A stretch of 61,872 nt of DNA, taken from contig WION01000306.1 in NCBI GenBank assembly GCA_015039365.1, positions 1 through 61,872 of the forward strand, written 5' to 3'. Source of the stretch: Amanita rubescens. Taxonomy: Eukaryota > Basidiomycota > Agaricomycetes > Agaricales > Amanitaceae. Made by a program: the position numbers and the translations under genes. How positions within the stretch are numbered: position 1 is the first letter of the stretch; each line of letters starts with the position of its first letter. The notes beneath the pieces were generated by a model, which searched no databases, was not told where the DNA came from, and saw nothing but the letters and a program-made list of their open reading frames with translations. This document shows, one piece after another, positions 1 to 61,872 of the stretch.

Positions 1-2339
1 CCTTGTTTTCTGCATCACTAAATCAATTTCTGTATTATAATATAACCAACAGCAAGTGAGGGCAATTTTGCTGTGTTCTATTGAGCAATGTAACCACATC
101 CGCTGTATCCCTTGTCAACAGAAGGTCCATAAGTGATGCTGCATTACTTTGTTGTCAGGCAGTCTGATACATCTCACCCATGATTGACAGATTGTGAGTG
201 ATGATGTGATATTTTTCTTGTGGGTGATCTCATCATGCCTCATCCCATGGGCAATAGCTTGTGAGTGACACTCAGGCTAGTGCCACTTCCTACATCATGT
301 CTCATGACAAATAGCAAGTGAGTGACTCTGGAGTGCTTTTCAGTCAGGCAATCTGATCACATAACCAACAAGGGGGTGAGTAGCCTCAGTGTTGCATGAC
401 ACTTTGATCACATATCATTAATGAGTCACAGGGGGTAAGTGACATGTCTTTCAAGTAAAAGTAAATAGCTTGATCACATCACTCCCATGACCATCAACAG
501 CAAGTGAGTAAAACTACTTCTTCCAGGTTGTCTGATCACACACAACCAACAGATTGTAAGTGGTGCTCATTTTTTCACATATCCTGAACACCCCTCATGC
601 TATAAGCAACAGGGAGTGAGCAAAATGTTCCTGCCAGGGTGAATGATTACAATTTGTTCCATGACAATAGTGGGCAAGTGACACTGCCTTTAATCTCACT
701 ACTTATCTTATCATACATATCCAACAGCAAGTGAGTGAAATTTCAGTTATGTTTTTTAAAGGCACTCAGATCACCTGTCATTCAGTCTGTTAGTGACACT
801 AGAGTCCTTTTACCAGACATTCTAATTCACATATTGGCAATAAACAGGTTGTAAGTGCTAGCACAGTTTTTTTCAAAAGCACTCTGATAATATCATGTAC
901 AATTCCAAAGCTTGTAAGTGATCATGTATTGTTTTTTAGCAGGAGTATGATCCCATCCCATGCTGTGTTAACAGGAGGTCTGTGATTTTCTGCAAAGCAG
1001 TCTGATCAAATTCAATCTTTATGACCACCAGGAAGTGAGTAGGAGTACATGCTTTTTTCCTCCAGCTAAGCTTTTTGCATCCAATAGTGGGTGAGCAGGG
1101 CTGGAGTACTTTATGAAAATAGTATAATCACATCAAATCCATGACAAACAGTGGGTGAGTGACATTGCACAAGTCTTCAAAAATGTAATCTCATCACATC
1201 ACACCATCAACAGCAAGTGAGTTGCATTGCAATGATTTCTTTTGGCAGCTTGATCACAGCCAATTCCATGGCCAACAGGATGTGAGTGGTGCTGCAGCTT
1301 TTTTCTCCCATACATTCTTTTCATAATGTGATCAACAGAGTGTAAGTGCCAATACATGAATACTTTGTGTACCAGGGAACTAATCTCATCACATTTCTGG
1401 TGATCAACAGGTTGTGAGTTACACTGCTGTAGGGTTTTTTTACCACATTGCATACCATGGGAACAGGTTGTGGGTAATTTTACAATCTTTGCAGCCAACT
1501 GGTCTGATCACTTTTTATTATACATACCACAACAGCCAGTGAGTAATTCCTGTCATCCAATCTGACTAGATCTCATAATACATGAGCAGGTTGTGAGTAA
1601 CACTGTGGGAACTGTTTACAGGAAATCTGACCACATCATATCCTATAACCATCAGCAAGTGGGTACAGTCACTGTAATGCTGTTCTGAACAGTGGCTGGA
1701 TCAACTCATTCCATGACCATCAGCAGGTAAACAACACTACTACTCTTCACTGTGCCAGGCAGTCTTATTGTATTTAATCCCATGACCAACAGCAAGTGAG
1801 CAGCACTTTTGGCCTGATACTCTAGTCTAATCACATGCTACCTCATGACCAACAGGAAGTGAGTAATTCTGCCATGATTTTTTTACTGCAAATAGACCAG
1901 TATGCCTAATCTCTTGACTACTAATAGTGGGTAAGTTACACTGCATTTTCTTCTCACATACACCTTGATGACAGGTATTTTATTCCATGACAAATAGGAA
2001 GTGGGTAACACTGCAGCATCTTCACTTTGACATCTTACACCATACTACCAACAGAGAGTGAGTGATATTGCATTGGTTTCCGTTAGCTGCCACTTCTCAT
2101 CTGAGAACCCTCCTCAACATATGATCAACAGTGGGTGAGCAAGATCACAACATCTTTCATTCATGCAGTCTGATCATATGTATCTCTTTCCATGATCAAT
2201 AGATTGTGGGTAACATAGCTGCACTCTTCTTTCAGGAATCTGATCACAACATTCTATGATCAATAGGAAGTTAGTAATAATTTGTTGCCAGCTACTGTCA
2301 TCATATTTCATGTGCTAATTGATAGCTTGTGAGTGACAC
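1..2339 (+). repeat. Intron-like unit array with 3-nt microexons, copy 1, left part
   Basis: I read about 37 units at a mean spacing of 63 bp. Each ends in an acceptor-like CAACAG, CAATAG or AAG, followed by exactly three nucleotides, then a donor-like GTGAGT, GTAAGT or variant. Examples of the triplet: CAA at 53-55, CTT at 258-260, TGG at 671-673, TGG at 1152-1154, GAT at 1279-1281, CCA at 1546-1548, CTT at 2326-2328. The unit at 671 has donor GCAAGT, the usual form of a GC-AG intron. Units also carry TCTGATCA and ATGAC elements that resemble branch sites, and pyrimidine runs. The intron-like part is diverged between units, so the spacing rule survives sequence decay. No triplet here is a stop codon. 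Confidence 0.85.
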
Positions 2340-5300
2340 TGTTATGATCACGTCGATCTCCACCTACGATGCGTCCACGCTAAGAGTGCTTGACAAAGTA
2401 GACTAAGTCCAACGGACAAGTCAAACAATAGGTGAACGAATAGGCTAAGTGATAAGACAACTAAAAGGAGTCTTATCCTTGAGAGCAATAATGAACGGAG
2501 TAGAAACGACGTTCTTTAGGTGAGATGGGATGTGATATTGATAAAGACAGTTAAGTCGAACTTAAGGTTCGACGCTACGGTACATCGGTTTATATACATG
2601 TACAGAAACACAGCCGTATCGTAAGTAGAACAAGGGCGATAGCAAGTATAGGTAAAACAAGGGGCATAGGGGATGGTACGCGTATGAACAAGGAGTTGGG
2701 CATAGGGTAAACGGAATGGGGATCGATAAGGGAACGAGGTAGTCTGTTTGATGAACATAATGGGGATGTGACGAAGAGGTAGGCATATACGAAAAAGTAA
2801 GCATGTCCAACGTGTCATGTAATCATAATGTAGGAGTCCGTACCGTGTTTGTAACACTAGCTCTCCTCTACGTTGTTGACCGCAACAACAATATGCGGGT
2901 ATCCTCTAGGTGTCGAGGTTGTGGCGGGCGTTTTCATCGTCGTAAGGATGATAGCCGGCAGAGTTGTCGACGAAGACGTCGAAGTCATTCGTCCTGGTTC
3001 CATCCTCCTGCGTTCCAGTCGGTGGGTGTGTCCGTATACGTTTGGACGAGTTCTTCGTTGTTGGCCTCAAGTGAGTTGAGGAGTTTGTGGAGAACCTTGA
3101 GGCGTCGGTTCTCTTCTTTAAGGAGCTTGATGATGCGCTCCTTGGATTCGTCGTCGGGACGAGGGACTGTTGGCGGTAGGGATGTGGCGGCAAAGAGCCG
3201 GACGTGGGACTGGTAATGGAGGAAATCCGAGATTTCCTGGTGGATGCGGGCGAGACGTTCTCGGCCGTCGAAAGCGCTGATGTTAAAGGCGGAGGGGGTG
3301 GAGGCCGATGCGGCGTTGGAGATGGTGGGGGTCTGTTGGGTCTGTTCTGCGTTCCCTTCCATAGTCGATAAAGGTTATGTTGGGGAATGAGCGAGCGTCC
3401 GAGGTTCTTAAACCTTTCGGCAGTCTGGGCGACGGGCGTGGAAGGTATAAGATTCTGATGGAGATCTAATTCCATCATGACGTGGGCAACTTCTTCATAG
3501 GCGTTGTGAGAGAGTTGCTGCGGTTTAGCTCCTTTGGTAAACAGATCTTCTGTCCATGCGGTGGTCCGTCTAGAAGATTCGGCGATCTCCTTGATTCGAT
3601 CTGCTAGATCAGCTAAGGCGATTGCTCCGATTTCGGTTCTGTTTGTAAGCTCCAAGATATGCTGTGCATCTGGTGCGATCCTGTGAGGGTCAAAGCTGTG
3701 ATGGATGGCGACAAGATCGTTGGGGTCGTCGTTAAGGATGAATGGAGGGTGTGCTTCATTCCTGACGTCTAGGATGGCTTGTTCGTAGAAGCGTTCTACG
3801 TCAGCGGTGAGGATTCGACGTAAGAGGTCGATTCCAAATTGGTGGATGGTGCATCCATGAGAGAGTTTGGTGTACCATTCCATGCGATCTAAGTTGGTCC
3901 AGATTTCTATAAGATCTGCGCAGTGATAGTTGTATCGTTCTCGAGCGTTGACGATGATTGCCTTGGCGAGTCTTGCGTCTGAGAGAATGCGCCAGAGTCT
4001 GGTAAGTCGTTCCAGTTCCTGAGAATTGATTGACAGGCCGGAAAGTCTTTTAATATCGTTGAAACGTGTGAGAAGGGCGTGCGATGTACTTGTCCGCCCA
4101 AAGGGGTCCGAAGGAAAGGCTAACAAAGGGGAACCGTACAGAGTACGGAGACGGAGGGTTCGACGGTGACGGAGTAAACCCGCAATGCAAACGGACGCAA
4201 GTCCGACGAAGATGCGTCGCGACGGAACGAAGTCGGACAAGTGCGAAGACGTACGACGGTGACGGAGTGAACCCGCGACGTAAAGGAACGTGAGTGCAAC
4301 GAAGTTGCGACGGAGAGATATCAAACGGATGCGGAGGAGTGAAGGGCAGTATATTCTGATGTCCATACAGTACAATGAAGCCGTATATAAACTAATATGC
4401 ACGAGGCGCACTCACCGCAATCATCCTGAGCTCCTCCGATGGTCCGTGCGCGTATGCGGATTGCCTTGCTGTATGAATATGTCGAGTCGGCGGGTTGAGC
4501 CCTTGGCATCGTGTACGGGTGTCGAGGCGCGAAGGTTTAAGTGCGTCGGAATGCTCCGACGGATATCTCCGATGTCGGAATATCGGGCCGCGGATGCCTG
4601 CTGCACAACGTAACCGGAATCGGTACGTTACATCGTCAATAGTCTTTCGCATAAGAGCTGAGCTGTTATAGTCTGCGAATGTCGTAAAGATCGTCTGAGG
4701 TTCAGAGGGAGTGATGTCTGCCATGATTCGACGACTGCTAGGGCTAGTTGGGTAGTTATCATCGCTTCTGTCGCGAAGATCGCCAGTTGATTCCTTGTCG
4801 AATTCGGCAAGAGAGTCGGGGTTATGATATACCTTTCGCATGTTATCAAGTATTTTCCTAGTTCTCCTTGTATCTTCATTATGTCTTCCGTTACCTTGAT
4901 CTTCTGTGGTATCGTGAGGACTCGTAGCTCGGCTTGTTCTGGGTGAATCATCAGATCGATTCTCTTTGTCAGAATCTGAAGCGCTGTGATAAGGAACGAG
5001 GCGTGGCCTATTGGGTTCGGTGATCGTCGTCCTTCTGCTAGCATCCTGATTATTGGATGTATCGGGGGATTCGTCGGTGGTGGTGGTGTTGTCGTCGTTG
5101 TCTGGGTAAAGACTGAGTATATGGGCGGTTCCGGTGATGGTGCTCTCGTCGTTGTTGGCGAGATTGTCGGTGAGGTTCTTGTTGATTCCATGATTCATAG
5201 GTGGTTTCTGAGTCGTTGTAGGTGTAATCTTTGCTCATTCAGAGTTTCCTACGTTTCTTATATTCATCAAGGATATCCTCGGCGTTTGACAAGTTCCTTT

Positions 5301-8300
5301 GGGGTTCCCAAGTGTTTTCGCTTGTATCATAGCCTTTCCATTTGACGAGAAACTGTAATTGACGTCCGATCTTTCGGTGTGCGAGAATAGCTTCTATTTC
5401 GTATTCTTCTGATCCTTCTATCAGGTCGGGTGGTGGACGTGTGTCATTAGGTCCATGGAATTCTGTTTCTTTATATGGTGATAGTAGGCATGCGTGGAAA
5501 ACGCTGTGTATCTTCCATTGTTTTGGTAAGTCTAGTTGATAGGTGACAGGTCCTAAGACTTTCTTTATCCTGAAGGGTCCTTCTCGTTTAGGTGCGAGTT
5601 TACGTGATTGATAAGGAATGCATAGGTTCTTTGAATCTAGCCAAACCTTTTCTCCTTCTTTGAACGGTTTAGAATGTTTCATCGTTCGTTGTGCCATTTT
5701 AAGGCGTGCAAGGTCGTGTGCTGCCAGAGCTTCTTCTCTTGCTTTGATCAGGAGTCTGATGCGTTCATCTGCTACAGGGGTAGCTGACTGTTCTGTAACC
5801 TGAGGTAGTGCCACAGGGTTAGATCCATACATGAGGTAGAACGGTGATTGTTTCAGTTCTTCATGCGTTCTAGAATTATGAGCAAATTGTGCGATGGGAA
5901 GTATCTTATTCCATTTGTCTGGTTCATAAGCGCAGAATATGCGGAGATATACTTCTAGTACGGCGTTATAGCGTTCCGTTTGTCCATCTGTTTGAGGGTG
6001 AAAGGCGGTGCTCATCTTATGTTTGATCTGAAGTGCGCTGGTTATCCCTTTAAAGACTTTTGCTGCGAATTGCGGTCCTCTGTCAGATATCATGATGTCT
6101 GGTAATCCGAAGTTCTTGAAAACTTCTTTGATATAGAGGTCGGCGGTTTCGGCTGATGTAATAGTTTTATTACAGGGACATAGAATTACTCCCTTTGAAA
6201 GTCCTTGGTCGACCACGACAAAGATAGAATCAAAACCGTCACTAGGCGGTAGGTCGGTGATAAAATCCATAGTAATCTGTTGAAATGGTCGGTGTGCGTG
6301 GGATTTAATCGGCATTAGGGGTGCGGCGGTGGGGTGTGTATTAGGTTTCATCTGTTGACAGGTAAGACATCCGTCGATAAAACTTTTGACAAGTGTTGTC
6401 ATTCTAGGCCACCAATAGTGTTCCCTTAGTAGGCTAAGTGTTTTGAAGAATCCAGGGTGTCCTGCACTTGGTGCTTCATGGTATTCTCTAATAATAGATC
6501 GGCGAAGATCAGAGTCCATTGGGACGTATGCTTTGTTTTTAAATAGGATAATTCCGTCATCTTCGGTCCAATCGGTGATTGCTGTGCGGAGAGGCGCTGT
6601 TCCTTTTTCCTTTAAGCATCTTCTAATGGTTTCGGCAAACTCATCGGTTTGAGTTGCGTTCTTTACTTGATCTCGGAGATCCTCGGCGATGACTTGGATA
6701 AATAGTGAGTCAGGGAGCATCGTGACTGTTTCGTCATCTTCTTCTCCATTAGTGTGATCAGGTCGGCGGGATAAGGCGTCCGCTTGAGTTAATTTTGCTC
6801 CGGGTACGTGAATTAATTGGTAATTGTATCTTGAGAGATTATTCCACCATCTTGCTTGTCTAGCTGTGAGACGTTGTGGTGCGCGGTAATAGGTTAAGTT
6901 TTTGTGATCGCAGTGTATAGTGAGTGTGTGTTCTGCTCCAAGCAGTAGATATTTCCATTCGTCAAGGGCGTAAATTATGGCAAAGAGTTCTCGGTCGTAG
7001 ATTTGCCAATTTCGTTCGGTGGGCGTAAGTGTGTGTGAGAGATATCCACAAGGGTGTAAGTCTCCGTTTTCGTCTTTCTGCATTAAGGCGGCTCCGACAG
7101 CCCATTTAGATGCATCCGTTTCGAGTATGAAGGGTTGATTGACATCTGGCATCTTTAGTACTGGTGCTGTTACGAAACTTTCCTTTAATGAGTCGAAGGC
7201 GACTCTACATTCTAGTGTCCATTCCCATATTTTGTTTTTCTTTGTTAAGTCGTGAAGGGGTCGTGCGAGATGCGCGAATCCGGATATGAAACGTCTGTAG
7301 TAATTTCCAAATCCAAGAAACGAGCGTACTTGTTTAACTGTTGTCGGAGGGGGCCAGTCTCTGATTCCAGCGAGTTTTATTGGATCCATTTTTATCGTGT
7401 CTTTCGTGATTATCATGCCTAAGAAGTCCACTTCCTCGGCGGCAAATTTGCATTTTTCAAGTTTCAGGTAAAGATCGTGTTTTTTTAATTTTGCGAGTAC
7501 TAGCTTTGTTCTTTTCTCGAGTTCTTGTTTGTTGCGCGCGTGTATCAAGATGTCATCCATGTAAATGGCAATCCATCCTTCGTTCATGAAGTCCCTGAAG
7601 TAATCGTCCATCATTGCTTGAAATGTTGCTGGTGAATTGCGTAATCCAAAGAACATAACCGTTGGTTCGAATAGTCCTTTATTCGTGATGAATGCGGCTT
7701 TCCATTCGTCTCCTTCTTTGATACGAACATTGTTGTATCCCCATCTGATGTCTAGTTTCGTAAAGTATTGTGATCCTTTAAGTTGTAGCATCAGATCGGA
7801 TATGAGTGGTAGGGGGTAAGAGTTTGGTTTCGTGTGTTCGTTCAAGTATCGGTAGTCTTGGCAGGGTCTGAGTGTTTTGCTATCCTTCTTTTCGACATAA
7901 AAGAATGGTGCTGCCTGCGGAGATTTGGATGGTCGTATATATCCTTTAGCTAGTTGTTCTTTGATCCATTCGTCAAGCGTATTCTGTTGTAATGGTGATA
8001 TTGGGTAGATCTTCCCTTTCTTTGGTATAAAATCTTCGCGAAGTTCAATTGCGTGATCCCAAGATCTGCGGTCCGGGAATCGTTCTGACGCTTGTTTTTC
8101 AAATATCTCTTTCCATTCGAGATACTCAGGAGGTAGCGTGATTTCCTTCTGATCGGTGTTGTACTTATGTTCCATTTGTTGAGCTGGTGAATAGCGATTA
8201 ATCGTGATCTCGTCATAATCTTCTTCAGTCCATCTTCCTATATCTTCAAATGGTGGTTTCCAACGTAGACTCTTCTCTTCTGGTCCTTTGTGTGACAACA

Positions 8301-11300
8301 AATACCGAATTACGACGTCTTCTTCCCATTTAGGCATTGCTTCTTCATCGAGTCGATGCAAGATGCTCCGTATTGATGCCTTCCATTCGTCTTCTTTAGA
8401 GTTACGGAACTCCAGAGTTCTATTCCTCCAGCTTATGATTGGGTCATGCTTCTCGAGCCACGGAAGCCCCAGTATCAAGTTTTGATCGCCAAGCGAAGTG
8501 ACCAAGAACCATTCGGTCATCTTCTTTCCATTGATATCGATGGTGATCAAACACTTGTCAGAAATTTCTCCATTCGTATTGTATGTGCCGTCAACGTTCT
8601 TGACTCGGATTGGTCTTGCGAGTTTCTTCTTTCTCCATTTATGCGTTGTAACGGATGGAATCCTGTTACAGTGTGCAGCATGCTCTGAAGCCTTCCGAAG
8701 ATGTCCTCCGCCATCCACCTTCGATCCGCTTTCCGTCCGCTTCTGTCCGCTTTCGATCCGCTTCGATCCGCTCCGCTCCGACGCGCGGGAATTCGTCGGA
8801 GTACGTCGGATGCGCGGGAATATGTCGGATTATGTCGGACCACAAGCGCATGGTAAGCGCATGGTAGTTACTATAAGTACATGTCACATGTAGTCGTATA
8901 CGATCAGCTACGAACGAGAATCGGAGTCCCCTTCCCCTCAGATCAGCCTTAGCTTAAGTCTGTGCACTATTGTGCATGGCACCTGCAGTGCTGGGTACAA
9001 CCCAGAGCACATTGCAGTGTTTCAGCGTGATTGATGAATTAATAAATAAACCTTCTGCACCGCTGTCAACCAGTGCAGTCATTGATTCAGTGTTGTCTTC
9101 GGTTTCAACTTCGAGGGGAATAGATAATCGATTGCTTGAAATAGAACGTACTATTACAGGTGATATCGAAAGATCGTCCTTTGGAGTTGAATCCGAAGTT
9201 ATGGGACAGGCATCCACTGACATGTGTCCCACTGTCAAAAATCCGGTTTATCCGCGTTGATAAGGAGGTTGATACGTTGATCTGGAGAGAGTTTCTTTAA
9301 CATAGCGCGTATCGTTCTGTCGCTAGTGTCTTCTTCTTCTTCTTCTTGTTCATGCTGGCTAGACTCTTCGACGTCTTCATAGTTACTGCCATCGTCATCC
9401 TTTTTGGTTGCTCGAATATGACGACCGTGTGCGAATTTCTTTCCTTTCTTTCCATTAAACTTCTTCTTTCCTTTGTAAGATCCTTTATCCTTCCTCATGG
9501 GGCATTGTCCTGACATGTGGTCCGGTTTATGACATATGAAACAGAGTCCATCGCGGATATGTCGGGTTCGTTCATCCTTAGATAACGCGCCAAGAATTAT
9601 TGCATCGAGATCCATATCCCATTCGTTTCGAGGGGGTTTGTGTGAAGATGATCCTCCTCTGTTGGTTGCTAGAATGCCAATACGTGTTTCGGCGTTATAT
9701 GCTCTAAGTGCTCCTTCGTACCATTCGTCCAAGGTTTTGGGGTCTCTCATTACGACTGCTCTGTACGTGTTGGCGTCGAGTCCTTGTCCGAACATGTGGG
9801 TAGCGGCACTGCCTGTGATTCCAGCTTTCTTTATCAGTTCTTTGAATAAACCAACGTATTTTGGGATTGAGATTCGTTTTCCTTTCTTGTCTTTTCGTTT
9901 CTGAAGCTGTACTAATTCTGTGTACGTGTTTCCGGGTGAATCTATTTCTTGCCAGTTATTGAGGAATCTGGTTTTGAATCCTGTCCAGTCGGTCCATAAT
10001 ATTTCCGTCTTTGCTGCATCGTTAAGATCGTCGTTCTGATTACGTCTCCAGTTTTCAGCTTTGTCGGTTATCATAGATAACGTCAGTCCGATTTTAAGTC
10101 TATCCGTGTTGATGCGACCTGGATTGAGATCTAGGAATAACTCCATTCGATCTATGAAATCCTGTGCTTGAGATCGCTTTCCTGTGAAGGTAGGGATTTC
10201 TCCTAAGAGACTAGGAATCGGTTGAATTGCTGGCGTTGTCATTGTAACTGTTGGTGGTTCTGGAGGTGGTGTCGGCGGTTTCTGTGGTGGTACTGGTGGT
10301 CCTGGACTAGGATCAGGTTTAGGATCGACTTCTATGTATTGAAGTCCTGGGGAACTCGGTTTCTCCTGTTCTGTTTCAAACGGGTTGAAATCGATTGGGC
10401 TAAGTAAGTCTGGAACAGTTTTGTCTTCCGACTCGGAAAGGTCACTGGAACTTTCGAATTGCTGATCGGGGTTTTCATCACTAGATTCGGTTCCTGATTC
10501 GCTTTCTTGTGTTACTCCAAAAGTTTTACCTTTTAGTGTAGTTTTGACTGCTGCTTTCGGTGTAGAGACTGCGCTTCTGTGCTGTAGGTTTTCGGGTAAG
10601 TTATCTGGGTTTCCTTCTATCCACTTTGGTCCTTTGAAGAAATCGTCTGGTACAAATTCGTATGTGAGTTCTGATTCAGGGCCTGGGTTATATCCTCCCC
10701 AACGTTTGGTATTTTCGTCGAATTCGACTTCAAATCCTAAGAGATAGTATTTGTCGTTGAACCGATGATAGAATGCGTTGTTGGGTGGTCTGTTGGCTCT
10801 CTGTGGTATCCAAAACTCTGATGTTGGTACGAGACTGTGGTCTTTCGCGTATTTCCAAAGGTGGTCCTTAGGGTCGTTGTAGATAGCGATATGATCTAGA
10901 TAATAATGTCCTCTTGTTCCTCTTGTAGCACGATTAGGCGGTATCCTCTGTTGATCCGAAATTGTTGCAAGCTGACCGGTAACCTACGGTGTAACGGATG
11001 GAATCCTGTTACAGTGTGCAGCATGCTCCAAAGCTTTCTGAAGATGTCCGCCATTGATCATCCTTCAATCCGCTTTCTGTCCACTTCTGTCCGCTTTCGA
11101 TCCGCTTCGATCCGATGCGCGGGAATTCGTCGGAGTACGTCGGATGCGCGGGAATATGTCGGATTATGTCGGACCACAAGCGCATGGTAAGCGCATGGTA
11201 GTTACTATAAGTACATGTCACATGTAGTCGTATACATCAGCTACGAACGAGAATCGGAGTTCCCTTCCCCTCAGATCAGCCTTAGCTTAAGTCTGTGCAC

Positions 11301-14300
11301 TATTGTGCATGGCACCTGCAGTGCTGGGTACAACCCAGAGCACATTGCAGTGTTTCAACGGGCCGGTTCTCCGGAAGTTCGATATTTATCTTGTGTTTCA
11401 CCAACGAGGTAATACTCGGGTATCGTTTTGATAAGTTCGACTTAATTGTTATGATCACGTCGATCTCCACCTACGATGCGTCCACGCTAAGAGCGCTTGA
11501 CAAAGTAGACTAAGTCCAACGGACAAGTCAAACAATAGGTGAACGAATAGGCTAAGTGATAAGACAACTAAAAGGAGTCTTATCCTTGAGAGCAATAATG
11601 AACGGAGTAGAAACGACGTTCTTTAGGTGAGATGGGATGTGATATTGATAAAGACAGTTAAGTCGAACTTAAGGTTCGACGCTATGGTACATTGGTTTAT
11701 ATACATGTACAGAAACACAGCCGTATCATAAGTAGAACAAGGGCGATAGCAAGTATAGGTAAAACAAGGGGCATAGGGGATGGTACGCGTATGAACAAGG
11801 AGTTGGGCATAGGGTAAACGGAATGGGGATCGATAAGGGAATGAGGTAGTCCGTCTGATGAACATAATGGGGATGTGACGAAGAGGTAGGCATATACGAA
11901 AAAGTAAGCATGTCCGAGTCCAACGTGTCATGTAATCATAATGTAGGAGTCCGTACCGTGTTTGTAACAGACACTGCAATGTTTCTGCATGGTCAGTATG
12001 AAACACATTCAATTCTCATGACTATGATAGCTTGTGAGTGGCAGTGAACTCATCATTTCCCAGCAGTCTGAATATGTGACCAACAGCAAGTAAGTAATAT
12101 TGCAATGTTCATCAAGCAGGAACTCTGATTGGCACAACACAATGAACAGTCGGTATGGAATTGCATTGCAGTGCTTTAATAAAATTTCAGTCTTTATATC
12201 CTATCTCACAACCAACAGCAAGTCAGTAGCAATACAGTCTTTCTCTGCCTTGAAGTCCAACTACTTCTCATGACATTGACCATAGGTTGTAAGTCACACT
12301 TCAGTTTCTCCTGCCAAGCAATTTTTTCAGGACTCATCTTATGATGAACAGCAGGTGACATGCACTCTTTCTCCACCAGGCAGCCTAATCATGTTTTGTG
12401 CAATAATCACTAGATTGTAGGTGATGGTGCTATGTTGTGCAAGCAGAGAGTCTGATGAAATATGGTTAACAGGTTGTGAGTAACAATACACCATTTTTTT
12501 GGCCAAGCTGAAGCAGCCTGGTCTTGTATTGTCCCATTTTAGGAAGTGAGTAGCACAAACTTTTGTCTACCAGCAGTTCTCTGATGTCTATTGCTTAACC
12601 AACAGCTTGTGAGTGACACTGGAGCTTTGTTTTCTGACAACATCTTCACTCATTTACATGATCCACTGGCAGAATCCACAGGAAGTGAGTGGTAATGAAA
12701 TGATGTGATCACATCTTATCCAATGGCCAACAGCAGGTGAGTGTCACTACAATCCTATCCTTCCAGGCAACCAGGTTAATCTAATTTATGCTGATTTTAA
12801 GCAAGTATGTGGCACTTTTTTCAGATAGTCTAATTACATACATGCCATACTAATCATGACCAACAGGAAGTGAGTAGTACCATCATAGTGACTTTCTTCC
12901 ATGGCCTTTGATTGAATCCCTTCCCATGACCAACAGGAAGTGAGTTAGACATGAGTGATATTCTGGCAGGCAGTCTGATCACACTTGTCATATGTCCAAC
13001 AGATGGTAAGTGACTCTGTGACCTTTTTATGCAAGTCTAATCATTGTAATTTCATGGCTGATAGAATGTGAGTGATGCTCCAGTTTTTTTTGCCAAGCAA
13101 TCTCATCTCATCCCATCCAATGGCCAAAAGACTGTGAGTGATGCTGAACTTTTTTTCCAGCCAGCATAATTACTTGTTATGCATTGATAATAGCTGGTGA
13201 GGGCAATGCAATGTCCTTTGTCACACTGTCTGATCATATCAAATGATCACACCCATGACTAACATAATTGCATAATGCATTCCATGGAGCACAGACAGTG
13301 AGTGGTATTGCACTTTGTTTGTGCCTGGCAATTTAATGACATACATATCATCCCATTGCCAACAGCAAGTGGGTGACACTTCCCTGCTAATCTTTCAGCT
13401 CATACCATCCCATGATGATAGGGAGTGAGTCTGAGGCATTCTTCTGTCAGGAAGTTTAATCAAATGCTGTTTTTTCATAAAGGTTGTGAGTAATGCTACA
13501 GTGATCTTCTGCTGTGTACATGATAAAATCTTGTCTTATGACTAACAGCTACTGGTGATACTGCAATTTCTGTCTTTCTGCCACTCAACCTTCTCACAAT
13601 AAATAGGCAGTAAGTGACAATACTATTGTCCTTATTCTACTGCCAGCCATATCTCATAAAATTGCCAACAGTATGTAAGTAATGCAGCCTTTTTATGTTA
13701 AACAATTGAATCATATCTCATTATACATTACCAATTAACAGCAAGTGAGTGATAATGTGGTTTTTTGTTCTGGAAAGTGTGATTCCACACCAAACAGTCT
13801 GTGCATCTCCAGTGATTTTTGCAAAGCAATCAGTCACATGTCTCCCAATACAAAAAAGCAAGTGAGTACTTGCACAATATTCCTTTTCTAGTCAATCTGA
13901 TCACATCTCCCAATGAGCAACAGATTGTGAGCAACATTGTACTCATCTTAGAACTTTAATCACATCATATCTCACAACTGACAGCAAGTGGGTGGCACTG
14001 TACAATATAGCTTCCAGGCAGTTCAATCAAAGCTCATCCCATGCCCAATAGCAAGTTAGTGACACCACAGTATAGCTCTGCAATGCACTCTAACCACACT
14101 GTATCCCATGATGGGCAGCTTGTGAGTACAACATTAATCTTTTTTCATGCCAACCAGTCTCATTTAAGACCACCAGGATGTGAGTGACACAACATGTTTT
14201 TTTTGATTCCATTTAGCTTGATCATGTTGCACCTTATAACAAACAGCAAGTCAGTAGTTTCAGCCATATAATGTGATATATCCTAATTCCATTCACCAAC

Positions 14301-15101
14301 AGATTGTTGGTTACACCACTGTTTTCATTGTCCTGCAACCTGGTCTGACTATATCTTATACCTTGATGGACAGTGTGTGAGTAATAACATAATGTAGCAT
14401 TGGATCTGATCTGATCCTTATACAAATAGGCTGTGAGTAACACTTGCAACATTTCCTTCCATGGAGTCTGATCACAACCTATCCCATTAAATAGCAAGTA
14501 AGAAAATATATTGTCTTTTCTATCTTCTTCACTGTCTCACCCTCAATTATCCATAGATTGTATGGCATTATACATGGCCTTCACAGTACATTCTGATGTC
14601 ACATTTGTTATCTTACTGGTTCTCTAGGTCAGTGGTAAACACAAAAGAGAACTGATATGCATGCTAATGAGCACTTAGCTTGTGTGCTCATTACCAAATT
14701 AAGTTGATATTCCACTCATTCTAGTTGCTAGACTGGACTTCTCTCTTTGTTTGGAGATGATCCATCAAGTTTTGAAGAAACTGTAAGAGTTATATTTATC
14801 CCTGTAGTACATAGCTGACATAATGTAATCAGCCTGTAGCCTTCCAAATCTTAGTCTGTAATACACCAATGCTTTGATTTATGTTTTTTAATTAACATTA
14901 CACATACAAGCAATGACTATCCTTGCCAAGCTGTCATTTTCCATAAGGAAGCCACTCCTTATGTCATTACAAGATGCTCTTGACCAGTTCAAGGAACAAG
15001 ACTATATGGGCAAACTCAAGATGCAGATTACTTCTGAATCTTTGCCTTCTGACAAAAAAGTGTTGGCTACCTTTCTGTATGATTTGGCTATCTGCATCTA
15101 A
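1..15101 (+). CDS. Array-bearing GTPase-family gene, copy 1 (5' end off window; split by Ty3)
   Basis: Only the microexon array and the 3' exons are in the window; the G-domain exons would lie to the left. Assignment rests on homology to copy 2 at 27.9-35.0 kb. After the array, an exon at 14732-14782 (17 codons, phase 0, starting TGLLSLFGDD) matches SELLSMFPEY of copy 2. A terminal exon near 14911-15101 (AMTILAKLSFSIRKPL... ending LAICI, stop TAA) matches IIIIAKLSFWISLPFL of copy 2. The join between these two exons is doubtful. The only AG near 14911 would give CAA TGA, so the terminal exon may have lost its acceptor and this copy may be decaying. A 9.63-kb retrotransposon also sits inside one intron-like unit. 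Function is unknown beyond the GTPase family membership inferred from copy 2. Confidence 0.6.
2340..2856 (-). repeat. Ty3 LTR (3' LTR in element orientation)
   Basis: This 517-bp copy matches 11447-11969. It lacks 6 bp that the other LTR has (CGAGTC after GCATGTC) and differs at about eight positions. It starts TGTTATGATC and ends TTTGTAACA. A purine-rich tract lies immediately inside it on the element strand. Confidence 0.95.
2861..2869 (-). other. Polypurine tract of the Ty3 element
   Basis: On the minus strand the sequence just before the 3' LTR is AGAGGAGAG followed by CTAG, a plausible plus-strand primer. At the opposite end I see no TGG-initial tRNA primer-binding site next to the LTR, so the minus-strand primer is unclear. 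Confidence 0.5.
2906..5191 (-). CDS. Ty3 ORF3, unknown function, split by a solo LTR
   Basis: Downstream of pol are a 187-residue frame (4628-5191; Pro/Thr-rich start, then a helical region with ALQILTKRIDLMI) and a 501-residue frame (2906-4411) whose core runs from about 4085 down to 3365. The core includes RLTRLWRILSDARL and AIALADLADRIKEIAE. The two frames share codon phase if the 4085-4632 insertion plus 4 bp is removed, which suggests one ORF of some 430 residues or more. A second frame (4392-5198) overlaps the first part. No transmembrane segment is visible, so an envelope role is not supported. The Pro-rich tail below about 3360 may be a shadow of the small ORF at 2985-3362. Confidence 0.5.
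2985..3362 (-). CDS. Small coiled-coil ORF at the 3' end of the Ty3 element
   Basis: This 125-residue frame starts MEGNAEQTQQ and contains a likely coiled coil (IIKLLKEENRRLKVLHKLL) followed by acidic and polar sequence. It overlaps the tail of the 501-residue frame at 2906-4411 in another phase. Its composition is more protein-like than the Pro/Ser-rich overlapping frame, so it may be the real terminal ORF, or be joined to ORF3 by a shift. I do not recognise the family. Confidence 0.45.
   Translation of the reverse strand: MEGNAEQTQQTPTISNAASASTPSAFNISAFDGRERLARIHQEISDFLHYQSHVRLFAATSLPPTVPRPDDESKERIIKLLKEENRRLKVLHKLLNSLEANNEELVQTYTDTPTDWNAGGWNQDE
4085..4632 (-). mobile_element. Solo LTR inserted in Ty3 ORF3
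   Basis: On the minus strand it starts TGTAACGTACCGATTCC and then GGTTACGTTGTGCAGCA, resembling the start of the 8647 and 10990 solo LTRs. It ends near TGTCCGCC/GTACA at 4085. It contains repeated CGACGGTGACGGAGT-type segments. I could not find a clean target duplication, so the exact ends are approximate. It interrupts ORF3. Confidence 0.55.
5239..9237 (-). CDS. pol: Ty3 pol polyprotein with C-terminal chromodomain, interrupted by a solo LTR
   Basis: The protease starts on the right of the insertion (LVDSGAEGLFINSS near 9040-9090) and continues on the left (LGLPWLEKHDPIISW near 8440). Then follow RT with YMDDILIH, RNase H with LETDASKWAVGAAL, the integrase zinc region (HEAPSAGHPG to CLTCQQMK), the integrase core (TMDFITDLP, DRGPQF, QTDGQTERYN), and a chromodomain at the C terminus (FLVKWKGYDTSENTWEP), which in chromoviruses directs insertion. 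The frame starts about -1 relative to gag at a run of five T before the gag stop (near 9238-9245). The 8647-9024 solo LTR, with a GCGT duplication, breaks the protease after SSIT. Left of the break the frame is open for about 1,135 codons. Confidence 0.95.
8647..9024 (+). mobile_element. Solo LTR (378 bp) inserted in Ty3 pol
   Basis: It starts TGTAACGGATGGAATCC and ends GCAGTGTTTCA, with TG...CA termini, and is flanked by the 4-bp duplication GCGT (8643-8646 and 9025-9028). It is near-identical to 10990-11357. The orientation shown is that of TG...CA reading on the plus strand. It splits the protease domain of the host element. Confidence 0.85.
9235..10989 (-). CDS. gag: Ty3 gag with CCHC zinc knuckle
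   Basis: The first methionine visible is at 10242, giving 335 residues, but the same frame is open upstream to the solo LTR at 10989. That upstream part has an acidic/Pro-rich segment and DPKDHLWKY near 10880, so the native protein is probably longer and its start is not identifiable. The retrotransposon gag domain lies around 10200-9700 (IPTFTGKRSQAQDFIDRM, RFLNNWQEI). The zinc knuckle CFICHKPDHMSGQCP lies near 9530, followed by a Lys/Gly-rich and acidic tail. The stop at 9235-9237 sits next to the TTTTT run where pol continues in the -1 frame. Confidence 0.9.
10990..11357 (+). mobile_element. Solo LTR (368 bp) inserted upstream of Ty3 gag
   Basis: Same family as 8647-9024, with ends TGTAACGG...GTTTCA. 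It is flanked by the 4-bp duplication ACGG (10986-10989 and 11358-11361). It separates the Ty3 leader from the gag frame. Confidence 0.85.
11447..11969 (-). repeat. Ty3 LTR (5' LTR in element orientation)
   Basis: This is the 523-bp partner of 2340-2856, starting TGTTATGATC and ending TTTGTAACA on the plus strand. It is followed by the target duplication GACAC and then by array sequence that continues the interrupted intron-like unit. Confidence 0.95.
11970..14600 (+). repeat. Intron-like unit array with 3-nt microexons, copy 1, right part
   Basis: About 40 units at a mean spacing of 65 bp continue the array cut by the Ty3 element. Triplets include CTT at 12031, TCG at 12150, ATG at 13003, AAT at 13065, GCA at 13607, TAT at 13672, TGT at 14373 and GCT at 14430. 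One unit (13549-13554) has six nucleotides, CTA CTG, before GTGATA, which preserves the frame. Donors include GTGAGT, GTAAGT, GTCAGT, GTGGGT and GTTAGT. No stop triplet was seen. The last units grade into the 3' intron before the exon at 14732. Confidence 0.85.
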
Positions 15102-15824
15102 TGGTGTGCACTTCACTTATGCTCTGAAAGCTAGCATTTACCTTTACTAATCCACATAGATGTGGCCACCTGCAAAGGGAAAAATCCCTTTCTTTCCCAT
15201 ACCTTTGGTTGCAATCTTTTCCTCTTACTATGCTTTCATCAATAAAACTGTACTTCCAAAGCTCTTTAGCCTGAATGATTCTCCTACATAGTATATGATG
15301 ATGTTCTTGTATACTGTTGGTTTGACAAATTTGACCAACTACCATTTTTCAAGTTATAACATTGACACTTAGTAAGCTGCATATGAGCAAACATTTCTGC
15401 ATTGGTCTAGTACATTCTTTCAAGTGGCAGATCTTTTGCAATCTCCCCCAGTCTTTCAAATGAATGTGTTTCCTGAGGAGCCAGCCCGCACTGTAATGAC
15501 AGTGATACATATACAACCATAACTGCCACTATTATATTTATGGACTCGGAGGCCTTCCAACCAGCATATTAGGATAAATGTGAAAAAAATGACAGGCAGT
15601 GTTGGCTGCCAATGCCCATTTTAAACCTTCTTTCCTATTCTCATTACAGTTTGCTTTCACCATGAAACAAATCAGATTGCCTAGTACTTCTAACATAAAC
15701 ATATAGTAACACACCAAACATCATAGTCCATTCAGATACGAAATACCCACCGTTTTGCTGGTAATACAGAACTCTAGTCCTATGGACCACATAATTAACA
15801 AAAACTACTAGCATAATTTCACAA
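15102..15824. other. No gene recognised between copy 1 and SF3b2
   Basis: This is AT-rich intergenic DNA between two genes that converge on it. It presumably holds both 3' untranslated regions. I see no conserved ORF, repeat or mobile element. Confidence 0.5.
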
Positions 15825-17931
15825 CTAAAACTTGAACTCTTTGCCCTTCTTGTTATCACGCTCCCGCTCCATCTTTTGTTTCTTCTTCGCCATCTCCTTC
15901 GCAACCATATCCGAAAAGTCTTCCTTCGATCCAGGCACACCAGCACTACTCCTCGAGCTAGCATCATATCTCCGCCGTAGCTCCTCCTCGGAGATGCCCT
16001 CTAGTTCACTGGCATCGAGTGATACGTCAACACCACCCTTCCGCTGAAGCCAGTCCGTCAGCTAGGAGCTCGGACAAGGTTTTGAAGTAAGCATACCTTC
16101 GCAGATCGGTCATCGCCAAGAACGGGAATGGCAGCACCGGCGCCAGAAACAGCGCTGACATCGTAAGCGCGGTCGCTCCCCACCAGACCGCGGACGGATG
16201 TCTGCTTCTCGGGAACAACCTGATAAAGCGACCGTGGACCGGCTTCCACCGCCTCGGATACAGTACGTTGCGAACTCTTCCGCAATTCCAAGAAATCGGG
16301 TGTCTCCAAACCGCCGGCAACGGTTGATACGACACTGGCCATGCCTGACGGTGTTTCCATTCCGGATGGCGTTTGCATGCCGTCTGTGGGTGCTGGCTCT
16401 GCGATCTCTTCCTCTTCCTCTGACTCGCTTTCCTCTTCTTCCTCCTCTGTTTGCCAGGTTAGTTACCTATTACGCATAAAAATCGTTTGTAACGCACCTT
16501 CTTCCGGCTCCAACTCGCCCCATGGTTCCTTATCCACAGGCTCGCCGATCTACGGCCAGATATTCGTCAATGAGTCATGATAGTATAAATGATGATGCCT
16601 ACATTGGTATCGGTGACTTTGGGCAAGACGCCAAACACGTCACCATACAACGGACGGTTGTATTCGTCCAATGGTGGTTTCCCCCAACCACCGGGATGGA
16701 AACCCCACTGCGCGCTAGAGATGTAATGAGTCATAGTGAAATGAAAATTGAAACTGGAACGAACCCTTCAGGGATAGGCGCATTTAGCCCAGGTATCCGT
16801 AGTGTCGGGTAGCTGGGTGGTGGACCGAAACGCTGCATGCTGATAAGCCAGGGAGGAGGCGCGAGTGGTGGGATAGACAAAGCCTCGACGAGCTCAGGGG
16901 ACAGATCTCCTGGTCGCTTTTCCTTTAGTTGTGTCTCGAACTCCTTCCCTTCGTAATACCTAAGCCGCATATATAAGCTAACAGGGACTTCGAGAAGCCG
17001 AAGAAACTCACATTTCACCAAAACCGGTCACGATCGGCTTGGTTGCAAACTTGAAGAATGCGTCGTGTAGCTTTTGATAGTCAATGTCCATTTTGCCCAT
17101 CTTTGGCTGCACCCGTTCCCTTGTTTTCGCTTTGAGCGACATATTTGCTTCCTTCTCCTTGATTGCGTCACGCATCTGCGCAATACCCGTGTCCGCTATG
17201 TATGCCGGTAGCTGGAACGGCGGCTTTTCGATACCCCTCTTTCCCTGCAGATAATCCCTCTTTGCGCTCCAATGAGCTGGTATAGGTACCGTATTCCGAT
17301 AACTTTTGATGTGTAACAATAGCCGTGGGTCCGCAGCTGTCACATCCGTCCATTCGACCAACTCGGGCTTTTTCACTAGCTGTTTGAGTTCTGCGACTGT
17401 AAGTCTCTTCAACTTGCGTGCTTTCTTCTTTGATAGTGGTTTTTGCTCCGTTTCAGAGTCGCCTTCGGATTCCATGTCGTCGTCAGAGTAGATGACTTCT
17501 CCCTTGGTTGGTTCCTTATCCTTGACCTTGCGAAAAGCGTCAAGCCTGGGGTGAGAGCGAGAACATACAAGGGACACGTACAGTTATCTCTTCTGGTGGC
17601 GGCTGAAAGCGAGCAAAGACGTCGGAGAATGCTTCAAGAGCAGAGCCTTTGATATCCAACTGCTCAGATACGTACTCGACATTAGCCAAATCCATATCAT
17701 CGTCTATTTCCATTTTCGCCTCCGTTTCATCGATATTCGATTGGGAGTCATCTTTAATTTGCTTCAAAAAAGTTTCAGAGGCGCAGTCGGATGTGAGAGA
17801 CGAGGTCGACGCACCACTTTCTTTAGTTTGTGCTTTAGGCGCCGCAATTGGTTCCTGGACTTGACTTTTCCGTTTGCATTAGCTTTCGTGGTGCCGTTCA
17901 CTGCGGGAGCCACGTCAATTTGCGCAACCAT
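15825..17931 (-). CDS. CUS1: Splicing factor 3b subunit 2 (SF3b145/Cus1)
   Basis: This is the U2 snRNP SF3b subunit that contacts pre-mRNA near the branch point. Exon 1 starts MVAQIDVAPAV and has KSRNQLRRLKHKLKK. The next exon (phase 0) contains QIKDDSQSNIDETEAKMEID. Then comes the conserved core: KARKLKRLTVAELKQLVKKP, then PELVEWTDVTAADPRLLLHI, PIPAHWSAKRDYLQGKRGIE, MYYEGKEFETQLKEKRPGDL and WGFHPGGWGKPPLDEYNRPL. The C-terminal part has acidic EEEE runs and QTPSGMETPSGMAS, and ends GKEFKF. At least five short introns separate these exons, for example at about 17580-17520, 17022-16960 and 16735-16690. The family assignment is firm; exact exon edges are approximate. Confidence 0.93.
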
Positions 17932-18068
17932 GACGGCGTTGAGGATGGTTGTAAAGCGTGTGGGAATATTTACCTCTATTTAGGAATACCTTGTACATAT
18001 CCACTCAGCCAAAAAGTATACACTACGGCATCACACACTTCAATGTCTCTATTCGGTTCATCCTTTCA

Positions 18069-19421
18069 ATGTACCCACAACAGTACACCCAACCTCCGTT
18101 GAACAGTTTACCTCCTGAGGTCCTCGGAAAAATATTCCTTTACTCCTTGGAACTGCCCGGGAAACGGCTGAAGCTGCCTCACCCGAGAACCCTCTGCTCT
18201 GTATGCTCGAGATGGCGACACGTTGGTCTTTCCACACCCCGACTGTGGACCGCAGTTGTCGTCACCATTCTTCACGGTATTTCCGGACAGAGAGCAGAGG
18301 AAAAGATATCCTACCTTCATACGTGGATCGGACGCTCCGGCGTGCTCCCTTTAACGCTGTATCTTAGACGCGGAAAATGGGACCCTAGCGAACATGATCG
18401 CACAGTTCTCTTCCTAGTTGCCTTGGCCCGTCACGCAAGTCGCTGGGAAGCCGTCTACTTCGATTTTGCGGCAGAACTTCCAGGCCGACGACATTCGCCA
18501 GAATTCTACATCGATTTTCCTTTTGCCTCGTGGAGCAGTCTGCGTCGCATATCATCTTCCAAGCACTTTGCTCCACTCCATCAGAACAAGTCGATCCCGT
18601 GGTCACAACTTACGCACTTCACCATAGAGGCGGATATGTCACCGCAGGTTGCGTTAGAGATTCTCGAGCGCTGCCCCCATCTCGTTGATGCGCGAATTAG
18701 ATTGGATTCCACCCTAACACAAGCCAAGACCTCGTCCCCTCTCATTCAGAACAACCTGCGCAAACTCGATTTGATGACATACAACCTCGCATTGTTCTTC
18801 TCAGCAATCACCTTACCCTCACTCGCCGATCTTAGACTGATACTCCTTTCCCCGGGTTCGGAAGAAGCCAACCACTTCGTTAGCTTCCTGACCCGATCAC
18901 GATGCCAACTAGATAAACTCGCCTTCTCTGGCATCCCGTTCTCCGCAGACGACATGACACACTGTCTCGAGCAAGAAAGCTGCAATTCTCTCACAGAGCT
19001 CACTATCGAATACACCATGATCACACAACCGCGTCCTCACAGAATTCCTGCCGTAACCGACGACGTTTTGAAAAGACTTACTTTGCGTTCGTCTAAGCCA
19101 GCTCCGCTGTGCCCAAACCTCTTGTATTTGAGGTTTCACAAGGGCGAGTGGGACTCGCTTGATACTATTGTCGACATGGTATCATCGCGTCTCTGTCCAG
19201 AAGAGATACCTGGCTTAGATGCGCCTCGTATCAGGCATCTACACGTCGAGGTCCTCTTTCATCATCAGCTTGAACAGCTTTTAAGCCAGGTGGGGGAGAA
19301 GAGCGGGATGAACTACGCTTCAGACGGAGATGGCGCACTCTTCACATTTATTGCCTCCCGAGAAGCTATCGTTGGCAAAGTGGGGCCTACTTATGCTCAC
19401 GGTTCGTTTTTTTTGATGTAG
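18069..19421 (+). CDS. F-box protein with LRR-like C-terminal part
   Basis: Reading from ATG 18069 gives 450 residues. An F-box lies at residues of about 8-55 (LNSLPPEVLGKIFLYSLEL, then CSVCSRWRHVGLSTPRLW). The rest resembles the irregular leucine-rich sequence of the many agaricomycete F-box proteins, which act as SCF ubiquitin-ligase adaptors. An upstream in-frame GTG at 17958 overlaps the SF3b2 promoter and is unlikely as a start. The head-to-head start-to-start distance to SF3b2 is about 140 bp. The 3' end, from 19163, is duplicated in inverted orientation at 55368-55626. Confidence 0.75.
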   Translation: MYPQQYTQPPLNSLPPEVLGKIFLYSLELPGKRLKLPHPRTLCSVCSRWRHVGLSTPRLWTAVVVTILHGISGQRAEEKISYLHTWIGRSGVLPLTLYLRRGKWDPSEHDRTVLFLVALARHASRWEAVYFDFAAELPGRRHSPEFYIDFPFASWSSLRRISSSKHFAPLHQNKSIPWSQLTHFTIEADMSPQVALEILERCPHLVDARIRLDSTLTQAKTSSPLIQNNLRKLDLMTYNLALFFSAITLPSLADLRLILLSPGSEEANHFVSFLTRSRCQLDKLAFSGIPFSADDMTHCLEQESCNSLTELTIEYTMITQPRPHRIPAVTDDVLKRLTLRSSKPAPLCPNLLYLRFHKGEWDSLDTIVDMVSSRLCPEEIPGLDAPRIRHLHVEVLFHHQLEQLLSQVGEKSGMNYASDGDGALFTFIASREAIVGKVGPTYAHGSFFLM

Positions 19422-19677
19422 TGGAAGGCAGAGTATTATAAGATCAAGTCAAACTGCACGTACAGACTGAACTTCATTATACCCCAGCGGCTACAGCCTG
19501 TATACTAATGATTTCTTCATTTTACCAATTCATATGGATCGTCCAAAAACTGGAACACAATGCGCCTCGCTAGGTCACGTAGGAGGGGATTTAGGGATCT
19601 GCTACAAAGCCTACTACATGCTATACAAGCCTTGCTATCATTGACAACCAGTGTGAGAGAGTCCGGAAGCCGAGAAA

Positions 19678-21194
19678 TTATTGACAATGCTGTTTCCTGT
19701 TGACGTTGCGCTCAGTACGTGACATAGATGAGCACTTCGGAGTCAAAGTTACCATCTGCAGCTCCGGAGCAGCGACGTGCCCGCTCACGGTAGGTCGATA
19801 GTCGAGCGCTAGCTGCTTAAGATTCGTACATTGGAGCAACGCCAACTCGTTCTGCGTTTGCTCGATACATTTGTACAAAATCCAGTGGCAAAAGCCAAGA
19901 TGTGTTAGAGTTTCAGAGTGCCGGGATAGGATTCTTAGTAAGGTAGAACAATACGAGACATCACTGTAACCATAACTTGTTAGGCTAACAATCCCAGGGT
20001 GACCGTCGAGGTATTTGATCGTATATTGGTCCATCATCCATAACATCATGGTGGGAGGAAATATGTTCTGTCTAAGCAACTCCTTCAAGATATCGGAGTC
20101 GGAAAGATTAACGGAGGTCAAGGAGGTGATATGAGGTGCTAGAGCTGCCGAATTACGGAAAGGGTGAGAGAGGCAAAGGTGTTCTAGCTTCAAAGGGCGA
20201 TCGGCAGGTACATGTTTAAGCGTTTGCGCAAGATCTTTAATATCGTCGCCTACCACTTCAAGATGCGTTAGGTTTGGGTTTGCTGCGATGATCTTCGCAA
20301 CTGAATTAATTTTGGGGCGGGTGAAGCTGGTACCAATATACTGAGCATGAATAAATTGGAAACTGAGCTTGCGTAAATTGTGCAACTTGGCGACACAATC
20401 GACGATGTGGTCAAACTTCTTCGTCCATTTATTCATGATGAGAATAAGTTCAGAGAGTCGAGGTAGTTGTTGGAGCAATTTAACGATACGGGATATTATC
20501 CACTTTGGAGGATTAATCCCTGAATTCCATCTAAGATACGTTAGCAGTGTTCCTGAGAATAAACACACAACGTACACAACGCGAGAGACATTCGGCAAGT
20601 TGAATTGGGAAACGGGGAGGTAAAGCCTGAGTCTTGCAAATGCGCGCAAGGCAGCCCTAACCACCCTTTGGAGAAAAGCCCGCGGTTCTGTGGTGGGCAA
20701 GGCGAGATAGCGAACGATTCCGGGATTCCCAAATATGTCTGCGGTCAACCGGGACACTACACGAAAAGGAATGGAAGCGCTTTTTCCATCAAGCCAATCA
20801 TGGGCCCCAATGAAAAGAGTCGTCGTTGCATGCAATTGCTCATTTGGTTTTGAAGACAAGAGAGTCAGGAGTTGGTCCATATTGGATGATAAATGCTCAT
20901 CATCGAATAGTTTGATATGGGAAGAATACACTCTGGGTTTAACGATGACGTTGAACCGTCTGCAGACAAGGCGCAGTGCTTTAAATTCATCAAAATGTCC
21001 AAGTCCTTTAGAAACTACGAAAGGAGTACCATAGTCAAGCGTCGTGGGTACATACAATATGGAGCGCTCACACTAACCTCTGCAATGATGTGTTGGTGAA
21101 TCTCGACTGGAAAATCCATGAAGTTGGTTGTGTGCTGCTCATGTATGGCCGGGCTTGCTCCGAGTTTACGGTCACCAGTGGACCTGAATTCCAT
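19678..21194 (-). pseudogene. F-box/LRR-like paralog with a frame lesion
   Basis: Exon 1 (start 21194 or 21119) encodes MDFPVEIHQHIIAE, an F-box-like start. An intron beginning GTTAGTGTGAGC follows and ends at CTTTCGTAG. The large exon encodes KALRLVCRRFN and a leucine-rich body ending RKQHCQ. The inverted paralog at 53566-55093 has GGACACGAATTTTC after this splice site where this copy has GGACATTTTG, a 4-nt loss that puts the spliced mRNA out of frame. This copy is therefore probably inactive unless splicing differs. The 3' end faces the F-box gene 18069-19421. Confidence 0.7.
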
Positions 21195-21249
21195 GGTAGA
21201 TAGCGGAGATAACACGGCTGCCATAATAGTTGCGCATTTCTGACAATGC

Positions 21250-22270
21250 TCAGAATAGTAACTGAAGTACTGACCGCGTGACGCGTCTTGGAAGCTGACG
21301 TTCTAGTTGGCCATCTCGCCTTTCGCCATCGCCTCCAACAAACCACGCGGCTAGTATTACGTCCATGCCTGGTTCGCACCATCGCCCAGCCATCAACATG
21401 TTTTTGCTCCTTGTGTTCGAACATCCGTTACTTTATGAAGATTCATCATTTTTCACAGCGCACCTGCCTGGACGGTGACTGAACCTCCACAAAATATTTT
21501 CGCCAGTTATGCTTAACGCTGGCGACCTCACGCGGGTACCTGGGACCTTTATCCAGGGCGTCTCTGTGAGTGTCTCGACGAAGACGGTTGGTATTTAATT
21601 GACAGATTTTGTTTCCACACTAGTTTGGTAGGTCCATGTTCATACGAATGGTTTTTTTCTTCTTCACGCGTTGGTCTCGCCTTCAGCCTATTTCGCCAGT
21701 GCCCGCATCGCCTCCACTGCACCTTTCAACGCTCCATGCGGCTGGTATTACGTCCGTGTGTTTCTGCCGCTCATTCGTTTTCCTTGTCTTAGCCGCTCTC
21801 CACTCTCCACCCCTTTCGCTTGGACATTTACCCAGTATCCGCTCCTTCGCAGCTTCTCCCACCACGGTCGTTACTTCATCGCCTGGTTCGCACCCTCGCC
21901 CAGCCGTCAGTGTTGATAGCAAGACAGAAAAGAGAGGCAGAAATGACAAGTGGTTGACCTGATTCTCTCAGCTTCATTGAGGTGCACCCTTCTCGCGTCA
22001 AACCTCGCGAGCACCCATCCCTGTGTCTTTTCTACTCACGGGCGTGCCCTCGTAGAGTGTTGTACGTGGAAATGGAAAAGCCGAAGCAGTCGAGCTTTTG
22101 AGCGGTGACGGTGTTGATGGACAAAAGACCTGTCAACAGCGGCATGCACTAGGCGTCGTTCACGCGTCACCCTTTCAGGGCTGATTCATTAAAAAGACCT
22201 CAACACTGATCTTCGAAAACGTACAAGAAGGGGAGGGGAGTAGCGACGGGATGCAATTTTTTCGTGCCGA
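21250..22270. other. Unique segment between duplicated blocks
   Basis: I recognise no gene. It contains a loose direct repeat: 21310-21370 and 21690-21760 share CGCCTCCA... and GGCTRGTATTACGTCC. The matching position in the inverted duplicate (between 51.9 and 53.5 kb) is occupied by a kinase fragment instead. Confidence 0.4.
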
Positions 22271-22274
22271 CTTG

Positions 22275-23160
22275 CGTATGATGCACTTGCCGCCATTTCT
22301 AAAAGATTCGCATCAACAAGAGTCACCGGCACATCCGCCACTCGCACTGCTAAAAGTGATAATGTCAATGGCACGACGCAGGACACCACCAGAAACAAGT
22401 GCATGGATCTCATTTACAATGCTTCGGCGTTTGACTCTGTGATATCCCGTAAACACGATAGATAGTTTTGCATAGCATTCGTAAAATTGTTACAGAAAAT
22501 TTTGTGCTTCCTTTTTCTCACTGCAATGTAAATGTTAGAAACGAAAATGTTGATAAGGAGCCCAGTATGTGATAAGTCTCTTACGCGCGTGGTCGCGCCG
22601 AACGCGCCTTAAGGACATTCTCAAAATTCCTCACCCTTCGCACCCACAACATCCGAGATGTCTGCTTCAACGAACACGACGTCTACACCTTCTAATGGGT
22701 GCGCAAGACATGATTTGCGCCGCTTTCGAAGGTCATCATTCACGGTTCCTTCTGCCCGAACCGAAATACTGTCTGGAATAGCCGCCAAAGCGAGAGGCAG
22801 AATCTTATATCCAAAGGAAGGAGGATGATAGGCTGGAGCCCTGACAGTCTAAGCCATCAGTGATTCAATGTGGGGACGAATAACGCATTCTCCACTTCCT
22901 GTGAACCTCATCGTTCAAAGTTTATAATCATAGTGGATTATCGTCCATACGAGGCATGTACATGCAAGTTGAGCGTAGAGGAGATAACGCTCTTGGCATG
23001 GTCTTCAGGTGTGGCCAGCCAAAGGTTTCCGATGCCCATGGGGGACAGTAACACATTTGGAGGGTACAAAGGAGGTACACTGGTAGTCCGGCCACTCGCT
23101 GTTGAGCGCTTCCCCGAAGAAAGGCAGCACGTTATCGTGATCCATGCCATGGGAGTCTAC
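22275..23160. repeat. Inverted-duplicate block A, including a FunK1 3' fragment
   Basis: The segment matches 50992-51893 in reverse orientation. On the minus strand 23160-22970 corresponds to the last codons of the FunK1-type kinase at 49958-51147 (the GMDHDNVLP...NSEWPDYQC region), so this is a gene fragment. The remaining part has no recognised product. Confidence 0.75.
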
Positions 23161-23555
23161 AGGGTACTGGATATTTAATTAAGCGTTTCTTGCGCATGTG
23201 CAGGGCATGTTTGCATGCATCCTTCTTCGCCAACTCAATAGTTATTCATTTATAAATTCATTCCCCGTCGAAGTGGTCAGTATCTGCACCGGCACAACTC
23301 GTGACTCATAAACTGCGGACCCAGCCGCACCCACCCACATCTCTCCCTAGGTCTGGGAGGTGGTTTCACTGCGAAAGAAAAGGCCGGAATGATTTCAAGA
23401 GAAAATGTTTAGATTCCACACCACCCCTACCCATTTACATTTTACTGGTTATTGTGACTGTACCTCATGATAGTGCGCACTACTTATTTAGTTTGGTTCA
23501 GATCCTATGTCGCGCTACTTCAGTGACTCGCAGCCCAAAATATGAAAGAAACAAC

Positions 23556-24800
23556 TCACTCCGCAATTTTCTGCCTGATGAGATAGGCGTTAACCAGAAC
23601 ACCTAGGGGGGTTGTCCATTTTGGATGACTACCATCAATCTCACCATCGTAAACACCAAGTTCTTCCATGAAATTCTCAATCTCCTGGTCTTGGTAATCT
23701 TCCAAGACGTCGCCACGACAGGCACTGACAGCAAGGCACTCTTTAAAATGCAAGCGGAGAAAGCGGTCGCTGGGTCGATCCGATCCATCAACAAGGGTGA
23801 GATGGCTTTGTAATGTGTTTAGGCGTTCCGATCCTTCAAATACAATGATGCGGTAATTGTCCTGTATGTCGTGAATACCATAGCTATACATTAAAATGGA
23901 GGCACATACATCGACATCAATGCCGAGCTTATTTTCCCAAAAGAGGGCAACAATATCCTTAAGACCAGATATAACATTTGCAACCACCATCAATTCGCTT
24001 AGATCGCAGGCTTCGGGAATTCTGTAGTACCTGGCCTCTAGCTCCCTGTCATTTGACAGCTTATCACCGGTTAATGACATCGCAGATAATATAAGCATAG
24101 GTATGATGGCATGAAGACTGCACGCTTGCCTTATGACCTAAAAATGGAGGAAATATCCACGTCGCTACCAGCACGTCAGAGTCACAGCTCGGCACAGCTC
24201 CAGAAAAAAGGCATCGACGATCTCTATTGAGAGCTTGTCGGATGAGAGAAGGCGTCAACAAAGCCTACTCCGCATTAGAGAGTAAAGCGCATTCCACACA
24301 AAAATGAGGTACCTTGGCAGATAACGCGGGGCTATTTGCTTTTACTACACCCTCCATATCCGAAAATGAGTGAGCTGGCTGGAAGAAGTAATACAATCTT
24401 GAATCTCCTGTGCATTGAGTCGGCCAGCTCGCAGTGGTACACGAAGTGTAATTCGTACCTGTAGCATATAATCCATAGTCTCCAGGGACAATGATCTCCT
24501 GAGATTCTCGGGACAAAGCAGCACCGTTTTTGTGGACAGAATACGTCAGCACATCATTAGGTTGAACCTCGACAGGAAAGAGGGTGTACGACTCTGCTTC
24601 CTGCCAACTATAACCATGACACCGAGCTTCAACAGCGGTAGTTATCCAACGATATACTGTCGAAACGGTAATTGACGAGTCGCTCCCGACACGCCAGCCT
24701 GGATATTCGTGAGAGTACGATTTCAGAGGTTGAACGTCGAGATAGCCCACCTAGGGCTAGTCTGCGGGATGCAGTGCACCAAATGAAGACATTACGATGT
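23556..24800 (-). CDS. HNH-nuclease-domain-like fungal protein, multi-exon
   Basis: Three successive minus-strand frames fit one gene. The N-terminal part is at 24800-24265 (SSFGALHPAD, then GYLDVQPLKSYSHEYPGW). The middle exon, near 24250-24135, has RDRRCLFSGAVPSCDSDVLV followed by ATWIFPPFLGH, which resembles the RDxxCxxSG...H segment of the HNH-like proteins common in agaricomycetes. The C-terminal part is at 24098-23556 (FENxVGIDVD-like NKLGIDVDVCASILMYSYGI, then ENFMEELGVYDGEIDGSHP), ending YLIRQKIAE. The canonical HNH histidines are not clearly conserved, so catalysis is doubtful. Exon edges and the start are uncertain, with a possible stop near 24760. Confidence 0.5.
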
Positions 24801-25404
24801 TGTCGGGCGGATTTGTGGGACAAGACGTGAGGGGGTTCGTGACGGTGCTGTGACAAATATAAACTTCGCATGATCTGATCTCTGAGATCTGAATCCTGAT
24901 CCGATAACGCAACTTTAGCAGAGAAGCAACAAAGGAGACCAGGGCAAATCGTCGTCCCTGAAGGCGCTATAACGACTCTCGGACATCGGTCATTCCGGCT
25001 GTGGGCGGTACAGCATTAGCTTCACAGGTAAAAGAGGAAATAACCGCTGCTTGCGTTCGGCGAGTTAGGCAATGCGCGAAGCAGCTGGGACGAAGACCAG
25101 AGCCAAAACCAGATCGTTAACTTGCCCCGGATCGAGAGCTATGCATGACTCATGAGAAATGCTGCATTGCCACGACATCTGCGCCTATCAGGCTTTGTAT
25201 TAGTAGCGCGAGTTGTGCGCGCCGACCTATTCATGAATAGGGTACAGCATCCCGAAACCACGACGCTCGCGTCTCCTGCGAGCGAGATAAAAAGGCCCAT
25301 GTTCTTGCGAACTAATTCCTTGCGAATTCACAGCACCCCTTTTTCAACATGTTCCACACCTCCTTGCTCACAAGTATCCTACTTGCTACAGTCGCTATTG
25401 CTCT

Positions 25405-25500
25405 TGGCACACTAACCTCTGCAATGATGCGTTGGTGAATCTCGACTGGGAAATCCATGAAGGTGATCGTATGCTGCTCAAGTATAGCCGGGGTTGCGCC
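25405..25500 (-). pseudogene. F-box exon fragment (third copy)
   Basis: The minus strand encodes MDFPVEIHQRIIAE followed by GTTAGTGTG, matching the first exon of the F-box/LRR paralogs at 21.1 and 53.6 kb. No matching body follows to the left, so this is an isolated exon or promoter fragment. Confidence 0.65.
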
Positions 25501-25672
25501 GCACCGTGCACGTCTGGCATGGCAATGATTGTGCATTTCTGAAACTGCTCAGGTATAATATATATAATAGCTCAGAGGGTGACCGCGTGACTCGTCTCTC
25601 TTCCTATAGTAACGTCTAGCTACCCAATAGTATCTGAGTCTCTTCGCAACCGCTGCCCGCGTCTCCGCAATC

Positions 25673-27064
25673 ATGTTTCCAAGAAAATACAAATTTTCCG
25701 GCTTATGGTCAATAGAAGAAATCCAGTTGTATCAACCTGGCGGATTTCATCCGGTCTCGATTGGCGATATCTACGCCAACGGTCGCTACAAAATATTGCA
25801 CAAGTTAGGTTACGGGGGTGAGTCTACTGTATGGCTTGCACGAGACCTGCGGCCGCAGCCAGGTGATTCGGACACTCTGGTCGCTTTGAAGGTTCTTTCT
25901 GGCTTTAGTTCCACCAAGCCGACGGACGAGATCCCGGACCTTTTTGTCCCCGATAAGCTTGATATGTTCGCTAGTGCCACGCATAACCCCGCTGGTCAAA
26001 ATTTCCTAGCCGTCAAGGACTACTTCACAGTGGAAGGGCCAAATGGAAAACACGCGTGCATTGTCACTCAATTTGTTGGAGCGAGCGTGCTTTCTATGCG
26101 ATCCAGGGGGTGCGGGCGACTCCGAGGCGATTTGGCAAGGAAGGTGGCAAAGCAAACCACCGACGTGGTGGAGCTCATGCATTCCGCGGGACTTGTACAT
26201 GGAGGTTCGTTATATCTACAGTTATGTCGAAAGTGAACCGCTAAATTCCCCTCAGATTTAACATCATCCAACATCCTTTTTCAGGTCTCACCCCGGGTCC
26301 GCAGATGGACCGACGAGGAAGTCTACTCGACGCTAGGTCGGCTTTGGACAGAAGAGATTGAAACCTTGGACAACTCACCGCCTGGGCCACACGCTCCCCG
26401 TGAACTTGTCCAACCCATTGATAACCACGATATCTCTTCCCCGTCTTTCTTAGAGGAAAATATCGTCGTCACCGACTTTGGTCAATCCTACGACATAACG
26501 GCTCTACCAAAGGATTACACTCCGGGTACAGCATTACACTATTTCTCCCCGGAGGCTCGTTTCGACAACATCATCACCCCCGCTTCTGACATATGGGGGT
26601 TGGCATGCACCATCTTCGAGATCCGTGCCGGATTCTCGCTATTCAATTCAGTTTTCACTGCTGGGTCGTTGGATTTACAGAATATAGTTAGAACGTTGGG
26701 TAAGCTCCCAGAACCTTGGTGGAGCAAATTCGAGAAGCGTCACGTGTGGTTTGAGGAGAATGGCGAACCGAAGGTTCAGGTGAACGGCGAGCCGATGTTT
26801 CCAGCGAGAAAGACCTCTATCCGAAAGAGGTTGCAAACGATCGGAGATGATGAGAAGGTGGGTAGTGAGAGGCACGGGCCCATGATGGATCCTCCTGGGA
26901 CGCGGCTTGAAGAAGAGGAAATTGAGCTTTTGAGCAACCTATTGGAGAAGATGCTCAGGTATCAGCCAGAGAACAGAATCACGATAAAAGAGGTGGTGCG
27001 GCATCCTTGGTTCGAGTATACACCACGGGCAGGGATGCGTTCCGACAGTTGTGAAATAGCTTAG
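25673..27064 (+). CDS. SRPK-like Ser/Thr protein kinase
   Basis: Two exons are joined across a 51-nt intron (26205-26255; donor GTTCGT, acceptor CCCCTCAG). The glycine loop is LGYGGESTVWLARD, the ATP lysine is in VALKVL, the catalytic loop is GLVHGDLTSSNILF (D and N kept; His-Gly-Asp form) and the metal site is DFG in VVTDFGQSYD. ALHYFSPEA is the activation segment and WGLACTIFEI lies in the C-lobe. The N-terminal YQPGGFHPVSIGDIYANGRY is characteristic of the fungal SRPK-like expansion. SRPKs phosphorylate SR splicing factors; whether this expanded member does so is unknown. About 447 residues, apparently intact. Confidence 0.85.
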
Positions 27065-27884
27065 AAAGCTATGTGAAATGTGGCGTGATGGACGATGATC
27101 CAAACGCTTCAGCTTTCAATTGCTTTTGGTGATAAGATTTATTAGAGTACGGCTTGAACAAGCCGTCAGAATACTATAACCCTAGACAAGGGTTCACTAT
27201 TTTTCTCCTCGCACGTGCCGCGCGAAAGTGCCGCAAAATGCTGTAAATTGTTATTGTCCGAGTAGCTCCAACTAATCCGTCCCTCTCCTAGCCGAAGCCG
27301 CGACAGCTCTGCACGAGTTGGAAAATAAGACCAGGTTCTTCTCGAGCACAAGGAAGGAGAGTTCTTGCCTCAACGTTAAACACGTAAGCCTGGGCCCTGA
27401 GAGCAGCCTGATTCCTGGGATCAGTGATTCCGAAAGTGCTGCCTCCTGAACTTATATTCCTGCGCGCTCTCAACCATTTACACGCGGCACCGTTCATAGT
27501 CACCCGTCACGCCGCACAGTACTCAAGTCTTGACCAAACACTTCTAACCAGTTGGAGCCTAGTATCCCAGGGTCACCTGCCAGTGACGCCGCACCGTTAT
27601 CTCTTCAATCATTATCTTGAGCCAACTCTCCTACTACACACCCGCTGTGCCTCACATACTAGTAAGTCAACTGTCTAACTGCCACTGTCGTCTCTGATCT
27701 CTTAATCCAGCCGAGACGTTGTCCATTGCCTCCGTCAACCTGCCCAGTTACATTTCTTGCCAATTCACACACCCAGCTATCATTGCTTTTTTCCATCATC
27801 TCTGGTGTGTATTTCCTTTTTATCATCAAACAATCTCATCTTGATGGGGGAGCTTGTGACCCTGTTGTCTAGCTGGTCCCCAAA
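27065..27884. other. Intergenic region upstream of the copy 2 array gene
   Basis: No ORF or repeat is recognised. It holds the SRPK-like 3' end and presumably the promoter of the GTPase gene that starts at 27885. Confidence 0.4.
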
Positions 27885-30800
27885 ATGCTAAATAAGCAAC
27901 ATGGGAAGAAAAATGTTATTCGCTCAATACTGGGAAAGTTGGCCCAGACATACAAGCAGGAATCAGTAGGCAAGGCAACCCAGATACAAACTCATGTTCC
28001 TAGCACAGCTATGGCAACTGGTGCACCTTCTTTGAGTTCAAGTAGGCTAATTTATGTGGCTCAGCCTAGTGACTGATATATATATATATGATTAGATCCA
28101 GATGAAGCACATGTTCAAATACTCAGGGAGCGCTATTTATGCCCACACTTTCGCATCCTTGTCATTGGAAGGGCTAATGCAGGCAAGACAACTATCCTTG
28201 AGAAGGTTTGTGGTGTAGCAAAGGCAACAAACATCAGGAAAATTCTGGTTTGGCTTATGCACTTTGGGGACTTAAAATGTCTTTCCTGCCTTAGTGATAA
28301 AAATGGCTAAGACCATCCTAAGACTCTAAGTGCATTAAGGTCATTGATTTTTACCTGATTTTTTCCAAGTCCAAGATAAGGCCATTGACAATGGTCATGT
28401 CTTATATAAGTCTAAGTGTCTTTGTCAAGTCAAAATAAGTCACTAAGCTTGGCGTGGGAAAGTGAGAAAAATGCGAATACCTCATTAACTAAGCCATTTT
28501 TGGCAATTCTGATTTTAGATTTGGGTTTTTCGACATCAAGAGCACCACTTTGATGTCACGTGATTATTACGTAATACGTTCCCACGGTCAATATGGTCCG
28601 TGCGCATGACCAAGGTATATAAAGGAGGGCCTCTAGACCCCCTCCCATGCCCCAGGTGCCCAGGGACTTCTCATAAGGCATCAGTTAAGTTGTACTAAGT
28701 CAAGCTAGAAAGTAATTAAGTCAAAAGAGTAATAAGTTACTAAATAAGTAGTAATAAGTGTAAAAGTACTTAAAAATCAATGCCACTTTTTTTGACCTTA
28801 TTTTCGGCTACTTAAGACAAGATAAGGATCATAAGACTATCACCTACCAAATAAGTGGCAAAAAGCACTTGTAAGTCGAGCACCTGCAAAATAAGTTGCA
28901 GAAAGTGCAAATAAGCGGTAGAAAGTGCAAAATAAGTGGCAGAAAGTGCTTGTAAGCCAAGCACCTGTAAGTGGTGCCAGTAGGCTGGGTTTGGCTTCCA
29001 AAAGTCCCCAAAAATAAGTCAATTAAGTCAGCTTTTTTATTTTAAGGCTCTCAAAAGAGGGGGGGGGGTGCCTTATTTTACTTATATAAGTCAAAAATAA
29101 GTCCACAATTTGGTAACTTAAAAATTACTTATTTGTCTTATTTAAGTCAATAAGTCCTGATAAGGCAACCCAGAATTCTCCTGATGAAGCCCATCATATA
29201 TGACAAGGATGGTGAGTCAGTCTAAGTTTTGTGCTTCCTTTGACTGTTAAGTTTCTTGCAGGTAAACAGCTTGAGCAGTCTGTGATTCATTTGATGCCAT
29301 CAGTTGAGGTGAGTCAGATAATGAATAATGATGTTTGGATGCACCTGTTCACATGCTTGAATGATAACAGAGGGGGCTGCATGATATTGAGCATCAAATT
29401 ACATACCCTGGAAGTAACTTTATCTTCCATGACTCTCAGGGTTTTGAGTCTGGTTCAACTGAGGAATTGGAGATTGCTTGGAAGTTCATTGAAAAGAAGT
29501 CTGCAGAAACTGAACTGAAGAATCAACTGCATACAATTTGGTATCTTGCTTTACCCCTTTACAGTAATGGCTGACCTGGTTTCCTGCAGGTACTGTATAC
29601 CCATGGACAGCCCTCGTCCCATTCTACCTGCAGAACTTGAATTCTTTAATAAAGGGACAGGCCAAGGTAAGTCCTAATGACTTCATATCTCATCTTGAAG
29701 TTGGTTTTGGAGAGATTGTCTTAACTATTGTTACCTCCTTTCCATTGGCTAACTCTTGCCACAAATTCTACTAGTACTGACTAGCAAATATTTCCTTCAC
29801 AGTTCCTTTGGTGGTTATATTCACTAAATTTGATGGTCAAATAGCCAGTGAATTTGTCAACTTGACTGATGCAAATGATGAAGATAAGTGGGCAAGAGCC
29901 AGAGAAATTGCTGAAATCACTTTTCAGAACATTTATCTCCCTAAAGTTTTGGATGCCAAATACCCTCCCAAAGCATATGTGCGATTGGAAGGTGAGAAAG
30001 ATGGGGTTTCTTCCCAAAAAAATGGGAGTAATGCTGTTTCATAGACACAGATTTACCAGAAAATAATTGTGCTGAATTAACTCAGCAAACTGCTGGTGCA
30101 ATAGATGATGACAGCATACATCAGCTGTTTGTTTCAACACAGATGAATAATGTTGACCTTTGTATTAAATCTGCACTTCAGTGAGGGTCACATAAATTTG
30201 TCACTTACTAACATTGACATAGTTCAGACATGTTCTGAAATATAAATGGGGATGGGATACTGTCATTCTCATAGTTTTTTCAAAATTTCCACATTTCTGG
30301 GTATACCTTTTTGTGAAACTGCACATCAGCATAGGAAAAATTAAATGTCAATAGGTGTCCAGGGGGGTAGGTAGCCTACATATGGATTGAAAATTTTTTG
30401 AAAAAAGTTCATTCATAGGTAAGTAATACTCCAATACCTTCACACAAAAATGAGATTAGTCATGCTTCAGATGGTCAATAAAGAGAATGAAACACAGGTT
30501 AGTTTTTACCATATTTTGGTGGCAGGATTTAATATTATTGATACCAGTGGGTAAGTGACATTGAACTATCATAGACCTGACATATTGTCTGATGACAACA
30601 GTTTGTGAGTAATACTTCCCGTTGTAATCAGCAATCTTGTCCCATGATCTACAGGAAGTGAGTGACATCATCAATTTTGATTTTGATTATCCCATGGTGA
30701 TCGTATGACCAAAAGGAAGTGAGTTAATTATCATTGTAAGCAGACTTGTCACCAATCCAGTCTCTCATGCACAGGGAGTGAGTACTAATACAGCACTGCC

Positions 30801-33800
30801 TCACACTGCATCTAACTTGCTTAAAGAAAGTAAGCAACATTATGTTTGTGGAGTTTATGAGACATGACTGAATGAACAATAGAAAGTTGGTGACTACTGT
30901 TATCTGAAAGAGAGTCTCAACAAATTTCATTGGATTAATAACAGGAAGTAAGTGACATTTCCTCCATTTGCCTATAAACATTACATCTTGTCCCAAAACA
31001 ACAGACAGTAAATATTTGTCCTTTTCAAAGTCTCTTCACAAGCCATTGCAAAACAAACAGGATGTATGTATATTTTGTGAGATGTGAATTCATCATATGA
31101 AATACTATGGAAAAAGAGAGTCAGTGGCATTGTTCTCTTGTTTCCCTACTCATCATGTTAATTTCATTCTATGTAAAAGGAAGTGAGTGATGCTGGTCAC
31201 TCTGATGCAAGATGGTTTAGAAACATTATTTTGTTCTACAGATTGTAGGTGATTGCAGGTTTTGTGAAAGGCAGTGAAATCACATCTTTCCTTATAAACA
31301 TAGAAGGTTAGCAGCATGTCATCCTGGTCTAGTGGTTCAAAAAATGACCTTATCCAATTTTTTGCCTGTCCAACAGTATGTGAGTAACATTGCAAATTTT
31401 CTGAATAACTGTTCTTATTTTCCCTATGACTAACAGGGAGTGAGTGACATTGAAGATTTTGTGGAAGGCAATCTCATCAGATCTGGACCTACATATGAAC
31501 AACAGCAAGTGAGTGACATTGAAAGGGAGTCTCAGCTGAAGATCTTTTCATATGACAAACAGAAAGTGAGTGACATGGAAAGGCAGTCTCATCACATACT
31601 TTCCTATGACCAACAGGAAGTGAGGGAGACTGCACATTTTGTGAAAGGCAGTCTCATCAGATCTTTTCCTATGACCAACAGGAAGTGAGTGACGTTGAAA
31701 CTGGGAAGGGCAGTCTCATCACATATTTTCCTATGACCAACAGCATGTGAGTGACATTGAAAGGCAGTCTCATCACATATTTTTCCTATGACCAACAGGG
31801 AGTGAGTGAGATTGCACATTTTGTGAATGGCAGTCTCATCACATCTTTTCCTATGACCAACAGCGAGTGAGTGAGATTGGACATTTTGTGAAAGCAGTCT
31901 CATCACATCTCTTCTTATGGCCAACAGTTTGTGAGTGAGATTGGACATTTTGTGAAACACAGTCTCATCAGATCTTTCCTATGACCAACAGGAAGTGAGT
32001 GACAATGAAAGGCAGCCTTATCAGATCTTTTCATATGACCAACAGCAAGTGAGTGAACTGTGAGATTGTACATGTTGTGAAAGGCAGTCTCATCATATCT
32101 TTTCCTATGACCAACAGCTTGTGAGTGAGATTGCACATTTTGTGAAAGGCAGTCTCATCACATCCTTTCCTATGACCAACAGCTTGTGAGTGAGATTGCA
32201 CATTTTATGAAAGGCAGTCTCATCACATCTTTTCCTATGACCAACAGGGAGTGAGTGGGATTGCACATTTTGTGAAATGCAGTCTCATATGTACATCTTC
32301 TCCTATGGCCAACAGCTTGTGAGCAAGATTGCACATTTTGTCAAAGGCAGTCTCACCACTTTTTTCCCTATGACTAACAGCAGGTGAGCACCATTGCACA
32401 TTTTGTGAATGGCAGTCTCATCACATCTTTTCCTATGACCAACAGCGAGTGAGTGAGGTTGGACATTTTGTGTGAAGGCAGTCTCATCACATCTTTTCCT
32501 ATGACTAACAGGATGTGAGTGTCATGCACATGTTATGAAAGGCAGTCTCATCACATCTTTTCCTATGACAAACAGCAAGTGAGTGCACATCTTGGGAAAA
32601 GAAATCTCATTACATCTTTTCCTATGACCAACAGTATGTGAGCCTTGAGATTGCATATCTTGTGAAGGGCACTCCCATCACATCTTTTCCTATGACCAAC
32701 AGTTTGTGAGTGAGATTGCACATTCCATGAAAGGCCATCTCATCACATCTTTTCCTATGACCAACAGCGAGTGAGTGTCATTGCACATTTTGTGAAAGGC
32801 AGTCCAACTCATCACATTTTTTCCTATGACTAACAGGTTGTGAGTGAGATTGCACATTTTGTGACAGGCAGTCTCATCACATCTTTATCTATGACCAACA
32901 GTTTGTGAGTGAGATTGCACATTCTATGAAAGGCACTTTCATCACATCTTTTCCTATGACCAACAGGATGTGAGTGACAGCAGACATTTTGTGAAACACA
33001 GCATCATCAGATGTTCTCCTGTGACCAACAGCAAGTGAGTGAGATGATTTCACATTTTATGAAACAGTCTCATCAGATCTTTTCCTGTTACCAACAGCTT
33101 GTGAGTGAGATTGCACATTTGTGAAAGGCAGTCTCATTACTTCTTTTCCTACAGTATGTGAGTGATAGTGCACATTTTGTGAAACACAGTCTCATCACAT
33201 CTTTTTTATGACCAACAGCAAGTGAGTGAGATTGCACATTTTGTGAAAGGCAGCCTCATGACTCTCACCATATTTTTTCCTACAACCAACAGCCAGTGAG
33301 TGAGATTGCACATTTTGTGAAACACCATCTCATCCCATCTCTTCTTATAACCAACAGCAAGTAAGCAAGATTGCACATTTTGTGAAAAGAAATTTTATCA
33401 GTCTTTTCTTATGATGAAACAGAGTGTGAGTGACAATGCATATTTTGTGAAACAGTCTCATCAGGCTTTTTCATATGATCAACAGCGAGTGAGATTGCAC
33501 ATTTTATGAAAGGCAATCTAATCACATCTTTTCCTATAAACAACAGGATGTGAGTGAATTGCACATTTTGTGAAAGGCAGTCTCATCACACCTTTTTCTT
33601 ATGAACAATAGGAAGTGAGTGAGATTGCACATTTTGTGAAATGCAGCCTGATCACATCTTTTCCTATGACCAACAGCGAGTGAGATTGCACATTTTGTGA
33701 AAGGCAATGTCATCATATCTTTCCCTATGACCAACAGCAAGTGAGTGAGATTGCACATTTTGTGAAAGGTGGTTGCATCAGATCTTTTCCTACAACCAAC

Positions 33801-35049
33801 AGCAAGTGAGTGTCATTGCACATTTTGTGAAAGGCAAGTCTCATCAGATCTTTTCCTATAACCAACAGCAAGTGAGTGTCATTGCACATTTTTCAAATCA
33901 GATCTTTTCCTATGACCAGCAGTATGTGAGTGAGATTGCACATTTTGTGAGATACAGTCTCATCACATCTTTTCCTATGACCAACAGCGAGTGAGTGACA
34001 TCCCACATTTTGTGAAAGGCAGTCTCATCATATCTTTTCCTATTATGACCAACAGGATGTGAGTTCTTGAAGAGTGCACATGTTGTAAAACAAAGTCTCA
34101 TCACTGTATCTTTTCCTATGACTAACAGGAAGTGAGTCTACATTTTGTGAAAGGAGTCTTAGTATCACAGTCTCTTCTTCTATGTACAACAAACAGTTTG
34201 TGAGTGCCAGAGATTGCACATTTTGTGAATGGCAGTCTCATCTGAGTCACATACTTGTCCTATGACCAATGGTAAGTGAGTGACATTCATGCACATTTTC
34301 TGACCTGCATTCTCAGCATACCACAATTCATGAATGTTTCATACATATATGTATAGCAGACAGTGAGCATGTTGCACATTGTCATATCTTTTCCATTTTC
34401 ATGTTTACTTTGGCACTATTATCATCATAGATTGTAAGATTTCATTTCACCCATGTGACACACCTCATGTCATCATTTCTCTCACTTATGTGACTTTCCT
34501 TGATTTCCAGGTGAGCAACACTAGTTCATGAAGTATTGATTTTGATATTCATCTGCATGGCAGCTTGTAGGTCCTATAATACTACATTGTATATTTTATC
34601 CCTTCTCATGGTCAGAGTGAACTTTTATCAATGTTTCCTGAATATGGGAAAAGTACATATGAAGTGATTGAAGGGGACTTCAGTGTGGTCAAGGTATTTT
34701 TGTTTTTTTTATGGGGTAGTGCACAACTCATGCCATTGCAACAAGCCTAATCATTGCCAAGTCTTAGTTTGTAAACTAATCCTTTCATTTAACATATTTA
34801 TGCTTAAAGTTTGAAGCAATTATTATCATTGCCAAGCTATCCTTTTGGATCAGCCTACCATTTCTGGCCTCAGCTGACCGAGCCTTGCATCAATACAAGC
34901 AAAAAGGCTATTTTCAGAAGTTGGAGAAGACTGATATCACTCCTGATGTTTTGCACTCCAGTCATCAAGACTTGTTCACATTACTCTATCAGCTGATTAC
35001 TCACATTGATGGTAGGTACTTTGTCCTGTCATGCAGTACTTATGAATAA
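27885..35049 (+). CDS. GTPase-family gene with one-codon microexon array, copy 2
   Basis: Readable exons: 27885-28041 (MLNKQHGKKN...); 28096 to about 28228 with P-loop GRANAGKT; one ending at 29211 (IIYDKDG-like); 29262-29308; 29371-29540 with RGLHDIEHQ and the G3-like FHDSQGFESGSTEE; 29590-29666 (YCIPMDSPRPILPAELEFF); 29803-29991 with G4 TKFD (VPLVVIFTKFDG); 30051-30180 ending IKSALQ-like. These are the G1, G3 and G4 motifs of a fungal P-loop GTPase family. The array follows (about 30420-34600), then exons 34616-34693 (SELLSMFPEYGKSTYEVIEG, phase 0 at both ends) and 34810-35049 (FEAIIIIAKLSFWISLPFL...). A 0.93-kb insertion lies next to the P-loop exon and the frame across it is unresolved. 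The last G-domain exon ends in phase 2, so the junction into the array is also unresolved. Function unknown. Confidence 0.75.
28229..29161. mobile_element. AATAAGT-rich insertion with an 8-bp target duplication
   Basis: The sequence AAGGCAAC occurs at 28221-28228 and 29162-29169 and flanks 933 bp that break homology to the GTPase family. The insert is full of AATAAGT/ACTTATT motifs, has GGTATATAAAGGAGGG near 28615 (TATA-like) and a run of nine or more G at 29059. Terminal inverted repeats are weak (ATCAGGA near the left end, TCCTGAT at the right end). An 8-bp duplication suggests a hAT-like non-autonomous element. Related ACTTATTTT-rich sequence forms the foldback at 60.9 kb. Confidence 0.55.
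30420..34600 (+). repeat. Intron-like unit array with 3-nt microexons, copy 2
   Basis: About 62 units at a mean spacing of 66 bp. In the central part (about 31400-34260) the units are near-identical: CCTATGACCAACAG, three variable bases, GTGAGTGAGATTGCACATTT, then TGTGAAAGGCAGTCTCATCA and CATCTTTT. The triplets nevertheless vary: GAA, CAT, GGA, CGA, TTT, CAA, CTT, CAG, GAT, TAT, GTT, CCA, AGT and others. At both ends the units are more diverged. CATAG|GTAAGT (about 30419), ACACAG|GTTAGT (about 30499) and TTCCAG|GTGAGC (about 34512) abut acceptor and donor with no exon. The only stop-like triplet, TAA at 34273-34275, follows TGG where CAG is expected. Confidence 0.9.
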
Positions 35050-35454
35050 TTGATGGCAGGGTGAATCACACAGCATGATATTTAGGTGATTTAGTATCAG
35101 CTGCATTTCCTTTCAAGCATTAGCTCATTTTTATTTGTACATATTCAGATCACTTCTCATGTGTGCTATACTTGCCATGTTGGTTCTCCATTGAGCTCAT
35201 ACTTATTTGTGCAGTTGTCCTATGTTGTTCCTTCTATGCACAAGTATTTTTTGAAATTCTCTTTCTACCTGAAATATTCTTCCCAATGTACCTATGTCCA
35301 ATCATAATTTCCTCTACTATGAATACATGTTTCAAATCAGATTTTGAAAGTTGTATTGTTTGGTACATTGGAACTGATACCAAAACTGTACCAAAGCCCA
35401 GACTCTGAACCAAACAGTGGGATGCCATACACTGGGAGCACTGGAATTGGGATG

Positions 35455-37150
35455 TTGCAACCTAGCATTGAGGTGTGAGCTGCAATGGAAGAAGGGAGTG
35501 GGTAGCCTGGCTGTTGCAACCAGGCAATGAGTCACTGCTGAGCAGGGCACATGTCATATCCCGTTCTGGTGTAACGAGCCGATTCCGGCTACGTTGGAAC
35601 CAATCTCCGAAACCTTCCGAAGCTCCCCGAAGCACTCCGAGCCTATGCTCGATCCCGGAGGATGATCGTTTGTGTTCGGATGCATGCACAGGCCTCGGAC
35701 TCGGTGCAGGATTCATCACATGGTCACCTCGTGCCTCCGTAGTATATATACCATTGTGTACGTAGTTGTAGTTAGTGAATTATCACCCCAGCTTCGTTCC
35801 GAGTTCGATTCCTTTCATTCCCTTCGTTCCTCGGTGCTTCGGACACCTTCCACTCGTTCACCTTCGCCTTCGGCACCCTCTCTGCCCCCGAGGCACCCCT
35901 AGGACTGACCTCCGAAGCCCCTTTGGCCGAACGCACTTCCGCATCGGCCTTCTTCTGATCGTTTCACCGGACTCCACCCAAACCCCGTATCTCGGACTCC
36001 GGTGAACACCCGACTATTCCCCTCGACCATTCCCCACTCGTGCCACGACTCATATCCTTCCATATCCAAACCCCATGAACCCCGTCACAACTCCGTCACC
36101 CGGACATGCATCGGACTCCATATACTTCTGACATTCGCTAAGTCTCCTTTTCTATGTATTCTCTATATGACACATTACTCGTTACATATCTCGTTTCACC
36201 TCGGGCATCACTGGTATCAACATCCCTTCGTACCATATGCTCAACTCCACTCCCTGTTCTATATCTCCATAGTTTCTTCGCTTAACCAGTTCACATCAGA
36301 ACACGGCCATTGATCCCCTTGTCGGACTACGTATATAAGGCCTCACCTGTACTGATACCGTAGTCCGAATATCAACTTGGATTGCCCTCCAATATTCCTT
36401 CCCAGAATCCCCTCATACGCATCCTCCCTACCAACCCTCCTGTTGTCATCGTCGTGAATGTCAAGCCCGTACTTGGTTCCGACACTACGTGCTACCAGGT
36501 CGTGGGCTACGCCTTTGTTGACCCCCCGTGGTTGTCCAAGCTCCGTTCCACCCAGGCATAGCCTCGGACTCCGTATACTCCGCTCCTCCCAAGTTTAGGC
36601 AAGGCGTACGTGCGTGGCGCAGCTTATATGCTGAAGCCAAGCCTTTCCCCACCTCGTCCCGGACTCCGACTTACTCCGTCCGTTCCTGTCTGCGACTAGG
36701 TTCCCGGACTCCGTCCACTTAGGATCAGCGTCCTTACAGCACACACAGTTGCAGGGAAGGTTAGTTGTTGCAACTAGGCAAATGTGACTCATGAGCACTA
36801 AATAAGGTTGCAGGGAGGGTTGTTGTTGCAACCAGGTGATGCGCTGGGTGGGGCGTGCATGGTTGTGGGGAGGGTTGCTATCTGTGGATTATCCATAGAT
36901 TATCTGTGACTGTACAGATACTTACCCTTGAAGGGACAGATACAGATAGAGTGGACAGTATCTGTAAAAGTATCTGTGCCATTGCCTAGTTGCAACCAGG
37001 TGATGCACTGAGTAGGGTGGGTGTGGTTGCAGGGAGGGGTAGCTGTTGCAACCAGGTGATGTGCTGGGCTGTGCGCATGGTTGATGGGCATTAGCTGTTG
37101 CAACTGGGTGATATGCTGAGCATGATGGCATGCATGGTTGACAGGCACAC
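35455..37150. repeat. GTTGCAACCAGGTGATG minisatellite, interrupted by a solo LTR
   Basis: Copies of a GC-rich unit (GTTGCAACCAGGTGATG, then YGCTGGG... and GTTGCAGGGAGGG) occur at 35455-35546 and 36739-37150. The array is split by the 1187-bp element at 35552-36738. No coding capacity is evident. Confidence 0.6.
35552..36738 (+). mobile_element. Solo LTR or short LTR element, 1187 bp
   Basis: It begins TGTCATATCCCG and ends GCGTCCTTACA, with the 5-bp duplication GCACA on both sides (35547-35551 and 36739-36743). An internal TGTAACGAGCCGATTCCGGC near 35570 resembles the termini of the solo LTRs in the Ty3 element. TATA-like stretches occur near 35738 (GTATATATACC) and 36322 (CGTATATAAGG). No polyprotein ORF is present. 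Confidence 0.75.
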
Positions 37151-37304
37151 ACACATGACTAGTTTACATTTCAGGAGCCCATGTGTTGCAACATAAAAAT
37201 CTATTCCTTTTGTTGCACAATGATACCATTAACAAGCAGTTGCAAGATACCCTGTTCTCTAATCAGAGAGGTTGTTGCAAGAAATCAACAGCATTGCCTG
37301 GTTA

Positions 37305-37545
37305 AATAGGCTGCACTTCAGTTAGGGCCACATTCAACATGTCACCTGCTAACATTGACAGTGATCCCTCAGACATGTTCTGAAATACATATAAACATTG
37401 GACATGTGATTATGTCATTTTCATAGTTTTTTTCAAAATTTCCACATTTCTGGGTATGCATTTCAAATTTGTCAAACTGCACATGAGCACAGGAAAGGTT
37501 AAATAGCAATAGGTGGACAGGGAGGTACTATAGTAGGTGGCCTTC
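37305..37545 (+). pseudogene. Remnant of a third array-gene copy
   Basis: This stretch aligns with 30176-30390 of copy 2: GCACTTCAG at the last G-domain exon end, CTAACATTGACA, CAGACATGTTCTGAAATA, a strongly conserved TTTTCAAAATTTCCACATTT and the following GAGCA...GGAAA segment. Neither G-domain nor array sequence flanks it. It marks a lost or rearranged paralog and is useful for deciding which bases at the 5' edge of the array are conserved. Confidence 0.65.
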
Positions 37546-37549
37546 ACAT

Positions 37550-38079
37550 GGAATGATAAATACTGGGATGAGTCTCTTGGGCATTTCCCTCACATTTTCT
37601 TGGTCATTAAGTTCTTGGCATTTTCTCTGAATACTAAACCTGACATAGATAGACTTGGCAAGTATGGGCTGCCACTATGTGCAGCAGGTCCAAGGCCTTT
37701 CTTAAGTGCCTGTTACCCTCATGAACAGAAATAGTATATTAGTACAGGTGGGAATGGATCATCTCATACTACATCATAGCTGTGTGCAGTTGCAATTCTT
37801 GGGGCAGCTGTATTTGTTTGGCTCAGTGTGGCAATGCCTCGGAACAAGATAACATGCCTGTAGATGTGTAGACCTATGATATTTTTTGGCACATCATTAG
37901 TAGCAATCAATTTTTTTTTACCCCTACTAGAAGTGACTACTATACATGTCCTAAACTACAGTGGAAAGCAAAGAAAGCAATGGCCAAGCCATTGTCAAAT
38001 GTGGCTGTGTTTATTTGGTTCAGCGTGGAAATCTGCAACGGCCCGGGTCAATTTTGTTTGGTTCAGCATGGCAATCCAC
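37550..38079. other. No gene; short TTTGGTTCAGCGTGGCAATC repeats
   Basis: Three imperfect copies of TTTGTTTGGYTCAGYRTGGC lie at about 37811, 38011 and 38052. No recognisable ORF. Confidence 0.35.
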
Positions 38080-38897
38080 TGTTGAAACTAGGGGTAACAA
38101 GTCCCTAGTGAGCAGCGCAGTCTAGTACATGGAATGTACTACTTACCGAGTGTGGTGTGGAGTTGTTAAGAGCTTACTGGAGCTGGGGCTCAACAGTAGA
38201 CAGTAGAGAGGATAATAGGATAAGGATTGACGCTACTAGAGTACAGTTTATATACTACTAAACTACAAATAAGTACAAAGAGTCTTATCAGTATGAGTCA
38301 CAGGTATTTGACTCATAAGGCGTCATTCCACAGCAATGCACAGCTATTGTACAGCAATGCATAGCTTTGCGCAGTACTTGACTCATCAATTATATTGACT
38401 GACTCATCACATTATCAATCTTCAATGTGATAGGTCGATAACCATAACGTATATATGTCTTCTATTCTCATGTCAATATATATTCACATCATCAATAGTT
38501 CCACTATTATGATTGGATGATCTTATGAGAATATCTCCAGGATATTCTCATGTCAGAATATGTTCTCATCATCAATCATCCACTATTATGATTGGTAGAT
38601 GAGTATGAGAATATGTCGAATATATTCTCATGTCAATGTATTATCTCACACTCAATCATCCACTATTATGATTGGTTGAGAGACGAGTAAGTAACTGAGC
38701 GTTATTACATTAGTTAGTGTAAACTAATGGTATCACTTATATTCACTATATACTGTATGTATATCGTATATTATAAGTTCAACATCCACGTCTCGGATAC
38801 CGGCTAATATACCCAGGCAATAAGTGTCCGAAATTCATTCATTTCGGCCTCGGAATTTTCAATATGGTCTTATCCTGTACTGTAACGGCGGTCAACA
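38080..38897 (+). mobile_element. Possible copia-type solo LTR
   Basis: The segment starts TGTTGAAACTAGGGG and ends GGTCAACA, matching the TGTTG...CAACA termini usual for Ty1/copia LTRs. Inside, 38405-38690 carries about three copies of a repeat containing CACTATTATGATTGG and ATATTCTCATGTCA. I find no clear target duplication (TCCAC versus CTTAG), so the call is tentative. Confidence 0.45.
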
Positions 38898-39116
38898 CTT
38901 AGGCTGGGTAGTGGCAGCATATAAGTGGAAGAACGATATTAGGTTCCAAGGTTAAGCAGTGAGCGAAAGGTTGGAAGGTAATAGAGGTTCAGACTCTGAG
39001 GTTAATCGGAGTAGTGCAGTAGATTGCTAAAGCTAGGGAAGTACAGTGTAGCTACTGGGGTTTATATGAGCCTACTCCTAAGGTATGAGTCATATGTGGG
39101 TACTGAGTCATACGTA

Positions 39117-40180
39117 GGGATTGGCATGGGTTGGCCAAACCCTTGAGGGTCTCGGGTGTGGGTGTACAGTGGGTATGGGTGGGGGTACAGACTCCATGGA
39201 CCCTCATTCAAACCCATACCCTCAATGTGGGTTTGGGTATCATCAGGCATACCCACTCCTGTACCCACTCCTATGTCAGGATAAGGTAGGATGTGGGTAG
39301 CTCTGTTGGGACAGAGGCCAGGCCCAGGTCACAAATGCAGCCTGTGTGGGTGTCTGATAGTTGCAGGGGGGCAGGGGGAGCCTTGGAAGCAGAACCTGTG
39401 AAGGGCCACTGGGCCACATGCATCAGTGGCTCACTCCATGGGTCATGATGATGGCAAAAGGTGGCAATTACAGAGGCTGGACCTGGGTGTGGCCTGTACA
39501 CCTGAGGTCTTAGGGTGGCAGCCTGAGTAGTGGGCTGCTGGGTGGGGTTTCACTGTTTGGATTGCTCCAGAACAGGTGTGGCTAGAGAGTTGAATTGGGG
39601 GTGGCAGTGGGGACCTCAGGTGGAGGGTGGGGGATCAGGAGTGTGTTCTCCTTCTGGTGGTCCATGGGTGCAATGCTGGTGGGCCTGTGGGGTCACTTCT
39701 CTGTCAGCCAGCAAAGGAAAGGGACAGAGGGAATGGAGGGGAAGGAGACTCCTGGTCCTGTTTGCTTCAAATTGGAGTCTCACATGGCTTAAAGGAGGTG
39801 GCAGTGATGGGCACCATTGGAGGCTGGACTGGGCCTACTAGAGTAGGGGGATGTTGATGGGATATGATTTTGAATGGAAAGGCCAAAAGGGAAGGTGGGA
39901 CTCACCTTAGTTTCAATTACTAGTTTTTTCTTTCCTTTTCCTTTTCCTTTTTCCTTTTTCCTTTTTCATTTTAATTAACTTGTATTACACATATCATTAC
40001 CTTCATCAAGGGGTATAACCCATAAGGGTGTGGGTGTGGGTATGGAAGTGGGTGTGGGTATGGGTCAGCTTGCCATGTACCCTGATCCAAACCCATACCC
40101 AGAGTGAGGGTATGGGTATGTCACAGGGTGTGGGTGTGGGTATGCATCTGGATACCCAGGGGTTCACCCAAGCCAATCCC
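39117..40180. mobile_element. Non-autonomous TIR DNA transposon, 1.06 kb, TA duplication
   Basis: The left end GGGATTGGCATGGGT and the right end, reading inward GGGATTGGCTTGGGT, form terminal inverted repeats. TA flanks both sides (39115-39116 and 40181-40182), as for Tc1/mariner-type insertion. The interior has GGGTATGGGTGTGGG-type repeats at both sides and a CTTTTTC-rich tract near 39930-39970. No transposase is visible. The TACGTAG flanks are also similar on both sides. Confidence 0.7.
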
Positions 40181-41165
40181 TAGTCATACGTAGTATTGTA
40201 CATGAGTCAGAGTGAGTAAATATGATAATGGGGGGGCTGTGTGATATGACTGGTATAGTGAGTCATAGTACAAAGTAAACTATAGTCCAAAAGAGTAATA
40301 CTAGTACATGATCGTAACATGTACTATACTTGTACTTATCTGATCATATCATAGTATGACTGCATGAGTCACGAGTGCATCTAATGCTGCTAACAACATC
40401 ATTTTGCAATTACGTCAACTACAACCTAGGTAGGCAGAACATAGTACATATTTCAATACATTACAAAAAGTATGATGTGTACCCTACTACTAGTAAACGA
40501 GTCGCTTTTATAAACATCCATGATAGAGTCTGTGGTGTATATCAAAACAACAGAAGTTCTGAGAGCAAAAAACGTACGTAAAGTAGGATGGAGGGGAAAG
40601 TCCTAGCAATAACTGTCGTGGTAAGGTACATTGATTGTTCGTTTGTTTCGTTTTGGGTGTGGAGAGGCGGGACGAGAAGGCACCAAAGAGGTATACGGTA
40701 TACAACATGGGAACCGCCAGGATGACGGGAGCACATCCGGCCGGATGCATATATAGAGCTGTAGTTGATCCAAACTTGAGCTTAACTGGTGACAAAACTT
40801 GCCTTGTACGCACTCACTTAATCGGGATCAAAATAAAAAAACACGGGGCCTAAGCATACAGATTGATCGGGCAGGTAACGAGAGTGAGAGAGAGGGAGAG
40901 ACGCGGCAAACGGCGCAAACACGGACATGGACGGTTACGTCAGTGAGATTCAATAGCATACAACGATTCGGCTTTTTTTCTTCTTCTTTTCTTCGTTCAT
41001 CTTCATTTCTCGTATCGATTTTGTCATTTTATTTGTCTTCATACTGGGAAAAGTTCGAATCAACGCCCTCCTCACATTGCCCTCTTCGAGGGAGAAGATA
41101 GCAGAAAAAGTCACCTTTATCCCCTCAACTGGACCCAGAAAAGATTACAACAGGAAAAGAGCGCA
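40181..41165. other. No gene; region 3' of the HSF-type gene
   Basis: AT-rich sequence with short ORFs only. It presumably includes the 3' UTR of the HSF-type gene. Confidence 0.35.
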
Positions 41166-44100
41166 TCAGGCTCTTCGCTTCTTCGACTTTGTTCCCTTGC
41201 TAGAAGTAGCAGCAGTAGCTGCGCCCTTTGGCTGAATTTGCGATGCAGTGCCAGCACCAGTAGCACCCAGCTCCTGAGCCAAGTCCCCATCAAAAGCGTC
41301 CAATTCATCAACAGCGGATGCAGGTACATTCACAATCGCCGATCTCCTCTTCCTCCCGCCCGCCTCCACGACCGTAGTAGGCACACCCGCACTCGTAGGC
41401 GCACTCGCGGTCAAACCCGTCCTCGCCTTCTTATTAATCGGACGGGCAGTACCGTCATCCGCCGGGACGATACCAGAGTTGACCGACTGAGCAGACTGAG
41501 GCCTCGTCGAAGCCGATACGGGAGTCACAGACGAAGGTAATGCAGAAGTTGAAGTCGAACCTCGGGCGAATCCCAACGTCGTAGACGGTTCGCCTCCATC
41601 TACACACTCACCGTCTCCACCCGGACTCTCACCAGCCACAGACCCGGCATGTGACGGGACAGACGCACACGGCGTAGAACAAGACCCCGTCGTCGCACTC
41701 TCACTTGATGACCGGTTCATAATCCCGTTGCCATTCGGACCCATAACACCTGCACCTGCACCCGCAGCACTCCACGAATTCATGAAATTGTCAAAATCCG
41801 CAACGCTCCTCGCCGTCCCCGAAACCTTTGGTCCAGTCGAGCCATCTTCCTCGTCATCCCCTTCTTCTTCTCCTCCATCCCCCGACGACATCAACGAAGG
41901 ATCAAGACCCAACATCTGAATCAAACTATGAATCGAAGTATGCATCGCGCTGACATCTCGATCGATATCCTCCGTCGCTTGCCAATTAGACGAGTGCTGT
42001 CCTACACTCCCAGCAGCAGAACCGGTAGAAGAAGGGTTATTATACGAGCTAACCGCGCTCCCATCGGTGTTTTGACCTTGTTGTCCCCCGTTGACGCCAG
42101 CGCCAGCACCAGCGGCCCCAGTCGTCGTCGCGGAATACCCGACCCTCGGACTGGCTTGCAAAGGTGAAAAGAGGCCGCTATAATCCCCACTTGTTCCTCC
42201 GTCGCTCGTCCCGCTTCCTCCTACATTCCCCCACGTCCCATCAGGATTGTACGGGAAACCATACGGAGTATACCCCGCCGGTGGCCCATTTCCATACGCG
42301 CCGCCATTCGTGGTACTGCCGGCGTTGACATTGGGAATAACTGGTGGAGGATACGCGCCGCCGTACCCCTGATACGCCGCCCAAGGGAGCACGCTCAGGT
42401 CGCCAGCATAAGGAGCTGCATTCGTATTCCCTGTCGTTCCTGCATTCGTCGTAGCTGCTGAAGCACCAGCAGCACTAGAAGTCTGAGACGCCGCCGCCGC
42501 CGCGTTGGCAGCCTCCGGTCCGTCGAACGAAATGAGGCCATCCGGTACTGGTACTGAAGCAGAAGTAGCGCCGGAGCGGTATGCGCCGCTATCGTTCCCT
42601 CCGCCAACTCGAGGCGTGGGGTTAGAGAGCATGGGAGAGGTTGCAGGCGTTGATGTAGATGGTCCGGGGGAGGTAACTGCAGAGCCAATAGACAAGTTGG
42701 CCAACGTAGGACTGGGTACAAGATAGCTCGAGATATCGAATGGAGGGGTACCATTGAAATGTTGGGTATGATCGCGTTTCGGCGCTGCGCTACCGTCTCC
42801 ATCTACAGGTGTCAAGAAGCCACGTTCGTAGTGGTCACTGTGGTGACCCGAATAGCCATTAGGGTTGCTAGGGGGTTCTGCTATGGTCTGTGTTGCTACT
42901 GAAGCCAAGAGTTGTTGAATTTGGGCAGGCGTGAGGTTAATCGTGAGATTGCGAGGGTCAAAGGAAAATCCAGTATTATCGTTTGATGCGGTGTTTTGCT
43001 GCGAATGGACAGGAGGCGTACGCGCGAGAGCCCGTCCCGCGGTGAGAGCAGCCAGTAAATGCGGGTTCGTCGCCGTCTCTTTTTTCTCATTTGAACCCAT
43101 AACTGTCTCCGCCGGCGATGTAGGTAAGGGTGTATTAACCGACTTGGGTGTTTCTATTTCCATTTCAATTTGAGGGTACCCGAGGGTGTCCTCGGCCGAG
43201 CCCGGACCGCCGTTCAGGTCTAACGCAGAAAAAGAGGAAGTTGTGGTGTCATCATTCGAATCCAGAATACCCAGTGAATGGGGAGGGGAAGGAGGGGAGC
43301 GGTAATCACTTAGCGTCACAGGCGAGGTCGGTTGATCTCTTCCGGCCCCACCTCCAATTCCATTACCAGTGTTATCTAGAGGGATTGTAACATCGTTCAT
43401 CATTGTATCTTCATCCGATTCCTCCGTTACTTCCACCACATTCATGCCTTGTTTGCCTCCCGACGATGGAACGGACTTGTTTTGCCTTCTGACATCCTCA
43501 ATCATCAACCTAGCACGTCGTCTCGGTCCATCGTTCCCTCTTTGATGCATATCTTGTTGATGTCCACCACCACCACCACCACCACCACCACCACCACTTC
43601 TTCTCTGAACTGACACGTTCGATCCGGGGTTTTCATCTTCTCCATGATGCCCATCGCCTCCAACACCGCCAGGACCAGGTGGCGCATGCTTCCCAAAAAC
43701 GCCCGCCAAGAATTTGACAATCCGATTAATCGTATCTTCTTGCTTTTGATGCTTTTCTCTAGCCAGCAACGCATCCTGCCACAGCATTTCATTCGACCGT
43801 TTAAGCTCCCGAAGTTCTGAACTTATTGCCCCTTGATGCCTCTGGATCGCCGAGATACCCTGCACGATGGAATGAATGTCCAGAATCTGGGAATTGTTGA
43901 GAGCTGACATGCTGCTTGACCCAGTGCCGGATGCACCCATAGCGGTGGCAGCTGCATTAGGAGACCCGGCACCAGCGATGGTGTTCGCGCCTGCGCCTTG
44001 CGCACCAACGCCCATGACGGTATTGCCGTTCACATCTGCTAGGAATCCGGCCGCGGTCGCCGCGGCCGCAGCTGCAGCGACCTCCTCCATCTGTTGCTGC

Positions 44101-44633
44101 ATCTGTATCTGCTGTTGCGAGTTCCCTTTCTTTCGGTGGATGAGATAGAGAAGGTCTGCCTGACCTCGATGAAAATTGGCGTGGCCAAAATTCCAAAAGT
44201 CAGTTTCAGAACCGGATCGGAGAACGCCTTGTTGGAGGTGAGGGATTTTATGAAAACCGTACATGTTGAGCTGGCGAACAAAGGAAGAAAAGTTCTGGTG
44301 CTTGAACCATTTGCCTAGGACTTCTCGTGCAAAGCGTTCGTGGTCGAGGACTAGTGGGGGGGAGAAGAGTGGCAATAAGTAAAAAGGAGAGAGAAAAAAC
44401 GCAAATAAAAAGAAAAAGACGAATATGGAATAGGTGAGGGTGTACTGACCGAAAAACGAATCACCGGAGTCTGACCAACGTATGAGGGCGACGTTCTGAG
44501 GGTCATTAACCATCTCGTAAAGCTTCTTGAGGAAAGCTGGGACGGGTCGTGGCTGTTGAGCGGCATGTTGTGATGGTGTGGAAGGAAGTCGATGGTGAGT
44601 GCGAGAAAGAGCGACCTGGTGATCAGTCGCCAT
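41166..44633 (-). CDS. HSF1: Heat-shock-factor-type transcription factor
   Basis: ATG at 44633-44631 starts MATDHQVALSR. The HSF DNA-binding domain spans about residues 30-150: VPAFLKKLYEMVNDPQ, IRWSDSGDSFF, then after an intron VLDHERFAREVLGKWFKHQN and FSSFVRQLNMYGFHKI. The intron (about 44448-44351, GTCAGT...CACTAG) contains no stop, so the uninterrupted frame reads through it. A likely coiled-coil trimerisation region follows (IQRHQGAISSELRELKRSNE). The rest is a long, low-complexity region with a run of 11 Gly (about 43560-43595) and Ala/Gly/Ser-rich sequence, ending KSKKRRA. It regulates stress genes in the nucleus. CAB5 ends only 78 bp upstream of its start. Confidence 0.92.
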   Translation of the reverse strand: MATDHQVALSRTHHRLPSTPSQHAAQQPRPVPAFLKKLYEMVNDPQNVALIRWSDSGDSFFGQYTLTYSIFVFFFLFAFFLSPFYLLPLFSPPLVLDHERFAREVLGKWFKHQNFSSFVRQLNMYGFHKIPHLQQGVLRSGSETDFWNFGHANFHRGQADLLYLIHRKKGNSQQQIQMQQQMEEVAAAAAAATAAGFLADVNGNTVMGVGAQGAGANTIAGAGSPNAAATAMGASGTGSSSMSALNNSQILDIHSIVQGISAIQRHQGAISSELRELKRSNEMLWQDALLAREKHQKQEDTINRIVKFLAGVFGKHAPPGPGGVGGDGHHGEDENPGSNVSVQRRSGGGGGGGGGGGHQQDMHQRGNDGPRRRARLMIEDVRRQNKSVPSSGGKQGMNVVEVTEESDEDTMMNDVTIPLDNTGNGIGGGAGRDQPTSPVTLSDYRSPPSPPHSLGILDSNDDTTTSSFSALDLNGGPGSAEDTLGYPQIEMEIETPKSVNTPLPTSPAETVMGSNEKKETATNPHLLAALTAGRALARTPPVHSQQNTASNDNTGFSFDPRNLTINLTPAQIQQLLASVATQTIAEPPSNPNGYSGHHSDHYERGFLTPVDGDGSAAPKRDHTQHFNGTPPFDISSYLVPSPTLANLSIGSAVTSPGPSTSTPATSPMLSNPTPRVGGGNDSGAYRSGATSASVPVPDGLISFDGPEAANAAAAASQTSSAAGASAATTNAGTTGNTNAAPYAGDLSVLPWAAYQGYGGAYPPPVIPNVNAGSTTNGGAYGNGPPAGYTPYGFPYNPDGTWGNVGGSGTSDGGTSGDYSGLFSPLQASPRVGYSATTTGAAGAGAGVNGGQQGQNTDGSAVSSYNNPSSTGSAAGSVGQHSSNWQATEDIDRDVSAMHTSIHSLIQMLGLDPSLMSSGDGGEEEGDDEEDGSTGPKVSGTARSVADFDNFMNSWSAAGAGAGVMGPNGNGIMNRSSSESATTGSCSTPCASVPSHAGSVAGESPGGDGECVDGGEPSTTLGFARGSTSTSALPSSVTPVSASTRPQSAQSVNSGIVPADDGTARPINKKARTGLTASAPTSAGVPTTVVEAGGRKRRSAIVNVPASAVDELDAFDGDLAQELGATGAGTASQIQPKGAATAATSSKGTKSKKRRA

Positions 44634-44711
44634 CACTCGAGAACGTTCCACCACACAGTTTGGCGGACGAGGGGCGCTGCAGTAAATACAACCAAATAAT
44701 ATTATCTTATC

Positions 44712-45426
44712 TTATCTCCTTTGCTTCTTCTCAACATAATCTGCCACTCTCCTCTCAAGATCTTCTACACTTCCACTGTTATCCAAAACAACATTTGCAT
44801 ACTTCACCTTTTCTTCAATTCCCATCTGTGCTCCAATTCGAGCACGTGCCCCTTCCTCACTGCTCCCATCCCGCTTCATCAACCTCTCCAGCTGCACTTC
44901 CGCCGGGCTACGTGACCCCACGTCAGTCAGATCACAACATCCCCCACTGTACCACGCACCAGTACACAACCACAACCTCCCCAACCCACCGCCAAATCCC
45001 ACTCTCGACCAACAACGGCACATCCAACACAACCCACGACTCCCCTCTCCACCAACACCAAAACACCTCTTTCAACATCTCCCACCTCACCTCAGGGTGA
45101 ACAATCCCATTCAACACCCGTCTCTTCTCTTCATTCTCAAACACAATCTCCCCAACCTTCTTTCGGTCTATTCGTCCACTCCCGTCCTGCGAGACGACTT
45201 GTTCCCCGAACGCCGCTACGATTTTCTTATATGCACGCGTACCGGGCTCATAAACTCGATGTGCCAAAACGTCCGCGTCGATGATAGGGACGTGGTACTC
45301 GTCTCGGAGAAGTCGTGAGACAGTCGACTTGCCCGTGGATATTCCGCCCGTGAGGCCTACAACTGATGCAGAGATCAAGACAAGGAGCTTTTATGGCGGG
45401 TGAGAACGAGAATGCATACCGCGCAT
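44712..45426 (-). CDS. CAB5: Dephospho-CoA kinase (last step of CoA synthesis)
   Basis: The P-loop is GLTGGISTGKSTVSRLL. IDADVLAHRVYEPG, IDRKKVGEIVFENEEKRRVL, GIVHPEVRWEM and WVVLDVPLLVESG are CoaE-family segments. The protein ends EKKQRR. The first exon seems to be only 7 nt, ATGCGCG (45426-45420), followed by GTATGC; the acceptor CATCAG precedes exon 2 at 45362, giving MRVVGLTGG, the family's usual start. A second intron, near 44985-44930 (GTGCGT...CACGTAG), links VVVVY to CPAEVQLERL. Phosphorylates dephospho-CoA using ATP. About 205 residues, in line with the family. Confidence 0.92.
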
Positions 45427-45584
45427 GTATGGGCGTGAATGAGAATTAGGGTACGGACCGGTTGTTGACGTGTGTTGAGTCCGAGTGCCGGGTACGCAAA
45501 AGTTGCCGGATCGAATGTACTCTCTATCTTATCTCATTTCCAGGCGGGGTATAGATTGAAGCAATAATATAAATAGAAAGTAAA

Positions 45585-48283
45585 CTAGTGAAAAGATGGA
45601 AAAAGAATGTTCATCAGCAAAGAATAGTTCGCTTGCGTTGTAAACATGTGCCCCAATTGAAACTTCCACTTGATAGACTTCCATACCGAATCATTACGGC
45701 AATCAGTGGGTAGAAGTGTCAGCATGAACCCGTTATCTCCTTTCTTGGACCAAGACAGGAGTTTTCTCAACCACGTCATAACCTTTTTATACAGCCGAGA
45801 CTCGAGTTCAAGTTGCTCTTTTGGGACGCAATCGATCGAGGGGGACGGCATAGACTCCAAGGTAGCAGGCTCAGCGCATTCGACTAGAGGTTCCAGGATA
45901 GGTTGGAACGGTGCAGGTCTTGCAAAATCGACAGAAAGCGCTACTGAAGGTGGCGTTGCGAATCGGTACAGGCGATTCAGGGACAACGTTAGACTCTACC
46001 GCAGATTCGGGAATGCAGTACTCCACTTGCACAGATATAGGTTCAGAAACGTGGTTAGATTCAACAAGGCGGAGCAGCGAAGATCCCGAGTGAACCGACG
46101 GCAACATCGGAATGTGGGGTTCCGGGGTAGATATCGTCGGAAAGTGCGCTTTAACCTCATTGACTGGAAGAGCATCGTCGTTGTCATTGTCGTTGTCGAT
46201 CGAGAGTCCACAGTTCCTCCCCCTCATCTATCTCATCTTCCAGTTCAGAAGCGAAGAGATGGCCAAAAGAGTCCTCGGAGAAGCTTTGTTGAGGATTAGA
46301 AGGGATTGAGTTCAAAGATTCTTCGTTGGTATCTTGTTCAGGGTTAGGGGAACCATAGTCCAAACTGTCCTTGATATCGTTGCATTGCAGGTTGGAAGAC
46401 GTATAGACAAAGTCGGGGAGAATGGCCTCTTCGTCCTCATTAGGCGCCCTTCCGGGAATAAAATATTCGATTGTACCCCAGTCCTCGAAGAAATGATGTC
46501 CTTTGACAAAGTCTGGAACCCAAGGAGGCAGCACAGTCCTATTTCTCATAGCTTCTCAGTCCCTGCGAGCATTATCAGCAAATAGCGCTCATTTCAGTAA
46601 CGAACGCGTACACTCCAGCAAAGTAAGGGTGAGACGTCATGTCGATTCCAATCCTAAGCCGTTCAGCCGGCTCCTTCTTCAGCATCTGATGAAGGAAGTC
46701 TTTGCATTCGTCGCTAATGTCGTCTTCAGGCGCAAACTGAATATCATCTTCAAGAATCTGGCTTGCAACGTCTCCTTCGTAATCCCAAGGGTGCTGAACT
46801 CGCAGATTTCAGTTTCAAAAGATGAGATAAATGTTTGGACGACTTACTCTGCCAGTAACCATCACATACAGAGTAACGCCCGCAGACCAATAGTCCACGC
46901 CAAAAGAATAATAATCGTGACGGATGATTTCAGGTGCCATCTCCATCTCTGATCCACACCAATCTTTAGAAACGAAGGTCAATTCCTTAGGCGACCGACG
47001 CGGGGCTTCAAAAACGTTGTCGTCCGTTTTGAAGGGCCAGTAAGGCTGGTAAGACCGTTCAGCGACTGTCGGATTGGACCCAAAGTCTTTCGCGAGGCCA
47101 AAATCAGCTAGGACAATATGACCATCAGAACGAATAAGGACGTTGGCCGCTTTGATGTCTCTGTGAACGATACCACGCTTGTGTAATTCTTCCAAAGCAA
47201 TAATCTTAAAACCGATTAGAACGCCAAAATTCCGAATTGAAAACGTCATCGCTCACCATTTCAACCATGTAAAAACGCGCTCTATCAGCCGGGAACTTGT
47301 CGCATCTGATAATTTCGCTCTCTATGTCCGTAGGGTAGTACATCTGTACCGAGGATTAGATAATCCAAAGAAAACGGCAAAGCCAGACTCACCATAGCAA
47401 GATAAATATTGTTCGTATCATGCCAGCTTGCTTCGAGCTGGACAAACCAATCCGATCCTTGAAGCGATGCCATGATCTTCTTCTCCTCGATAAGTATTTG
47501 CGCCATGAGCGGATGGTCCCATACGCCTGCAACCTTTCGGATCACTTTGAGCGCAACTTTCTTCCTGGAGGTATTGTCCCTCGCGAGATAGACCTGTCCA
47601 CTCGAACCCTTGCTGATGAACTCGAGCAGTTCAAAATTCCGGATATTCACGACGCGAGGCTCGGAAAAAGAGACCCTAGATACACCCGACGTTGGAGACA
47701 AAAGAGAAGGGGTGGAGCAAATAAGCGAAGGAGTGCAAGGCGAGGCAGAGATGATCGAAGAGTCCTCAAAAACCGCTCGGAAGCAGGGGAGTACGAGGAA
47801 TAACGGCGAGGTCCTTAGCCACGTCCAAAGGCTCGAGAACTGGCGGTGCTACAAAGACTGGGTTTTGCGTGGAACCCATTATGTCGTGAATGGCTTGGGT
47901 GAAGGAAACAGAGGAAATTTGTAGAGCGGAGAATTGCAGAACGGTTCCAAGTCCGTACTTCGTGGAGCGGCCAGCGTCGAGCGTTCCTGGTTCGTGATAG
48001 GCATCGTTGAGGGCTTCGAAGTATGAGGTCTCATTGGCCTAGATGGATTTGTAAAACGTTAGAAATGCGGACCGAGGAATGCAAGAACTGGTGGCTGACC
48101 TCATCCTCGACAGCTGCGAACTGGTCCGACGAGTATACTTCGTCAACGGACTTGCAAGTCTTGACTTGCTTGATCTATACGAATCGTCGTGAGCTACAGA
48201 GCGGAGAATTCGCCATGATGACGTACCTTCTTGCTTCGAAGTATAAAGTCCGTAACAGACCGCTTGATGTGAAGGAACGACAT
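45585..48283 (-). CDS. AGC-type Ser/Thr protein kinase, possibly damaged
   Basis: The start MSFLHIKRSVTDFI (48283) and exons with IKQVKTCKSVDEVY and NETSYFEALNDAYHEPG lead to the kinase domain: ISKGSSGQVYLARD, VALKVIRK, GIVHRDIKAANVLI, ADFGLAKDFG and YYSFGVDYWSAGVTLY. The C-terminal tail has PPWVPDFVKGHHFFEDWG. Several introns are evident, for example about 47240-47330. Three frame problems appear: a five-T run near 47768-47772 where four would keep the frame; near 46190, where this copy lacks 2 nt relative to 52.5 kb; and near 45975, where it lacks about 11 nt. Either the gene is degenerating or some positions are misread. A truncated direct duplicate lies at 51898-53433. Confidence 0.75.
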
Positions 48284-48489
48284 CTGGATAAATCTAAAGA
48301 AAATGAGGAACAGGCATAGGATTTCGACGCGGTAATAGCCCACCTGATAAGTCAGCGAGTATACCTGCACCGATTGCAACTAATTGATTTCCTAGTACTT
48401 GATGGATCCTACGACGGGTATTGAGGAAATTGTCGTGAGCGGGGAGAAAAAATCGAGAATCCCAGATGGGGGGGCAGGTTTATGTATGG

Positions 48490-49690
48490 ATATGTTGCGG
48501 CTGACATGGCTAACCTAAGTTGGAGCCAAAGGTCAGCCACAGAGCCTGCTCACGTTTCTCCGTTTTTGCCACACCCACTGCTATGCAGAAGTGAGAAGCA
48601 AAAAAATCTTCCCGTCCCCGCTATCCACTCCAATAGTGTCGCGTAAACGACCTGCTGCACTGTATTTTGCCGCTGTTGACAGATCTTCGAGGTCTTCTCG
48701 TTATGTCCGTCCCTCAACACCGTCACCGCTCAAAAGCTCAACTGATTCGGCCTTTCCCTTCCCATGTACAACACTCTACGAGGCCACACTTGGTTAGCCC
48801 GACCTCCTGTCCTTGTCCAACATCTTTTGAGTGGCGAGAAGATGATGACGTGATCGTTGTAGTAACGGAAGTAGAGGGAAGAAAGTAAGGGTGGACGTAA
48901 CAGAGTTGTTGAACTATCGACAAGACAACAGCAGTTGTTGTTGTTAAAATCTGACCCATTATCGAAGTATCCATGACGGAGGTGGGTTGACGGGTCCTCG
49001 GCCACTGCTGCCATGACCGGCGGTATGTCATCTCTTCTGTATTTGTTTTCACCTCCCTTTTCTTTGACAGGAAACGTGACAGACGATAATGGCAGTGAAG
49101 GAAGAGGCCATGCTCGAATTTTCAATGCCCGCTGAACGACGGTGGATCCATATACTATGATATAGCCCGTGACGATTGTGTGCGTCGGCGTCCGCAGTTG
49201 CTTATTTGGATGGTGACGAAGGCGAAGATGAGACGCTATGTGGATACGAGTGGTGGTGCGCGGAGTGAGAACCTGTTGCCATGGTAGCAAGTAGACCCAA
49301 TGGGTAGAGCAGCCTGGTGAGGATGAGCCGAGCGAATAGAGGAGGTATGACCGGACGTGGAGTACTGTAGCGATACTTGTCGCTCGCCTTTTGCGTAACC
49401 TAAATGTCTAAGTTGGCATGAATGGTTCTGTGTAGTCGGAAAGAGAAGCCAGGCCAAACATTGAATTTGAAACAAAGAGCCTTTTCCACATCCAAGCGCA
49501 CGACTTGGCGGTTATGTACGACAGACACTTACTGATCAACATCAACCCCACGAGTACGACAACAAAATGGAAGGAACGCGTACGGCCCAACCGTGTAACG
49601 TGTACGTATTACACCCTTACTTCCCTGAGCGGCGACACTAATCCTGGCACACCCAGCCTGAAATGGTGCCATTACACAATTAATTGGAAA
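48490..49690. other. No confident gene
   Basis: A minus-strand frame at 48730-49290 is open for 186 codons but has no recognisable features and a repetitive His/Thr/Leu-rich composition. I leave it uncalled. Confidence 0.35.
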
Positions 49691-49957
49691 GCCTTTGTCA
49701 CATTCACCAGGGTTGTTCTCTCGTGCAACCAAGGTTCTTAAAGTGCTGTTACGGAAGGATCCTGGCTGGCGACGTGTTTACCGAAAGAACAGAACTGATT
49801 TTTACTATCATATCCGCAACCATTTTAAACCAAATTATCCACCTGGTGCGCCTCGGACACTTGGGGCCATCGATTTCGACACGCATTCCGATTCCACTGG
49901 GCACAAAACATATAATTTCAAGCGCCGTACACAGTTAAGGGCGCATCGACAGACGAA

Positions 49958-51147
49958 ATGTATGGTACACAGGAGGATACTGCCCGTGGTAAAGGAGGTG
50001 AACCGGCGGACAGTGGTAAACTTGAGGCCACCGAGCCGTACATATCGACCGACAAGGAGTTCAGTACACATGAAGATACTATCAATGACAAAGGAGGCGA
50101 ACCGGCTGACGAAGACCAAAATCATGATGCGGGTCAGGGCCCAGAAGAGGAGAGTGCAGAGGATAGCGAAATAGAAGGAGGCGCGACGGACTTGGCAATT
50201 CTCTTCACCTCGGACGAGGGCTATAACTCAAGCCGCCCGGAGACACCACCCACCTCTGAACCATACACAGACCCATCATCGTTGGCAATATCGGAAACTG
50301 CATCATTACCTGGGGATACGAACACATCAACGGGCGCTGAGTCCCCTCATTTACCGCGACCTGGTATTCCAGAGCAAGCCATTGTCAACATTAACCGGAG
50401 CCGCACGAGGATAACAATGTGCCCTGTTGGCGAGCCAATCGTGGCATTCAAGTCTACGAGGGAACTCGTGGAGGTCATTCGGGACGCCATAAAAGGTGCA
50501 TTCCTTCAGTATTACCTATTCTTCTTCAGCTTATTGGTCAACGGACGAACATAGGGCATAAAGCGCTTATGGATTGCGGCCTGCTCCACGGGGATATTAG
50601 TGCAAGCAATATTTTACTAGCCACAAACGAGGAGTACAAGGGAATCATTCACGACTTGGATTATAGCAACAATTTGCCAAAGTGGGACAAGTTTTCAGGC
50701 GGCCCATCCGAAATTCCTAAATTCACGGCCAGAGATATCACGGACGGTATGTCGCAATGGCCGATGCATGACCTCGAATCTTTCTTCTGGTTGCTTGCGT
50801 GGGCCTCTTTTCGTCATGTGAAGGACACTTTGGTCGACCAATTCGATATGCCTAAAGCCGCAAAAGCGCGTACGCTAAAATTAGGGTGGCTTTGCATGGT
50901 GTTGACAGGCCGGAAAGAGATAAAAGTCGAGGAAAACAGGCCGCTTACACAGCTCCTTATTCGGCTTGCTTTATTATTATTCGACTCCCGTGGCATGGAT
51001 CACGATAACGTGCTGCCTCTCTTCGAGGAAGCGCTCAACAGCGAGTGGCCAGACTACCAGTGTACCTCCTTTGTACCCTCCAAATGTGTTACTGTTCCCC
51101 ATGGCCATCGGAAACCTTTGGCTGGGCATGGTGGGCATGGGATGTAG
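49958..51147 (+). CDS. FunK1-type fungal kinase, N-lobe reduced
   Basis: An acidic, low-complexity N-terminal part leads to RTRITMCPVGEPIVAFKS and LVEVIRDAIKG. A 59-nt intron (50496-50554) follows and joins to HKALMDCGLLHGDISASNIL. The catalytic loop HGDIS..N is present and DLDYS replaces the usual metal-binding motif, as in FunK1 proteins. WPMHDLESFFWLLAW and NSEWPDYQC lie in the C-lobe. The nucleotide-binding N-lobe is not evident, so activity is doubtful, or upstream exons (an open frame exists from about 49695) are missing from this model. The start is uncertain. The 3' end is duplicated at 22970-23160. Confidence 0.7.
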
Positions 51148-51893
51148 GGTCCTGGTCCCGTGGCCACTGGCCGCACCTGAAGACCATGCCAAGAGCGTTA
51201 TCTCCTCTGCGCTCAATACATGTACATGCCTTGTATGCACGATAATCCTCTATGATTATAAATTTTGAACGATGAGGTTCACAGGAAGTGGAGAATGTGC
51301 TATTCGTCCCCACATTGAATCACTGATGGCTTAGACTGTCAGGGCTCCAGCCTATCATCCTCCTTCCTTTGGATATAAGATTCTGCCTCTCGCTTTGGCG
51401 GCTATTCCAGATAGTATTTCGGTTCGGGCAGAAGGAACCGTGAATGATGACCTTCGAAAGCGGCGCAAATCATGTCTTGCGCACCCATTAGAAGGTGCAG
51501 ACGTCGTGTTCGTTGAAGCAGACATCTCGGATGTTGTGGGTGCGAAGGGTGAGGAATTTTGAGAATGTCCCAAAGGCGCGTTCGGCGCGACCACGCGCGT
51601 AAGAGACTTATCACATACTGGGCTCCTGTTTCGTTTCTAACATTTACATTGCAGTGGTATTTGTGAGAAAAAGGAAGCACACAATTTTTCTGTAACAATT
51701 TTACGAATGCTATGCAAAACTATCTATCGTGTTTACGGGATATCACACCAAGAGTCAAACGCCGAAGCATGCACGTTTTTCGTGGTGTCCTACGTCGTGC
51801 CATTGACATTGTTACTTTTAGCAGTGCGAATGGCGGATGTGCCAGTTGGCGTTGTGCGAATCTTTTAGAAATGGCGGCAAGTGCATCATATGC
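50992..51893. repeat. Inverted-duplicate block A'
   Basis: Reverse-complement match to 22275-23160, including the FunK1 3' codons and about 700 bp of flanking sequence. It ends abruptly at about 51897, where sequence copied from the AGC kinase begins. Confidence 0.75.
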
Positions 51894-51897
51894 ATGA

Positions 51898-53433
51898 TTG
51901 AAGCAATAATATAAATAGAAAGTAAACTAGAGAAAAAAGTTAAAAAAAAAGCATGACACATCGTAACCACTTGTTCATCAGCAAAGAATAGTTCGCTTGG
52001 GTTGTAAACATTGCGCGTGCTTCACTTTTGGCACCCAAATCTTTTGAAACGTTCACCATACTGAATCGTTACCGCAACCAGTGGGTGGCAGTGTCAGCTC
52101 AGACCCGTTGTCTCGTTTCTTGGACCAAGGCAGGAGTTTTCTCAACCACGTCATAACCTTTTTATACAGCGAAATCGCACAAGACTCGAGTCAAGTTGCT
52201 CTTTTGGGACGCAATTGACCAGAGGTTCCAGGATAGATTGGAACGGTGCAGGTCTTGCAAAATCGACAGAAAGCGCTACTGAAGGTGGCATTGCGAATCG
52301 GAGAAGCCTCGATACATGCGATTCAGGGACAACGTTAGACTCTACCGCAGATTCGGGAACGCAGTACTCCACTTGCACAGACATGGGTTCAGGAACGTGG
52401 TCAGATTCAACAAGGCAGAGCAGCGAAGATACCGAGTGAACCGGCAGCAACATCGGAATGTGGGGTTCCAGGGTAGATATCATCGGAAAGCGCGCTTTAA
52501 CCTCATTGACAGGGAGAGTATCGTCGTTGTCGTTGTCGTCAATCTCGAGAGTACACAGCTCGCCCTCGTCCATGTCATCTTCTGGTTCAGAAGCGAAGAG
52601 ATGACCAAAGGAGTCTCGGGGGAAGTTTTGTTGAGAATTAGAAAGGATCGAGTTCAAAGATTCTTCGTTGGTATCTCGTTCAGGGTTAGGGGAACCACAG
52701 TCCAAAGTGTCCTTGATGTCGTTGCATTGCAGGTTGAGAGATGTATAGACAAAGTCGAGGAGAATGACCTCTTCGTCCTCGTTAGGCGCCCTTCCCGGGA
52801 TAAAATGCTCGATTGTACCCCAGTCTTCAAAGAAATGGTGTCCCTTAACAAAGTCCGGAACCCAAGGAGGTAGCAAAGTCTTATTTCTCATAGCTTCCCA
52901 GTCCCTGCGAGCATTATCAGCAAATAGCGCTCGTTTCAGTAAGGAACGCATACACTCCAGCAAAGTGAGAATCATGTCGATTCCGATTCTGAGCCGTTCG
53001 ACCGGGTCCTTCTTCAACATCTAATAAAGGAAATTCGCTAACATCGTCTTCAGGCACGAGATAAATGAGTGGACGACTTACTCTACTAGTAACCATCGCA
53101 TACAGAGTAACGCCCGCAGACAAATAGTCCACGCCAAAAGAGTAATAATCGCGGAGGAGGATTTCAGTCTCCCCGGTAAGACCGTTCAGCGACTGTCGGT
53201 TTGGAGCCAAAGTCTTTCGCGAGGCCAAAATCAGCTGGGACAATATGACCATCGGAACGAATAAGGACGTTGGCCGCTTTGATGTCTCTGTGAATAGCGC
53301 CAAAATCCGAATTGAGAATGTTATCGCTCACCATTTCAACCATGTAGAAACGAGCTCTATCAGCCGGGAACTTGTCGCATCTGATAGTTTCGCTGTTTCC
53401 TGAATGACGTCCGTGGTGGGCGTGCATGGACAA
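51898..53433 (-). pseudogene. Truncated direct duplicate of the AGC kinase
   Basis: The junction sequence at 51898 (TGAAGCAATAATATAAATAG) equals 45560. The minus strand retains IHRDIKAANVLI, ADFGLAKDFG, YYSFGVDYLSAGVTLY and PPWVPDFVKGHHFFEDWG but lacks the N-lobe and part of the activation segment. The 289-residue tail frame (52151-53020) is continuous where the parent gene has two frame breaks. Not expected to be an active kinase. Confidence 0.8.
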
Positions 53434-53565
53434 GGGGATACATGCACTTGCACTATTTCTCGTCTGAAACCGTGCTGGAGGAAGGATGCGTCACGCGGTC
53501 ACCGGTCACCATCGACATTACTATTCTGAGCGCAGTATGCCAGACGTGTATCTCCGCTATCTACC

Positions 53566-55093
53566 ATGGAATTCAGGTCCACTGGTGACCGTAAACCCAG
53601 AGCAAACCCGGTCATACATGAGCAGTACACAACCAACTTCATGGATTTTCCAGTCGAGATTCACCAACACATCATTGCAGAGGTTAGTGTGAGCGCTCCA
53701 TACTGTATGAACCCACGACGCTTGACTAATTGTTTCTATGGTACTCCTTTCGTAGTTTCTAAAGGACTTGGACACGAATTTTCATGAATTTAAAGCACTG
53801 CGCCTTGTCTGCAGACGGTTCAACGCGATCGTTAAACCCAGAGTGTATTCTTCCCATATCAAACTATTCGATGATGAGCATCTATCATCCAATATGGACC
53901 AGCTCTTGACTCTCTTGTCTTCAAAACCAAATGAGCAATTCCATGCAACGACGACTCTTTTCATTGGGAACAGTGATTGGCTTGATGGAAAGGGCGTTTC
54001 CATTCCTTTTCGTGCAATATCCCCGGTGATTGCAAACATATTTGGGAGTACCGCAATCGTTCACTATCTCGCCTCGCCCATCATAGAACCGCGGACTTTT
54101 CCCAAAAGGGTGGTCAAGACTGCCTTGCGCGCATTTGCAAAACTCAGGCTTTACCTCCCCATTTCCCAGTTCAACTTGCCGAATGTCTCTCGCGTTGTGT
54201 ACGTTGCAGTGTATTTATTCTCAGGAACACTACCAACGTATCTTAGATGGAATTCAGGGATTAATCCTCCAAAGTGGATAATATCCCGTATAGTTAAATT
54301 GCTCCAACGACTACCTCGACTCTCTGAACTTACTCTCATCATGAATAAATCCTCGAAGAAATTTGATCACCTTGTCGATTGCGTCGCCAAGTTGCACAAT
54401 TTACGCAAGCTCAGTTTCAAATTTATTTATGCTCATTATATTGGTACCATCTTCTCCCGCCCCAAAATTTATTCGGTTGCAAAGATCATCGCGGCAAACC
54501 CAAACCTAACGCATCTTGAAGTGCTATGCGACGATATTAAAGATCTTGCGCAAACGCTTAGACATATACCAGCCAATCGCCCTTTGAAGCTAAAACACCT
54601 TCGCCTCTCTCACCCCTGCCGTAATTCGGCAGCGCTAGCACCTCATATCTCCTCCTTGACCTCCGTTAATCTTGCCGACTCCGATATCTTGAAGGAGTTG
54701 CTTAAACAGAACGTATTTCCTCCCACCATGACGTTCTGGATGATGGACCAATATACGATCAAATACCTCGACGGTCACCCTGGGATTGTTAGCCTAACAA
54801 GTTATGGTTACAGTGATGTCTCGTACTGTTCTACCTTACTAAGAATCCTATCCCGGCACTCTGAAACTCTAACACATCTTGGCTTTTGCCACTGGATTTT
54901 GTACAAATGTATCGAACAAACGCAGGACGAGTTGGAGTTGCTCCAATGCACGAATCTTAAGCAGCTAACACTCGACTATCGACCTACCGTGAGCGGGCGC
55001 GTCGCTGCTCCGGAGCTGCAGATGGTAATTTTGACTCGTTCATCCATGTCACGTACTGAACGCAAAGTCAACAGGAAACAGCATTGTCAATAA
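53566..55093 (+). CDS. F-box/LRR-like protein, intact paralog
   Basis: Exon 1 begins at ATG 53566 or 53641 and encodes MDFPVEIHQHIIAE. An intron follows (GTTAGTGTGAGC...CTTTCGTAG), then FLKDLDTNFHEFKALRLVCR in phase 0. The body is leucine-rich with irregular repeats (LPRLSELTLIMNK, NLTHLEVLCDDIKDLAQTL, DILKELLKQNVFPPTM) and ends RKQHCQ. It is the inverted duplicate of 19678-21194 and keeps the 4 nt missing there, so this is probably the functional copy. Likely an SCF adaptor; target unknown. Confidence 0.75.
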
Positions 55094-55367
55094 TTTCTCG
55101 GCTTCCGGACTCTCTCACACTGGTTGTCAATGATAGCGAGGCTTGTGTAGCGTATAGTAGGCTTTGTAGCAGATCCCAAAATCCCTTCCTACGTGACCTA
55201 GCGAGGCGCATTCTGTTCCAGTCTTTGGACGATCCATATCTCTAACTAATACATGAATATATTCGAGTAGCGTCCATTCAGGCGTGCCAGTATCGATGAA
55301 TGCATTTTCCTTTGCACATAAAATGAAGAAATCGTTAATATATACTCTTATAATGCTCTGCCTTCCA

Positions 55368-55626
55368 CTACATCAAAAAAAAAGAACCGTGAACATAAGT
55401 AGGCCCCACTTTGCCAACGATAGCTTCTCGGGAGGCTATAGATATGAAGAATGCTCTATCTCTGTCTGAAGCATAGTTCATCCCGCTCTTCTCTGCCACC
55501 TGGCTTAAAAGTTGTTCAATTTGATGAAAGAGGACCTCGGCGTGTAGATGCCTGATATGAGGCGCATCTAAGCCAGGCCCGGGGATCTCTTCCGGACGGA
55601 GACGCGATGACACCATGTCGACAATG
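55368..55626 (-). pseudogene. 3' fragment of the F-box gene at 18069-19421
   Basis: The minus strand encodes MVSSRLRPEEIPG...YVHGSFFLM, matching the last 82 or so codons of the 18.1-19.4 kb F-box protein. The rest of that gene is absent. It marks the outer edge of the inverted duplication, at the GTCGACATGGT sequence. Confidence 0.8.
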
Positions 55627-56101
55627 AGATATGAAAGTTATGGTCGACTTTCGGTAGTAGCCAAGCACCTCCGAGTTTGTTCTCCAACAAGCCCACATCT
55701 CAGACTTCCCTGACCCTCGCAATCACATTCACCCGGAACCATTGATCATATCCACTTCCAAGAAGGACTGATCAGGCGCCGATATTGACCTTGAAAGAGC
55801 ATCAGTAAGGTCGCACCAATGGGAGCGTGATGCGTAACATGGCCGCCGCTTAAGCTCGCTGCGGGCCCTCAAGGTGGCTCGAGCCTCGGATGAGCCCAAG
55901 CGGAGCGTATATGGACGGCCAGAGGCCATCGCTCTAACTTCCATCGAAGTGGCACCTCCCATTCCTTTTCGTACCAGGCACTTAGTAGAGAATACTTTTC
56001 CACGAAGTTCTGCGTGACGTGTCACATCACATCTTTTCTTCTTGACCACGACGGTACTACATCGATTCTCTCATCCTTTGTTAGAACGGATTTCAATCGC
56101 C
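55627..56101. other. No gene; upstream of the NLR-like gene
   Basis: No ORF or repeat is recognised. It likely contains the promoter of the NB-ARC/TPR gene. Confidence 0.35.
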
Positions 56102-59100
56102 ATGTCAGCGAATCCTCCTTGGATTGGGAATACTAGTATCTTTGCAGGATACCAGAATGCTGTTATTACAGATAGCCAATTTATCGAGGTTCTTGAGTTT
56201 CAGCCTTTTCATATGTTTCATCCCAAAAACTTGTTGAACTTATAGATTAACTACTATATTACAAACTCCTCTGACACTGATCTGCCTCCTTTGCCTCCTA
56301 TAAAAAATTCTAGTACTTTCTTCACAGGCCGTGATGAATACTTGGAGAAGCTGAAGGATCACTTTACCTCCAATATTGGATGTCAAAGGACAACTTTCCT
56401 TTTGCATGGTTTAGGTGGCATTGGCAAGACTCAGATTTGCCTCAAATTCATTGAAGAATGTGCTGGTCTGTGAGTATTTTAAACATTAGTAATTCAAAAT
56501 AATTGAACTACAATGTATTCAAGGTTTTCTGACATATTCTGGATTGATGCTTATTCAGAGAAAACTGTTGAATTTGTACTCACACAGATATCTTCAACCT
56601 ACAATACTTCATCAGATGGCAAACCCTCAGTCAGATCTGCTCTTGAATGGATTTCCCAAAGGCCCAACTTTCTGATGATATATGATGGAGCAGATGGGCA
56701 TTACTCAGTAGTTGAAAAATTCCTCCCACCAGGACATGAGGGAAACATCATGATAACAAGTAGGAATATTGGGTTGAAGAGGTTTACATTCAGGAACTCA
56801 ATGGAGATTCATGGCATGGATGATGAAGATGCCATTTCCTTGCTTCTGAAGTCAGCCATGTTTGATGACACAGATGATGATATCTATAATCTGGCCCTGC
56901 AACTTGTGTCACAATTGGGTGGAATCCCTCTTGCAATTGACCAAGCAGGAGCATATGTATATGCATTCCTGTGGTTGCAGCATTAATGGTTATTTGGAAT
57001 TGTACACAAGACACAAGGATAAATTAATGGAGAATACTCCAGGATTTGGAGGTGCTTCAGATTATGGGACATCTACATTTGGGACATGGGACATTTCCAT
57101 GAAAAAGATGGAGGATATGGCTGCAAAGGATAATTTGCAGGAATCTGCTGGAGCACAAACTGCTATCAAGATCTTGAGAGTCTTTGCTTTCCTAGATCAT
57201 ACAAATATACCACAAGAATTATTCAAATATGCTGCTGAGAACTACACAAAAAGACATATTGAGAATTACATGCATTTTTCATCATCATTGAGTTTGCTGG
57301 ATAATGAAACTTTGTTCATAGGAACAGATGGAGAGTGGGATAAATTGAAATTTCTACATGGCATTCAAGTTTTACTCTCATTCTCTTTTATCAGGAGTCC
57401 CAATCACCTGTACTCCATGCACCTACTAGTAAATGCCTGGAGTAGGAACTGCATACCAAAGGCAGAAGTTGCTGATTGCTTTTACGGAGCAAGAGCACTG
57501 TTGTCCTGCTCAATAGCTCTTGACTGGAATCTTGATAATTATGAATTCTGTCAATCACTTGCACCACATGTTAGATCAAACTTTGTGCATGGGTTGGAAT
57601 TAAAATTGAACAGCAAGTATTATGATGATGAATATGCAAGATTTGCACTCATATTCAATCATGCTGGGAGCTGGGATGAGGAAGAAAAATTGTTACATGT
57701 TACAATTCATCAAAGAAAAACACACCTTGGATTGGATCACATAGACACTCTTGTCAGCATGGGCATCTTGGCATCAACATACAGGAATCAGGGAAGGTGG
57801 GATGAGGCAGAGAAGCTGCAGGTAGAAGTGATGAATAACCCAAAAGTAAAGCTGGGATCCAACCACCCAGGCACTCTCACAATCATGAGCAATTTGGCAT
57901 TAACATACCAAAGTCAGGGAAGGTGGGATGAGGCAGAGAAACTGCAGGTGGAAGTTATGAATACACAGAAATTGAAGCTTGGATTAGACTATCCAGGCAC
58001 TCTTACAACCATGAGCAATTTGGCTTCAACATACCAGAATCAGGGAAGGTGGGATGAGGCAGAGAAGCTGCAGGTAGAAGTGATGAATACACAAAAAGTC
58101 AAATTGGGATCAGGCCATCCAGGCACTCTCACAACTATGAACAATTTGGGATTAACATATTGGTCCCAAGGAAGGTGGGATGAGGCAGAGAAGCTGCAGG
58201 TAGAAGTGATCAATGCACGGAAAGTAAAGCTGGGACTAGATCATCCAGGCACTCTCACTACCATGAGCAATTTAGCACTAACATATGAGAGTCAGGAAAG
58301 GTGGGATGAGGCAGAGACACTGCAGGTAGAAGTGATGAATGCACAGAAAGTGAAGCTGGGATCAGACCATCCAGACACTCTCACAACCATGAACAATTTG
58401 GCATTAACATACCGGAATCAAGGAAGGTGGGTCGAAGCAAAGATGCTGCAGGTGGAAGTGATGAATACACAGAAAGTAAAGCTGGGATTAGACCACCCAG
58501 GGACTCTCACAACCATGAGCAATTTGGCAGTAACCTACCAGAATCTGGGAAAGTGGGATGAGGCAGAGAAGTTGAAGGAAGCAGTGATGAATACACAAAA
58601 AGTAAAACTGGGATTAGACCATCCAGACACCCTCACAACTATGAGCAATTTGGCATTGACATACCAGAATCAGGGAAGGTGGGATAAGGCAGAGACACTG
58701 CAAGTAGAAGTGATGAATATATGTAAGGTAAAGGTGGGATCAGCCCATCCAGGCACTCTCACTACCATGAATAATTTGGCAACAACATACCAGAACCAAG
58801 GAAGGTGGGATGAGGCAGAGAAGCTGCAAGTGGAAGTGATAAACACACAGAAAGTAAAGCTAGGATCAGACCACCTGGCAGGCACTATCACAACCATGAA
58901 CAATTTGGCAACAACATACAAGAATCAGGGAAGGTGGGATGAGGCAGAGAAGTTGCAGGTAGAAGTGGTGGATATACAGAAAGCAAAGCTGGGATTAGAC
59001 CACCCAGGCACCCTCAAAACCATGAACAACTTGGCATTAACATACTGGTCTAAGGGAAGGTGGGATGAAGCAGAGAAGCTGCAGGTAGAAGTAATGAATA

Positions 59101-60452
59101 CACAAAAAGTGAAGCTGGGATCAAACCATCCAGGCACTCTCACTACCATGAGCAATTTGGCACTAACATACCAGAATCAGGGGAGGTGGGATGAGGCACA
59201 GAAGCTGCGAGTAGAAATAATGAATACATGGAAAGTAAAGCTGGGGCCAGACCATCCAGCCACTCTCACAGCCATGAACAATTTGGCATTAACATACCAG
59301 TCTCAGGGGAGGTGGGATGAGGCAGAGAAGCTGCAGGTAGAAGTGATGAATACATTGAAAGTAAAGTTGGGATCAGACCATTCAAGTGCTCTCACAAGCA
59401 TGAGCAATTTGGCAACAATATATCAGGCCCAGGGAAGATGGGATGATGCAGAGAAGCTGCAAGTAGAAGTAGTGAATACACAGAAAGTAAAGCTGGGATT
59501 AGACCATCCAGGCACTCTCACAACCATGAGCAATTTGGCAGTAACCTACCGGAATCAAGGAAGGTGGGATGAGGCAAAGAAGTTGCAGGTAGAAGTGATG
59601 AATATGCAGAAAGTGAAGCTGGGACCAGACCATCCTGGCACTCTCACAACTATGAGCAATTTGGCATCAACATACCAGAATCAGGGAAGGTGGGCTGAGG
59701 CAGAGACACTGCAGGTAGAAGTGATGAATACACAGAAAGTAAAGTTGGGATTAGAACATCCAGGCACCCTCACTACCATGAGCAATTTGGCAATAACATA
59801 CCACTCTCAGGGAAGGTGGGATGAGGCAGAGAAGCTGCAGGTAGAAGTGATGAATACATGGAAAGTAAAGCTGGGATTAGACCATCCAGACACTCTCACA
59901 ACCATGAACAATTTGGCAACAACATACCAGAATCTGGGATGCTGGGATGAGGCAGGGAAGGTACAGGTAGAAGTGATGAGCACACAAAAAGTAAAATTGG
60001 GATTAGACCATCCAAGCACTCTCATAACCATGAACAATTTGGCATTAACATACCAATCTCAGGGAAGGTGGGATGAAGCAGAGAAACTGCAGGTGGAAGT
60101 GATGAATAGACAGAAAGCAAAGCTGGGATCAGACCATCCAAGCACTCTCATAACCATGAACAACTTGGCATCAACATACCAGAATCAGGGAAGGTGGGAT
60201 GAGGCAGAGAAGCTGCAGGTAGAAGTGCTGAATACACAGAAAGTAAAGCTGGGATCAACCCATACTGACACTCTCACAACCATGAACAATTTGGCATTCA
60301 CATACCAGAATCAGGGAAGGTCAGATGAGGCAGAGAAGCTGCAGGTGGAAGTTATGCATGCATGGAAAGTAAAGCTTGGGTCAGAACATCCAAACACCCT
60401 CCAAGTCATGGCCAATTTGGCCTTGACAATATACAAGTCAGAAAAGGTTTGA
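56102..60452 (+). CDS. NLR-like NB-ARC protein with C-terminal TPR array
   Basis: A first exon (ATG 56102) encodes NTSIFAGYQNAVITDSQF, like the N termini of agaricomycete NLR-like proteins. The NB-ARC part has FFTGRDEYLEKL, P-loop LLHGLGGIGKTQICLKF, then, after a 52-nt intron (about 56470-56521), FSDIFWIDAYSEK, FLMIYDGADG (Walker B-like), NIMITSRN and GGIPLAIDQAGAY. At about 56955-56965 the frame must shift (TATGTATATGC; a 4-nt excess or 1-nt loss) to continue as HSCGCSINGYLELYTRH. A helical region and about 22 TPR units follow. STAND proteins of this type act in non-self recognition in fungi. The shift may be a real lesion. Confidence 0.85.
57664..60440 (+). repeat. 126-bp TPR repeat array (about 22 units)
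   Basis: After one diverged unit (WDEEEKLLHVTIHQRKTHLG) there are 21 near-identical 42-residue units of the form GRWDEAEKLQVEVMNTQKVK plus LG.DHPGTLTTMSNLALTY. This is the TPR_10/kinesin-light-chain-like type. Variation is concentrated at a few positions: after TY (Q, W, E, R, K, H), the next residue (S, N, A), before QK, after LG (S, L, P), and after HP (G, D, S, A). Unit 9 (near 58870) carries a 1-residue insertion (DHLAGT). Confidence 0.95.
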
Positions 60453-60894
60453 TGAGGCAGAGTCTTTACTATCTTGTGCAGTCCACACTATGCAACAAGT
60501 TATGGGATCTCAACATCAAATTACACACTATTATGAGCAAGAACTGAACAAGCTTCTCAAGGCCAAGTAGAAAAATTAGTGCAGGGTACAGATACTAATG
60601 GCTTCAGTACCTGCAATGTCATATGTATAAATGTGGAATGTGGAAAGCAGCAATCTTGTCTGGATACATATGCCATAGTAAAGTAGTGTATTAAACATTT
60701 CAATGTCAGAGCACCTGAGTATTCCCATGTGTGGTTCAGAAGCAGTCACTAATTCTGGCAGCAATTTGGTAACTTACCCTGATCATCAGATCTAACTCCC
60801 TCTGCAGCCAAGAACAAGTCATCATCCTGGGCCTACTTCTTTATTTGCTTCAGGCAATTGTAATGGGAGCCCAAAAAAGTATTTTCAGGTCTCT
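60453..60894. other. NLR-like gene 3' region, no gene
   Basis: AT-rich, no recognisable ORF or repeat. Confidence 0.35.
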
Positions 60895-61145
60895 CTCTCT
60901 CATAAAATAAGTCATTTAAGTAAAAAAAGTGCAAGACTTGCCTTATTTTGCATTATTTTTCCTTATTCTGACTTATTTTGGGCTTAATCTAACTTAATTT
61001 ATGAAAGGGTTGTGAGGTATTTGACTTTGGTAAAGTTAAGTTAGATTAAGCCCAAAATAAGTCAGAATAAGGCAAAATAAGGTAAAATAAGACAGGTCTC
61101 ACACTTTTTTTTACTTAAATGATATTTTCAATTAAGTAAAAAAAA
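60895..61145. mobile_element. Foldback (inverted-repeat) element
   Basis: The left arm has AAGTGCAAGACTTGCCTTAT and then CTTATTCTGACTTATTTTGG with GCTTAATCTAACTTA. The right arm repeats these in reverse complement (TAAGTTAGATTAAGC, CCAAAATAAGTCAGAATAAG). A spacer of about 35 bp separates the arms. This is a MITE-like palindrome. Its ACTTATT-rich composition resembles the 28229-29161 insertion. Confidence 0.75.
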
Positions 61146-61735
61146 AGACTGAACCCAAATTCCTGATGACTGATAGCTGAAACCTATTGTTATTCATATT
61201 TACGATTGTTCATGATGCGTGGATCCGGTTGAATCAAAAACAATTCACAGGAATTATACTAAGGGCAATACTATGGTACTCAAAGGGATGAGTCAGCACG
61301 ACCCGAATGTATTAGTAATGTACAGTATCTCACGGTAAGATCGCTCCGGACTCAAACCACCACATCCGAGATGCAGGCAATATAGCGATGCACGAAGTGT
61401 CTGACGAAGACAAAGCAATGGCTATTATCTCGGACGTTGATTTGAAATTGTCTAGTAACGAAGAAAGAACGCGGCCATCAATTTCTCAGACCTTCAGATA
61501 GTATGCATATGGCCGATATCCACTGTTTCAAATGGCACGCAGCCATAATACATTCTCAGATGCATTCTATACAACCCTTAATGATATACCATGTATTCCC
61601 AAGTAACCGTGATTCTGACTTCTTCGACGAGGAAAATGGTTTCTACTTGCCGGGATTCGGAATAGACGTGTCTTCTTCTCACGCACATTCACGCGTTGTC
61701 GAAGTTGCGCCCATTGTGACACGTCGACTCAGGCC
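61146..61735. other. Probable STT3 promoter region
   Basis: No confident gene. A short ATG frame (about 61389-61503) is more likely untranslated or a shadow. Confidence 0.35.
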
Positions 61736-61872
61736 ATGCGCACGGCCTATCCACTCCCCTCAGGCCTCTCGCAAGAGACGGTCGCCAATACAGCCTCACT
61801 TATCCGTATAGTAGCCCTCATTCTTATTTCTGGTGCCGCCATTGCCTCTCGCCTATTTGCTGTCGTCAACTA
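61736..61872 (+). CDS. STT3: STT3 oligosaccharyltransferase catalytic subunit, 5' end only
   Basis: From ATG 61736 the frame reads MRTAYPLPSG, LSQETVANTASLIRIVALIL, then ISGAAIASRLFAVVN to the window edge. LILISGAAIASRLFAV is the conserved first membrane segment of STT3, the ER enzyme that transfers the N-glycan to proteins. The gene continues off the window. An alternative frame across the same bases is Arg/Pro-rich and less likely. Confidence 0.88.
   Translation, partial: MRTAYPLPSGLSQETVANTASLIRIVALILISGAAIASRLFAVVN

Follow-up and report, generated by a model that had tools for sequence, protein, structure and literature searches.

Genes of a large GTPase family in Amanita rubescens carry one-codon units framed by splice signals, with up to about 70 such units in a row. 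One member lies in the window analysed here, a 61,872-nt stretch of contig WION01000306.1, and we consider it highly probable that each unit of its array is an exon contributing a single codon to a linker, variable and predicted to be disordered, that connects the GTPase domain with the C-terminal helical domain. At the sequence level, the one-codon length of the units, the stop-free triplets, the conserved unit ends and the agreement of two sequences with the triplets of two loci are established. Splicing of this kind is predicted for the window copy because two sister genes have probable mRNAs in which such units are joined in their genomic order.

Organisation of the Locus

The features of the locus are collected in Table 1. 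The start of the GTPase stretch (27885) is the value given by the sequence-only reading, and NCBI model P0130 corresponds to the stretch up to 30180. That reading had placed the array between the G-domain exons and in-phase C-terminal exons. The placement stood, except that three ordinary exons (72, 12 and 27 nt) separating position 30180 from the array had been missed, and the C-terminal exons are indeed in phase provided that the 25-nt exon is included. This exon, whose counterpart in P0121 reads PTDCQVLV, was recognised from P0121 and P0113 and removes the seeming disagreement in phase between C1 and C2. At the GTPase/array junction, a model with a 4-nt exon following SALQ was rejected, as P0025 and P0001 show the 72-nt and 12-nt exons there. 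Paralogs except L029 have 30 nt, encoding MANEQLSEAQ or similar, at the place of the 27-nt exon of the window. The codon preceding this 27/30-nt exon is TAG in 2 of 20 sequences, and in the window no exon remains at that spot. Within the family, a C-terminal exon follows 2.2–13.7 kb downstream for 126 of the 150 GTPase-end exons.

Table 1. Positions of the features described in the window
Feature	Position	Strand	Remarks
Second, old single-codon-exon array	12034..14556	+	26/29 internal exons of 3 nt
C1 of second array	from about 14732	+	downstream of second array
C2 of second array	14913-15086	+	downstream of second array
GTPase (G) domain exons	27885..30180	+	ordinary introns; motifs P-loop GRANAGKTT and FTKFD
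Insert of ~955 bp in GTPase exon, 3' of P-loop	28232..29186	.	ends CATCAGGAAAATTCTGG / CCAGAATTCTCCTGATG
Final GTPase-domain exon	last base 30180	+	closes with ..KSAL + CA, followed by gtgagg
72-nt exon HVLKYKWGWDTVILIVFSKFPHFW	30229..30300	+	counterpart segment in P0025, P0002, P0001
12-nt exon VSRG	30355..30366	+	VDRE in most paralogs seen
27-nt exon MVNKENETQ	30471..30497	+	counterpart exon in L029 not 30 nt
15 single-codon exons W F E E G K K E T D R E I K Y (old part)	30548..31379	+	one-to-one alignment among paralogs
47 more single-codon exons	31437..34566	+	mostly ~65-bp units resembling each other, core CAACAG NNN GTGAGT
C1 exon SELLSMFPEYGKSTYEVIEGDFSVVK	34616..34693	+	P0121 equivalent DELFSMFGDGQRNFAVK
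25-nt exon PNHCQVLV+T	34746..34770	+	shifts phase 0 to 1; identified by comparison with P0121 and P0113
C2 exon (S)IIIIAKLSFWISLPFLASADRALHQYKQKGYFQKLEKTDITPDVLHSSHQDLFTLLYQLITHIDG	34817..35013	+	downstream of array in 20/20 paralogs (in L023 incomplete, the sequence stretch ending there)

A search for GTPase motifs in 11001-15300, around the second array of the window, found none of those sought.

The GTPase exon of the window copy is interrupted by an insert of about 955 bp, which the sequence-only reading had not noticed. By visual inspection, its ends are suggestive of an element like a DNA transposon; the repeat search did not report them as an inverted repeat. No such insert is present in L009, L010, L023 or L025, nor in L029, a close copy whose identity is 97% across a 38-aa piece and 93% across 4.9 kb of DNA. 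The window copy may thus be inactive, disabled by the insert, and we lean slightly towards regarding it as a dead or dying member of the family that has kept the architecture, the element blocking production of a full protein. This is consistent with the position of the insert behind the P-loop, with the residues not found in relatives by which P0130 spans it, and with the unit near 34260, which has lost its acceptor and reads within a 160-nt intron. However, none of the 62 triplets is a stop codon, and the insert could be removed by splicing or the copy could represent a haplotype variant.

Splice Signals and Exon Length in the Array

The window array comprises 62 exon-like units, each exactly 3 nt long, between 30548 and 34566, separated by introns with a median length of 62 nt; these coordinates were fixed with a peptide read off the array itself and do not constitute an independent test. 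Such a test is provided by a splice-chain search based on donor and acceptor scores only, with exon lengths of 1–45 nt allowed, which traced 47 introns in the window and assigned 3 nt to 45 of the 46 internal exons. Markov shuffles (15 in total, five for each of three loci) gave a chain of one intron in 14 cases and of three introns in the remaining one. The array of 3-nt exon-like units that had been noticed from the letters of the window is therefore confirmed.

The same search in 21 sequences of the family returned 820 internal exons, 781 of them exactly 3 nt long and 794 either 3 or 6 nt, i.e., small and symmetric. Frame-breaking exons of 1, 2 or 4 nt numbered 23, and 21 of these were confined to L010 and L019. 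The array introns have GT donors (a few GC) and AG acceptors, and in 20 aligned sequences the splice-site columns are more conserved than the intron bodies (0.959 versus 0.884 identical). In the old part of these 20 sequences, 298 of 300 microexons, counted at the exon positions of L009, are 3 nt long, and on average 40% of the introns deviate from the modal length; one old-part intron of L026, with only 9 nt, is too short for splicing. Exact unit cores occur 2177 times in the genome, and the loci read belong to the GTPase family only. Three NCBI models for A. rubescens (P0130, P0001 and P0053) end ahead of the array or skip it, and the arrays of single-codon exons are the likely reason why family models such as P0130 and P0001 stop at or before them.

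Intron-Free Sequences Joining the Triplets

For the sister loci L037 and L039, the array exons are found joined in intron-free sequences. P0113 (285 aa, from a 1099-nt contig) aligns to L037 across 48 introns with 100 of 103 residues identical; 40 three-nt exons follow in order and 39 of them match their residue, the other exons being three of 6 nt and one each of 9, 12, 15, 30, 51 and 54 nt. P0121 (156 aa, from a 2135-nt contig) covers 60 three-nt exons of L039, 53 of them identical, plus three six-nt exons, and four of the seven mismatches fall at its ragged start. Codon strings predicted without reference to the proteins match 54 of 66 residues (P0113/L037) and 43 of 53 residues (P0121/L039); the alignments score 87 and 68, respectively, whereas no shuffle (500 per string) scored above 8. 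A residue-shuffle control was discarded as uninformative, since the aligner could re-choose exons and, for L030, the best of 20 shuffles scored as high as the observed alignment. Residues 1–80 of P0113, the array part, are covered by none of the 150 genomic matches listed for its tail. Judging from their intron-free frames, the two contigs, which are public and come from JGI, are likely to be assembled mRNA. The earlier proposal that dozens of consecutive introns are removed and one codon is gained per unit is thereby supported for the sister genes (P0113/L037 and P0121/L039); expression of the window copy, no transcript of which was found among the proteins listed, is presumed.

The relatives P0025 and P0002 carry WFEHGKKDTDKQIVYDG and WFEKGKKESDREIEYDG, which resemble the A. 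rubescens 5' microexons WFEQGKKETDREIKY. On the opposing side, their 5' pieces, aligned to four A. rubescens loci, span 13–17 three-nt exons, of which only 7–12 are identical. P0002, P0014, P0017 and P0025 end before C2, possibly by intron retention or at the contig end. The search for a genomic source of P0022 gave a best match of 62%, so this protein probably comes from another species.

Constraint and Divergence of Triplets and Introns

Only one stop codon occurs among the 781 triplets, versus 32.7 expected (Fisher p = 2e-31). Intron bodies are 0.78–0.99 identical within the 21 arrays. In four arrays with barely similar introns (0.53–0.56 identical versus 0.50–0.52 when shuffled), the 3-nt length is nevertheless retained by 76 of 82 chained exons. 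In young arrays the introns are up to 99% identical and the triplets 31–67%, and the change in identity is abrupt at the splice sites. This pattern favours an origin by intron invasion, in which one introner-like intron inserted repeatedly between the codons of a normal linker exon, so that the triplets would be old codons and the introns recent copies. The codon strings point in the same direction, being no more block-repeated than shuffles in five of seven arrays: the longest repeated codon run was reached by 41–240 of 300 shuffles for the window, L028, L011 and L023 and by 22 for L019, the exceptions being L016 (8) and L018 (0). Block duplication of codons was rejected as the mode of growth on the same grounds. 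Against invasion, 94% of triplet third bases are A or T, compared with 77% in 510 ordinary family codons, and L009 and L017 differ in two adjacent codons (ATC GGA versus CGA CGA) but share all except 2 of 2093 intron-body bases, a pattern suggestive of unit exchange. Taken with these objections, invasion is a rather doubtful account of the arrays.

We regard it as unlikely that the arrays serve as alternative-splicing machines, from which any subset of codons could be skipped in frame to give many linkers per gene. The near-complete symmetry of the array exons would permit this, and the JGI proteins P0022 and P0023 differ in their linkers and hardly at all at their ends; however, these two may stem from two genes, and all array exons of L037 are used in P0113, as are those of L039 in P0121 from its start (single sequences in both cases). 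Very improbable is a satellite-like repeat within one large intron, its splice-like motifs mere by-products and the whole skipped in the mRNA: near-identical tandem repeats in the young units, a window copy without transcript and the NCBI models named above agree with it, but stop codons are avoided, the 3-nt exon length persists where the likeness of introns has nearly gone, and the array codons appear in order in P0113 and P0121, which contradicts it for L037 and L039 if the contigs are RNA.

Predicted Protein Product

The family protein begins with the GTPase domain, continues into a linker that the array is predicted to encode and that is predicted to be disordered, and closes with a conserved C-terminal helical domain. 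Pieced G-domain and C-terminal queries gave no Pfam match above the curated cut-offs. A Foldseek search with a model of the relative P0022 returned the immunity-related GTPases Irga6/IIGP1 and GM4951 as best matches, the likeness being weak overall (E about 1e-5, TM 0.30–0.43). Any function of the linker is inferred, as is the rewriting of its codons through an exchange of units between near-identical introns.

Relation to Known Systems

Micro-exon genes (MEGs) of Schistosoma have larger exons, of 6–36 nt, and encode secreted products with a signal peptide. Exons of about that size are not the rule in the Amanita family, where 3 nt prevails by the count given above. The coding region of MEGs is described as consisting largely of very small symmetrical exons and as fast evolving (PMC4350168). 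Small symmetrical exons are thus common to both, but the Amanita exons each consist of one codon and follow one another by the dozen, they belong to a fungal GTPase gene and their introns are sometimes near-identical. An exon of 3 nt has reportedly been found in Drosophila homothorax. Splicing of ultra-short, 1-nt exons is reported for Arabidopsis and for a Fusarium P450 (PMC4674806, PMC12940212). In the accounts of these species such exons are single, whereas in Amanita they form arrays.

The aphid bicycle/megacycle genes are presented as a large family that evolves fast and is rich in small exons, megacycle having more than 100 microexons for about 2000 aa (PMC9168663); as described there, these exons encode peptides and are almost all of phase 2, in contrast to the single codons, phase 0 and unrelated protein of Amanita. 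Introners, or introner-like elements, of fungi and algae are near-identical introns multiplied in a genome (PMC4457414, PMC9860276). They are portrayed as inserting in many genes genome-wide, whereas the Amanita copies lie only 3 nt from each other and within a single gene family, and a word search of PMC9860276 gave no hits for Amanita, basidiomycet, tandem, short exon or microexon. Full-text search of the open-licence literature found no case of dozens of single-codon exons in a row.

Proposed Splicing and Possible Significance of Single-Codon Exons

Because 3 nt of exon leave no room for the complexes of both splice sites together, recognition would probably operate across each intron as a unit, with the introns removed successively. 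All exons would be whole codons at phase 0, and the skipping, loss or gain of a unit would leave the frame intact. If true, this organisation contradicts the working assumption that exons encode peptide-sized pieces and are seldom as short as 3 nt, and it offers a natural system for studying how the spliceosome takes out 60 introns in succession when the intervening exons are too short for anything to bind. About 20 nt of intron are kept per nt of coding sequence, making the origin and use of introns testable within one family. We tentatively suggest that the family may form a codon-cassette system, in which near-identical introns make single codons exchangeable and recombination among more than 100 arrays rewrites the linker codon by codon with the frame intact. 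If this reading is true, the family would represent a eukaryotic diversity generator that uses the codon as an exon.

Array architecture in the window and in the gene family

The sequence-only reading had claimed about 62 intron-like units split by 3-nt exons within a GTPase-family gene, and such an array is present in the window, its core CAACAG-NNN-GTGAGT being visible in the sequence. The 62 array codons are stop-free and the introns have a median length of 62 nt. The peptide used to place the units was our own reading of the array; it gives coordinates, and the unbiased test of exon length was a separate one. No transcript of the window copy was found. A protein search returned the NCBI model of the GTPase stretch, F5887DRAFT_903638 (P0130), from Amanita rubescens, an agaric basidiomycete.

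Features of the window
Feature	Position	Description
Single-codon exon array	30548-34566	62 exon-like units, each exactly 3 nt, between the GTPase end and the C-terminal exon
Tandem array (TRF)	31578-34137	39.7 copies of 65 bp
Insert in GTPase exon	28232-29186	about 955 bp; lacking in L029, a close copy of the window gene
Second, older array	12034-14556	26 of 29 internal exons of 3 nt; own C-terminal exons C1 and C2 downstream, reaching 15086
Tandem repeat	57768-60462	21.4 copies of 126 bp (42 codons) inside a 1200-codon open frame
Two similar repeat clusters	8711-8839 and 11063-11173	CTTCGATCCG-like and ACGTCGGA-like motifs; flank 9.2-11.0 kb

No GTPase motif was seen in the stretch holding the second array (11001-15300), and this family member is probably 5'-truncated. 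The ends of the GTPase exon insert are transposon-like, and it holds AATAAG-type repeats resembling those at 60938-61091. The two repeat clusters are possibly the ends of a mobile element, and the gene with the 126-bp repeat is presumably of TPR/kinesin-light-chain type.

A genome-wide count gives 2177 copies of the unit core and 2 of the reversed pattern; for the GTPase-end exon, as for C2, there are at least 150 genome matches. Among the matches listed, 126 of 150 GTPase ends are followed by a C2 exon that lies on their own strand and no more than 16 kb away (24 are unpaired), at a distance of 2.2-13.7 kb (median 3.8 kb); where a pair is found, an array-sized gap is the rule. The GTPase exons are followed by the HVLK...FPHFW exon (72 nt), the VDRE exon (12 nt), a codon for V or E (no exon is left there in the window) and the MANEQLSEAQ exon of 30 nt (27 nt in the window and L029). 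Then come, as single codons that correspond one-to-one across 20 sequences, W F E Q G K K E T D R E I K Y, and after them a variable single-codon run, C1, a 25-nt exon and C2. Loci L022 and L027, whose stretch does not include the GTPase end, were for that reason left out of this alignment.

Of the 300 exons of this old 5' part, taken at the exon positions of L009 (15 in each of 20 sequences), 298 measure 3 nt, while on average 40% of introns deviate from the modal length; one in L026 measures 9 nt. Identity is 0.959 in splice-site columns, 0.896 in microexon columns and 0.884 in intron bodies. Among such recent copies the codons are hardly more conserved than the introns; what stands out is exon length and splice sites.

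Exon length and coding signal

In the unbiased test, intron chains were scored by donor and acceptor matrices alone, exons of 1-45 nt being cost-free; the matrices were trained on units found by a 3-nt-spacing pattern, the spacing itself remaining unscored. Across the window and 20 further loci, 781 of 820 chained internal exons were 3 nt long, the others measuring 6 nt (13), 2 nt (13), 4 nt (7), 1 nt (3) and 16, 18 and 33 nt (one each). Of fifteen Markov-shuffled versions of three loci, 14 yielded a one-intron chain and 1 a three-intron chain. In four old arrays the introns resemble one another barely more than shuffled sequence does, yet 76 of 82 chained exons are 3 nt long. Exons of 1, 2 or 4 nt fall almost wholly in L010 and L019 (21/23), which counts against full efficiency of splicing.

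The 781 triplets include one TGA and no TAA or TAG, where 32.7 stops are expected if the three positions are independent. A first-position T occurs in 1 of 417 triplets where it would create a stop and in 89 of 364 elsewhere (Fisher p 2e-31); in the commonest triplets, CAA (145) and CGA (112), a C-to-T change gives a stop. A or T fills the third position of 94% of array triplets (21 loci), compared with 77% of 510 ordinary codons, a bias for which avoidance of NAG beside GT would account only in part. Almost every Arg is encoded by CGA, and GGA, CAA and GAA likewise serve for Gly, Gln and Glu.

Intron-free sequences

The public JGI protein P0113 (285 aa, 1099-nt contig) reads unbroken from the GTPase domain to C2. 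At locus L037 (C328), 103 of its residues, FTWEDTAIVV to KFSIT, require 48 introns (median 61, 48-106 nt), with 40 exons of 3 nt, 39 of which encode the residue of P0113, three of 6 nt and one each of 9, 12, 15, 30, 51 and 54 nt. Identity is 100/103 residues, and a C2 stretch of P0113 occurs letter for letter in L037. Sister copies match at 38-39/41 (L033, L034, L036), 36/37 (L038) and 29/36 (L035, L030) 3-nt exons. A second JGI protein, P0121 (156 aa, 2135-nt contig), has 60 3-nt exons at L039 (C207), 53 of them identical, and three of 6 nt. A few donors in the P0113-matched arrays of L037 and L034 are GC (GCAAGT, GCAGGT) instead of GT.

When the codon string was predicted from splice sites alone and compared with the protein afterwards (500 shuffles each), 54/66, 43/53 and 36/53 residues were identical at L039, L037 and L034; the scores were 87, 68 and 46 against shuffle maxima of 8, 8 and 7. 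All 150 listed assembly matches to the P0113 tail begin at or after residue 81 of 154, and thus no intron-free genomic copy of its array showed among them. We infer that the contigs of P0113 and P0121, labelled just 'jgi' in the database, are assembled mRNA.

The conserved 5' codons are also present in one frame in the public proteins P0025 and P0002, whose 5' pieces give 13-17 three-nt exons, 7-12 of them identical, at L039, L032, L028 and L018; the pieces thus stem from other genes or species. P0002, P0014, P0017 and P0025 end short of C2, which again counts against fully efficient splicing and may reflect retention or truncation.

Divergence and origin of the arrays

Young arrays combine nearly uniform introns with dissimilar codons. 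Within 21 arrays, identity is 0.78-0.99 among introns and 0.31-0.67 among triplets; in L028 (68 units) the values are 0.98 for intron bodies and 0.35 for triplets. In this array, triplets differ in 1784 of 2106 unit pairs whose introns are at least 96% identical. Between loci, L009 and L017, with 5' flanks 99.9% identical, differ at 2/2093 intron-body bases and 2/37 codons, and L009 and L015 at 5/37 codons; L011 and L012 differ from L018 at 18/26 and 7/14 codons, with introns 1.6-2.5% apart. Fast codon turnover is not universal, since L020/L021 and L026/L027 show no changes and L023/L024 codons change no faster than introns (0.042 against 0.043 per site).

Part of this picture fits a swapping of one-codon units between introns that are almost identical, combined with selection favouring residues that differ: the third-base bias and the whole-codon swaps between near-identical loci favour it. 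However, block repeats lack support in 5 of 7 arrays, which favours instead an invasion of introns between already existing codons. Such an invasion also fits part of the data, with the bias and the swaps standing against it.

Novelty and the protein product

Searches of an open-licence full-text library turned up introners, lone exons of 1 or 3 nt and genes rich in microexons (MEGs, bicycle, megacycle), but no array made of single-codon exons. Each component of the architecture, be it the tiny exons, the abundance of microexons in a gene or the copying of introns, is thus known on its own. We regard the whole as new in kind, the codon being its unit; on a stricter view it could be an extreme variant of microexon genes.

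The relative P0022, which stands in for the family, is not from the A. rubescens genome as far as searched and is known here from protein alone. Its AlphaFold2 model (24 sequences, mean pLDDT 78) is confident for the GTPase domain and for helices at the C-terminus, and residues 293-358, which align with the array product, fall below pLDDT 50. The top Foldseek matches are, weakly, immunity-related GTPases. P0022 and P0023 (JGI) are near-identical in their GTPase and C-terminal parts, and their linkers differ in sequence and length. On the model, the array product is taken as a disordered, variable linker, and our guess is that this linker acts in recognition.
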